In this document: positions 1 through 64,000 of the stretch, in pieces | Numbering within the stretch: position 1 is the stretch's first letter | Layout of the letters: the number at the start of each line of letters is the position of its first letter | NCBI RefSeq assembly: GCF_029633865.1 | Contig: NC_079224.1 | Location: forward strand, 19,483,395-19,547,394 | Length of the DNA: 64,000 nt | Reading direction: 5' to 3' | Origin: Lampris incognitus | Lineage: Eukaryota; Chordata; Actinopteri; Lampriformes; Lampridae | Notes under the pieces: generated by a model | Database searches by the model: none | What the model was told of the DNA's origin: nothing | Seen by the model: only the letters and a program-made list of their open reading frames with translations | Position numbers and translations under genes: made by a program

Positions 1-204
1 TTTGTATCTGTCCAAGTGGGAGAGTACTGCTGGCGCCGTGTGTGGCTGCCGCTTCTCCCTCTCGTAGCCCCCCTTCCCACCCACCCCTGTATGTCTGTGT
101 TATGTTTATCTGTTGTCTTGTTTCACCCCGTTTATTGTAAAGCGACTTTGAGTATTAGAAAAGTGCTATATAAGTTTAATTTATTATTACTACTACTACT
201 ACTT
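1..204 (+). repeat. LINE/SINE 3'-tail repeat, copy 1
   Basis: The unit ends in a conserved tail (AAAGCGACTTTGAGTATTAG, then AAAGTGCTATATAAGTTTAA and (TTA)n). This is the kind of 3' tail shared by eel UnaL2-type LINEs and the SINEs they mobilise. Two more copies of the same unit lie at 8403-8720 (minus) and about 13975-14596 (plus). The left end runs off the window. No coding sequence is seen. Confidence 0.65.
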
Positions 205-510
205 TCGACTGCTACCGTTAGGGGTCGCCACAGCAGATCATCTATTTACATTTAACTGCAACACGCTCAGTATTTACCAAATTAGAGAGCTAGCTAGCCA
301 AAGTACATGAAGTGAAATGGACCAGCTAGCTAACACTAGTGAACAAAATTGACTGCAACATGCTTAATATTTAACAATTTAGAGTTGCTTTATTTGATGA
401 ACGTGGGTGCCGATAGGCGAATATCTTCACCAAGCAGTCTTACCCAAATAAACATCATATCATACTCTGTCTATTATTGGGAGATTAACCCTTAATCATC
501 TTGCACAAAA

Positions 511-774
511 TTGGTTTTTGCTCATTTACCAATTGCAGCAGGCATAATGCCAAGAAAAGACAGGGTAAGAAAACAAAAAGAAATGGAGCTACAGCAGGCA
601 GACCAGGGAAGCAGCTCACTGATATCCTGGATCAGGCCATCTACCAGCAAGGAGGACGAAGGAGATGTATTGCCGCCTGATACAGAACCCATCATCACAG
701 ATGAAGAAGAAAGGTCAGAGCCCAGAGCAGAGTCATGTTCAGGGAAAACTGTTCCTTTACAAGCTCAGATTTGA
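511..774 (+). pseudogene. Possible N-terminal fragment of a hAT-like transposase
   Basis: A short open frame reads from about residue 13 as a basic stretch (MPRKDRVRKQKEM) followed by a Ser/Asp/Glu-rich low-complexity segment. It lies about 1.6 kb upstream of a recognisable hAT C-terminus on the same strand, so it may be the N-terminus of that relic. No zinc-binding pattern is visible, and nothing else confirms the link. Confidence 0.25.
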
Positions 775-1082
775 AAGTTTAACTGTTCATCTAATTTCAT
801 TGAAATCGCTTATTATAGGTCCACAATTTATTTTAACTACACAAAGTGGTTTGGCGATTCTAAGTCAGACATGAAGCTACTTTAGCTGAATATTAGTAAG
901 CTATTTTGTACTAAACTTATGTAAGTTAGGTCTACATTACTAAAAATAGAGAAATCCTGACGACAGGTTAATTGATCTGACAGTATATCTTGCATGGCAG
1001 GGACAAGCATTCCAAGGCAGCATGGCTCCCCAAAGCGCCATGCCGCCTTGGTGAAATGGCAGCAGTCACTGTATCATGGACA

Positions 1083-1347
1083 TCAAAGAAGGTTGAATTG
1101 CTCATCTGGATACAATGTTCATTGACAGATATGTTTCATCACTCAACTAAGTGACATCTTCAGTCTCTAAACTGACTGCAGATATCCCCACCCCTTATAA
1201 ACAATACAGTACAATCAAAGAAGGTTGAATCAGTTCCTCTGGATATAAGTTTATTGACAAATATGTTTCATCACTCAACTAAGTGACATCTTCAGCCTCT
1301 AAACTGACTGCAGACATCCCCACCCCTTATAAACAACACAGTACAAT
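1083..1347. repeat. Tandem duplication A (2 x ~131 bp)
   Basis: Two adjacent direct copies (1083-1213 and 1214-1347) share TCAAAGAAGGTTGAATY, a segment reading ATATGTTTCATCACTCAACT, and a CCCCACCCCTTATAAACAA end. They differ at several positions, so the duplication is not recent. They directly precede a second, unrelated tandem pair. Confidence 0.85.
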
Positions 1348-1353
1348 ACAGCG

Positions 1354-1629
1354 TAACGACCGAAACCATCGACCATTTTCATATGTAAATATGGGTGTGA
1401 CCACTAACTAGAGTTTCAAAGGCGATGTTTACCATTCACAGAGGATTAGGGAATGTTGCAATCACAGCATTGTAAGATGCCGACAGATGTATAACGACCG
1501 AAACCAGTGACCAGTTTCATGTGCAAATATGGGTGTGACCATTAACTAGAGTTTCAATGGCCATGTGTACTATTCACAGAGGACTGGGGAATAGTTGCAA
1601 TCACAGCATTGTAAGATGATGACAGATGT
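1354..1629. repeat. Tandem duplication B (2 x ~138 bp)
   Basis: Two adjacent direct copies start at TAACGACCGAAACC (1354 and 1492). Each contains AAATATGGGTGTGACCA and ends near AATCACAGCATTGTAAGATG. The paired duplication next to pair A suggests a terminal or internal repeat block of a decayed element. Confidence 0.85.
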
Positions 1630-2159
1630 AATCTTAGCCCCCCCCCTCCCGGTTCAGGGATGGTCGTTCCCTCTTAACATTGATGGATTCTTTGACTCTC
1701 CATTCAAACTATCGTTCCTCCCTATCAAGGATGTGCACAGCATCATCCCGAAAGAGTGGCCACTGGCCTGTAGATGGGTTAGACTGCGGAGTCCTGGCTA
1801 GACATGTCCTGGCCTGGACAGCGTGTTTTGGAGCTCAAGAAGCTGTCGGATACCTGATGGGCTTGCAGAGAGAGAGCACTGAAGACCCTTCAGAGAATTC
1901 TGAAAGCTGTTATGAGGCTCCTTGATGACATCAGGGAAAGCGATCCACCTGACCTGGCCCAAGGGGATGCCAAGATGTACATACATGTGATCAACTTTGT
2001 ATGTATTCTTGGAAATCACCACCCCAGTGTTCCCAGTCCCTGCTCTAGCATCAGATTCTCTGCAGGAAGAAAGCTTGGACCACTCCACTGCCTACAAGGT
2101 ACAGAGGCCTCAGCGTTCCAATACCTACTGTAGTGCCCGGTCAGGAAAGGAAACGAAAA

Positions 2160-2812
2160 GTGCCAATGCCTTTCCAACACAGCCCAACAGTGTCTCGAGT
2201 GAGTGATCAGTTTGAGACTGTAGAGGCATACTTCAGGAGCAGTGTATACTACACATTTCTGGATACTATGACTGAGGAGCTTTACAGGAGAGTCAAGGGG
2301 GGGCAACACTAGAAGTCCCACTGATGGAATAATTTGATCCTTCCACTCCTTAACAGTACATGTCAACTAGGTAAGTGCCCCAAACTCAGAAGCAGAGGAA
2401 GCTGTCCACATTCTCTGTGATTTCTATGAGGAAGATAAGGACCAGCTGAAGACAGAGCTAAAGGTCTTCCACTCCAGCTTTCCTTCAAGTGACCTGCAAG
2501 AAATTCTTGCCATACTGAATGAAAACAGGGGCCAGCTCATCTTTCCAACCTTAGTGAAGATGATAAGAACCTATGCGACACTGCCAGTGTCAACAGCTCC
2601 TGTAGAGATCATTTTCAAAGCTGAAAATTATCAGGAACAAACTGAGAAGTCTCTGTGGACAAGAACGGCTCGCTGACCTTCTCCTGCTTGCCATAGAACA
2701 AGAAGATGTCCAGATAAACCATAGTGAGGTCATCAGACTGTTCCAAGACATGGCACCAAGGAGGATGCTCCTTTAAAGCGGAAGAATTATCCTGCTCCCT
2801 TCATCTGAGTAC
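2160..2812 (+). pseudogene. hAT-family (ZMYM1-like) transposase C-terminus, decayed
   Basis: Translated pieces from several frames read VSDQFETVEAYFRSSVYY, then NRGQLIFPTLVKMI-RTYATLPVSTAP, then a basic KIIRNKLRS-like stretch and ADLLLLAIEQEDVQ. This order (LxVLLTLPVSTASAERSFS, then the leucine-rich hAT dimerisation tail) is the known C-terminus of hAT transposases and of the derived ZMYM1-type proteins. Stops and frame changes break it. Weaker hAT-like pieces occur upstream (about 1860-2000). It is a relic, not a gene. Confidence 0.6.
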
Positions 2813-2820
2813 ACAGAACA

Positions 2821-4827
2821 CATTTACCCTAATTGTTGCAACTGAACATAGACAAATAAGGTTGCTGTTGATTTTGAATGGTTATTTTATAGACAAATAA
2901 AGTTTGCACAGTGGCATTGTTTTCTTTGTTTTTGCCAATTTCTGCCCTTGTGATGCTAAAGACAATAGCCCCTGTGTGAATTGATACAGTAATTTTGTAG
3001 AAACCTGGTGAGTTTGAAATATCTGCATGAGTATATGGGTATTGAAATAAGTAAATATGTAAGTAAGAACAAGATTTGCCACTGTAACATTTTTTAAATA
3101 AATGAGAGGGATGCCCTTTTTTCACTTGAGCACTGCACCCCCAAAATGTCTGTGCAGTGACATAATTAGAAATGACACATAACGATGTTATCAGGTTGCA
3201 CGTTTTTTAATGTGTTTGTGAATTTTCAAGAACAATTTTGCCAACAGTGGTGCGGATGCTGGGTCACCGAGCATGGTAGATGTCAGGGGCACTCATACGC
3301 TGTCAATTGAATGCAGCTTCCAAATCCACGTCAACTAATAATCTAGAAATGTATAAAAAGCAATCCTCCTACTATGAAATATGTCAATGATAGCTATGGA
3401 TATAGTTAAAGGCAATATTTTGACACACTGTGCATTTCCACATTGGGCCTGAAAAAGGGTTGGATCTGGAATCTTTCATTTGGGCATGAAATTTACGTTA
3501 CGCTTTACTAAATAACTAAACTTAACTAAATAATACTCCTACAATATCTCTAGCCATCCCAACGAAGGCCACATCATTTTGCATTACAGGAGGGGACCTC
3601 GTTGATGAAAATGTTTAATAAAGTTGGTGGTGACACAGATATTGGGGATTTTGAGGTGGGAGAAAAAATAAAACTCTTATCGCAAAAGTAAAGAATAAAG
3701 ACAATTTCAACATTTAAAAACAACATACTGCAAAGCAAAAAGTAATGAAAGAAATTACAAGCATTATAATGGAAAAAAATTGATTACAGGTACAAAAACA
3801 AATTGAGGGACAGGTAGAAAGGCCTTGAGGCTGGTCAAGATGTGTCAGGTTAGAGTCGCCAGTCCTCTTAAGCCTTCACCCTCGTACCACACACTTTCAC
3901 ATTTTCATGACCTATTTCTCTTAATAAAGACATCTGTTCTGACCTTTTTCAGTGAGTCTAGTATATACCTCCATTCTGTTCTTGTGGTTTTGGCACCCAT
4001 TTCCCGGTAATTCAAACTTTTTGATACTTTAATCAAGGACAATTGTTACAATTTACCAGTCTATCTGGTGCAATTTAAACCTAAACTTCCATTTTGAACT
4101 TTCCACTTCACCACACTTTTTCCCTTTTAAAACTTTACTTATTATGGTCTAGTAAAGTTTCACAAATCTGCTGAATAAACTTACTTTTAATGACTTAATT
4201 TTTATTACTTTTATTCAGCTCATAATCATATTTGCAGCTACTACTGGTGTTGGTGCTGGTGTGTTACAGCAGATTGATTTATTACATTCATCTAAACCCC
4301 CTCGAACCCTGACCCACTGGGGTCATCATGTCTTTTCTTCTGCCTTCTTTGAAAATGTCCCCTCATCGTGGCGGTTGTTGCACAAGGGTCAGAGGGCTTC
4401 TTTCCAACTCCAGGATCAGCAGTGGGCTGGCTCGTGACACCTCCAATTACCAATTCTACAATCAATATTACAACAACATAACAGTGTTCAGATATAGTTT
4501 GATGCAGTTTGTAATACATTACATTGCCTGTGTTAGTGTTGGTCTGAGGATGCCATTTTTGAAGTGTGGGAATTGCACACAAGCAAACAATGTCTGCTAC
4601 ACTGTATTTGTAGGTTTTCCCTGCCGGAGGAGGGAAACCACAGATTTTAGCTTTAATTAAAAGCGATGATCAACATCTTGGGACATGTTTAGCTTTTGAT
4701 CAGCGACATTTTATACCCTCAATGTTAAAATGCACCATCTGAATGAAATGCATAGTTTTCATCTCAAGCGCAAGACACAATAAATATTTTGCCAATGCTG
4801 ACATTCAGAATTTAATAAAAAAAAAAT
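2821..4827. other. Stretch with no gene seen
   Basis: AT-rich sequence. Open frames are short, with no recognisable domain. A simple low-complexity run occurs at 3660-3800. I see no structured repeat I can name. Confidence 0.5.
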
Positions 4828-4985
4828 CAAAGCAACACTTTGCATTTTTCTGTTAATTTATTAAGGTCTGGAGTGTGTACACAACAAATTGAGACCTCTT
4901 GTGCTTCAATACATCACTTAATTCCACTGCTATTGCCTCAAATGCCCTGGTGCAATACACACAGGCAGTCTTGCCGCAATGCCAG
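4828..4985 (+). repeat. Inverted repeat, left copy
   Basis: This segment matches the reverse complement of 8725-8880 over about 150 bp at an estimated 75-80% by eye. Landmarks are CTGTTAATTTATTAAGGTCTGG, ACAACAAATTGAGACMTCT, and CAAATG(C/G)(C/T)CTGGTGC. The two copies bracket the Gypsy element at 5205-8325. They may be ends of an unrecognised element into which the Gypsy copy inserted. Confidence 0.7.
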
Positions 4986-5204
4986 CGAACATGATGTGAA
5001 CATTTCTTCGCGCGCAGAAATGATGCTTGTTCCGAGGCATGATAGATGAAAATGAACATGGGATTTTAAGATGCTTTTTTCTTTGTAGACTTCTTGCAAA
5101 GCAAATTCTTGGCTTGTTGATGATAGGCGGTAGGTTATAACAAAATACCATGTAGTCCATTGCTGAAGAAAAAAACATCTTAAATCCCATTGTAGAGCCG
5201 CATT

Positions 5205-8200
5205 CCAGGGGCGCCTTAATGTGGCGGTGTATCTTAGCCCGCTGACAGGCAACACACGAGTCGGCCCACGCTTTCACGTCTCTCTTAAGTCCCTCCCACA
5301 CAAACTTAGCAGAGGTCAGGCGCACGGATGGCTTACCGCCTGGATGAGAGAGGCCGTGCACAGCTTCAAACACGGGGCGTCTCCGGCTGTCCGGGACGAT
5401 GGGCCTGGGCTGTCCTGTGGAGACGTCACACAGGAGGGTGACACCTGTGTCGCTGAAAGGAACGTCCTGCAGGCGGAGCCCCGTGTCGGAGGTCCGGAGA
5501 CGGAGGATGCTCGGGTCCATGGCCTGGTCAGCGGCCATCTGTGCATAGTCCAGGCCTAGGTGGACCGCTCCAATCACTGCCCTAGAGAGACAGTCAGCTA
5601 CCTGGTTAGACTTACCAGCGACGTGCTGGATGTCGGTAGTGAATTCCGAAATGTAGGAGAGTTGTCGCTGCTGGCGAGCGGACCATAGCTCGGCCGTCTT
5701 GGACATGGCAAACGTGAGGGGCTTGTGGTCCACGTACGCAGTAAACTCGCGGCCCTCTAGCAGGAACCGGAAATGCCGGACGGCGAGCCAGAGACCGAGG
5801 AGTTCCCTGTCAAAAGTACTATACTTGTGCTCTCGGGGTGTAAGCTGGCGACTGAAAAATGCCAAAGGCTGCCAAGCCCCCCCCCACCCACTGCTCGTGA
5901 ACCGCACCAACAGCATAGTCCGATGCATCCGTGGTTATGGAAATAGGCGCTGTAGGTGAAGGATGCGCTAGCAGGGTAGCCTGGGAGAGTGCAGCTTTAG
6001 TCTCGGTGAACGCCCGGTCCCGCTCTGCTGTCCAGTCGACCGCCTGGTTGGGGCACATGCCTTTCAGCGCCTCGTAAAGTGGCCGGATGATAAAGGCGGC
6101 TCGGGGAATGAAGCGGTGGTAGAATGTCACCATCCCGATGAACTCCCTGAGCACACGAGCTGTTTGGGGGGGCGGAAAGGCCGCCACCACTTCCACCTTT
6201 GAGGGCAGGGGGACCGCCCCGTCCCCAGTGATGCGGTGCCCGAGGAAATCAATGGCCGTCAGCCCGAACCGGCACTTCGCCGGGTTGACGATCAGCCCAT
6301 GCTGGCTGAGGCGTGTGAAGAGGGCGTGAAGATGGGACAGGTGTTCTTCCTCGGAGGCGCTGGCGATGAGTATGTTGTCCAAATAGACGAAGATGAAAGG
6401 AAGGCTACGGAGCACTGAATCCATCAGCCGCTGAAAGGACTGGGCCGCGTTTTTGAGTCCAAATGGCATTTGTAGGAATTCAAATAGGCCGAATGGGGTA
6501 GTCACCGCTGTCTTGGGGATGTCCGAGGGGTGCACGGGAACTTGATGATAACCACGGACCAGGTCGACTTTTGAGAAGACGCGTTTGCCAGACAGGTTTG
6601 CAGAAAAGTCCTGGATATGCGGGACAGGATAGTGGTCGGGCATGGTGGCGTCATTTAGTCGGCGGTAGTCCCCGCATGGGCGCCAACCTCCATCAGGCTT
6701 AGCGACGATGTGGAGTGGGGACGCCCACGGGCTGTCAGAGCAGTGGATGATCCCCATGCGTTCCAGGTGCTCGAACTCAAACTTGGCAATGCCGAGTTTG
6801 GCGGGGTCGAGACGCCTGGCTCTGGCGTAGACCGGGGGCCCCTTCGTAGCAATGTGATGCTCCACCCCATGCTTAGCGGTGGGTGCAGAGAAGGTAGGCT
6901 GGGTGAGGTCAGGCAACTCAGCGAGGAGGCGGTTGAACTTGTCTGCCTCTGAGAGAGAGTTGGCTAGACCTGCATAGGCCGCTTCCCCCCGCGTACATGC
7001 GAAGGAGGAGAAGGTTAAGGCGTCGACCAGACGGCTGCTCTGAATGTCCACTAGCAAACCGTAAGCGCACAAAAAATCAGCTCCGAGGAGGGGAAGCGTT
7101 ACATTGGCCATGACGAACTCCCACGTGAAACGTTGTCCACCAAAACACAGTTCTACAGACCGCACGCCGTAGGTGTGGATAGGGCTGCCGTCAGCCGTCG
7201 CCAACTGGGAGCCCCGCTCCCCGCCCATGATGTCGACGTCAGTAGCAGGGAGCATGCTTCTCTGTGCGCCCGTATCACAGAGAAATCGCCGACCGGAGAT
7301 GGTGTCGAGGATGAAGAGTAGCCTGCTCGTATCGCCAACACTCATGGCCACTACTGAGTGTGGGCCCTCTCGTTTCCCGTCGGCCTGTAGTTGCAGGGGG
7401 AACGGCACCGTTTAGCTTTCGCACCAAATCGAGCGTGGTACATACAGAGTCCAGAGGGCTTGTAGCGGTCTGACGCTGTGGCGCCACGCCCGCGATGTCG
7501 GCGGGGGGCCAGTGAAGGTAGGAGCCAGCACCCCGGCATGGGAGGAACGTTGTGTAGCGACGAAGAATCGGTCAGCCTCCTTTGCCAGCTCACGGGGATC
7601 AGTGATGGTGGAGTTAGCGAGCGCAGTCTGGACGTGGGGCGGCATGTTGCGCAGAAACAGCTCCATAAACAGGAAACATGGCTTTTCTTGACCCGGTAGG
7701 TTTAACATCCTGCTCATTAGCTCCGATGGTTTGCCATCTCCCAAGCCCTGAATTGCGAAGAGGTGACGTGCTCTCTCCGTAGTTGATAGTTCAAAAGTTT
7801 CAAGGAGGAGATTTTTAAGTGCGGCGTATTTACCATCGGCCGGTGGGTTGGTTATGAAACCGCTTATCCTGGAAGCCGTAGCGCCCCCCAGCGCTGCCAC
7901 TACGTAGTAGTACCCTTTCTCGTCTGCTATTATGTCTCTGAGCGCGAACTGTGCCTCAGCTTGCGCGAACCATGTAGCCGCGGAAGACTCCCAAAACTCC
8001 GGCAGTTTAATTGCAACGGCGTTCGTAGCCATAATGTGTGTGGTTTCAGAAAACTTATCCGAAAACCGACGTCGGGGTCACCAGTGTAGAGCCGAAGGAA
8101 CGGAGAAGACCGTAGGTTCACACTTTAGCCGTGTAGGCAACTTTCTTTAATCCACGGTAAATCAGACAGACAACAAAACCACAGCTCGACTGAGCGGAGG

Positions 8201-8325
8201 CGGCAAGAATAACCAGAAAACTGGCTGGACAACCATAACTTAACCCTGCGTTAACCTGCCAGGGCAACCCTGACTTAACCCTTAGTTCCTGGGGGGAATT
8301 CTGTCCCCAATACGTGTCCACCACA
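5205..8325 (-). mobile_element. Ty3/Gypsy LTR retrotransposon, broken, one LTR
   Basis: Fossil element on the minus strand. Parts in order from its 5' end: LTR 8085-8325; a leader starting with a primer-site-like TGGTGACCCCGACG; gag 8032 to about 7412; protease (DTGA motif), reverse transcriptase (YLDNIL at the YxDD position) and RNase H at 7408-5819; and the integrase zinc-finger region to about 5205. The rest of integrase and the 3' LTR are absent. It is broken in several places. The CQRAK..RH integrase entry sequence resembles CsRn1-type Gypsy elements, as far as I can judge. It is related to, but distinct from, the copy at 57.7-60.6 kb. Confidence 0.85.
8085..8325 (-). repeat. LTR of the Gypsy element (241 bp)
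   Basis: The segment has TG...CA ends and is about 96% identical by eye to the solo LTR at 53882-54124. The adjoining inner sequence is the presumptive primer-binding site. This is the 5' LTR of the minus-strand element. Confidence 0.85.
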
Positions 8326-8402
8326 CCGTATTCATTTTTATCTTAACCCGTAGCGAGCGCCATTTCCCGTGTGTGGAGAAACGATCATGTCTCGGTTGAT
8401 GG

Positions 8403-8720
8403 TATTAATAATAATAAATTTAACTTATGTAGCGCTTTTCTAACACTCAAAGTCGCTTTACAATAAATGGTGGTGAAACAAGACAACAGATAAACAACAC
8501 AAACATACAGGGGTGGATGGGAGGGGGGCTACGAGAGGGAGAAGCGGCAGCCACACACGACACCAGCAGTACTCTCCGACTTAGACAGATACAAAAGGGC
8601 AAGAAAAACACAAAACAACAGCACTGTAGACGTTGATTTTCTTTAGGGGTTTACTCCCGTAGCCTCGTAGGTATTCCCATAGCCAATCCCGTAGGTATTC
8701 TTGTAGCCAATACCGGGAGT
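8403..8720 (-). repeat. LINE/SINE 3'-tail repeat, copy 2
   Basis: Reverse-complement copy of the 1-204 and 13975-14596 unit, with the same AGCGCTTTTCTAACACTCAA / CGCTTTACAATAAA tail. It extends farther 5' than copy 1. It lies between the Gypsy LTR and the casp8 3' flank. Confidence 0.7.
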
Positions 8721-8724
8721 ATTT

Positions 8725-8880
8725 ATTGCAACAATACTGCTTGTGTGTGTCGCACCAGACCATTTGAGACAATAGCAGCAGAATAAAGTGGTGTATTGAA
8801 ACGCCAGATGTCTCAGTTTGTTGCATAATCACACCAGATCTTAATAAATTAATAGAAAATTACACAATGTCACTTTAATG
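8725..8880 (-). repeat. Inverted repeat, right copy, in the casp8 3' flank
   Basis: Partner of 4828-4985 in opposite orientation. It overlaps the likely end of the casp8 3' UTR. A possible ATTAAA signal on the minus strand lies at about 8879-8874. Confidence 0.65.
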
Positions 8881-9002
8881 CAAACTACCATGCACAATTT
8901 CATGAAAATGTAAGCAGGACACACAAGCATGATAAGTAATCAAGACAAGTTTGTAAACCTACTGTTCTGGACCAGTTGCAGCTCTCCACCTGGTCAGTCA
9001 AC

Positions 9003-12000
9003 TCAGACAAAGCTGAGGACAAGTTTCTTGGTTAGGGTGTATTTGGGCTCAGGCATTTGCTTATAGCTAAGAAATACTCCCTTACTGACTTCCCGGTTCA
9101 CACGTGTCAGAACAGTGAGAATGTCCTCGTGTCTGTAAGAGAGGAAAATAGTGAAAAGTCAAAGTGATGTTAAGTTATACACATTTTCATCTCACTAAAT
9201 ATGCCATTGTCATTGACTGTTTTGTGTTTGTAAGTTACACATGTCTGGTCCTTCTGAAATGTCATAGCACAACCGATTAGCTAAAGAGGACAGAAGGAGA
9301 CAGAAGTTAAGCTGGAATCATTTTCTGAGAAAACATTCTCTCAAACAGTGGTTTGAGCGGTGGACCCCCAATACTGCTGGTTTTCTTTTCTGCCACATAG
9401 TTCATTACATTCACCTGTTCCAGGTATAAAACCTTTCTGACTGGGAGCTGGACTTCCTGACCAAAAAAGTGAATGTAATTAACTACCCGGCCGAATACAA
9501 AAGCAGCAGTACCGGTGGTACTCAAAGACCGGATTGAAAACCACTAGATTACCTGGCTCACCACAAATAAGAAAGCACATCCATCTTTTCTTGAATCAAC
9601 ATTTAATGTCAAACCTAAATTGTAGACAATTGCAAAATAAACAATAAATAAAAAATGTTCGATTACTATTTTTCCAATATCATATTCTGCTACTGATGAC
9701 AGTTAACATTAAATTCTATTCAATAAAAATAAAAAATAAAAAAACCACGTAAAACAGAAACTTAAATACTTCCATAATACCCAGGAAATTCTCTACTTCA
9801 ACCAGTATCGAATAATCCGTAACATCAGAACTTGTGGTCAGGTTGTGAAACATGGCAGGTTTGGCCATGGTCCTGTCATGTTCGGTCAGGTTCTACATAC
9901 GGCCATCATAAGTAATTGAGTAACTCAATTACAAACTGATCCACTGCAATTTACTGCCTCCAAGCTTTGTTTCATATCTTTATGCATGTCTAAACATGCC
10001 CTGGCATGCAGGACAATCACATAGGTCATCGAAGCACTCAGATGATTATGATGCATGGATTACTCGAATCAAGGAAATGGAGGTAAAGCTAGGAGGAAAA
10101 AAAGAAGCAGGACCCAATAAAATGACATAAAACATCAAAAGTTTGCAACCATTTGCAATTAAAATGCAAAAAAAAAAATGCAGTGGTCTGCAAGGATTGG
10201 GCTACAGTCACACGTGTGAATGCAGCATCGCCTACCGAGACAAAATTCGTATATTGTTGTGCTGAATGTGGACAGTACAGGATGTCACACGGAGATTAGT
10301 TCGCTGGTTTGTTGTCCATTTGAGCGGTTGTTGGTTTCGCAATGGGAAAATGTACACTTAAGTCCAGAGAAATATAAATAAATGTTTTCACTTAATTGTC
10401 TCACTTGTATGTGTTATCGTAGTTTTATGGACAAATACAGAGGACGAAAGCTATATTTGTATATCACGAAATATGAATTGATGTTATTACGTTCAATGCC
10501 TGTCTCTCAACTCACTGCCAGCATCTCTCTTGTGGGGCAGTTTGTAGCTTTCATGGACAATATCATACAATACCGGCACGTTAGACACAGCAGCAATCAG
10601 TCTCCTCCATCCTTGCTCACTAAGAAAACTACAGCCAATTACAGCCAAGTGAGGTCAACCACACACACGTCTCTGCTACTGGTTGAGGCTGCGGATTCGC
10701 CGGTCAAACTTCACCAAAGTTGAACTCCTTGCGAAGTGAAGACGCAAATTTCTTTTGCCACCATTTTATTTGCCCCTTCACTCACATAGAATGGAAGTGA
10801 ATGGGAGGCAAATATTTGCCAATGTTAATTTCGCGCACGTTGACCGTAGCCTATAGCAGAACTTGCTTACCACAACAGCACAACATCCATGCTACAGCAC
10901 CTCAAGAGAAAGCATCCTCTTTTCTCTTATTTTTTGGATCTTTTCTCCTTTTTTCTCTCCAGTTGTACTCGGCCAATCACCCTATTTTTCAGAGCCGTTT
11001 TGGTTGCTGCTCCACCCCCTCTGCCGATCCGGGGAGGGCTGCAGACTGCCACATGTCACCTCTGATACATGTGGAGTCAGCAGCCACTTCTTTTCACCTG
11101 ACAGTGAGGAGTTTCGCCAGCGGGATGTAGCGCGTGGGATGATCAAGCTATTCCCCCCCAGTCCTCCCCCCCCAAACAGGTGCCCCGACCGACCAGAGGA
11201 GGTGCTAGTGCAGCGACCAAGACACATACCCACATCTGGCTGCCCACCTGCAAACAAGGCCAATTTTGTTTGTAGGGATGCCTGACCAAGCCGGAGGTAA
11301 CATGGGGATTCAAACCGGTGAAACCCGTGTTGGTAGGCAATGAAATAGACTGCCACGCTTCCCGGACGCCCAAGAGAAAGCATTCTGCCCAAAAATTGAG
11401 AACTTTATTTGATTGGCGCCTTTCTGTAGATTCAAGCTTACCTTGCATTAAAAGATGTAACAAAACATACATTAAAGTGGGCAATGGGGGGGCTGGGTTG
11501 GTGGGCACAGCATATATTGTAGGCCAGAGTGAATCTTACTTTACATTGTTACTCTGAAATAAAAGACTTAAAAGTACTTTTTCTTACCCCAATAACTTAA
11601 ATAATCATCAGAATACTAGATAGATTACTCTATTAAATATTCACTATTAGTAATTAAAATAGTCATTATTAAAATACTCATAAACAGCTTTAAGATAGAC
11701 AAGCCATGGTACAGCTCATTTAACACTGAAGCTGGGGAAAACCAAGGTATAGATCAGTTTTTGACCATCCCTGAAATGCTCTCTCACCTTTCTGCTGACC
11801 TCTCCAGCTGCCTGCACAGCTCCTGGATGTAGATGGAGCCGCTGGTAGTGTTCCGGAAAGACTTGCAGTCTTCTACTGTTGCCATGCCCACCAGGAAATC
11901 GGCATCCCACGGAACTGACTCCATGTGGATTGGACCCGCGTCTTCCTCAAAAGTACTCTGTCTGTCCCCAACTCCCTCTTTCAGCCTTGGGAGACACGGC

Positions 12001-12591
12001 ATTGCTCCCATCTGGTATTGGCGCCCCTGACATGCCTGGATGAAGAATAGCTTGGGCTTCTTCGCTAAGGTTTTGGCACGCCCACTCGTGAAGGGCTGCG
12101 TCAGTTCCCTGAGGGTAACCTTCTGCTCGTCAGTCCCAAATACACATCCCATCTCCCCATGGGACAGCACGCACACCACCTGAGCTCAAAGGCAGAAGTG
12201 CAAATGGTCATAACTTCCAACAAAATTGCCTGAAACTGTCAGCAATATATAACTAGTGAAATCTTTACTTTGAAAATGTAAGTGGCTGTGCTCACCAAGG
12301 CATCTGCGTTATCAAAAGATTGCCTTCTGAGGTCTTCTAGTACTTGCCGTATTCCATTTGCAGTCAGGTCATTATAAACCCTGATCTCAAACCCTAGTCT
12401 TATGAATATCCCTCTCAGAGCCCCTGTGTGACAGAGAGACAACTTGAGAGAATTAAAAGATGAGGGTCAAATAACTTATGCTGAGTGCTTTCTCTGGACA
12501 GAGACCTAGATTGAATCCTGATTTAGTAACTAATAACAAAAAAAACCAAAAGAACACCACATACACGCATGCACGCACGCACGCGCGCGCG

Positions 12592-12639
<48 letters not shown>

Positions 12640-15600
12640 TATGAAGGCAAATCAAATCAGAGTAGCAGCTTGTGCTTGGCTAATCAGGGATACCTACTCT
12701 CATCCTCCTGAGTTCCCGGTCGATCTTTCAGCTCAATTCCCAAGAACTGCTCGTTGTTAATGATCAAACATATCCCACGAGGTATCTTGGTCAGTTCGTA
12801 GAAATCGGTCTACAGCAAATGTGCACCCGCACACACACATATACACACACACCACAAATGTTTATTTCAATCAATGAAGGTAATGAATGAAAACACAAGT
12901 GACAATTTTAATCAGAATTTAGTGTGACAGCCATGCATTATGAGAATGAACACCTGATCTTGAGGGGAAGAAGATTCTGTATTTCTCTCTGCGTCAGAGA
13001 AAAGACTCTGTCTCCCTGGACGCGGCTCACCTGAAGAGCAAAAACACAAAAAAGAAGAAACTTGCATTTCTTGGCTAGGTACTGGCAGTCATTACTTGTT
13101 CAGCAATAAACTGTGTGCATAATTTGTTTCAAAAATAGTTTAAAGGGATGTATTGAAAGCTGTGTATTTTGAGTGTAAATGATTGAGTGAGTAAGCCAGT
13201 AAGACTGAAACACAGAGGGAGAAACTCACTGCTTGACAGGGTTCCTGATAGAGACAAACTATGCCGTTGAAAAGAGTTCACAGGCAACTGTAAAAGAAGC
13301 GGAATCAACAGTCAGATATTTCAAGCTTTTAGTTACTCATGCCCTAAAAGAAAGACACATGCATGCATGCACACACCATCCTCACTGGCAGTCACTTGGG
13401 GTTGAGTATGACTGTCCTCCTTCTAGGTCCTTGAGTCTTCAGATGGGTGTAGAGGCCGATCTTGGAGCCACATATTTTGGGGCAATGTGGGTAAGGGTGT
13501 GAAGATGTGGTTTGGGCCTTTATGGAAACTTGCTCCTTTCTGAGTCTGCTCTTGTTTTCAGCAGCACAGTGGAGGTCATGGTTGTAGTGGCCAGCCCCCT
13601 CATGGACAGCCAGTCTCCGGGCCTCCCTGTTTTTTGCTGTTTGTTCCCGGGTGTTAAGGTCAATGCCAGACCTTTTGATGTGGGCTTTGATGTTATCTTT
13701 ATATCACTTCTTTTGTGTTCCTGGGGCATGGCATCCTGTCATGAGCTGAGAGTAAAGGACTTGTTTTGGGAGGTGACAGTCAGACATGTGGAGGACATAG
13801 CCAGTCCATCTCAGCTAATGTTGTGCAATGGTGGCAGTTATAGTTATAGGCATGTTGGCCTCCCGGCTGATCTTAAGGATTTTCCTGAGGTGTCATTGTT
13901 GGTATGCCTTGAGTACCTTCAGGCGCCTGCTATAAGTGTGTGTGTCTGACATTCTTCTGTAAGAAGTCGGGTTGTTGTAAGGCATCTAGTGTGTTGTTGT
14001 AGTGTTCTGTGCCTGTCACGTCTCACTCTCAACCTTCATCGCTGGCTAGCAGAAATGTGAACAGGAGAGCCGAGCACTTAAGTCTCTCCCTGCCAGTACA
14101 TAGCCTCTCCAACAGCAAGCCCTATGTAGTGCCTCCTCGTGGCGACACATGGTAACTGGGTACACCTTGGACCCTCGCTGAACTACAAGGGACTCGGAGG
14201 AGGTCTGGCCCCTAGATGTGTGGTACGCAGGCCCACCGGTGTGTGGATATTCCCTGATGCCCATGAACCAGCCCCCCAGCTATGGGTTAAATAGTGCCAC
14301 TGCCTAGTGGATACCTCAGGGGAGAAATAGGCTATGGGAGTAAACCCCTACAGAAAATTAACATCCACAGTACGGTTGTTTTATGTTTTTCTTGCCCTTT
14401 TGTGTCTGTTTAAGTCAGAGAGTAGTGCTGGCATCATGTGTGGCTGCCACTTCTCCCTCTCATAGCCCCCCCTTCCCATCCACCCCTGTATGTCTGTGTT
14501 ATGTTTATCTGTTGTCTTGTTTCACCGCCGTTTATTATAAAGTGACTGAGTGTTAGAAAAGCGCTATATAGGATTGCTTTATTATTATTACATGTGGTCC
14601 AGGTTTCTGACCCACACAGTAGGGTGGGCAGCACTACCACTTTGTATGTCAGAATTTTTGTTCTGGCCTGAAGGTCAGTTTTCAAAAACCCTTTCACTCA
14701 ATCTTGAGAAGGCCTGGCTGGCACAACTGAGGAGATGGTGTATTTCAATGTCAATGTTGGCTTTGGAGGAGAGAAGGCTGCCAATATATGGGAACTGTTC
14801 CACATTTTCGAGTCTAGTGTTGTCTACAGAGATGGATGGGGGCAGAGCAGGCATATTTCTGTTGGGTAGGGGTTGGTAGAGGATATAGGTATTTTTTGTT
14901 AATGGCCAGGCCAAGCTGCTTGTATACCTTTGCAAAGGCGTCCAGTATGCTCTGTAGTTCCTCTTCTACGAGGGACACTAAGGCAGTCATCAGCATACTG
15001 CAGCTCTTTACCTTTAGCCCTGAATCTGTTAATATTCAGAAGATTCCCATCAGTCTTGTACAAGATTTCGACTCCACCAGGCAGATTGGGACCCATAAGG
15101 TGGAGTATGGTGGCAATGAAGACAGAGAACCGTGTTGGGACATTGACACAGCTTTTTGAAACTCCTGTGTGGACCTTGAAGGACTCTGTCTTGTCTCCAT
15201 AACTGCTGAGTACTCTAGCTGATGTATTATCATGCAGTAGTCGTAGTACTCTGATGTATTTGTCAGGACAGCCTATTTTTGACAGAACTAGCCAGAGGGC
15301 CTGGTGTTTTACGGAATCAAATTCTTTGGTTGAGTCTATGAAGGCCATGTGCAATGGTTGATTCTGTTCCTTGGCTTTTTCTTGGAGTTGGCGAGCAGTA
15401 CAAATCATGTCCATGGTGCCTCTGTTAGGACGAAAATCGTTCTGGGATTCTGATAGAATTTCCTCTGATACTGGGAGGAGTCTGTTGGCCAAGATCTTAG
15501 CCAGGGCTTTCCCTGTGGTGTAAAGCAAGGACATGCCATGGTAGTTTCCACACTCAGCTTTGTTCCCTTTCTTAAAGGTAGAGACAATGAGTGTGTCCCT

Positions 15601-18600
15601 AAGTTGCACAGGGATTTCCTCTTTTTCCTATAGTTTAAGTAGCAGGGCATGGATATGCCCAATGAGTGTAGGTCCACCTGCCCACAGTACTTCTGCTGGT
15701 ATTCCATCAGGACCAGCAGCTTTGTTGATTTTCATCTTCCTGATGGCATCCTGGACTGCTCTTAGAATAGATGGTGCTGCCATGTCCTCCTCTTTGGGTT
15801 GTTGAGGGAGCTGTTGGGAGGGTATCCATCTCAGGGCTAGAGTCTTGGTTTAAAAGGTCCTGGTAGTGCTCTTTCCACCGCTTTTTAATTGACTTGTCTG
15901 TTAGCAGTGTGTGCCCATATCTGGAGCGAAGGGGCTTAGATAGCAGTGGCTGGGACTGTATATTGCTTTAGTAGCATCGACCAAGCCTCTGGTATCCGCA
16001 GCATCTGCAAGGTGTAGGATCTCAAGGACCTTCTTTGCCCACCACTGGTTCTTCAATTCCCTGAGCCAGCTTTGGACAGCTGACTTTGCTCTTGCATGGG
16101 CAGCTTGTTTATTTGGCAGTTGATGTCATTCTGCCAGATGGTAAAGGCTTGGCTCTTGATGTTGATTAACTGTTAGATTTCCAGGTCATTCTCAACAAAC
16201 CAATCTTGGGGGTTCTTCATCTTATGTCCAAGAGTGGTTTTACAGGTGCCAGTGATTGCAGTCCTGCGCATATCCCAGTGGCTTTCAATATCATCGGATA
16301 CTGCTTGGGCATTGATGTACTAAGCACTGCCTGGAACTGTGGATGAGAGGAGGTATCAGTAAGTCTTTTGAGGTTGAGCTTAGGGCAACTCTGCTTTTTC
16401 TGCACCCTTCTTTTCCAGTGAAGTTAGATGGACAGGGTGGAGCAGCTAAAGCGTGGTTAGTTCAGCAGTCATCTGCACTGATCATCACTCTGGTGTTAAG
16501 TACCTCATGTCAGTGTCTTTGACAGGCAAAAATGTAGTCAATGAGGTGCCAGATGTTAGAACAATGGTGCCTCCAAGTTGTTTTAAAATTTGCTCTTCTG
16601 GCGGAAGAGTGTGTTGGTGATAATTAGGCTGTGTTCTGAGCATGTCGTTAATAGCAGGATGCCATTGAAGCTTCTGTTTCCAACTCCTTCCTTGCCAATT
16701 ATACCTCTCCACAAGTTGTACAGGTACATCTCAAAAATTAGAATATTGTGGAAAAGTTCATTATTTTCCGTAATTTAATTCAAAAAGTGAAACTTTCATA
16801 TATTCTAGATTCATTACACATAAAGTGAAATATGTCAAACCTTTTTTGTTTTAATCTTGATGATTACGGCTTACAGCTCATGAAAATCAAAAATCCAGTA
16901 TCTCAAAATATTAGAATATTACAGAAGACCAATCAAAAAAAGGATTTATAATACAGAAATGTCGACCTTCTGAAAAGTATGTTCATTTATGCACTAAATA
17001 CTTGGTCAAGGCTCCTTTTGCATGAGTTACTGCATCAGTGCAGTGTGGCATGGAGGCAATCAGCCTATGGCACTTCTGAGGTGTTATGGAAGCCCAAGTT
17101 GCTTTGATAGAGGCTTTCAGCTTGTCTGCATTGTTGGGCCTGGTGTCTCTCGTCTTCCTCTTGACAATACCCCATAGATTCTCTATGGGGTTCAGGTCAG
17201 GCGAGTTGGCTGGCCAATCAAGCACAGTAATACCATGGTAATTAAACCAGTTACAAGTAGTTTTGGCACTGTGGGTAGGTGCCAAGTCCTGCTGGAAAAT
17301 TAAATCAGCATCTCCATAAAGCTTGTCAGCAGACGGAAGCATGAAGTGCTCTAAAATCTCCTGGTAGATGGCTGTGTTGACTCTGGGCTTGATGAAACAC
17401 AGTGGACCAACACCAGCAGATGACATGGCACCCCAAATCATCACTGACTGTGGAAACTTCACACTGGACTTCAAGCAACTTGGATTCTGTGCCCCTCCAC
17501 TCTTCCGCCAGACTCTGGGACCTTGATTTCCAAATGAAATGCAACATTTACTTTCATCTGAAAAGAGGACTTTGGACCACTGACCAACGGTCCAGTTCTT
17601 TTTCTCCTTAGCCCAGGTAAGATGCTTCTGACATTGTCTCTGGTTAAAGAGTGGCTTGACACTAGGAATACGACACTCGTAGCCCAGTTCCTTGGGCACA
17701 TCTGTGCGTGGTGGCTCTTGATGCACTGACTCCAGCTTCAGTCCACTCCTTGTGAAGCTCCCCCAAGTTCTTGAATCGGCCTTGCTTGACAATCCTCTCA
17801 AGGCTGCGGTCATCCCTGTTGCTTGTGCACCTTTTCCTGCCACACTTTTCCCTTCCAGTCAACTTTCCATGGATATGCTTTGATACAGCACTCTACGAAC
17901 AGCCAGCCCTTTCAGCAATTACCTTCTGTGGCTTATGAGGTATTGTCAAGAGGAAGATGAGAGACACACGACCCAACAATGCAGATGAGCTGAAGGCCGC
18001 TATCAAAGCAACCTGGGCTTCCATAACACCTCAGCAGTGCCACACGCTGATTGCCTCCATGCCACGCCGCATTGATGCAGTAATTCATGCAAAAGGAGCC
18101 CCGACCAAGTATTGAGTGCATAAATGAACATTTCAGAAGGTCGACATTTCTGTATTATAAATCCTTTTTCGATTGGTCTTATGTAATATTCTAAAATTTT
18201 GAGATACTGGATTTTTTATTTTCATGAGCTGCAAGCTGTAATCATCAAGATTAAAACAAAAAAGGCTTGACATATTTCACTTTATGTGCAACGAATCTAG
18301 AATATATGAAAGTTTCACTTTTTGAATTAAATTACAGAAAATATTGAACTTTTCCACAATATTCTAATTTTTTTAGATGCACCTGTAATTTCGCCCCACT
18401 CTGGCATTGAAATCTCCAAGCAGGACTAGCTTATCCTCCCTGGGGACTTTGGTGGGAGCATTGTGCAGGTCAGCATAGAAGGTCTCCTTTACTTAATCTT
18501 GTGAGTCAAGTGTTGGAGGATATGCACTGATGACAGTGATGCTTTGGTTAGAGTGGATCCTAAACAGGGCTGCTCAGTTGTGGGTGCAGCAGCCAAGAAG

Positions 18601-21600
18601 CCCCTCTGCCTCAGTCCCAGGGTTTAGCGACTGATCATACACCCACCGCCTGTATGCCAGGTTGTGGCTAGGGGCTGCCAGACTTAACTGTCCTGCCCCC
18701 TTTGCCTCTTTCTGATCACCACAGGGCTTTGACCCAGGATGTTTATGGGTTGATCCTTGTGGGAGAACACCTGCGCATGACAGCTTTTTATGTGAAGAGG
18801 CTGATGCACCAGCAGCCACCACACGGTCCTTGGCAGGGGGTGGCCAGAGTCCAATGGCATGGAGAACCAAGACGATTGGGGACCGCCCTGTTGCAGCCTT
18901 CATCTGCCTTCACTGGCATTGTTACCTGAAGACATCTTCCAACAGTTCCACCGTTGAGGTGTTTTTTGGATCACGCTTTGTCTGGAATCTCCCTCTTGAC
19001 CTATCCGCCTTGGATGACCCTACCAGGAGCCAAGCTCTGGACGGCATAGCTCTTGGGATCATTATTACACGCAAGCTACTTCACAACGAGAAGGTGGCAA
19101 TCCAGGAGAACACACACAGGCATGCACGCACGCACGCATGCACACAGACACACCTGGTCAATGCTGAAATGGGGTGGTAATCTGACCTGAGAATCCTGGT
19201 TGCAGATTGGCTGAGTAGATTCTTGATGAGATGGCAAAAAGGCCCCTGTAAATGAAGCAGCCATCACATGAATTGTGATACTTTACAACACTGATAACAG
19301 GGGTGTATGTGTCCTTGTTTGTGAGTATTATACCTGCTCTGTAGTTCTTAATTTCAAGTGCCAGTTGTGCATCACACTGCTCTATTATTTCTTGCAGCTC
19401 TTCCAGTTTCTTGTCTGACAGTATACAAGCCCTTTCCATTTCAGCAAACACATCCAGTGTGGTCTATGAGAAAGAGGACAGTTAATGTGTCTGTGTATGC
19501 ATATACACCGATTAGCCAAAACATTAAAACCACCTGCCTGTCCCCCCTCATGCCACCAAAAATAGCTCTGACCCGTCAACACATGGACTCCACAAGACCT
19601 CTGAAGGTATCCTCTGGTATCTGGCACCAAGGCGTTAGCAGCAGATCCTTTAAGTCCTGTAAGTTGCGAGGTGGGGCTTCTATGGATCGGACTTGTTTTT
19701 CCAGCACATCCTACAGGTACTCGATTGGATTGAGATCTCGGGAATTTGGAGGCCAAGGCAACACCTTGAATTTGTAATTTGTGATATTGGGCTATACAAA
19801 TAAAATTGACTTGACTTGAACTCTTTGTCATGTTCCTCAAACCATTCCTGAACAATTTTTGCAGTGTGGCAGGGCACATTATCCTGCTGAAAGAGGCCAC
19901 TGCCATCAGGGAATTCAACTGCCATGAAGGGGTGTACCTGGTCTGGAACAATGTTTAGGTACGTGGTACGTGTCAAAGTAACATCCACATGAATGCCAGG
20001 ATCCATGGTTTCCTAGCAGAACATTGCTCAGAGCATCACACTGCCTCGCCGGCTTGCCTTCTTCCCACAGTGACCCCTCGTGCCATTTCTTCCCCAGGTA
20101 AATGACATGCACGTGCCCAGCTATCAACATGAAGTAAAAGAAAATGTCATTTATCAGAACAAGCCACCTTATTTCATTGTTCCATGGTCCAGCTCTGATG
20201 CTCAAGTGCCCATTGTAGGTGCTTTCGGTGGTGGACAGGGGTCATCATGGGCATTCTGACTGGTCTGCGGCTACGCAGCAAGCTATGATGTACTGTTTGT
20301 TCCGACACTTGTCTATCACAGCCAGTGTTAACCTTTTCAGCAATTTGAGCTACAGTAACTCTTCTGAAGGCTCAGCCCAGACAGGCTAGACTTCGGTCCC
20401 TACATCAATGAGCCTTGGGAGCCCATGACCCTGTCGCTGGTTCACCGGTTGTCCTTCCTTGGACCACTTTTGGTAGGTACTGACCACTGCATACTGGAAA
20501 CACCCCACAAGACCTGCCGTTTTGGAGATGCTCTGACCCAGTCGTGTAGCCATCACAATTTGGCCCTTATCAAAGTTGCTCAAATCCTTACACTTGCCCA
20601 TTTTTCCTGCTTCCAACACATCAACTTCAAGAACTGACTGTTCACTTACTGCCTAATACCGAGATAATCAATGTTATTCACTTCACCTGTCAGTGGTTTC
20701 AGTGTTTTGGCTGATCAGTGTATACATGTACATACAACAAGATTTTTTTTTCTACATGTATTCTCACAGTGCAAGACTCGATTTTCCTTCTTCCCAGCTT
20801 GTCGTTCAAAAGAAACTTCATTTTGTTCAGGTTCTCTTGTGTCAAGTCATCATGTATTCGGTACAGCATCACCCTGATAAAGAGATAAAGCAACAAGACA
20901 TGGCAGAACAGAGAAAAGGGAGGGAGGAGAATAAAGGAGGAAGGAAAAACAAGTCAGAAGGGGAAAATGAAAACCTCTTGCCAGCTTGGCCTCTTGCTGA
21001 AATGTCGTCAAACTTTCTGTAGCTCTTACCTGTAATTTGATAGAATGGGACATGAGTCTGTTTGTGGGTCAGAAATATTCCCTAGTTGACTGCAATCTTG
21101 TTTCAGTTGGCTGTCGAGGTCAAACCGGCCAATAGTCCTGAGTAGCTGGGAGAGGAAGTGATGGTTCTCCAGCAGACCTTTCTCCTCTAGCCTCAAAAAC
21201 AATGCTTTCCCATCCTTTACCTGCGGGAAAGGGAACAGGAACACGCATATCAAATTACAGAAGATGATGTTCTTTCATTACCCCAGGGAAATGATGCAGC
21301 AGCAGAAGTGTGAATAGAAATAAATAGTACCAAAAAAACCCCAAAAACAATAATGAAGACACGCATTTAGGGAGTCATCTGGCGGCAATGGCATGTGTAC
21401 AAGGTCTGCCAACACTGCAGTGGTAGCTGTCAACAACAATCAGTAATACTAGAGCACTAAACAATGTTGATCATAGGTGTATAGATTCATATAATAGAGA
21501 TAGGAAAAATTAAAGCACACTGAATCCCAACGGCAGTAATAATTGCAGACGTACACTGAAAAGTTAATAGAAGTACGGAAAATGCCAAACCTATGAAATA

Positions 21601-22882
21601 TATATGCAATAAAAATACAGCAGTAGTATAATTTAGGTTTCGAGGTAATACTGATAAAGATATACTATGTGTATAGATAATCATAAGAAATATGCGTATC
21701 CATGTAGTTTAAAGTTAAGTGTTGAAAAATAGATAAATAGGTGTATATCTAATAATAGTAAAATACAATTAATAATGACAGTGTAGACATATTTATATAA
21801 TTGCATTATTGTAAAGTATAAATTATGTCTGAATAGAGAAGTTGGATGCACCTTCCCAAAAAGAAACTCTTACTGTGGTGCTAAACCCAAAAAAAATATA
21901 CTTCAAAGAATCACATCCAAGGATGTAGGGTAGCACTCACCAATTTCAAAAAGGACAGGGACAGTGCCTCATTTCCACAGATTTATTTTGGCCAGCAAAA
22001 CATGCTAACATTTCGGCCTACTGCTACAGGCCTTCATCAGAGCATGATGAAGGCCTGTAGCAGTAAGTATGTTATTAGAGAATTATGTTAATTATTAGAC
22101 AGGCCGCCATCCCATCCTGTGATGGGATGGCGGCCTGTCCAGGGTGTCTCCCCGCCTACCGCCCAATGACTGCTGGGTTAGGCTCCAGCATCCCCGCGAC
22201 CCTGAGAGCAGGATAAGCGGTTTGGATAATGGATGGAAAATGGAGAATTATGTATAGAATTATATATTAGAGAAACAATGTAGGTTAGACATACAAGCAC
22301 AAGTTACAAAAATGGACTCAAGTCTAATGGTTAGCGCGGTCGCCTCACAGCAAGAAGGTCCTGGGTTCGAGCCCCGGGGTAGTCCAACCTTGGGGGTCGT
22401 CCTCTGTGTGGAGTTTGCATGTTCTCCCTGCGTCTGCGTGGGTTTCCTCCGGGTGCTCCGGTTTCCTCTCACAGTCCAAAGACATGTAAGTCAGATGAAT
22501 CGGCCGTATTAAATTGTCCCTAGGTGTGTGTGTGTGTGTGTGTGTGTCCGCCCTGTGATGGTCTGGTGGCCTGTCCAGAGTGTCTCCCTGTCTGCCATCA
22601 AATGACTGTTGGGATAGGCTCCAGCATCCCCGCGACCCTGAGAGCAGGATAAGTGGCTTGGATAATGGATGGATGGATAAATTATGTCATTGTGTTATGA
22701 TACTTTCAGTGGAATAATGGTGAGGGGGTTCCGGGGTTGACACCAGCCCTTCTGTGTGGCATTTGCAAGTTCTCCCCCCATGTTTAAATCGGTTTTCTCC
22801 TAAAAATACAGTTTCTTACTCAGGTCCAGAGACATGCGTTTGTGAATCAGACTTGCCCAGAGGTGCGAATGGTTTGTGAGCG

Positions 22883-22957
<75 letters not shown>

Positions 22958-23420
22958 CCTTTCATTGACTGGTGACCTTTCTAAGGTCAGTGCATGCTGA
23001 AATACGCTCCACTCTAAACGAACCTGAGCTAGATTAATTTGGTATACAGAGTGGATGGATGGATTATAATTATATCTACTTTTAGATGGTTATATGATAT
23101 ATCATTAGTAACAGAACAAAACAGTCTGACACTGTTAGCCTGGTATAATATTATAATGCAGGTGTACAAAAACAGCAGTAAAACCCACAACACAACATGA
23201 TAATTAAATCATAATGTAAATTGAGTAGCCTCTGCCCGACTGCTGTCTGCAAATTAATCCTTTCACAAAAGCAGATTTTCCACTTTCCGTGTCACTTTGC
23301 TATATGATCACTAGATAGTTTAACAGTGGGGACTGTGAGTGTGAGTAGTCTTTGGGTCATACAAAAAAAAGAAGAAAACAACTTTACTCAGCCCGAATGA
23401 GAGACAGCAAGAGAGAGAGG

Positions 23421-23481
<61 letters not shown>

Positions 23482-23933
23482 TGTGTGTGTGTGATGAATT
23501 GTTCAATTTGTTTTTCGATCAGAACCATTGAGTAAATCAGTAACAGTGAGACTATTAGTTTTTCAAAGAGGTTTTAAAAGTAGTTAGGCCACTTGGGAAC
23601 AAATATTCCTCAACAAAAGACAAATTCAACGACACGCAAGTAATTTATAACAATTTTCGCTCGATTTGTACAGCCCTAACAAGGACCTTTTAGGACAACT
23701 CTGCCACAGTGACAACTGCAACCAATATCTGCTAATGTAACTTTCAATTTCTGGTCCTGGGAGAACATTTTATATGACTGAATGAGGTTGAGATTATGGC
23801 GAGGAGAACTGTATAATGTGCTCACCTTTTCAAGGCGTTTCTCATTGACTACGTCACGACACAGAAAGCACAGGGCAGCCACATCGGAGGCCCCAAGCTC
23901 TTCATCAATGCCAGAAAGTGTGAGTAAATCCAT
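9003..23933 (-). CDS. casp8: Caspase-8, initiator caspase with two death-effector domains
   Basis: Cysteine protease that starts death-receptor apoptosis. FADD recruits it through its DEDs; it then cleaves itself and effector caspases after Asp. Coding exons in transcript order: 23933-23826, 21220-21030, 20873-20768, 19463-19334, 19245-19154, 13287-13230, 13030-12954, 12809-12698, 12423-12296, 12179-11788, 9132-9003. All have GT/AG borders, the phases agree, and the 1524 nt give 507 aa. DED1 is about residues 1-76 with the RxDL motif (RFDL). DED2 is about 100-172. A Ser/Pro-rich linker follows, then p20 with catalytic His341 (SHGE) and Cys384 (QACQG). The p10 small subunit is the last exon and ends in the family's YKQMPEPKYTL. 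The start is chosen because MDLLTLSGIDEEL aligns with the caspase-8 N-terminus. Introns carry many transposons, but the frame is intact. An alternative exon 5 donor exists 33 nt earlier. Caspase-10 is less likely, because the GSIYIQEL and KLV tail match fish casp8 as I know it. Confidence 0.9.
9133..10902. other. casp8 last intron, left part
   Basis: No coding sequence is seen. The stretch 10690-10860 (GAGGCAAATATTTGCCAATG and flanks) looks like a decayed DNA-transposon MITE, but I could not find both ends. The rest is unremarkable AT-rich sequence. Confidence 0.4.
10903..11383 (-). mobile_element. tRNA-derived SINE with exact 13-bp target duplication
   Basis: The body (10916-11370) is flanked by the direct repeat CAAGAGAAAGCAT at 10903-10915 and 11371-11383. 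Read on the minus strand, it starts GGCGTCCGGGAAGCGTGGC with a tRNA-like promoter (GGTTTGAATCCCC as B box) and ends in an A-rich tail. It matches a SINE type that is very common in percomorph fish. It lies in the last casp8 intron. Confidence 0.9.
12567..12638. repeat. (CG)n(CA)n microsatellite
   Basis: A GCAC/GCGC run passes into about 19 CA units, inside a casp8 intron between exons 8 and 9. Long open frames here are repeat artefacts. Confidence 0.95.
13975..14596 (+). repeat. LINE/SINE 3'-tail repeat, copy 3 (longest)
   Basis: This insert interrupts the LINE coding sequence between SETWTTC and the RRLKVLKAYQQ-like continuation. Its 3' part equals the 1-204 unit (AGCGCTATATAGGATTGCTT then TTATTATTA). 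The 5' part (about 14040-14330) contains CTAGTGGATACCTCAGG and is only partly present in copy 2, so this may be close to full length. Confidence 0.65.
16721..18385 (-). mobile_element. Tc1-like transposon, fold-back form (Tc1 #1)
   Basis: Flanked by TA (16719-16720, 18386-18387), with ends CAGGTRCATC. The transposase frame on the minus strand (17920-16983) carries the DDE motifs SDES, FQQDLAPTHSA and [12 protein letters not shown], an HTH-like N-terminus, and at least one stop in that N-terminus. The right arm (17939-18385) is not an ordinary short inverted repeat. It is an inverted copy of the left arm (16721-17171), including the transposase C-terminus (DELKAAIKATWASITPQQ) read on the plus strand. 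The opposite transposon end has therefore been replaced by a second copy of this end. Confidence 0.85.
19506..20720 (-). mobile_element. Tc1/mariner-like transposon, decayed (Tc1 #2)
   Basis: The ends CACCGATTAGCCAAAACATT and (reverse) CACTGATCAGCCAAAACACT are flanked by TA at 19504-19505 and 20721-20722. Minus-strand transposase pieces include an N-terminal HTH region (20619-20386, GKCKDLSNFDKGQIV) and the second catalytic block (LFQQDNVPCHTAKIVQEW). A short LINE-type tail (about 19766-19820, GGGCTATACAAATAAAATTG) is inserted in it. It lies in casp8 intron 3. Frames are broken. Confidence 0.85.
22019..22065. other. Perfect 21-bp hairpin
   Basis: TACTGCTACAGGCCTTCATC-A at 22019-22039 is the exact reverse complement of 22045-22065, with a 5-nt loop (GAGCA). 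The flanking AACATTTCGGCCTACTGC resembles the end segments of Penelope- or DIRS-type repeats, but no coding part is present. Confidence 0.85.
22080..22240 (+). repeat. V-SINE 3' fragment
   Basis: It holds the 3' part of the V-SINE that follows at 22316 (CTCCAGCATCCCCGCGACCC, GAGAGCAGGATAAGCGG, GGATAATGGATGG). It is truncated at its 5' side. Confidence 0.75.
22316..22680 (+). mobile_element. V-SINE superfamily SINE, near full length
   Basis: A tRNA-like head (GGTTAGCGCGGTCGCCTCAC as A box, GGGTTCGAGCCCC as B box) is followed by the conserved V-SINE core (TTTGCATGTTCTCCCTGCG, GGTTTCCTCCGGGTGCTCC, CCAAAGACATG). A short TG run and a (GGAT)n-type tail close it. It lies in casp8 intron 1. Confidence 0.85.
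22885..22957. repeat. (TG)n microsatellite
   Basis: An almost pure TG run of about 70 bp in casp8 intron 1. Confidence 0.95.
23416..23493. repeat. (GA)n(GT)n compound microsatellite
   Basis: A GA run passes into a short GT run in casp8 intron 1. Confidence 0.95.
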
Positions 23934-23961
23934 CAGAGGGCTTGCTCCTCTGCTAACAAGT
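23826..23961 (-). other. casp8: casp8 first coding exon with 5' UTR part
   Basis: The acceptor TATTCACAG precedes 23961. A 28-nt leader is followed by the ATG at 23933 and the donor AAAG|GTGAGC after 23826. A strong donor at 24341 upstream (TTTCG|GTAAGT) is the likely end of a non-coding first exon. Confidence 0.75.
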
Positions 23962-24340
23962 CTGTGAATATAGGAAAATATGAAAGCGAAAGAATAGAAA
24001 AGTACGGAGTAGTATCATATCCTGAAAATCGGCTATTTCATCAAAGAAACATTATTTAAGTTAGAAAACATGACTACTGTCTTGGTCCCGTACACTTTTC
24101 CACGGAGGGAGCAAGGCGTTGTGACGTCACGCACGAGTACGCCGGCCAAGAGAGAACATTACATTAAGTATTTTCAACACATTTGTTTCCACAAGTACGC
24201 CGAAAGAACTCATATAGCTTCTGGATATTTGCTTAGCTCTTCGAATATCTGATTTCAAACCGGTAGATTTATATTTATATAGGCTGGGGCAATGAAACTA
24301 ATGAAAAGTTTGTTTTTCTGATTAGCGTTTCTGAACTTAC

Positions 24341-24480
24341 CGAAAGTGTGTTGAATCCAGCTAATCGCTTTTGTTTGTGTGTTCCTCACACAGTAATTAA
24401 TCGTTACTTTCGCACCTTAATATAAAACGGAAAACCAATTCCAAATCTTACGCGTGAATACCTTTTCGCTCGCCCTTCGT
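24341..24480 (-). other. casp8: Probable non-coding exon 1 of casp8
   Basis: The donor ACTTTCG|GTAAGTTC on the minus strand is near consensus. It sits between the ISRE-bearing upstream region and the first coding exon. The 5' end is estimated, because no core promoter element is clear. Confidence 0.5.
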
Positions 24481-24497
24481 CTGTGCCGGTCTCTTTA

Positions 24498-24509
24498 CTT
24501 TCAGTTTCC
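24498..24509 (-). promoter_or_regulatory. ISRE / IRF element upstream of casp8
   Basis: The minus strand reads GGAAACTGAAAG, a perfect GAAANNGAAA core. It lies about 150 bp upstream of the inferred exon 1 donor, where a promoter would be. IRF/STAT control of caspase-8 genes is known in mammals; interferon control here is inference. Confidence 0.6.
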
Positions 24510-24678
24510 ACAAAACTAACTAACAGAGAAGCGCGCCGCCTAGTGGCCGCCAGAGATCAACCGAATAACCGAACTTAAACTCATCCCACTTTTATAAAGG
24601 TGAGCACATGTGGTTCTCTCTGACAAATAACAACTTAAAAAAAAGAAAAAAAGGCACAAAATGTTTGATGCAGACCAT

Positions 24679-24684
24679 TTTATT
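24679..24684 (-). terminator. catip poly(A) signal AATAAA
   Basis: The minus strand reads TTTGAATAAAATGG, about 260 bp after the catip stop codon. It is the only canonical signal between that stop and the casp8 promoter on this strand that I noticed. Confidence 0.6.
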
Positions 24685-24943
24685 CAAACGCGAATAAAGC
24701 TTTGGACAATATAGCAGAGCTCAAATGGTTTATTAACGCTTGTATCCCAATGTTATCTTTGACTCTTTCTTTTGACACCACTAGGCTACGTCAGCTGTCA
24801 CTCGGTATAAAGGACAAGAGTTTGAACGTGTCAAAGCTGTTTCATCTAAGCTTAATAATATGTAAGTGAAGGATGTGAAAACAGAAGGGTCCGTGATGAA
24901 GGCCGAGATACGACCTCAAACGTGCTCTCAGAGTGAGGATGTG

Positions 24944-33614
<8,671 letters not shown>

Positions 33615-33795
33615 GACACCGCACGATAGCCTACAGCTGCGTACTGTCTCAATTTCTATAAAAAATAACCCCTGCGTGGGTTAAACTGTTTGCTAGACAG
33701 TTAAGTGATGTAACAACATAAACTACCTTTTCATTTTTCGCCTGCATAACAAGGATACGGAGTAGATACAGAAAAGAACGTTGCAGCTAAATCAC

Positions 33796-33809
33796 GTTAC
33801 CAAGGCAAC
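33796..33809 (-). promoter_or_regulatory. RFX X-box upstream of catip
   Basis: The minus strand reads GTTGCCTTGGTAAC, a perfect match to the consensus RYYNYYWTRRNRAC. It is about 180 bp upstream of the catip ATG, the usual position in RFX-controlled cilia genes. Confidence 0.75.
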
Positions 33810-34361
33810 GACGCTGTTGTACCGTAATACTATTGTAGCGCCGCAGCAGATCAAATACAACATGACTACCACACTAGTGCTCCTCTCTAAACCAGGGACA
33901 TTAATAGTTACTCATAGGTTAGTTAAATGGGACAGGTTTTTTTTGTACTGATTGAAAATGTACAATTACTTGACAATTAACAAATCAGAATATTAAAAAA
34001 TGCTCTTGAAAATCGAACAGAGCACACAATATAAATGTACCAAAGTAGAGATTTTTTTAAGTTTTAGTGGTCGTCAGATGGCTTCTATTATGTTCAAAAT
34101 CTTTTTTGTTGGTCTTTTCTTGAAATATTTAAGTGCACTCAATAAGTTTATGAATACTTTTATTTTTTTACATTTATGAACGGAAAGCTTCCCTAAATTT
34201 GTTAAAATGTTTGAGATAGATTCAATGTTTTAATCCTCAATTATTTAATCCTCCATAGATTTTGTAACCTATTATAAGGTTACAAAATCTCCAATAAACT
34301 CTACTAAAGGGAAAATGTTTGTTTGACCCAAATGCTATCATTGAACAAACTATTCACTCAC

Positions 34362-34587
34362 CGGTTGGAATTTTTGTGCGAGAATCTGAGTTTGACTGTC
34401 CCATGATAAACACAAGCAGTCTGTTTGCATTAGCAGCAATTCCCCTTTTGACTTGACTGACTGAGGAAATAGACTGGAGCATCAGCTCCAGCTCTGCCAA
34501 TAGATCATTGCCTTTGCTGCCATTCATTTTGTATAAGATCAATTTTAAGGTGAATGAAGCCAGTGTCTCCAAAACCTTACTTTGCAG
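34362..34587 (-). other. Candidate orphan exon, unknown product
   Basis: An open stretch of 226 nt runs from the acceptor ATATTGCAG to a consensus donor CCAACCG|GTGAGT. It encodes a leucine-rich helical-looking peptide (LQSKVLETLASF, then NDLLAELELML). There is an internal Met at MNGSKGND. I do not recognise it, and no partner exon is evident between 34361 and the catip promoter. It could be an alternative 3' exon of the CARD-caspase locus, an upstream exon of another transcript, or chance. Confidence 0.3.
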
Positions 34588-35199
34588 CTGCAATATCTTC
34601 CAATGCATACTTTGATGAATGACTACAATGTAGAAACATTTTTGGGAACATTTGTAATGTAATTTGTGGTTAAAGCATTTCATGCAGTGAATAAAAAAAA
34701 ATGCAGCTTGATCATTTTTTGGCAGTGGGATTGTAAAAATATTCACATTTGACATGAAACAGATCATCAACACAGTTGGAAAAAAAAGGTAAAATTTTAT
34801 TTTAACAAATGAAGTTATACAAATATAGAGAAGATCGATATGCAATCTAAAAAATTATAAGGGAAGACAACTAAAACTAGCTTCTAAATTACAAAAAAGT
34901 TATGGATCTTTGTGGAAAATGTTGCATGTAAATGCTATATGTGGTCCTCAATAACCTAGATGAGCTCACAAGATCATGAGAGCTGTATATTTGATGGCTG
35001 AATAGCACTAAAATGACTTGTTATTGAAGCACCGTTATTCCTCTTAAATCTCTGTAAACTGTTTCAAATGTTTTCTTATACACAGAAACAATTCTAACTA
35101 ATTCTTGGACAGAGAGAGAGGCATGTCGATAGTTTCTGAATAAAACATTAGTCAAGATATGAAGCATACAGTGTTTATATGCAAACATTTCCTGGTAAT

Positions 35200-38100
35200 T
35201 CAGCCTTCGCTGGAGTGTGGTGAGAAGACAAGCCTCTTCCTCAGCGTGACTCTTCTAATTTCAGGGATCTGCTTGGCTATACCAGGACAGGCATTGGGAA
35301 TCTCTTTTTGGCTTACTTCATCATTTACCCGATAGAGAATTTCCATGAGGTCATCGCCCCTGAAAGAGACATAAAGTGCAGGGTACACAAACATGTAATA
35401 CATGTAATAATCACAAATTCAGCGATCAGATCAAGTGCACAGCATGTAATGCAATGGTGTTCCATCAGATGGTGAGGTTTATAAAATATTGTGGACAAAG
35501 TACACAACATTCCCTCATCGACATAAAACTGATATAAGCCACAGCTTCCTTAACACATAAAGTTACTATTCTGATTTACCTGGGACAGTATTCTTTCATT
35601 TGGTGACACACAGACTGGATGAACCAGCTCCCGTGTTCATTGTGTCTGTACGCAACGCAATTCTCTACGGTGGCAATTGCTACCAGAAAATCTGCTTCAA
35701 CGGGGATGAACTCCACCAGAGTAGGGAAAGCATCATCTTCCATTTGCGGCTCTGAAGAATCTACCGCAATTCCTCGGTGCTTATCCCTCCCTTGGCAGGC
35801 CTGGATGAAGAACACTTTGGGTTTGTTGTTAAGGGCAGAGCAGTTTAATCCATTAAAGGTGGAAGTTATTTTATTAAGGGGGATGGTCTTTCCATCAACT
35901 CCTTTGATACCATCCTTATCCCCATGACTCAGAATGCAGCAGACAAAAGCATCACCATGGTGAGGAATCTCTTTTATATCAGTGAATTCACTGTTCGCCC
36001 ACTCCTTGACACCAAACTTCTGCAGTTGGGAAAAGTCTTTCGAAGAGGCGAAGAGTTGTAATGCCTGATCCATCTGGTCTTTGGTTTGGTCTTTACACAT
36101 TACCACTCTGAACCCCAGTCCGCTCAAGACCTCTGCGAAACTATCTGCAGGGAGAGAAAAAATGGCCATTAACTCATTAAGCTTCAACTATCAATGTAAT
36201 AAGATAAAGGTGTAATGTTGTAAGCGTATCTATTCCAGAACATACAGGCATCCTTGTCTGTTCCATTTCTCCTTTTTAAACTCTCAAAGTTCTCGTTGTT
36301 GATGATCACACAGAGACCAGTTGGCTTGGTGGCTAGCTGATACTGGTCATCCTAAAAAAGCATTGTGGACAGGTCTAAAGTTTGAAACAAATACATGATG
36401 AAGTGCCATACAACCATTTCAAAAACTACTGGGTCTGCAAGACATAACCAGCTCTCATAGTTACCAAGCATCTCAGAGTAGGAAATCTGCCCATCAACAT
36501 TTGTTTCCTAGGAAAGATTTCCAACATTCATCTGTACTTAGATGAATATTCAGGTGCTGCAGCTCATTATGAGTTCCCAGCTAATGCATACATTCTGTAA
36601 CAACAGGGATGCTTGACGATGTGGAGTTTAAAAAGAGAAATTGACTTGCTCTAAATTGTATACTCTTTGTCACTGACTTCATCCAACATGCAATCTTATA
36701 TGCCCTATGTGTTTACAAAGAATTGCATATAATCTTAAATAATGCCACACAAACTTGAATCAGTTCATCTAGATGAGTAATAAAATGTTTCTCCCAATAA
36801 ACGTTGTGTTCAGATGAACACAACTTTCAACTTTCTGTGAAGCCTCTCACAAGTAATCTCAATTTAAGAGCAACTTGATAACAGATTGAGAAGTTTGTGT
36901 ACATGTAATTTACACAAACGTCTCTTCTCATTACATGAGTACATGTATTTACATGTACGCATGTGCTGGTGCTCTCGTAAGATGGAAATTTTCCAAGAAG
37001 TAATGCGAATCCTGAAAAACATCCATAATTACCACACAATAAAGGTGCCATCACCTTTTTTCTCTTTGACGCTGGGGACATGGCATCTGGAATAATAAGT
37101 TTGAGAAAATTACACCTAAAGCTATAAAATTTGACAACATCTTAAAAATTAAGATGAATTCTTACTAATTTCTGAAAAGTAGTACAACAGGGTAGCATAT
37201 AATTGCCAGTAGAAATCAGGAGCATACATACACTGCTCAAAGGGAACACATAAGCAATGCAATGTAGCTCCAAGTCAATCACACTTTTGAGATATCAACC
37301 TGTCCAGTTAGGAAGCAACACTGATTTGTGAATCAATTTCACCTGTTGGTAAATTGTCTAATTTCCACCTGGTGGAAATTAGACAATTTGTAAGACAACT
37401 CCTATAAAAGGAATGGATTTGCAGGTGGTGGCCACAGACCATTTGCCTGTCCTCATCTTTTCTGGCCGATCTTTGGTTAGTTTTTCATTTTGCTAGTGCC
37501 CTCACCACTAGAGGTGGCATGAGGCGGTATCTGCAACCTACAGAAGTTGCTCAGGTAGTGCAGCTCATCCAGGATGGCACATCAATGCGTGCTGTGGCAA
37601 GAAGATTTGATGTGTCTCCCAGCACAGTGTCCAGAGCATGGAGGAGGTACCAGGAGACAGGCCAGTACACCAGGAGACGTGGAGGGGGCCGCAGGAGGAC
37701 AACAACCCTGCAGCAGGACCGCTATCTGGTCCTTTGTGCAAGGAGGAACAGGAGGAGCACTGCCGGAGCCCTACAAAACGACCTTCAACAGGCCACTAAT
37801 GTGCAGATTTCTGCTCAAACAGTGAGAAACAGAATGCATGAGGATGGTATGAGGGCCCGACGTCCACAATTGGGGCCTGTGCTCACAGCCAAACACCGTG
37901 CAGCCCGATTGACCTTTGCCAGAGAACATCTTGGTTGGCAGATTCGCCATTGGCGCCCTGTGCTCTTCACAGATGAGAGCAGGTTCACACTGAACACATG
38001 TGACAGACGTGAGAGAGTCTGGAGACGCTGTGGAGAACGTTCTGCCCCCTGCAACATCCTCCAGCATGACCGGTTTGGCGGTGGGTCAGTGATGGTCTGG

Positions 38101-39247
38101 GGAGGCATATCCTTGGAGGGCCGCACAGACCTCTACATGCTAGCCAGAGGTACCATGACTGCCATTAGGTACCGGGATGAGATCCTCAGACCCATTGTCA
38201 GACCATATGCTGGTACAGTGGGCCCTGGGTTCCTGCTCATGCATGACAATGCTCGTCCTCATGTGGCCAGAGTGTGTCAGCAGTTCCTGTATGTCGAGGG
38301 CATTGATGCTATGGACTGGCCTGCACGTTCCCCAGACCTGAATCCAATTGAGCACCTCTGGGACATCATGTCTCGTACCATCCGCCAACGCGATGTCGCA
38401 CCACAGACTGTCCAGGAGTTGACCGATGCCCTGATCCAGGTCTGGGAGGAGATCCCTCAGGAGACCATCCGTCGTCTCATCAGGAGCATGCCCAGACGTT
38501 GTAGGGAGTGCATACAGGCACGTGGAGGCCACACACACTACTGAGCCTCATTTTGAATCGTCTTGAAGAATTTCCACAGAAGTTGGATCAGCCTATGTTC
38601 TCATTTTCCACTTTGATTTTGAGTGATTCTGAATCCAGACCTTAATGGGCTAATGATTTTGATTTCCATTGATCATTCTTAGGTTATTTTGGTCTAAACA
38701 CATTCCTCTGTCTAATAAATAAAGATTTTCAGCTAAAATATTTCATTCATCGAGGTCTATATTGTGTTTTTAGGTGTTCCCTTTATTTTTTTGAGCAGTG
38801 TATGATGGTTGACATGTGAATTACAATCTACTACTACATTATGAAGCGTGTGTGTTAGGTAGGTGTACCTTTGCTTGAGACTGGACTAACTTGCAGTTTA
38901 GGAGGATCACCAGAGGCTGCAACAGGATAACTTTGGAAGGGGTTAGATGAAGGAGTGCCATCCCATTCTATGTGCCCCAGTTTTGGAAAAGTATTTTTGA
39001 TGTCCTCATCAGTTTTTATTATGTGCAAGAAGGCCCGGCAGATGTCATCTCCCTTATTCATGATCTTATCCACAAGACGAGTGACGTGCCCCTCCACATC
39101 TTCTCTACTGATGTCTTTGAGGTTGTTATACTCACGTGTAGTTACAAGTTTATTCTCAAAAACCTTGTCAAGTATGCGTTTGTAGTCTGCAGACAGAATA
39201 TCCTGCAGAGCTGTCTTATTCCGCCTGATGTTGTCATGAGCAGCCAT
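35200..39247 (-). CDS. casp20: CARD-containing caspase-8-like protease
   Basis: An initiator-type cysteine protease whose CARD, not DEDs, would recruit it to adaptor complexes. Coding exons in transcript order: 39247-38869, 37086-37055 (32 nt), 36351-36246, 36144-35580, 35359-35200. GT/AG borders and phases agree, and the 1242 nt give 413 aa. The CARD spans about residues 1-92 ([34 protein letters not shown]). The p20 part has [10 protein letters not shown], catalytic His246 (SHGD) and Cys289 (QACQG). The p10 part ends [13 protein letters not shown]. The catalytic domain is of caspase-8 type ([23 protein letters not shown]). The ATG directly follows an acceptor TTTTCAG, so a 5' UTR exon lies upstream. 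I recall fish CARD-caspase-8 being named casp20; the symbol is tentative. It is not CFLAR, because both catalytic residues are present. Confidence 0.85.
37055..37086 (-). other. casp20: 32-nt microexon of the CARD-caspase
   Basis: Acceptor TTATTCCAG, donor AAAAG|GTGATG. It encodes only a split Asp plus [10 protein letters not shown]. It is the only segment I found that fits phase 1 in and phase 0 out between the CARD exon and the next exon. Confidence 0.65.
37231..38800 (+). mobile_element. Tc1-like transposon, looks intact (Tc1 #3)
   Basis: A 1570-bp element flanked by TA (37229-37230, 38801-38802), with ends CACTGCTCAAA and TTTGAGCAGTG. It lies in intron 1 of the CARD-caspase, opposite to the gene. 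Inside the left region is a perfect 19-bp arm palindrome (37351-37389). Confidence 0.9.
37519..38544 (+). CDS. Tc1-like transposase (DD34E)
   Basis: An uninterrupted 341-codon frame, full length for Tc1 transposases. The paired helix-turn-helix DNA-binding region covers about residues 1-110 ([19 protein letters not shown]), with a basic GRRR stretch near 58-60. The DDE catalytic triad is D152 (FTDESRF), D243 (MHDNARPH) and E278 ([11 protein letters not shown]), with the 34-residue spacing typical of Tc1. The Gly-rich block before D243 is normal. No stop or frameshift is seen, so the copy is recent and may still make protein. It has no relation to the host gene apart from location. Confidence 0.9.
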
Positions 39248-39259
39248 CTGAAAACTGTG

Positions 39260-39360
<101 letters not shown>

Positions 39361-39364
39361 CTAA

Positions 39365-41350
39365 GGCGGTCATTATGACCGTTTTGGATTTTCAAAGTTT
39401 AATAACTTTGTGGGGAAAAAAAAAGATACAGACCTACTGCTCCCTGAATTCTCCTAAAACTCCATATATTTGCAATAAAACAAGTTTTGGACCAATTGCA
39501 CAAAAAGTTATGATAAGATCTACCTAAAACGACCATGAGTGGTCAAAATGACCGCTTGTATTTTGCGTGTGATCGTGCGCGTCATGTCACTATTTATGAT
39601 GTGTTTTGGTTGCATCATTTTCTTCGCGAACTTCATTGCTCTGTCCTAGAAAAAAACTAGAATTCTCCAGTGCAGAGTAATAGTCTAAATTTAATTGTTG
39701 ATTTTTGCCAACATGTCTGGGTACAAACGCTGTTTCAGATGCACCATGACTACCACTGAGGCGTTGCAGTAGTTACAGGTGTTGGACCATTTTACATTGT
39801 TTTAAAAATAGTATCAAATTTGTTAAAAAGTTAATTTTTTGTGTCAGTTAGTTTCTTAACAGACATGAATTAATATCTCAATTGGGTATTTATCTTGACA
39901 GAATATAGAGTTTAAAAACCGTGGCGGTCAAAATGGAAGTGGAATGAGCATAGGTAAGATAAGCAATCTTAGATCCGCAGATGACACGGTACTAGCAGCT
40001 GATGGACAGTGAGAGCCAAACGAAATGTTGAGTCGAGTAAATGAGGCAGGGAAAAAGAGGTTGCTCAGTTTGAATGTGAAAAAGACAAAGTGCATGAAAG
40101 TGGGTGAGTCAGACATTGCAATCTCAGTAGATGGACAAGATGTATAACACCTAGAGAGCTTCAAATACTTGGGTTCAGTTAAGAAAAATGACGGTGATTG
40201 TACAGATGACATAAAAATCAGAATTACCCTAACAAAGAAAAGAATGATGGAGATGGTACTAATATGGAAAGATAGGGGAATAAGAAAAGAAGTGAAAGTC
40301 AGTCTACTTAAAGCACTCGTCTGGCCAGTGTTGTCATATGGAGCTGAAAGTTGGACATTGAAGAAAGCGATGGTAAACAGGGTTGAGAGACGTGGCTTTA
40401 TCGTAGGATGCTTTGAAAAAGTTGGACAGAGAAATGAACGAATGCGAGCATCCTTAACGAACTAGGAACAAAAAGAAGACTAATGGCACATAGTATAATG
40501 AAAAGAAAGCGATCATTCTTTGGGCATACCTGTTGTCCAGGTGGAAGTAAATTAACAAAGACAGCGATTGCGCAAGAGAGGCCGACTGAAAAGGCAGTAT
40601 CATGATGACATCAAAGAATGGATTAGTCTGAAAATATTGGAGGCAACAAGATCAGCTCAGGACAGCAAGAACTGGAGGAGACTTGTTTAGCAAGCATGTC
40701 ATCCTGATGGTGCTGGCAACCCTCGCTAACGAGGAAGCCTTGAAGAAGAAGAAGAAGAAGAAGAAGAAGAAGGCGGCAGTCAAAATGACCACCCACAGTC
40801 GTTCAAGTAGTTTTTAAGTTCTAGTCGTTGTTTAGGACTGTTTCAATATTTATTCTCAGTTCTTTTTTTACATTTAACGTTTTATAGGCCTTATTACGTT
40901 TGTTAGATTAGCAATGTGTGTTTTCCGTTTTGCTTTTCAGGTAATATTTTCACTTTTTCAATTTTGCTATTCAAGTTCGACCATGTCTGTCTTAAGTTTA
41001 AATTGTTTAAAAATAGTATTATAGTTGTTAAAAATGTTAATTGTGGTGTCAGTTGTTTCCTAACAGACATAATACTGCTGGTTTAATTGAGGTGGGTGGG
41101 ATGAGGTGGGGGATGAATTGAATTTAGTGACGCAATTGTGTTCCTTTCTGTATGCATGAATGTGAAAGCATGTGTATACATGGATGTTTTTAATGCGGAC
41201 CCCCATGGCCCCCTGGCTGTTGCCTTGGGTAACAGCTAATGGGGATCTAAATTAACTTACACATACATAGGCAATGCATTGATATCTCAATTGGGTATTT
41301 ATCTTGACAGAATATAGAGTTTAAACCTGGCGGTCATTTTGACCATCCAT
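39365..41350. mobile_element. Relic with GGCGGTCAWWWTGACC ends, piggyBac-like?
   Basis: GGCGGTCATTATGACCG starts at 39366 and GGCGGTCATTTTGACC ends near 41344. A short start at 39713 (MSGYKRCFRC..TTTEALQ) resembles a piggyBac N-terminus, followed by a stop. The segment 39790-39925 (GGGTATTTATCTTGACAGAA) recurs at 40995-41340, there with a ~200-bp insert. A LINE fragment (39930-40770) sits inside. No TTAA flanks are seen, so the family is uncertain. Confidence 0.4.
39930..40770 (+). mobile_element. LINE 3' fragment with (GAA)n tail
   Basis: The plus strand reads the end of a reverse transcriptase (VNEAGKKRLLSLNVKKTKC, FKYLGSVKKNDGDC, ALVWPVLSYGAESWTLKK), then a degraded C-terminus and a (GAA)n tail at 40745-40770. 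GTCAAAATG occurs at both flanks and may be the target duplication. It is 5'-truncated, with several stops. Confidence 0.75.
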
Positions 41351-41451
41351 GATCGCTTTAGGTAGGGGTGAAATCCCAGTTGTTAATCAAATAGAATTTT
41401 TCTGTAGCTAGTTCCTCTCCTCTACCAGCCAATTTGCCAAACAGCCAAATG

Positions 41452-42233
41452 GTTTCTTTCAGAGGTGGCAAAAGTACACACATTCTTTACTCAAGTAGAA
41501 GTACAGATACTTGTGTAAAAATAGACTGGTAAAAGTAGAAGTACTGATTCAACTTCTTTACTCAAGTTGAAAAGTAAAAAGTACAGGCTCTGAAATGTAC
41601 TCAAAGTATAAAAGTAAAAAGTACAGCCTCGGCCATTTCACCATGTCACCTTTATTTTTAGTCAAAGTTACATTATCACTGTGTTTTAATTTAGTTGAAG
41701 GCACAGATTAATTTGAAAAGTATAGCCCGAAAATAGTCCTTGGTGAAAAGATCGTTTTATGAATTCAAACGTCCATGACTTTTATCAAGGCACCGTGAAT
41801 ATTAGCCAGAGAAGTAGATCATTTCATGATAGGCTTATCCCCTGAAAATATGAATAAAAACAAACAAAACATGCGACAACACCGGTGTAGTCCCTTTTCC
41901 CCAAAGCATTCAGCTTTACTATTATCTTAACCATTCCAACTTCAAATCAAATTAAGCCCGTCTGGTATCGCGAGACTATCTGAGATCATCTCCACTAAGC
42001 GTTTAGAGACTGACTTATGAATCTACAGGGTTATAATGTTAATAATCGATAATTCCCCCCGAATATATTAAAACTAAAGTAACGAGCCTGATTTGAAAAT
42101 GTAAGGAGTAGAGAGTACAGAAATTTGTGTTAAAATGTAGGGAGTAAAAGTAAAAAGTTGTCAGAAAAATAAATATTCAAGTAAAGTACAGATACCTGAA
42201 AAATCTACTTAAGTTCCCACCTCTGCTTTCTTG
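41452..42233. mobile_element. Non-autonomous hAT element (MITE)
   Basis: The element at 41460-42225 has ends CAGAGGTGGCAAAAGTAC and TTAAGTTCCCACCTCTG and subterminal CTCAAGTARAAGTA repeats, as in fish Tol2/Ac-type hAT elements. The 8-bp flanks GTTTCTTT and CTTTCTTG match at 6 of 8 positions. No transposase is present. Confidence 0.8.
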
Positions 42234-43180
42234 TGCTCTAGGCGGAAGTTGGGCAGATTAAAATATTGAAGTGTTTCGATCCATAATATGGCCCGGAGAC
42301 ACGATGTCAGGTCAATTGGTGAGTTTTATTGCCCTTATTTTTTTTATTACACCCACGACTCGCACTAGCTGCTCGCCGTGCGGACCAAAACATCAAGACG
42401 CCCACTTTCTCTCCACTCCTGCTCAAAAACCACCCCCAAAAAGCCCACCCCCATTCGTTGCTAGGATACCAAATCCTGATACGCTACAATATTGAAACCA
42501 AGTGTTAAATTTGGAAATCTATCGGTCTCTGATGACGTATCACTTTTGATCACTGAATTCAACTTCTCACCAATTACCAGTAAATGACACTGTGCGTGAC
42601 CGATCTGATCGCTCCGCAAAGCCACCTCGAAACTTCGATCATCAGTACCACGCCACACGTTGGTGTAACAAGCGGGTAAATTAAAGTGTTATTTTAAGTA
42701 GCCGATCATGCTCACAGCCAATTCAAACAAGTTGTTTGAATTGTTTTATCCGATCCTAAACAACTCACTTCGGTCCCGTATAATGAGAATGTGAAGGTAT
42801 CTTGAGGAGAATGTGAAAGTATCTTCACAACGAGAGCGTCATGATATCTTGAGCACGTCTTCCAGCCAAATGACTTTTCCCGCGCAAAGTCATGACGTCT
42901 ACTGATGTCGACGGCGACTAATGTTGACGTTGGTGTTCAAACAGGAAAAACTACAAATTCACGAGGAACTTTGCCTACAGAAAGGGGGAAAAAAATACAC
43001 GAGAAATTTGTCTACAAAGGGTCAGTCTGATTTAGCTATTGCCCATTTCCTTTTTAGATATGTAATCTTTTTGTAATCTAATCTATTTCGATGTAATCTA
43101 TTTAATTCTATCACAATCAAGACCCAGAAACACTGGCAGAGCCCCTTGTAATGTATACCAACAAGAATTTTACTTGCGTG
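42234..43180. other. Stretch with no gene seen
   Basis: No domain, repeat family or splice-supported exon was recognised. A C-rich patch lies at 42410-42460. Confidence 0.4.
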
Positions 43181-43252
43181 TCCCTGGTGGTCTAGTGGTT
43201 AGGATTCGGCGCTCTCACCGCCGCGGCCCGGGTTCGATTCCCGGTCAGGGAA
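43181..43252 (+). tRNA. tRNA-Glu (CTC)
   Basis: A 72-nt gene with a full cloverleaf: acceptor stem TCCCTGG/TCAGGGA, D arm with GTGGTCTAGTGGTTAGGAT (A box), anticodon loop CTCTCAC, and T arm GGTTCGATTCCC (B box). It appears identical to the vertebrate tRNA-Glu-CTC I know. A TTTTTT pol III terminator starts at 43258. It looks functional. Confidence 0.95.
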
Positions 43253-43549
43253 CTTAGTTTTTTCTCCTTAACCAGAGAAGAAAATCATTGAGATTAAACT
43301 TCTCTTTTACAACAATTCCCTAGTCAAGGTAGATAGCAGTAGACAAACACAAGTTATAACCGTAAAAACAGTACCATAAGACAAATTTAAAACAGGGTGT
43401 CAATATATGCATTTGCAGTGTTAAACACAAAGGCAGGACAGAGAGTCTGTTTCTGTTTTTCCAAGATAAACTTAGCTCCCTTTGGAGACAATTTCAAGAA
43501 AAAGGGGCAAAATAGCTAAAAGCCTTCTTTCCAATTTCAGTGTGCACAC

Positions 43550-44035
43550 TAGAAGAAGAGAACAGACCTTATTTGTCTGGCTAGACACTGAAACAAACAC
43601 ACACACGTAGGGAGTGGTGGCTGAAGAAATGTTCCTTCTGCATTTTTCCCATCCTGCTGTTCTTCCTCCAGGGGCAGCCAGGAGCAGTGTGCAGTCCTTT
43701 CCTTCATCTCTCCTCCACATGTCCAAACCATCTCAATCTTGCCCCTCTTGCTTTGTCTCAAACCGTCCAACCTGAGCTGTCCCTCTAATATAATCGTTCC
43801 TAATCCTGTCCTTCTTCGTCATTCCCAATGAAAATCTTAGCGTCTTCAACTCTGCCACCTCCAGCTCCGCCTCCTGTCTTTTCATCCGTGCCACTGTCTC
43901 CAAACCATATAACATAGCTGGTCTCACAACCATATTGTAAACCTTCCCTTTAACTCTTGCTGGTACCCTTCTGTCACACATCACTCCTGACACTCTTCTC
44001 CACCCACTCCACCCTGCCTAACAACATTTAACCTA
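43550..44035 (-). mobile_element. LINE C-terminal fragment
   Basis: The minus strand reads CDRRVPARVKGKVYNMVVRP, then YIRGTAQVGRF, the C-terminal part of a non-LTR retrotransposon common in fish. It is truncated at both ends. Confidence 0.7.
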
Positions 44036-44298
44036 ACCGCACAGTCGTTAAATGTTGATGTTATGTGGAATTACATTACATTGAAATGTAGTATATTTTA
44101 TTAAAAATTAACATTCTAAATCTAGAATAAAATGTCAAAATAAAAACACTACTCTTTAATCTGCTTAACAGTAATTTTATTAATTTGCAGAGATGACTGT
44201 CGAAAACAAAACATCCATATACTCTCTTTTGGTAGCATTTAAAAGGAAAGGCACTTTTCTGGCAGAAAGTTGATGCAATTTCAAAGTGCTTTGGAGAA

Positions 44299-44637
44299 TT
44301 AAGTTGAAAACAGCTGTATTGTCCGGGTTGCATTCTCTTGTGCTGATGACGGCTGCAACAAAGCACGTTGCTGAGAGCTAAGTTTATTTAGCAGGTCACT
44401 TGCTTTCTCCTTTAGGTCCTTGCCGCTGTACTTAAAAAAATCGAGCGAATGGGTCGTTTCGTAATGACAACAGATGTCATGTTCTTTCAAAACAGCCGGT
44501 TTCTGCAAATGAGACAAAATGCTGTTGAATATATTCTGTAAAAAAACAGACTTAATAGTTTTCCAAATGCTCCTGGGATCATTCAGGTTTTCAGAGGTAA
44601 GCGGAGTACTGACACTTTTTTTTCTTCCCCACTTCAA
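44299..44637 (-). pseudogene. hAT (GTF2IRD2/ZBED-like) N-terminal fragment
   Basis: The frame reads KEHDICCHYETTHSLDFFKY, then LLNKLSSQQRAL, as in the N-terminus of GTF2IRD2- and ZBED-type hAT transposases (CxxH..YNxxRHYxTxHxxxY). The first zinc cysteines are missing, and the rest of the protein is absent. Confidence 0.5.
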
Positions 44638-44699
44638 GCACTGATAATGACCAAGATAAGAGCTAACAAGTTAAGGTAATGAAATTACCCTGAAAATAG

Positions 44700-44970
44700 C
44701 CTAGAGTCCCAGGTCCTTTCTGTGTGGAATTTGCATGTTTTCCCCGTGTCTGCGTGGGTTTCCTCCCACCACCAAAAACACATGCATGTTAGGGTTCATA
44801 CTCCTGCCTGTGCTCCTGAGCAAGGCATGGAAAGAAGAACTGGAGTTGGCCGCCGGGGGCTGCAGCTGGCCACTGCGCCTACACAATAGGCAGGGTTAAA
44901 TACAGAAGACAAATTCATTGTAAGATTATAATTCGTTGTAAGAATACAATGACAAAAAAGTGGCTTTAAA
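44700..44970 (+). repeat. V-SINE fragment
   Basis: It contains the V-SINE core (TTTGCATGTTTTCCCCGTG, GTGTCTGCGTGGGTTTCCTC) and the same 3' part as 56040-56355 (AGAAGAACTGGAGTTGG, CAAATTCATTGTAAGA). The tRNA head is missing. Confidence 0.8.
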
Positions 44971-46427
44971 ACGATTATTCTAATGCAATATAAAAACAGT
45001 ATTTTTTTGTTGAGAACATGTTCAAGAACATTAAGAAGTCAACAAGTGTATATTAATGTAAAAAAGAAAATGACAAAATAAATGTAAATGGAGTTATAAA
45101 TAATTAAAATGTAAACTTTTGATTTGAGGAGGGCGATAAGGCTGGTAGACTACTCGCCAGATACAATAAACAGAAAGAAGCAATGGACACTATTCCAGCC
45201 ATTAGGACGGAAGATGGGCATCTTCTGTCTGATCCCAAGGAGATAAATGTGGCTTTTAGAGATTTTTATGTAAAACTTTCCACCTCTGAGCCAGAGGTAG
45301 ACAAAAAATGACATTACTTCATTTCTGCCAACCCTCAATCTTCCATTGTTGTCAGAGTACCAGCTTGAACATCTTGATTCACCCATTACTATTGAAGAGA
45401 TAACTGACATTATCAAGCACCTACCCTCAAGTAAAGCACCAGCTTTAGATGGCTACACGACTGAGTTCTATAAGGCTTACGCCGAGGAACTAGCACCATT
45501 ACTCCTAGACACCTAGTGAGGGAAAGTTAGCAGGAATTTGACCAATCTGGGAAGTAAAGTGTTACCAATAAATTTCTTCACCAATGTGTTCCTTAAGGTG
45601 TGTAGTAACATGTATTAAAATGTTGAAATTCAACTCCCTGGGGTAACCTCCGAAAAAATTGCTCAAAGTCAGGGTACCGATAACAGATTTTCGAAAATTG
45701 AAAAAAGCTTAAATTGGACTTAACTTACGTTTGAGGGGTCAAACTAGGAATTTGTCATGATTCTAAGTTGATTGCAAGCATTTATTTTTCACCAAGACCC
45801 TGGTAGAAAAATATTCACATCCACTTTCCCACTCATCACCCCCCCCCCATGCCGTTGAGGGCACCCGACATGTTGAAGCCATTTACATCCTTTTTCTCTA
45901 TTGATCACGGGCTGACTGAATATATTGCTTTCAACACCTGATACGTACGTATTCTCAACAATTTTTCTAACAAGCTGAAATGTTTCTCTGCACAACACTG
46001 ATGATTCTCATTTGTTACATAAAAGGTATAACTTCGCTTGTTCTTGTTAGCTAGCTAACAGTAAGTAATATGATCGGCTAACGTAAATGTTAACTTCCAC
46101 TAAAAGTTGTCATTACTAGCTTAACAATACTTGTTAGCTGGCTCATAGTTGTCATAAGTTGTCTGACTCTCATGTGTGTACTATACTCCAAAACCTACAT
46201 CTGATTTATTTATTTAGTTAAATGCTAGCTGCCTGCTCCATTAACTACCTAGCTAGGTTAAAGTGGTGTAGCCTGTACTGCCTCAGATTTTTTTTTTTTG
46301 ATTTATTGTTACGGTTAAGCAAATCTATTCTTTTACACCTCAGTACAATATTTCAGAAACTATGCCTCTATGACAGATTCGGTCTTTATTCTACTTTGTG
46401 TAGGCTATGGGTCTTCAGTAGGCTAAT

Positions 46428-48663
46428 ATGGAAGACGATGTGAACCCACCTCTGCTCAAGTGTTTCTTCTGTGAAGGCCTGGAAACGCCAGGTGAGAGGC
46501 TTTTGCAAGGAACTTCTAAAGGCTACGCTACTTTATTGAAACATGCAGAAGCCATGGAAAATGCTACAATTTTGGAGCGTATGAAGAAGGATGAAAATGA
46601 AGGAAGACTTAGATACCACATAAAGTGTAAAGATTATTTGTACAACAAGTTTGTCAAGGTCAACAAGACGTCAGCTCAAGCATCAAAGGCAGAGGAAGAG
46701 ACAGCAAAGCTGAAGTGAAGGCGCACTTGCTCTGAGTTCAGTGCACCAACTGCATGCACCTCTTCAAGTTCACAGTCCGTTCAGCTTCTGTACAAGAATG
46801 TATGCATTCTTTGCAACCAACCCACTCATCTCTACGAACATAAACCAGCAGACGCTAGAAAGAAATATAGAGTGCCTGATAATGTGACTGCAGATAGACT
46901 GAAGGCAAGCTTGCCGAAGATAGCAAGGAGTCGTGGAGATGACTGGGGCACAGAAGTCCTTGGACGTCTGGAAGGGATCAATGACTTAGTAGCAGAAGAA
47001 ACCTTGTATCATTTGCGCTGCAGACTTCTTTTTGAAGAGGGTAGGCCTTACTCCAAGACTGCAGATGAAGGACCAAGGAAGAGAGGACAAAAGAAAATAG
47101 ATGATGAGCGAGAGGTTGTTTTTATTGAATTATGCGAATGGCTAGACACAGAACTTGAACATGGGGTGATGACGCTTGACCAAGTCCACGAAAAGATGCA
47201 GCAGTTTGATCAGTCACCCGATAAGAGCCTCTCTTATTCAAAGAAATGGCTAAGGATGAAACTTCAAGAGAAATATCATGAAACACTGTACTTCACATCA
47301 CAGTCGAAAAGGTCAGATGTACTCTGCCTCAAAGATAACACAAGCAACATTCTGCGAGAGCATCATGCTAATCTTCAGCAAGGAGATGAGAAGACACAAA
47401 TCATAAAGACAGCACTAAAGTTCATATGCAACGACATCGCCATGATTAATCTAGCTCCAAAATCATACCCCACTGCATACAGTATGGCTGATATCCAGAG
47501 TCAGCTGGTACTTGTTCCTGAGAGCCTCCACATGTTCTTGAGACCAATAGTGAAGACCGATGAATGAGTAGCTGTTTGGGGTCAGAACTTTATCAAGGCT
47601 CGTCGGCCTCGATCAGGAGTATTGCCATACCAAATGGGGCTTGCCATACAACTTGATCATAGATTCGGGTCAAAATGGATGATCGACAAGTTACACCGGC
47701 TAGGATACACTGAGTCTTACTCAGAGACACAAAACTACAAATACTGCTTCCTCAATGACAGGAATGGAGATGGCATCCCAGATACATCTGGCACACTTGA
47801 TACCATTGTAGAAGAAACTGATGACCAGATCAATGATGAGGCTGCGATTGATGCCGCACTTGAGGATCCAACGGTTCCGACCGCCAGTGAAAGTGACAAT
47901 CAGGTGGTCTCCATGGAGGTTGCGGAAGCAAAAAATGCAGTCACTCAGTTCGTTGGGGACAATATAGATTTAAACATTGTCTCTGTCAGTGGAAACACCC
48001 CGTTTCATTCAATTGTTTGAAGAGAACAACCCATTCGACCATGATCGAGACAAGAATATGCTTGTATCTTTCTCTACAGGATTCACAAGCACGGGGGATG
48101 ACTCAGTCAATGCGGAGAGAGCAGCTGAAGTAGGTAGAGAGATGCAGATAAAGCTGGATGGACAGTCAGCAACATCAACCATGGAGGTGAAGTCAATTGT
48201 ACAAGCCCTGTCATCACTCAGAAAGATTCCCAAGATCAACGAGAAGAAGATTCATCTTGACTCACTCAAGTTGTTCAACCGACTGATCATTTTTGCTCAA
48301 CGGGATATGACAGTTGAGACAAGCTTGGAGTATGAGCTAACTCCCGTCCCATTGTCCCTTTTCAGCAACAAAGATCACAAAAGGAACAAGGCAAACAAGG
48401 CAGCGTTTTCCAAAACTAGCCTGACGGAGTTGACTGATCCACTTGAACTCACTAACCAACCCTGTTCCACTTTGGTGGTTGATGGAGGATGGCTTCTCTA
48501 CATGGTGAAGTGGGAACAAGGCCAGACTTGGCAGGAGATTGCCAACAGTTACCTAAGGTACGTGCAGCGTCTTGGCTATAACTCTCAAAGGATCATTGTG
48601 GTCTTTGATGGCTATAACAGATCACCAAAAGATCATGACCACATCCGACGTAGCAAGAAATCA
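46428..48663 (+). pseudogene. Academ-like transposase, N-terminal and PIN/XPG part, broken
   Basis: One frame from ATG 46428 to about 48017 is broken by TGA at 46716-46718 and at 47565-47567. A frame change near 48000 leads into 47977-48663. Visible parts: a first zinc module (CFFCEG...YHIKCKDY, about 46452-46632), a second (CILCNQ...YHLRCRLL, about 46806-47030), a family-conserved VGDNIDLNIVSVSGNTPFHS block near 47950-48010, and a PIN/XPG nuclease start at about 48470-48660 (LVVDGGWLLY, IVVFDGYNRSPKDHDHIRR). The nuclease breaks off there, and its later acidic motifs are missing. It may have excised or cut DNA in the living element; the function is inferred. Confidence 0.7.
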
Positions 48664-48831
48664 TAAGTGAATATGTGTTAATGGAGAATTAATACATGGT
48701 TCTAATTAAGGTGAAAGCATACAGAATATGTGGTATGTGTTTTGGTTAGGAATGTTTTGATACTGTCATTATATGGGTTCATATTTTTGAATTGAAAATA
48801 ACCTGAAGTTTATTTCCCAGAAAAGGAGGGA

Positions 48832-49908
<1,077 letters not shown>

Positions 49909-50061
49909 CTTTAGTAGCTGGTAGCATTAGGATGTTGTCTTGTTCAAATGTGCTTGGCGTTGCCCGCCAGTGAAGAAGGGGTTACATTTGTATATTGAAA
50001 TAGCTTTAAAAAACATTGAAATGCACTTTTCAGGTTTTGTGCAGGGGACATTGATAAACAT

Positions 50062-50562
50062 ATGGACATCTTCATGGACATTCATGCTACCAAGGGTGCA
50101 GTGGTTCAGGCTGGAACTGCGATCTTACAATATATTTACAATGGACCAGGTACTACTCTGGGTGAAATTCGGTACACCATGTTCTCACGGAAGGCAGCGG
50201 CTGGGCTGATCAAACCAGAGACTTTACCTCCAACAGAGGGTGCGGCTGCACAGCATTCTCTCCGTGCCTACCTACAGACCCGGGACTGGATTCTTCTACA
50301 GAGCATGTCTCTGGACCCCAGTGACTATGGATGGACATTCGGTGTTCATGGTTATGAGCCAGTTCCAACATTAGACCCAATGGCTCCTGAGGAGCTCCTC
50401 CAGTTCACAAGCTGTAATTGTAATGGAGATTGCAGCAACAGGCGATGCAGCTGCAAGAAGAATGGTGTCAAGTGCATCTCAGCATGTGGAGTTTGTAAAG
50501 GCATTACATGCAAGAATGGTATTCATGATGGTCTTGAAGAAGACTCAGACATTGACTTGTGA
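50062..50562 (+). pseudogene. Academ-like C-terminal domain with CXC-type cysteines
   Basis: A 166-codon open segment. It carries the family-typical TTLGEIRYTMFSRK and LPPTEGAAAQHSLRAY. The Cys-rich end at about 50395-50535 has nine cysteines (CNCNGDCSNRRCSCK, then KC, AC, VC, TC), similar to tesmin/TSO1 CXC repeats, and an acidic tail follows. It is the C-terminus of the same protein as 46428-48663, separated from it by the LTR insertion. Confidence 0.75.
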
Positions 50563-53500
50563 AGCATTTGACATGGATTTTCTCTGACTATTGCAACTGT
50601 TGTAATAAATGCAAAAAAAATATACATGCAAAAGTTGGCATGGCAGTTATTCCACTAAGGAGTAGATCTAGAGAAAATTAAATGCTAGCAATCAACTCAG
50701 AATCATGAAAAAAAGTCTCTACAGCATTGCTGTGATTTGTTATGATAAAAAATGATTTATCTAAATCTTTTTCAAAAAATCACCCTCACACAGACCCCCC
50801 CTCCCCCACTTCCTCTCTATTTTACTACAATATTTTCAAAACAAAAAATGAAAATAAAAGAATAGATGAATTAAAGAACAAGGGTCTCTCACTGGGAGGG
50901 GGTGGATGGAAAGGGCCTTAAGAACGGGATAAAAAAATAAAAAGAATAAAAAATAAAAAATCTTTTAAAAATCATAAAAAATCATATGAGTGAGTTAGAG
51001 ACTTACCCCAAGAGACTTTTTTGTTCAGAAAATTATGTACAAAAATGTTTTGGTAGCCTTTTTTCCTAAACCGGAAGTTGATTTTTTTAATACTGGTGTC
51101 AATACCCCAACTTTGATCAGGTTTTTTCAGGGTTTCCCCTTGGAGTTGAAGTTCAACATTTTAATACATGTTATTACACACCTCTATGAACACATTCATG
51201 AAGAAATTTCTTGGTAATGCTTACTTCCCAGATTTTCCTAACTTTCCCTCACTAACCTATAATGAAGCCCCAGAGAAGGGAAAACTTCCTCCCTCTCTAT
51301 CAGAGGCTATTATTACCCTTATTCCGAAAGAAGGGAAGCACCCTTTAGATTGTAAAAATTTCAGACCCATGAGTTTGACCTCCTGTGAGAGTAAGATACT
51401 ATCTAAAATTTTAGCTAATTGGCTGGACAGGGTTATAACCTCTTTGATCCATCCTGACCAGGTCGGTTTCATACGCTCCCGCTCCTCAGCAGACAACATT
51501 AGGAGATTTGTAGATTTTATGTGGGCTACTCAGGATAACACCTCTCCTATGACTGCCATCTCACTGGATGCCGAAAAGGCATTCGACAGGGTGGAGTGGC
51601 AATATCTGCTCTCCACCCTGGAATGTTTTGGTTTCATCAAGAAGTTCATCGATTGGATTAGTCTCATATACACCCATCCCAAGGCATCTGTGCTCACCAA
51701 CGGCATAATCTCTCCCTCATTTGAACTCGGAAGAGGCACCAGGCAGGGGGACCCTCTCTCCCCTCTGCTTTTCACCGTCGCACTAGAACCATTAGCAGTG
51801 GCTATCAATAAAGAACCTATATGTCCAGGCATTCAAATTGGGGACAAATGTCATAAACTGATGTTGTACGCAGATGACATTCTTTGTTTATGTCCGATCC
51901 TGAACGCTCTCTTTCCTCCCTATTTAAAATTATTGACAAGTTCTCGTTCATTTCCGGTTATAAAGTGAACTGGACAAAGTCTGAGGCTGTCCCTCTTACG
52001 CCATATTGCCCCAAAAACCTCTTCCAATCAGGCACTTTTGCTTGGCCTAAGAAAGGCATCAATTACCTTGGAATAACGCCCCCCCTACTGTCTGACTTGA
52101 TTAAAATAAACTTTGACCCCCTATTGGATATATAGAGTGTTGGTCTCCATTGTATCTCTCTATGTGGGGCAAGGCAAACATCCTTAAAATGAATTGTGCT
52201 CCGAAATTCAACTACCTACTGCAGGCTCTCCCATTCCGAATCCCATTACACTACTTTAAACAATTTGATCAACTTTGTAATAAATTCTTATGGAACGATA
52301 AACACCCAAGAATGAGCCCGCGAAAACTGCAGAGGCCAGTGGACAGAAGAGGCCTTGCGGTGCCTAACCTGCTATTTTACCATTACGTTTTCACTTTTAG
52401 GCATATGGCACAGTGGTCCTTGCCCCCGAAGAGAGCTCCCCCGTGGCTCCATCTTGAGAGCACCATTTGCACTCCTCTTACGCCCATGAACTATACCACA
52501 GCCAAACTAGCCCCACAGTATCGGTCACATCCTATTTTGTCCCATATTCAGTGGGTTTGGAAGAGAATAGCTCAGATCCTTAAATTTGATCCCTTTCCTC
52601 ATCCGTCCGCCGGGATCTGGCTAAATCCCAATCTCTGTATAGATAAATCACCCTTCCTCTGGAAGTCATGGTTTCAGAAAGGTATCACAGTCCTAGGCGA
52701 CCTGTATCAGGGAGAAACATTAAAATCTTTTGAGGCACTTAGGCAGGAATTCGACTTACCACACACTCAATTTTGGAAGTATTTGCAGTTAAGACATCTG
52801 CTGATACACATTTTCGGCTCGCCGTCAATAGACCCATCTAGCGGTGACACTCTAGAAAGAGTCCTTAAGATCTTTGGACGTGGTCATGAGGCTTCTGTCT
52901 ACTACTCTATGATCCTTACAGCCTCAGATTCCAACATACTGACCCTAAAATTGACATGGGAAACTGATTTAAAGGTTTCATTTTTAGAGGCACAATGGGG
53001 AAGAATACTTAGGAATGGGAAAAAAAATGTCAAGGGAACTGCGAACAAGGCTGATCCAATTCAAAATTATAAACAGAGTCTACTGGACGCCATCTAGGCT
53101 GCGTAGAATGTGTTTGGTGGACAGCTCAGAGTGCTGGAGGTGTCTTGACAAAGATGGTACTTTAGTACACATGCTTTGGAGTTGCCCAAAAATACAGGAG
53201 TTCTGATCTGCTATACATATCGATTTTTAAAAAACTTACCGACTTAGACATCCCTTTCTCTTCCAGCCTGTTTATTTTGGGTGACCCCTCTGCATTAAGT
53301 GACTTGACTCCACCGCTTGCTGACTGGATCCAGACTGCCCTTATGTTAGGACGGAAACTCGTGGTCAAAGAACGGAAAGCCTCCTCTGCACCAGCGCCAT
53401 CTTTGTGGTACACTTCTCTTGGTCAGCTGGCTGCCCTAGAACAGTTATCATATAGGCTGCTTGATAAGGTGGAGGAATATCTCTTGAAATGGGGGCAGTA

Positions 53501-53881
53501 CCATTCTTATATATTGAGTGTGTAATGGCGTTTCCAGCTCATAAAAATAACAGTAACATATCACATGTAATGCAAATAACTGAGATACATTTGGTTAGAA
53601 TACCTGTTGACAAGCAATGCTGTAAACTTTTAAGCACTCCACGCATCACAGTCATGTTTTTTCTTCTTTTTGTTTTTTTGTTTTTTCCTCTTGTTTTTTT
53701 TTTCTTCTCTTTCCTTATTTCAGGATGTCTCTCCTATCTTTTATTTATTTTTGGTCTGGTTGTGTTTGTTTCGTTTCTATCGCATTCTGATTTAATGTCC
53801 ATGTTATTTGTAATTGAAATACTTGTGTATATATATTTATGTATATGTATGTATATATACATATATATATGTGTGTGTGTG

Positions 53882-54124
53882 TGTAGAGCCGAAGTAACGG
53901 AGAAGACCGTAGGTTCACACTTTAGCCGTGTAGGCAACTTTCTTTAATCCACGGTAAATCAGCGAGGCAAACAAAACCCACAGCTCGACTGAGCGGAGGT
54001 GGCAAGAATAACCAGAAAACTGGCTGGACAACCATAACTTAACCCTGCGTTAACCTGCCAGGGCAACCATGACTTAACCCTTAGTTCCTGGGTTGAATTC
54101 TGTCCCCAATACGTGTCCACCACA
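53882..54124 (-). repeat. Solo LTR of the Gypsy family seen at 8085
   Basis: TG...CA ends. It is about 96% identical by eye to 8085-8325, with no internal region. TGTG flanks both sides (53878-53881, 54125-54128), a 4-bp duplication, although the left flank is a TG repeat. It sits in the simple-repeat tail after the L1-like LINE. It formed by LTR-LTR recombination, as is usual for this family type. Confidence 0.85.

Positions 54125-54128
<4 letters not shown>

Positions 54129-54170
<42 letters not shown>
54129..54170. repeat. (TA)n microsatellite
   Basis: About 20 TA units between the solo LTR and the Tc1-like element. It is the likely TA target. Confidence 0.9.
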
Positions 54171-54173
<3 letters not shown>

Positions 54174-55372
54174 TACCGTTCAAAAGTTTGGGATCACCCA
54201 AACAATTTTGTGTTTTCCATGAAAAGTCACACTTATTCACCACCATATGTTGTGAAATGAATAGAAAATAGAGTTAAGACATTGCATTGACAAGGTTAGA
54301 AATAATGATTTGTATTTGAAATAAGATTTTTTTTACATCAAACTTTGCTTTCGTCAAAGAATCCTCCATTTGCAGCAATTACAGCATTGCAGACCTTTGG
54401 CATTCTAGCTGTTAATTTGTTGAGGTAATCTGGAGAAATTGCACCCCACGCTTCCAGAAGCAGCTCCCACAAGTTGGATTGGTTGGATGGGCACTTCTTT
54501 GAGCAGATTGAGTTTCTGGAGCATCACATTTGTGGGGTCAATTAAACGCTCAAAATGGCCAGAAAAAGAGAACTTTCATCTGAAACTCGACAGTCTATTC
54601 TTGTTCTTAGAAATGAAGGCTATTCCATGCGAGAAATTGCTAAGAAATTGAAGATTTCCTACACCGGTGTGTACTACTCCCTTCAGAGGACAGCACAAAC
54701 AGGCTCTAACCAGAGTAGAAAAAGAAGTGGGAGGCCGCGTTGCACAACTGAGCAAGAAGATAAGTACATTAGAGTCTCTAGTTTGAGAAACAGACGCCTC
54801 ACAGGTCCCCAACTGGCATCTTCATTAAATAGTACCTGTTAGAGCCTGTTTGTGCTGTCCTCTGAAGGGAGTAGTACACACCGGTGTAGGAAATCTTCAA
54901 TTTCTTAGCAATTTCTCGCATGGAATAGCCTTCATTTCTAAGAACAAGAATAGACTGTCGAGTTTCAGATGAAAGTTCTCTTTTTCTGGCCATTTTGAGC
55001 GTTTAATTGACCCCACAAATGTGATGCTCCAGAAACTCAATCTGCTCAAAGAAGTGCCCATCCAACCAATCCAACTTGTGGGAGCTGCTTCTGGAAGCGT
55101 GGGGTGCAATTTCTCCAGATTACCTCAACAAATTAACAGCTAGAATGCCAAAGGTCTGCAATGCTGTAATTGCTGCAAATGGAGGATTCTTTGACGAAAG
55201 CAAAGTTTGATGTAAAAAAAATCTTATTTCAAATACAAATCATTATTTCTAACCTTGTCAATGTCTTGACTCTATTTTCTATTCATTTCACAACATATGG
55301 TGGTGAATAAGTGTGACTTTTCATGGAAAACACAAAATTGTTTGGGTGATCCCAAACTTTTGAACGGTAGTG
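54171..55372. mobile_element. Tc1-like transposon, palindromic fold-back form (Tc1 #4)
   Basis: Flanked by TA. The arms 54171-54710 and 54838-55372 are near-perfect inverted copies around a 127-bp centre. Each arm carries the same end (CACTACCGTTCAAAAGTTTG) and the same transposase N-terminus (MARKRELSSETRQSIL): plus strand from 54555, minus strand from 54993. The spacer holds only a little more coding sequence (plus-strand frame to 54842). The catalytic part and the true other end are missing, so it cannot make transposase. Confidence 0.9.
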
Positions 55373-55379
55373 TATATAT

Positions 55380-56035
55380 TTTGTTATTATGAAAAAAATC
55401 AAAAACTATTAATCATAAAAAAGTGTAAACTTTTGAACTAATAACAAGAAAGTCTAAAAACTATGCATCTCAGTAAAATGAATTGTGTGTGCCTACATGA
55501 TAGTCTGTGAGGGATGTGTTCATGATGTTCTTCAGAATTTCTGTTTCCCAGATTTTTTTCATGCAAAGTCATCAACGGCATCATCGTATGACAACACCAT
55601 TCCTGAGAAAAGAAAAAAAACACCCCACGGGGCTCCCATTGTGGTTAGGGGCCCATTGCATTCACTTATATATGCGTATGGGCAAAAACGGCCTGGAGAG
55701 GGGGTGTAACAAGGAGTGGAAAGCATCTTTAGGTGCTGACGGGAGCCTATAGCAACTAGCCTGTTATATGGAGACCTCCACATTAAGTGCCAAGAACTCC
55801 CGTTGCAGAGAAATAGCCTCAGAAAGGACCACATTTACACAACATTTTGATATTATATAAATGGCCACACCATCACCCCTTTTCCTAGGTTTGTCTGTGC
55901 GGTACACCCTATAACCACTGACACATACTTCCTTATCTAAAACTGACTTCTTGAGAAATTACTCAGAAACCATAATACCGTCAGCATCAGTTGATTATCC
56001 TGAACATATTACTTTTAGGAAGCAGGCTACAAACA
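55380..56035. other. Stretch with no gene seen
   Basis: Short open frames only. No domain or repeat family was recognised. Confidence 0.4.
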
Positions 56036-56039
56036 TTTG

Positions 56040-56360
56040 AAATGAAAGCCACTTTATTTGACATTGTATTCTTACAATGAATTTGTTTTCTGCATTTAAC
56101 CCATCCTATTGTAAAGGAGCAGTGGGCAGCTGCAGCACCTGGGGACCAACTCCAGTTCTTCTTTCCATTGCCTTGCTGAGGGGCACAGGCAGGAGTATTA
56201 ACCCTAACATGCATGTCTTTTTGATGGTGGGAGGAAACCCACACAGACACGGGGAGAACATGCAAACTTCATACAGAAAGGACCTGGGATGGCCTGAGGT
56301 TCGAACCCAGGACCTTCTTGCTGTGAGGCGACAGTGCTAATCACTGGGACACCATGCCAT
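56040..56360 (-). mobile_element. V-SINE superfamily SINE, reverse copy
   Basis: On the minus strand: a tRNA-like head (GATTAGCACTGTCGCCTCAC, GGGTTCGAACC), the V-SINE core (TTTGCATGTTCTCCCCGTG), and a tail CAAATTCATTGTAAGAATAC shared with 44700-44970. Confidence 0.85.
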
Positions 56361-57691
56361 TTAGATGCAAGATTGCAAGACCAGATTAGGTTTAAAAATC
56401 AGCCAGTCTTTAAATACATTGAATGTCTGGGCCAGGGTTTGGTTGCACATTACCTGAGATTGACAACAACAAAGCCACCACGCATCTTAGTTTCATGACA
56501 TTATACACATCTGTCCTCGAGTCCGCACCACAAGCAAAATTAACTCGAGAATTCTCAGATAGCACAAGAGTCCTTTTAAATCATAAGGTTTATGAGATGG
56601 CACACTGTAAGTAGTTCTGAGACAAATCCATCAGCACTTGTTTTATTTGATCAGGGGAAATAGAGCCAGTTCCCATACAAGTAAGGCCCAGCGGACCTTT
56701 TCACCCTTTCTAGTGTCCAATAGCGTTAACGTGTAAAGTAACACAAAGAAAGTCATTTTCTCAGTGGGATGAGAAGTCAGTGGGCCAGGGAAAGGGGGCT
56801 GGATGTGTGTAGGTGTAGTGGGATGTGGGGGGAGGCGAGGCTGGCAGGCAGGAGAAGGCAGGTCACGGGAGAGCAGCTCAAACTCTTTTCTTTACCGACC
56901 TTTAAGTTCAGTATAGTTATGAAACCATAGTCGTCGTTGTGACAAACAGTGACTGGAAAGTAACAGCAAAGCCAAATTGAAAAAAAGTCTAAATATGAAT
57001 TCACTTAGCCAATATTTAATGCCTTCGTCATACTGTGTAATAATGTCCTATAATATTGTGCTCAATATTCAACTCCACGTGTTCATTTGCATGTTTGCAC
57101 ATTAGATATCAGCTCTGACAGATGCACCTGAAACAGCAGATAACATTAGCCTTGCAGACTAAGGGACTTTGAGATTGTTAGGAAGGAAAAACTTGAAGGA
57201 GATTAGAAAAAAGATTAGAGGGGCATCCGGGTAGCGTAGTGATCTCACTGGCTGAAGGAAATTGCCTCAGAGATATTTCCTCATGTAAATTTCATAAGAA
57301 GAACAATTTCTCGGTCTTACCGGCAATTTAAAAGGAAATGGTGAACTCAGATGGTTGCACTGGGCTAATGATTTTATGATTTTGAGTAAAAAAGAAAAAA
57401 ACAATTACAGGAAAATATTCTCAGAAACTAAAAACTTATAGACCCTCATGTGGGTTTAGAGAATCTCCCTATTTCTGAGGTGTCCAGGTTGCAAGTACAG
57501 ACGGAGGTACAGAAAAGTTGAAAAATCCGGAAAGCACAAACGTTCAGTTCATTTAGATGTCCTGACTCAGACACACTGATTTAACAAAACCAATCAAACC
57601 ACCCATGCAGTGTGTACGAGTGCGGTGGTGTTTGTGAGAGAACGCAAAACCATTACAAGTTCATTTTCACCTCCATGTTCCCTTAGGGGCT
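56361..57691. other. Stretch with no gene seen
   Basis: A short SINE head remnant lies at about 57219-57260 (GGGGCATCCGGGTAGCGTAG). Otherwise nothing is recognised. Confidence 0.4.
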
Positions 57692-57905
57692 TGTGGAGTT
57701 AGAAAACAACGAGACAGGAGACGTGAGAGTAGACGTAGTTGAGGTAGTTTACTAGCTCCAACTTTGCATGTCATACGTTCGACAACGACACTGAACTGTG
57801 TACCGGAAGTGGAAGTGCATTATCTGACCCCTCGCCTCTTCCCTTAAAGGTACACTGTCCTCTTAGGTGAATGTCTCTAGTTATATAGATGTGGGTCACC
57901 ACACA
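57692..57905 (-). repeat. 3' LTR of the second Gypsy element
   Basis: TG...CA ends. On the minus strand it follows a G-rich tract (GGGGGGGCC), the expected polypurine site. It contains TATATAACTAGAG, a possible TATA region. Confidence 0.75.
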
Positions 57906-60570
57906 GGCCCCCCCAGAATTCACCTACACAAAACAATGCAAAACAGCAAAAGCGCAAGTCATGAACATAAAAATAGACTCTACAACAGAACAGTCAATGA
58001 CATAGTGCAAAGTCACGGGGAAAACAAGTGACGAGTCGGGGGGCGGACCCTGCGGCCATAACGGCTGCGCTTCACAGGAGGGGAAACAGATGGGGCCGAA
58101 ACCCGGGCCATAGGCGGGGCCGAAGCAGGAACAGAGGCAGGTGCCGGGGCCGACCTAGGAGGGCGTCCCCGCCGCGGGGGTAGGGCCAATTGCATTGGCT
58201 CCCCAATGTCCAAGTGAGCGGGCTTGAGACGGTCTATAGCGACCCGCTCCGGCCTGCCCCCCATGTCCACCACAAAGTTCTTATCCCCCGCCTCCAGGAC
58301 GCGGAAGGGCCCGTCGTATGGGGGCTGCAGCGGGGACCGATGGCTGTCGTGCCTACTGAAGACGTACCTCGCCGATGGCAGATCCTTGGGGACGTAGGAC
58401 TGGGGGAGGCAGTGTTGAGACATCGGAACGGGAGCGAAGGCACCGGCAGCACTCCGGGACGCACTGAGGTGAGAGGCAGCCGACCAGGGAGCCGTAGCAT
58501 CCGGAAGAAACTCCCCCGGAACTCGCAGGGGCTGGCCATACACCAGCTCAGCGGAGGAGGTCTGGAAGTCTTCCTTCGGGGCCGAACGCAGGCCGAGCAT
58601 GACCCACGGGAGCCGGTCCATCCAGTCGCAGCCAGTGAGGCTTGCCCGCAGAGTGGCTTTCATGTCCCGATGGAACCGCTCACAAAGTCCATTGCTCTGC
58701 GGGTTGTACGCCGTAGTGCGGTGGATCTTCATCCCCAGGTGCTCAGCGACCGCCGTCCAGAGCTCCGAGGTAAACTGGGAGCCCCGGTCGCTCGTGATGT
58801 CACCCGGCGTGCCGAAACGGGCCACCCAGCAGCCGATGAATGCCCGTGCTACCTCTGCTGCCGTCGTGGAGGACAAGGGAATAGCCTCTGGCCACCTGGT
58901 GGCCCTGTCCACAATAGTGAGGAGGAACGTATAACCACGGGAGGGGGGCAGGGGACCCACCAGGTCAACATTGACGTGGTCAAACCGCCTCTCTGGAACC
59001 ACAAACGGCACCAAAGGGGCCTTGGTATGGCGGTGCACCTTGGCGCGTTGGCACGCCACACACGAGCTGGCCTAGGCTCTAACATCCTTACGGAGCCCAG
59101 GCCAAACAAACTTGACGCTCACCAGCTTGGTCGAGGCCTTCACTCCCGGGTGGGAAAGGCCGTGGACGGTGTCGAAAACTCGGCGCCGCCAGGAAGTAGG
59201 CACCAGGGGGCGCGGTTGACCGGTGGAGATGTCACAGAGGAGGGTGGTGTTGGCCGCGTCGAACGTCACGTCCTCCAGCCGTAGCGCCGTAGGGGTCGAC
59301 CGGTAGTCTTGAACGGTCGCGTCCTTGGCTTGGTCCGCTGCCATAGCGGCGTAGTCGAGTCCCAAGTGAACGGCGTTAACAACCGCCCGTGAAAGGCAGT
59401 CGGCGACGAAGTTATCCTTGCCCGACACGTGTTGTATGTCCGTGGTAAACTCGGAAACCGCCGCGAGATGGCGCTGCTGACGCCCAGACCACGGTTCTGA
59501 GGTTTTGGCCATACAGAACGTCAGCGGTTTGTGGTCCACGAAAGCGGTGAACTTTCGGCCCTCCAATAGGAACCTAAAGTGTCTGGTTGCAAGGAAGAGA
59601 CCCAGTAGTTCCCTATCAAAGGTGCTGTATTTGCGCTCGCTCTCACGGAGTTGTTTACTGAAGAACGCCAATGGCTGCCAGCCCCCCCCAACTCACTGCT
59701 CACACACGGCCCCACGGCGTAGTTGGAGGCATCCGTTGTAAGGCTATGGGGGCGGCAGGCGACGGGTGAGCTAGCAGCGCAGCGTTGGCCAGCGCGGTCT
59801 TGGCGGCCACAAAAGCCTCGTCCATCCCCGAAGACCAGTCCAGCTCGTCCTTAGACTTCTTACCCCGCAGGGCCTCATACAGGGGACGCATGATGTGGGC
59901 GGCACGGGACAGGAAACAGTTATAAAAGTTCACCATGCCCAGGAATTCCTGCAGCGACTGTACAGTGCGGGGGCGGGGGAACATGGTGACAGCCTCAACC
60001 CTGGCAGGGAGGGGAACGGCCCCCTGTGGAGTGATGTGGTGCCCGAGGAAGGTGATGGACGACTCCCCGAACTGACACTTAGCTGGGTTGATGATGAGAC
60101 CGTGTTCGCTGAGCCTGTCAAACAGCTGTCTGAGGTGCGTCATGTGTTCCTCCGCCGACGCGCTGGCCACGAGGATGTCGTCTAAGTACACAAACAAAAA
60201 TGGCATGTCGCGGAGCACAGAATCCATAAGGCGCTGAAACGTCTGCGCTGCCCCTTTAAGGCCGAAAGGCATACGTAAAAACTCAAAGAGCCCAAAGGGT
60301 GTGATGACAGCCGTTTTTGGGACATCCAGTGGGTGGACCGGCACTTGGTGATACCCCCGCACTACGTCGATTTTGGAATAGATGGCAGCGCCCGCCAGGT
60401 GGGTAGAGAAATCTTGTATGTGCGGTATGGGGTACCGGTCGGGGGTCGTGGCATTGTTTAGGCGACGGTAGTCCCCGCACGGGCGCCAACCCCCGTTGGC
60501 CTTAGTAACCATGTGAAGAGGGGAAGCCCACGGGCTGTCAGAACGGCGGACAATGCCGAGGCGCTCCATA
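57692..60570 (-). mobile_element. Second Ty3/Gypsy element, 3' half with LTR
   Basis: Fossil on the minus strand. Seen, from inside toward its 3' end: reverse transcriptase (YLDDIL), RNase H, integrase (zinc-finger CQRAK..RH and a DDE core with SDRGSQF and NPQSNG), a Pro-rich tail, a G-rich tract, and a 3' LTR 57692-57905 (about 214 bp). The 5' half is not in the window; the element stops at 60570, where an Academ-like sequence begins. It is related to the 5.2-8.3 kb copy but its LTR differs. It is broken in a few places. Confidence 0.85.
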
Positions 60571-63500
60571 TAGTCCATGGGGCAGAGCCCAAAATTTCCT
60601 CTTTCGGTACACTCAAGGTGGCAAAACTTACTTATAATTTTTGAAAGGATCCATGTCTGTAGATGATATTTTGGTATGATAACCATTCCTGAGTGGCAGC
60701 TGTATCACAGTTATCAGCTCATGAAGTTAACCACCCCCTAAAGTAAATTGCATTTTAGACGCTGGTGCATATCCTGGTTTAGCCTCATGGTCAGGACATT
60801 TTTCAATGTTCTATAATATTGTCTTTGGTATAATTTTAAAGGGGACCTTCTTAACTTTCATTCAAGCCCTGTTGTGGATATTTCTCACAAATATAGAGGT
60901 CACTTGAGCTCTTCAACCCGTCAATAACACACATCTTTCTGCAATGTTCGCCTAAACTATATACTTTCTTTTAGCCCTGTGGCATCTAGGAATATCAGGG
61001 ACACAAAACACAAAAACTGGAATACTCACAGGACTGTAAAGATTCAGGAAATGTATAATATACCCATACTATTTCATTGTGTGAGGTGATTGTGAACCTT
61101 AAATTAGAAGGGCATTATTACTAAGAAACTAACTAGACCAAAGCCAGTTAGTCCATGGGTCAGCCCAGATATCGATATCACCCAAGGTGACACAACTTCA
61201 CTGGTGCCATTTTATTTGGTACACTAACAGAAGTAAAATAATACATGATAACCTTTCCAAATGAGCAGCTATTTCATTTTTCTTTCAGGAAACCTGTTTC
61301 TGTGCCTCTCACGATTGTGTATTTGCCCAGATTTTTACAAATATAGCATTTCAACACCCCTGATACTGATTAGCCTAGCTTAAACTCTGGGACAGTTCTT
61401 AGTTGGCCAACAACCAAGGATAACCAGTACTGTGTACTTCCATTCATTGTGCTAAGCTAGGCTAACGTGCAGCCAGATAGCTTTCTACTAAACACATATA
61501 GAGGAAACTGGTATCTATCTTCTTGTCTCACTCTGGAGAAGATTGTAAGCTAATTTCCCATAATGTTAGCATGTTCTTTTAATGTATATGTTAATATGAT
61601 TAGTTAAAGTGGCTACGAGGAACTTTCATCTTGTGTTGATTTTAGCGGCCTCATGTGGACAAAATACAGCTGTTGCATAGCAACTAGGTAATGTATCTAT
61701 TTGTGGTTATGTAAGATAAATAATGGTAATATGACGCTGGTGAAGCAAAGTAAACTTTGTTTTAGTAGTGTTCATACACCTAAGTTACATGTATTTGTTT
61801 GTATGTGGCAGGTGAAAACTGACTGAATATGGCCACTGGTGAACAAGCAAGTTTTTACCCAATACCAAAGCGCCCACGGGTGGAGTGCATTATCTACTGT
61901 TCTGATGATACAGATAAGCTGGTTTCACTACAAAGTGTCGACTCATGGAGAACTCTGCTCAGGGCAGCTCAGATACGAAATCATGCACCAGTTTTGAAAC
62001 TGGCAAAAGACATTCCTGAGGGACAGATTCCAGCAATCTACTACCACAGAAAGTGTCGCAGTATCTTCACTATGAAGCAAATTCTTGATGGCCTCCTTGC
62101 AAAAGAAAAGAAAAGTTGTGTCTCTGCTGAAGAGAAACAATCTAAGAGAGTAGCTCGACATGCTCCAAGTACATCTAGGACTTATGATGCAGAGTGCATA
62201 TTTTGTCAGAAAAACAGCAAATATTCCAAGAGACAGAATACGAGAGAAGTACTGGTGCAGTGTCGAGAACTGCGAGCTGATGCAAAGATCAGGAGGGCAG
62301 CCACAAAGAAAAGGGACAGCAGAATCCTTGCCATTGTGAGTAGAGACCTTGTAGCAGCTGAAGGGCACTACCACAGGTCATGCTATAGACTTTACACCAA
62401 AGAAGAGGTTTCCAAAGGAGAGGTTGCCAGCAATGAAGATGATGATGCTGCAGCCCAGTATGAAGCTGCTGTGAATAAGGCATACAATGAGCTGTTCCTC
62501 TTCATCAGGATGGAGCTTTTTGGCAATCCTCAAGTGATGACAATGACTGATCTCTCTTCTAGACTGGTAGCTTCAATGAACTCCCAAGGCATTGCCTAAG
62601 TCAAGGAATCAACCAAGAAGCACATAAGGCGAAACCTGGAGAGTGAGTTTGCTGGAGCCTTGCAGATATTCCCTGATGAGAAAGGAAAATTCCTCCTCTA
62701 TCCCGATAACTTGTCCATGAGGGAACTTGCCAAAGAAAATCAGTCTCTCAAAAGGGAGCTGCAGACCCTGAAAAGTGTCAGTGCACAAGATGTTATAGCC
62801 AAAGCAGCCATCAAATTGAGAGCAGACATTAAAAGTCAAGATGTTCCTCAAACCTGGCCGCCTGAAGTCAAACCAGAAGCAGAATGTCCTACCATTCCAG
62901 AGTCGCTCATTATCTTCCTGTACTCTCTACTCACAGGCTCAAATGATCCTGATCATGCATCCCAGAGAGTGCAGTGCCTTCTGCAGTCATTTGGCCATGA
63001 CATAGTATATGCAGTGACATGTGGAAATACCAAGCCTTCCAAGCACATTGTTCTGCCATTCAGTGTCAAATCGTTGACAGGAAATGTAGAGTTGATAAAC
63101 ATCCTCAACCGACTTGGTCACAGTGTGTCCTATTCACAGATGGAAGAGATCAACACTGCCCTGTGTCTCCAGAAACTCTCATCATCAGGGAGTGGCATTG
63201 CCCTTCCAGCTAACATCCATCCTGGCATATTCACAACTTTAGCCTGGGACAATATCGACCGTCTTGAAGAAACTGTCAGTGGTGAGGGAACATCTCACAG
63301 AGTCAATGGGATTGCTGTGCAAGCAAAGCCAGTCAACCCACTTCCTGTCCAACCCATGCCCACTGTTCCCAAAACAAAGAAGAGAAGCATTGATGGACCC
63401 CCACCAAAGTTACCAACTTACAATGCTGGACAACGGGTAGGGCCACCACAAAGCAAAAAGTCAGATGCCGATACTGCAGCCAATACTAAGCTTGCCAGAG

Positions 63501-64000
63501 AGAAAAACCTTCTTTGGGTCCTAGCACGCATGTCACAACAAGAAGAACAGTCAGTCAGCAGCTGGACAGGCTTCAACATCCTGACTCGAGGAGAGATGAC
63601 GGTCATCCCCGACAATATAGGCTATCTGCCTACCATCAATGCTACAGCGACACAAATGTCTACTGTCAACGAGGTGCTTAACCAGTCACTGAGCATCATG
63701 CAGTGCTTAGGCCTGAGGAAGATTGTCTGTGTCTTTGACCAAGCCCTGTATGCGAAGGCTGTCGAAATCACATGGAAACACCATGACAAGTTCCATGATA
63801 TCATCGTTAGGCTTGGGGTATTCCACACCATCTGCACACTGCTGGCAATAATAGGAAAGCGTTTCCAAGATGCTGGACTCAAAGACCTCTGCATTGAGTC
63901 TGGCATGATTGCAGAAGGCTCAATTGCTGGTGTTATGGATGGCCGCAAGTACAACAGGGCAGTGCGACTACACAAGCTCCTGTATGAGGCTCTCATGCGA
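60571..64000 (+). mobile_element. Academ-like DNA transposon, copy 2, cut by the window edge
   Basis: It begins TAGTCCATGGGGCAG where the Gypsy reading frame stops. A subterminal region of 1.2 kb precedes the gene. It contains a repeat of the tip: TAGTCCATGGGTCAG at 61149, with CAAGGTG.CA.AACTT and ATAACC.TTCC..T following in both. The encoded protein (from 61829) is homologous to that of copy 1 but in a different subfamily. The right end lies beyond 64000. Confidence 0.6.
61829..64000 (+). pseudogene. Academ-like transposase, N-terminal two-thirds, one stop seen
   Basis: ATG 61829 opens a frame with two zinc modules (IYCSDD...YYHRKCRS, residues about 22-76; CIFCQK...HYHRSCYRLY, about 126-190). 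A stop follows at 62597-62599, and the frame then runs on without a stop to the edge. Later blocks: a coiled-coil-like LAKENQSLKRELQTL; KHIVLPFSVKSLTGN..LINILNRLG; TTLAWDNIDRLEETVSG, matching the VGDNIDLNIVSVSG of copy 1; and, near the edge, CVFDQALYAKAVEI, VRLGVFHTICTLLAIIGKRF and CIESGMIAEGSI, which copy 1 lacks. The stop may be a single late change or an intron border. This family is high-copy in fish as I remember it. Confidence 0.7.

Follow-up and report, generated by a model that had tools for sequence, protein, structure and literature searches.

A non-autonomous, internally deleted DNA transposon, probably of Academ type, inserted in an L1 element

The unit found at positions 45514–51254 (+ strand) of the window, which is the whole 64,000-nucleotide stretch of Lampris incognitus DNA that was analysed, is a DNA transposon with a 3 bp duplication, located inside an L1 element. 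It represents a new family of a known kind, probably the Academ-type DNA transposons, and is a non-autonomous derivative. We consider it very probable that this unit arose by internal deletion from a cut-and-paste transposon of the AcademX type. The case is a recent one, and within this one animal genome full-length elements of this type can be compared directly with the deleted copies derived from them, and empty sites are available as well.

Ends and insertion site

The transposon copy is of the deleted, non-autonomous form and spans 5,741 bp with a nested insertion counted in. Its inverted ends, TAGTGAGGGAAAGTTAG and CTAACTTTCCCTCACTA, match perfectly over 17 bp (45514–45530 and 51238–51254), and ACC is found on both sides as the target-site duplication (45511–45513 and 51255–51257, neither assigned a strand). 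The L1 reverse-transcriptase frame is interrupted after its left part (45292–45513, + strand) and resumes in its right part (51258–51968, + strand). Removal of the unit and one ACC closes the frame, which then reads ...PLLLDTYNEAPEK... and is open for 307 codons, with one stop in the rejoined piece lying near its start, before these codons. Uninterrupted L1 copies were found in the same genome using a 222-base empty site, and all 40 of the matches scored (from 44 candidates) crossed the join, the best nine covering 222 of 222 bases at 94–95 % identity. The first-pass annotation, which had proposed a DNA transposon with inverted ends, flanked on both sides by ACC and cleanly inserted into an L1, was thus borne out. 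The ends and duplications indicate insertion with a 3 bp stagger.

The inverted arms had been put at 190–280 bp, which was generous. In the window copy they form a single aligned block, with 163 bp on the left (45514–45676, + strand, the outer 17 bp perfect) against 152 bp on the right (51103–51254, − strand) at 81 % identity. There is in addition an inner block of 40 bp (45751–45790, + strand) that is 90 % identical to its inverted partner (50673–50712, − strand) and is displaced, lying at unequal distances from the left and right ends. A minus-strand open stretch at 43733–44017 resembles the end of a non-LTR reverse transcriptase and is a further repeat near the L1.

Family copies and the shared deletion

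A search of the genome with the left 300 bp returned 179 candidates, of which 40 were scored, all at 98–100 % identity. One of these was the window copy, 20 were read, four (L029–L032) were read later and the remaining 15 were left unread; L001–L008 are short returns of matches already counted. Counts of duplications and deletions refer to the 20 copies with both ends, including the window and omitting L018, for which the right end was not found. In L016 and L028 the match ended one base inside the boundary, which was therefore placed one base outward. Identical 3 bp duplications flanked 19 of the 20, with L026 differing at one base, and further copies were flanked by ATA (L032) and TTG (L033). 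Copies with different boundaries had been named as evidence that would count against the unit, and the copies with both ends read share its boundaries.

Two full-length copies, L021 and L013, are 6.4 kb long and contain an extra 1,406 bp coding for a DDE transposase core. When aligned to L021, the window copy and 15 others had lost these 1,406 bp with two identical breakpoints at an 8 bp repeat (48008–48015, + strand, in the window), which is TTCAATGG in most copies and has one base changed in the window. The same jump was seen in L028 with a slightly different left breakpoint, and L010 has a different deletion that retains part of the core. In all, the core is missing from 17 of the 20 copies with both ends (the window and 16 others). 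Because the common deletion is present at unrelated sites, each with its own duplication, the deleted form must have moved after it arose. The missing segment includes D456 and E696, while the first acidic motif of the transposase, DNID (D283 and D286 of the L021 frame), remains at 47958–47969 (+ strand). As two of the three catalytic acids are missing, movement of the deleted form must have been in trans, and the full-length copies, which have the same ends, are the natural source of the transposase.

Leaving the window copy aside, 14 of the remaining 19 were used to build a 5,009 bp consensus. The 14 deleted-form copies differ from their own consensus by 0.8–1.6 %, a distance that points, with no clock applied, to a recent spread. 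When the transposase core was used as the query, 42 candidates were found and the 40 scored gave 44 match rows. These comprised 18 rows (17 places) with 94–100 % identity and 26 rows with 76–89 % identity, the latter being a sister family or older copies. Five of the close matches fall within a 1.5 Mb stretch of contig C6. The four of these that were read, L021, L029, L030 and L031 (61.2–62.6 Mb), are nearly identical full-length copies and have the left flank in common, so they were taken to be duplications of one insertion and were counted once. The right flank is also common to L030 and L031, and L029 lacks the right end. This part of contig C6 is a region duplicated along the chromosome. 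Seven longer copies were read (L013, L021 and L029–L033), and in each of them the gene is interrupted somewhere along its length.

Gene parts of the window copy and the full-length element

A single protein joining zinc modules, a PIN start and a nine-cysteine tail had been proposed for the window copy. The parts were found, and they are not joined in one protein. Instead, there are five open stretches in two frames, kept apart by stops, by a deletion that breaks the frame and by an insertion of 1,321 bp. The N-terminal gene part (46428–48020, + strand) consists of three open stretches in one frame, with stops at 46716–46718 and 47565–47567, and ends just past the deletion junction; the frame closes there because 1,406 is not divisible by three. 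It contains two CxxC...HxxxC modules (46461–46628 and 46803–47021, both + strand, coordinates counted by hand). The start of an XPG/EXO1-type nuclease (VVDGGWLL ... VVFDGY ... RRSKKS) is found in a different frame at 48474–48664 (+ strand). The last exon (50034–50562, + strand) encodes the end of the nuclease region and the C-terminal tail, in which the nine cysteines of a CXC-like segment lie at 50413–50511 (+ strand); the window's own piece gave no match to Pfam CXC. No Pfam match above the cut-off was obtained for any of the window's open stretches. In the 5.0 kb consensus, the frame at 907–2502 (532 codons) ends after the next frame (2459–3406) has begun.

The transposon sequence stops at 48664 and restarts at 49986, leaving a gap of 577 bp on the consensus that is occupied by foreign DNA (48665–49985, + strand; limits computed, retroelement nature judged by eye). 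This 1,321 bp insert holds a purine tract and roughly 1,155 bp of TG...CA sequence, and includes a long CT microsatellite. Inspected by eye, it corresponds to the 3′ part of an LTR retroelement whose 5′ part is missing at this site. Its arrival, after the core had been deleted, disrupted the nuclease gene of this copy. With the core deleted and the nuclease gene interrupted, the window copy encodes no single protein of the kind proposed and is non-autonomous.

The undeleted 6.4 kb element codes, with introns, for the zinc modules, a DDE-type core, a complete XPG/EXO1-type nuclease and the CXC-like tail. Relatives read in one piece have up to 1,516 residues, and the order of core, nuclease and tail is common to relatives from several hosts. 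In the core, D283/D286, D456 and E696 are conserved in the strand and helix order of a DDE domain. The L021 frame matched no Pfam family in a scan of seven proteins and no PDB sequence up to E 10, and a Foldseek search with model m4b78249349a2 gave no matches with an E value of 0.001 or lower. In the list from a second look at this model, Hermes (hAT) was a weak match, with a weak Z, to the predicted core of the L021-type protein, the rows above it being matches to the nuclease half, and this fold list leaves room for families outside it. Within the XPG nuclease, seven acidic positions are kept in every row with a letter, except for one change of D to E. We take these to be equivalent to residues of FEN1, which carries Glu at two of them. 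Because the EXO1-like nuclease immediately follows the DDE core, its role in transposition becomes a testable question.

For the nine-cysteine tail, the best match to TCR was in the relative P0031 (E 0.066), below the cut-off. DUF6589, a Pfam domain of unknown function, matched the core of two distant relatives, P0031 and P0033. It was absent from L021, P0002, P0009, P0021 and P0034 in the Pfam scan, and was found in just one of the 30 members of alignment A3 (alignment A2 leaves out P0015, P0019 and P0025, and A3 leaves out these as well as P0033 and L021). No mention of DUF6589 was found in the literature searched. As so few of these proteins matched, the link is a lead to the identity of the domain, and the sequence matches suggest that DUF6589 may be an Academ-type transposase domain.

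Assignment, rival readings and relatives in other hosts

The family is likely to belong to the AcademX lineage of Academ, with which it was compared by published description and not by sequence. AcademX elements have a Cys-rich zinc finger. In one account, AcademX is described as having 3 or 4 bp duplications and its sister lineage AcademH as having 9 or 10 bp, the difference being tied to the encoded nuclease or helicase (PMC10045372). As in that description, the family examined here has a 3 bp duplication (identical in 19 of 20 copies) and the nuclease and DDD/E transposase lie in one element, with the difference that the window copy and most of the copies read lack the transposase core. Other sources give a 3 bp duplication for Academ (PMC5199201), an average of 5,565 bp for the curated Academ elements of bivalves (PMC10294476) and a low copy number in zebrafish, medaka and stickleback (PMC4746887). 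Of the original description, the DNA transposon, 3 bp duplication, PIN/XPG nuclease, CXC-like tail and suggested Academ affiliation hold or fit. What it missed was the core deletion, present in 17 of 20 copies, and the interrupted nuclease gene, which make the unit non-autonomous.

The 3 bp duplication differs from the 9 or 10 bp of AcademH. No helicase family was detected in Pfam scans of seven proteins and the 30 members of A3, nor was a helicase-bearing relative reached, by listed domains or names, in a wider search (53 proteins, with scoring confined to the 7,995 candidates sharing most words), so we draw no link to AcademH. The hAT transposons, represented by Hermes, resemble the family in the fold predicted for the core, where a long helical insertion precedes the Glu. 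They generate 8 bp duplications, against 3 bp here, and the likeness is limited to a weak Z with no sequence match. For PIF/Harbinger the duplication length fits, and the Pfam scans revealed no Harbinger transposase family, which is weak evidence for a protein so diverged. EXO1, FEN1 and XPG share the PIN and following helical region; here, however, the nuclease sits behind a transposase and is broken in the window copy.

The missing Pfam and PDB matches for the L021 frame in its own right would fit a separate, undescribed superfamily that has the nuclease and 3 bp duplication in common with Academ and a transposase lineage of its own. This reading, which can be set against Academ by description only, appears unlikely, as the published description of AcademX is matched in duplication length, in the nuclease and in the DDE core, and the length and hosts fit Academ. 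Somewhat less probable again, and drawn by analogy, is that a truncated end-binding protein is made from the N-terminal frame of the deleted form (532 codons in the consensus) and restrains the full element in the way that KP represses the P element. The consensus frame at 907–2502 is open and holds both zinc modules, and 17 of the 20 copies read are of the deleted form, a majority over the full one like that of KP-type P-element derivatives. However, most single copies have stops or indels in this frame, and the changes are near neutral, with N/S at 0.83 of expectation in the N-terminal part. We do not claim selection for the frames that the deleted form retains, the values from counts against the consensus being near neutral at 0.83, 1.29 and 0.94 of expectation.

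The common copies, the window copy included, show nuclease and zinc parts without a transposase and could be mistaken for an unusual nuclease gene, which should serve as a warning for annotation. A host nuclease gene picked up by a transposon, or a chance cluster of repeats, is nevertheless extremely improbable, given that the same ends and gene occur at many sites, that empty sites exist and that the core–nuclease–tail order recurs across hosts. It was set aside on the basis of the copies and the empty L1 sites.

Under the favoured AcademX-type derivation, the 1,406 bp of core sequence were lost in an ancestor at the 8 bp repeat, perhaps because a gap left by excision was incompletely repaired. 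The deleted form would then have been excised, and inserted with a 3 bp stagger, by transposase supplied by full-length copies that share its ends. The zinc modules may bind the ends, and the XPG part may act on a branched or flapped strand, cutting or trimming it while the element is excised or the gap repaired. The retroelement fragment disrupted the nuclease gene of the window copy later.

Judged by the source names of the proteins, relatives extend beyond fish, to a hagfish and an octocoral and, at a greater distance, to Hymenoptera and a stick insect. P0015, named as from the hagfish Myxine, is 76 % identical to the L021 frame over 516 aligned positions, and P0010, named as from the octocoral Paramuricea, is 71 % identical over 631. 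In a protein tree built by a quick method, the Myxine protein lies within the fish-like group and the Paramuricea protein beside it, with these two rows filling less than half of the alignment columns. Judged from these sequences, transfer of the family between distant animal hosts is possible. A broader scenario appears unlikely, in which such transfer was followed in this genome by the rise of one deleted form over the newcomer, with the frames for the zinc modules and the nuclease retained and the full element perhaps restrained as by KP. The identity of the Myxine and Paramuricea proteins may reflect either horizontal transfer or contamination or annotation error. A relative of P0031 from the wasp Venturia canescens, P0036, is annotated under the gene name Nepl16, apparently in error.
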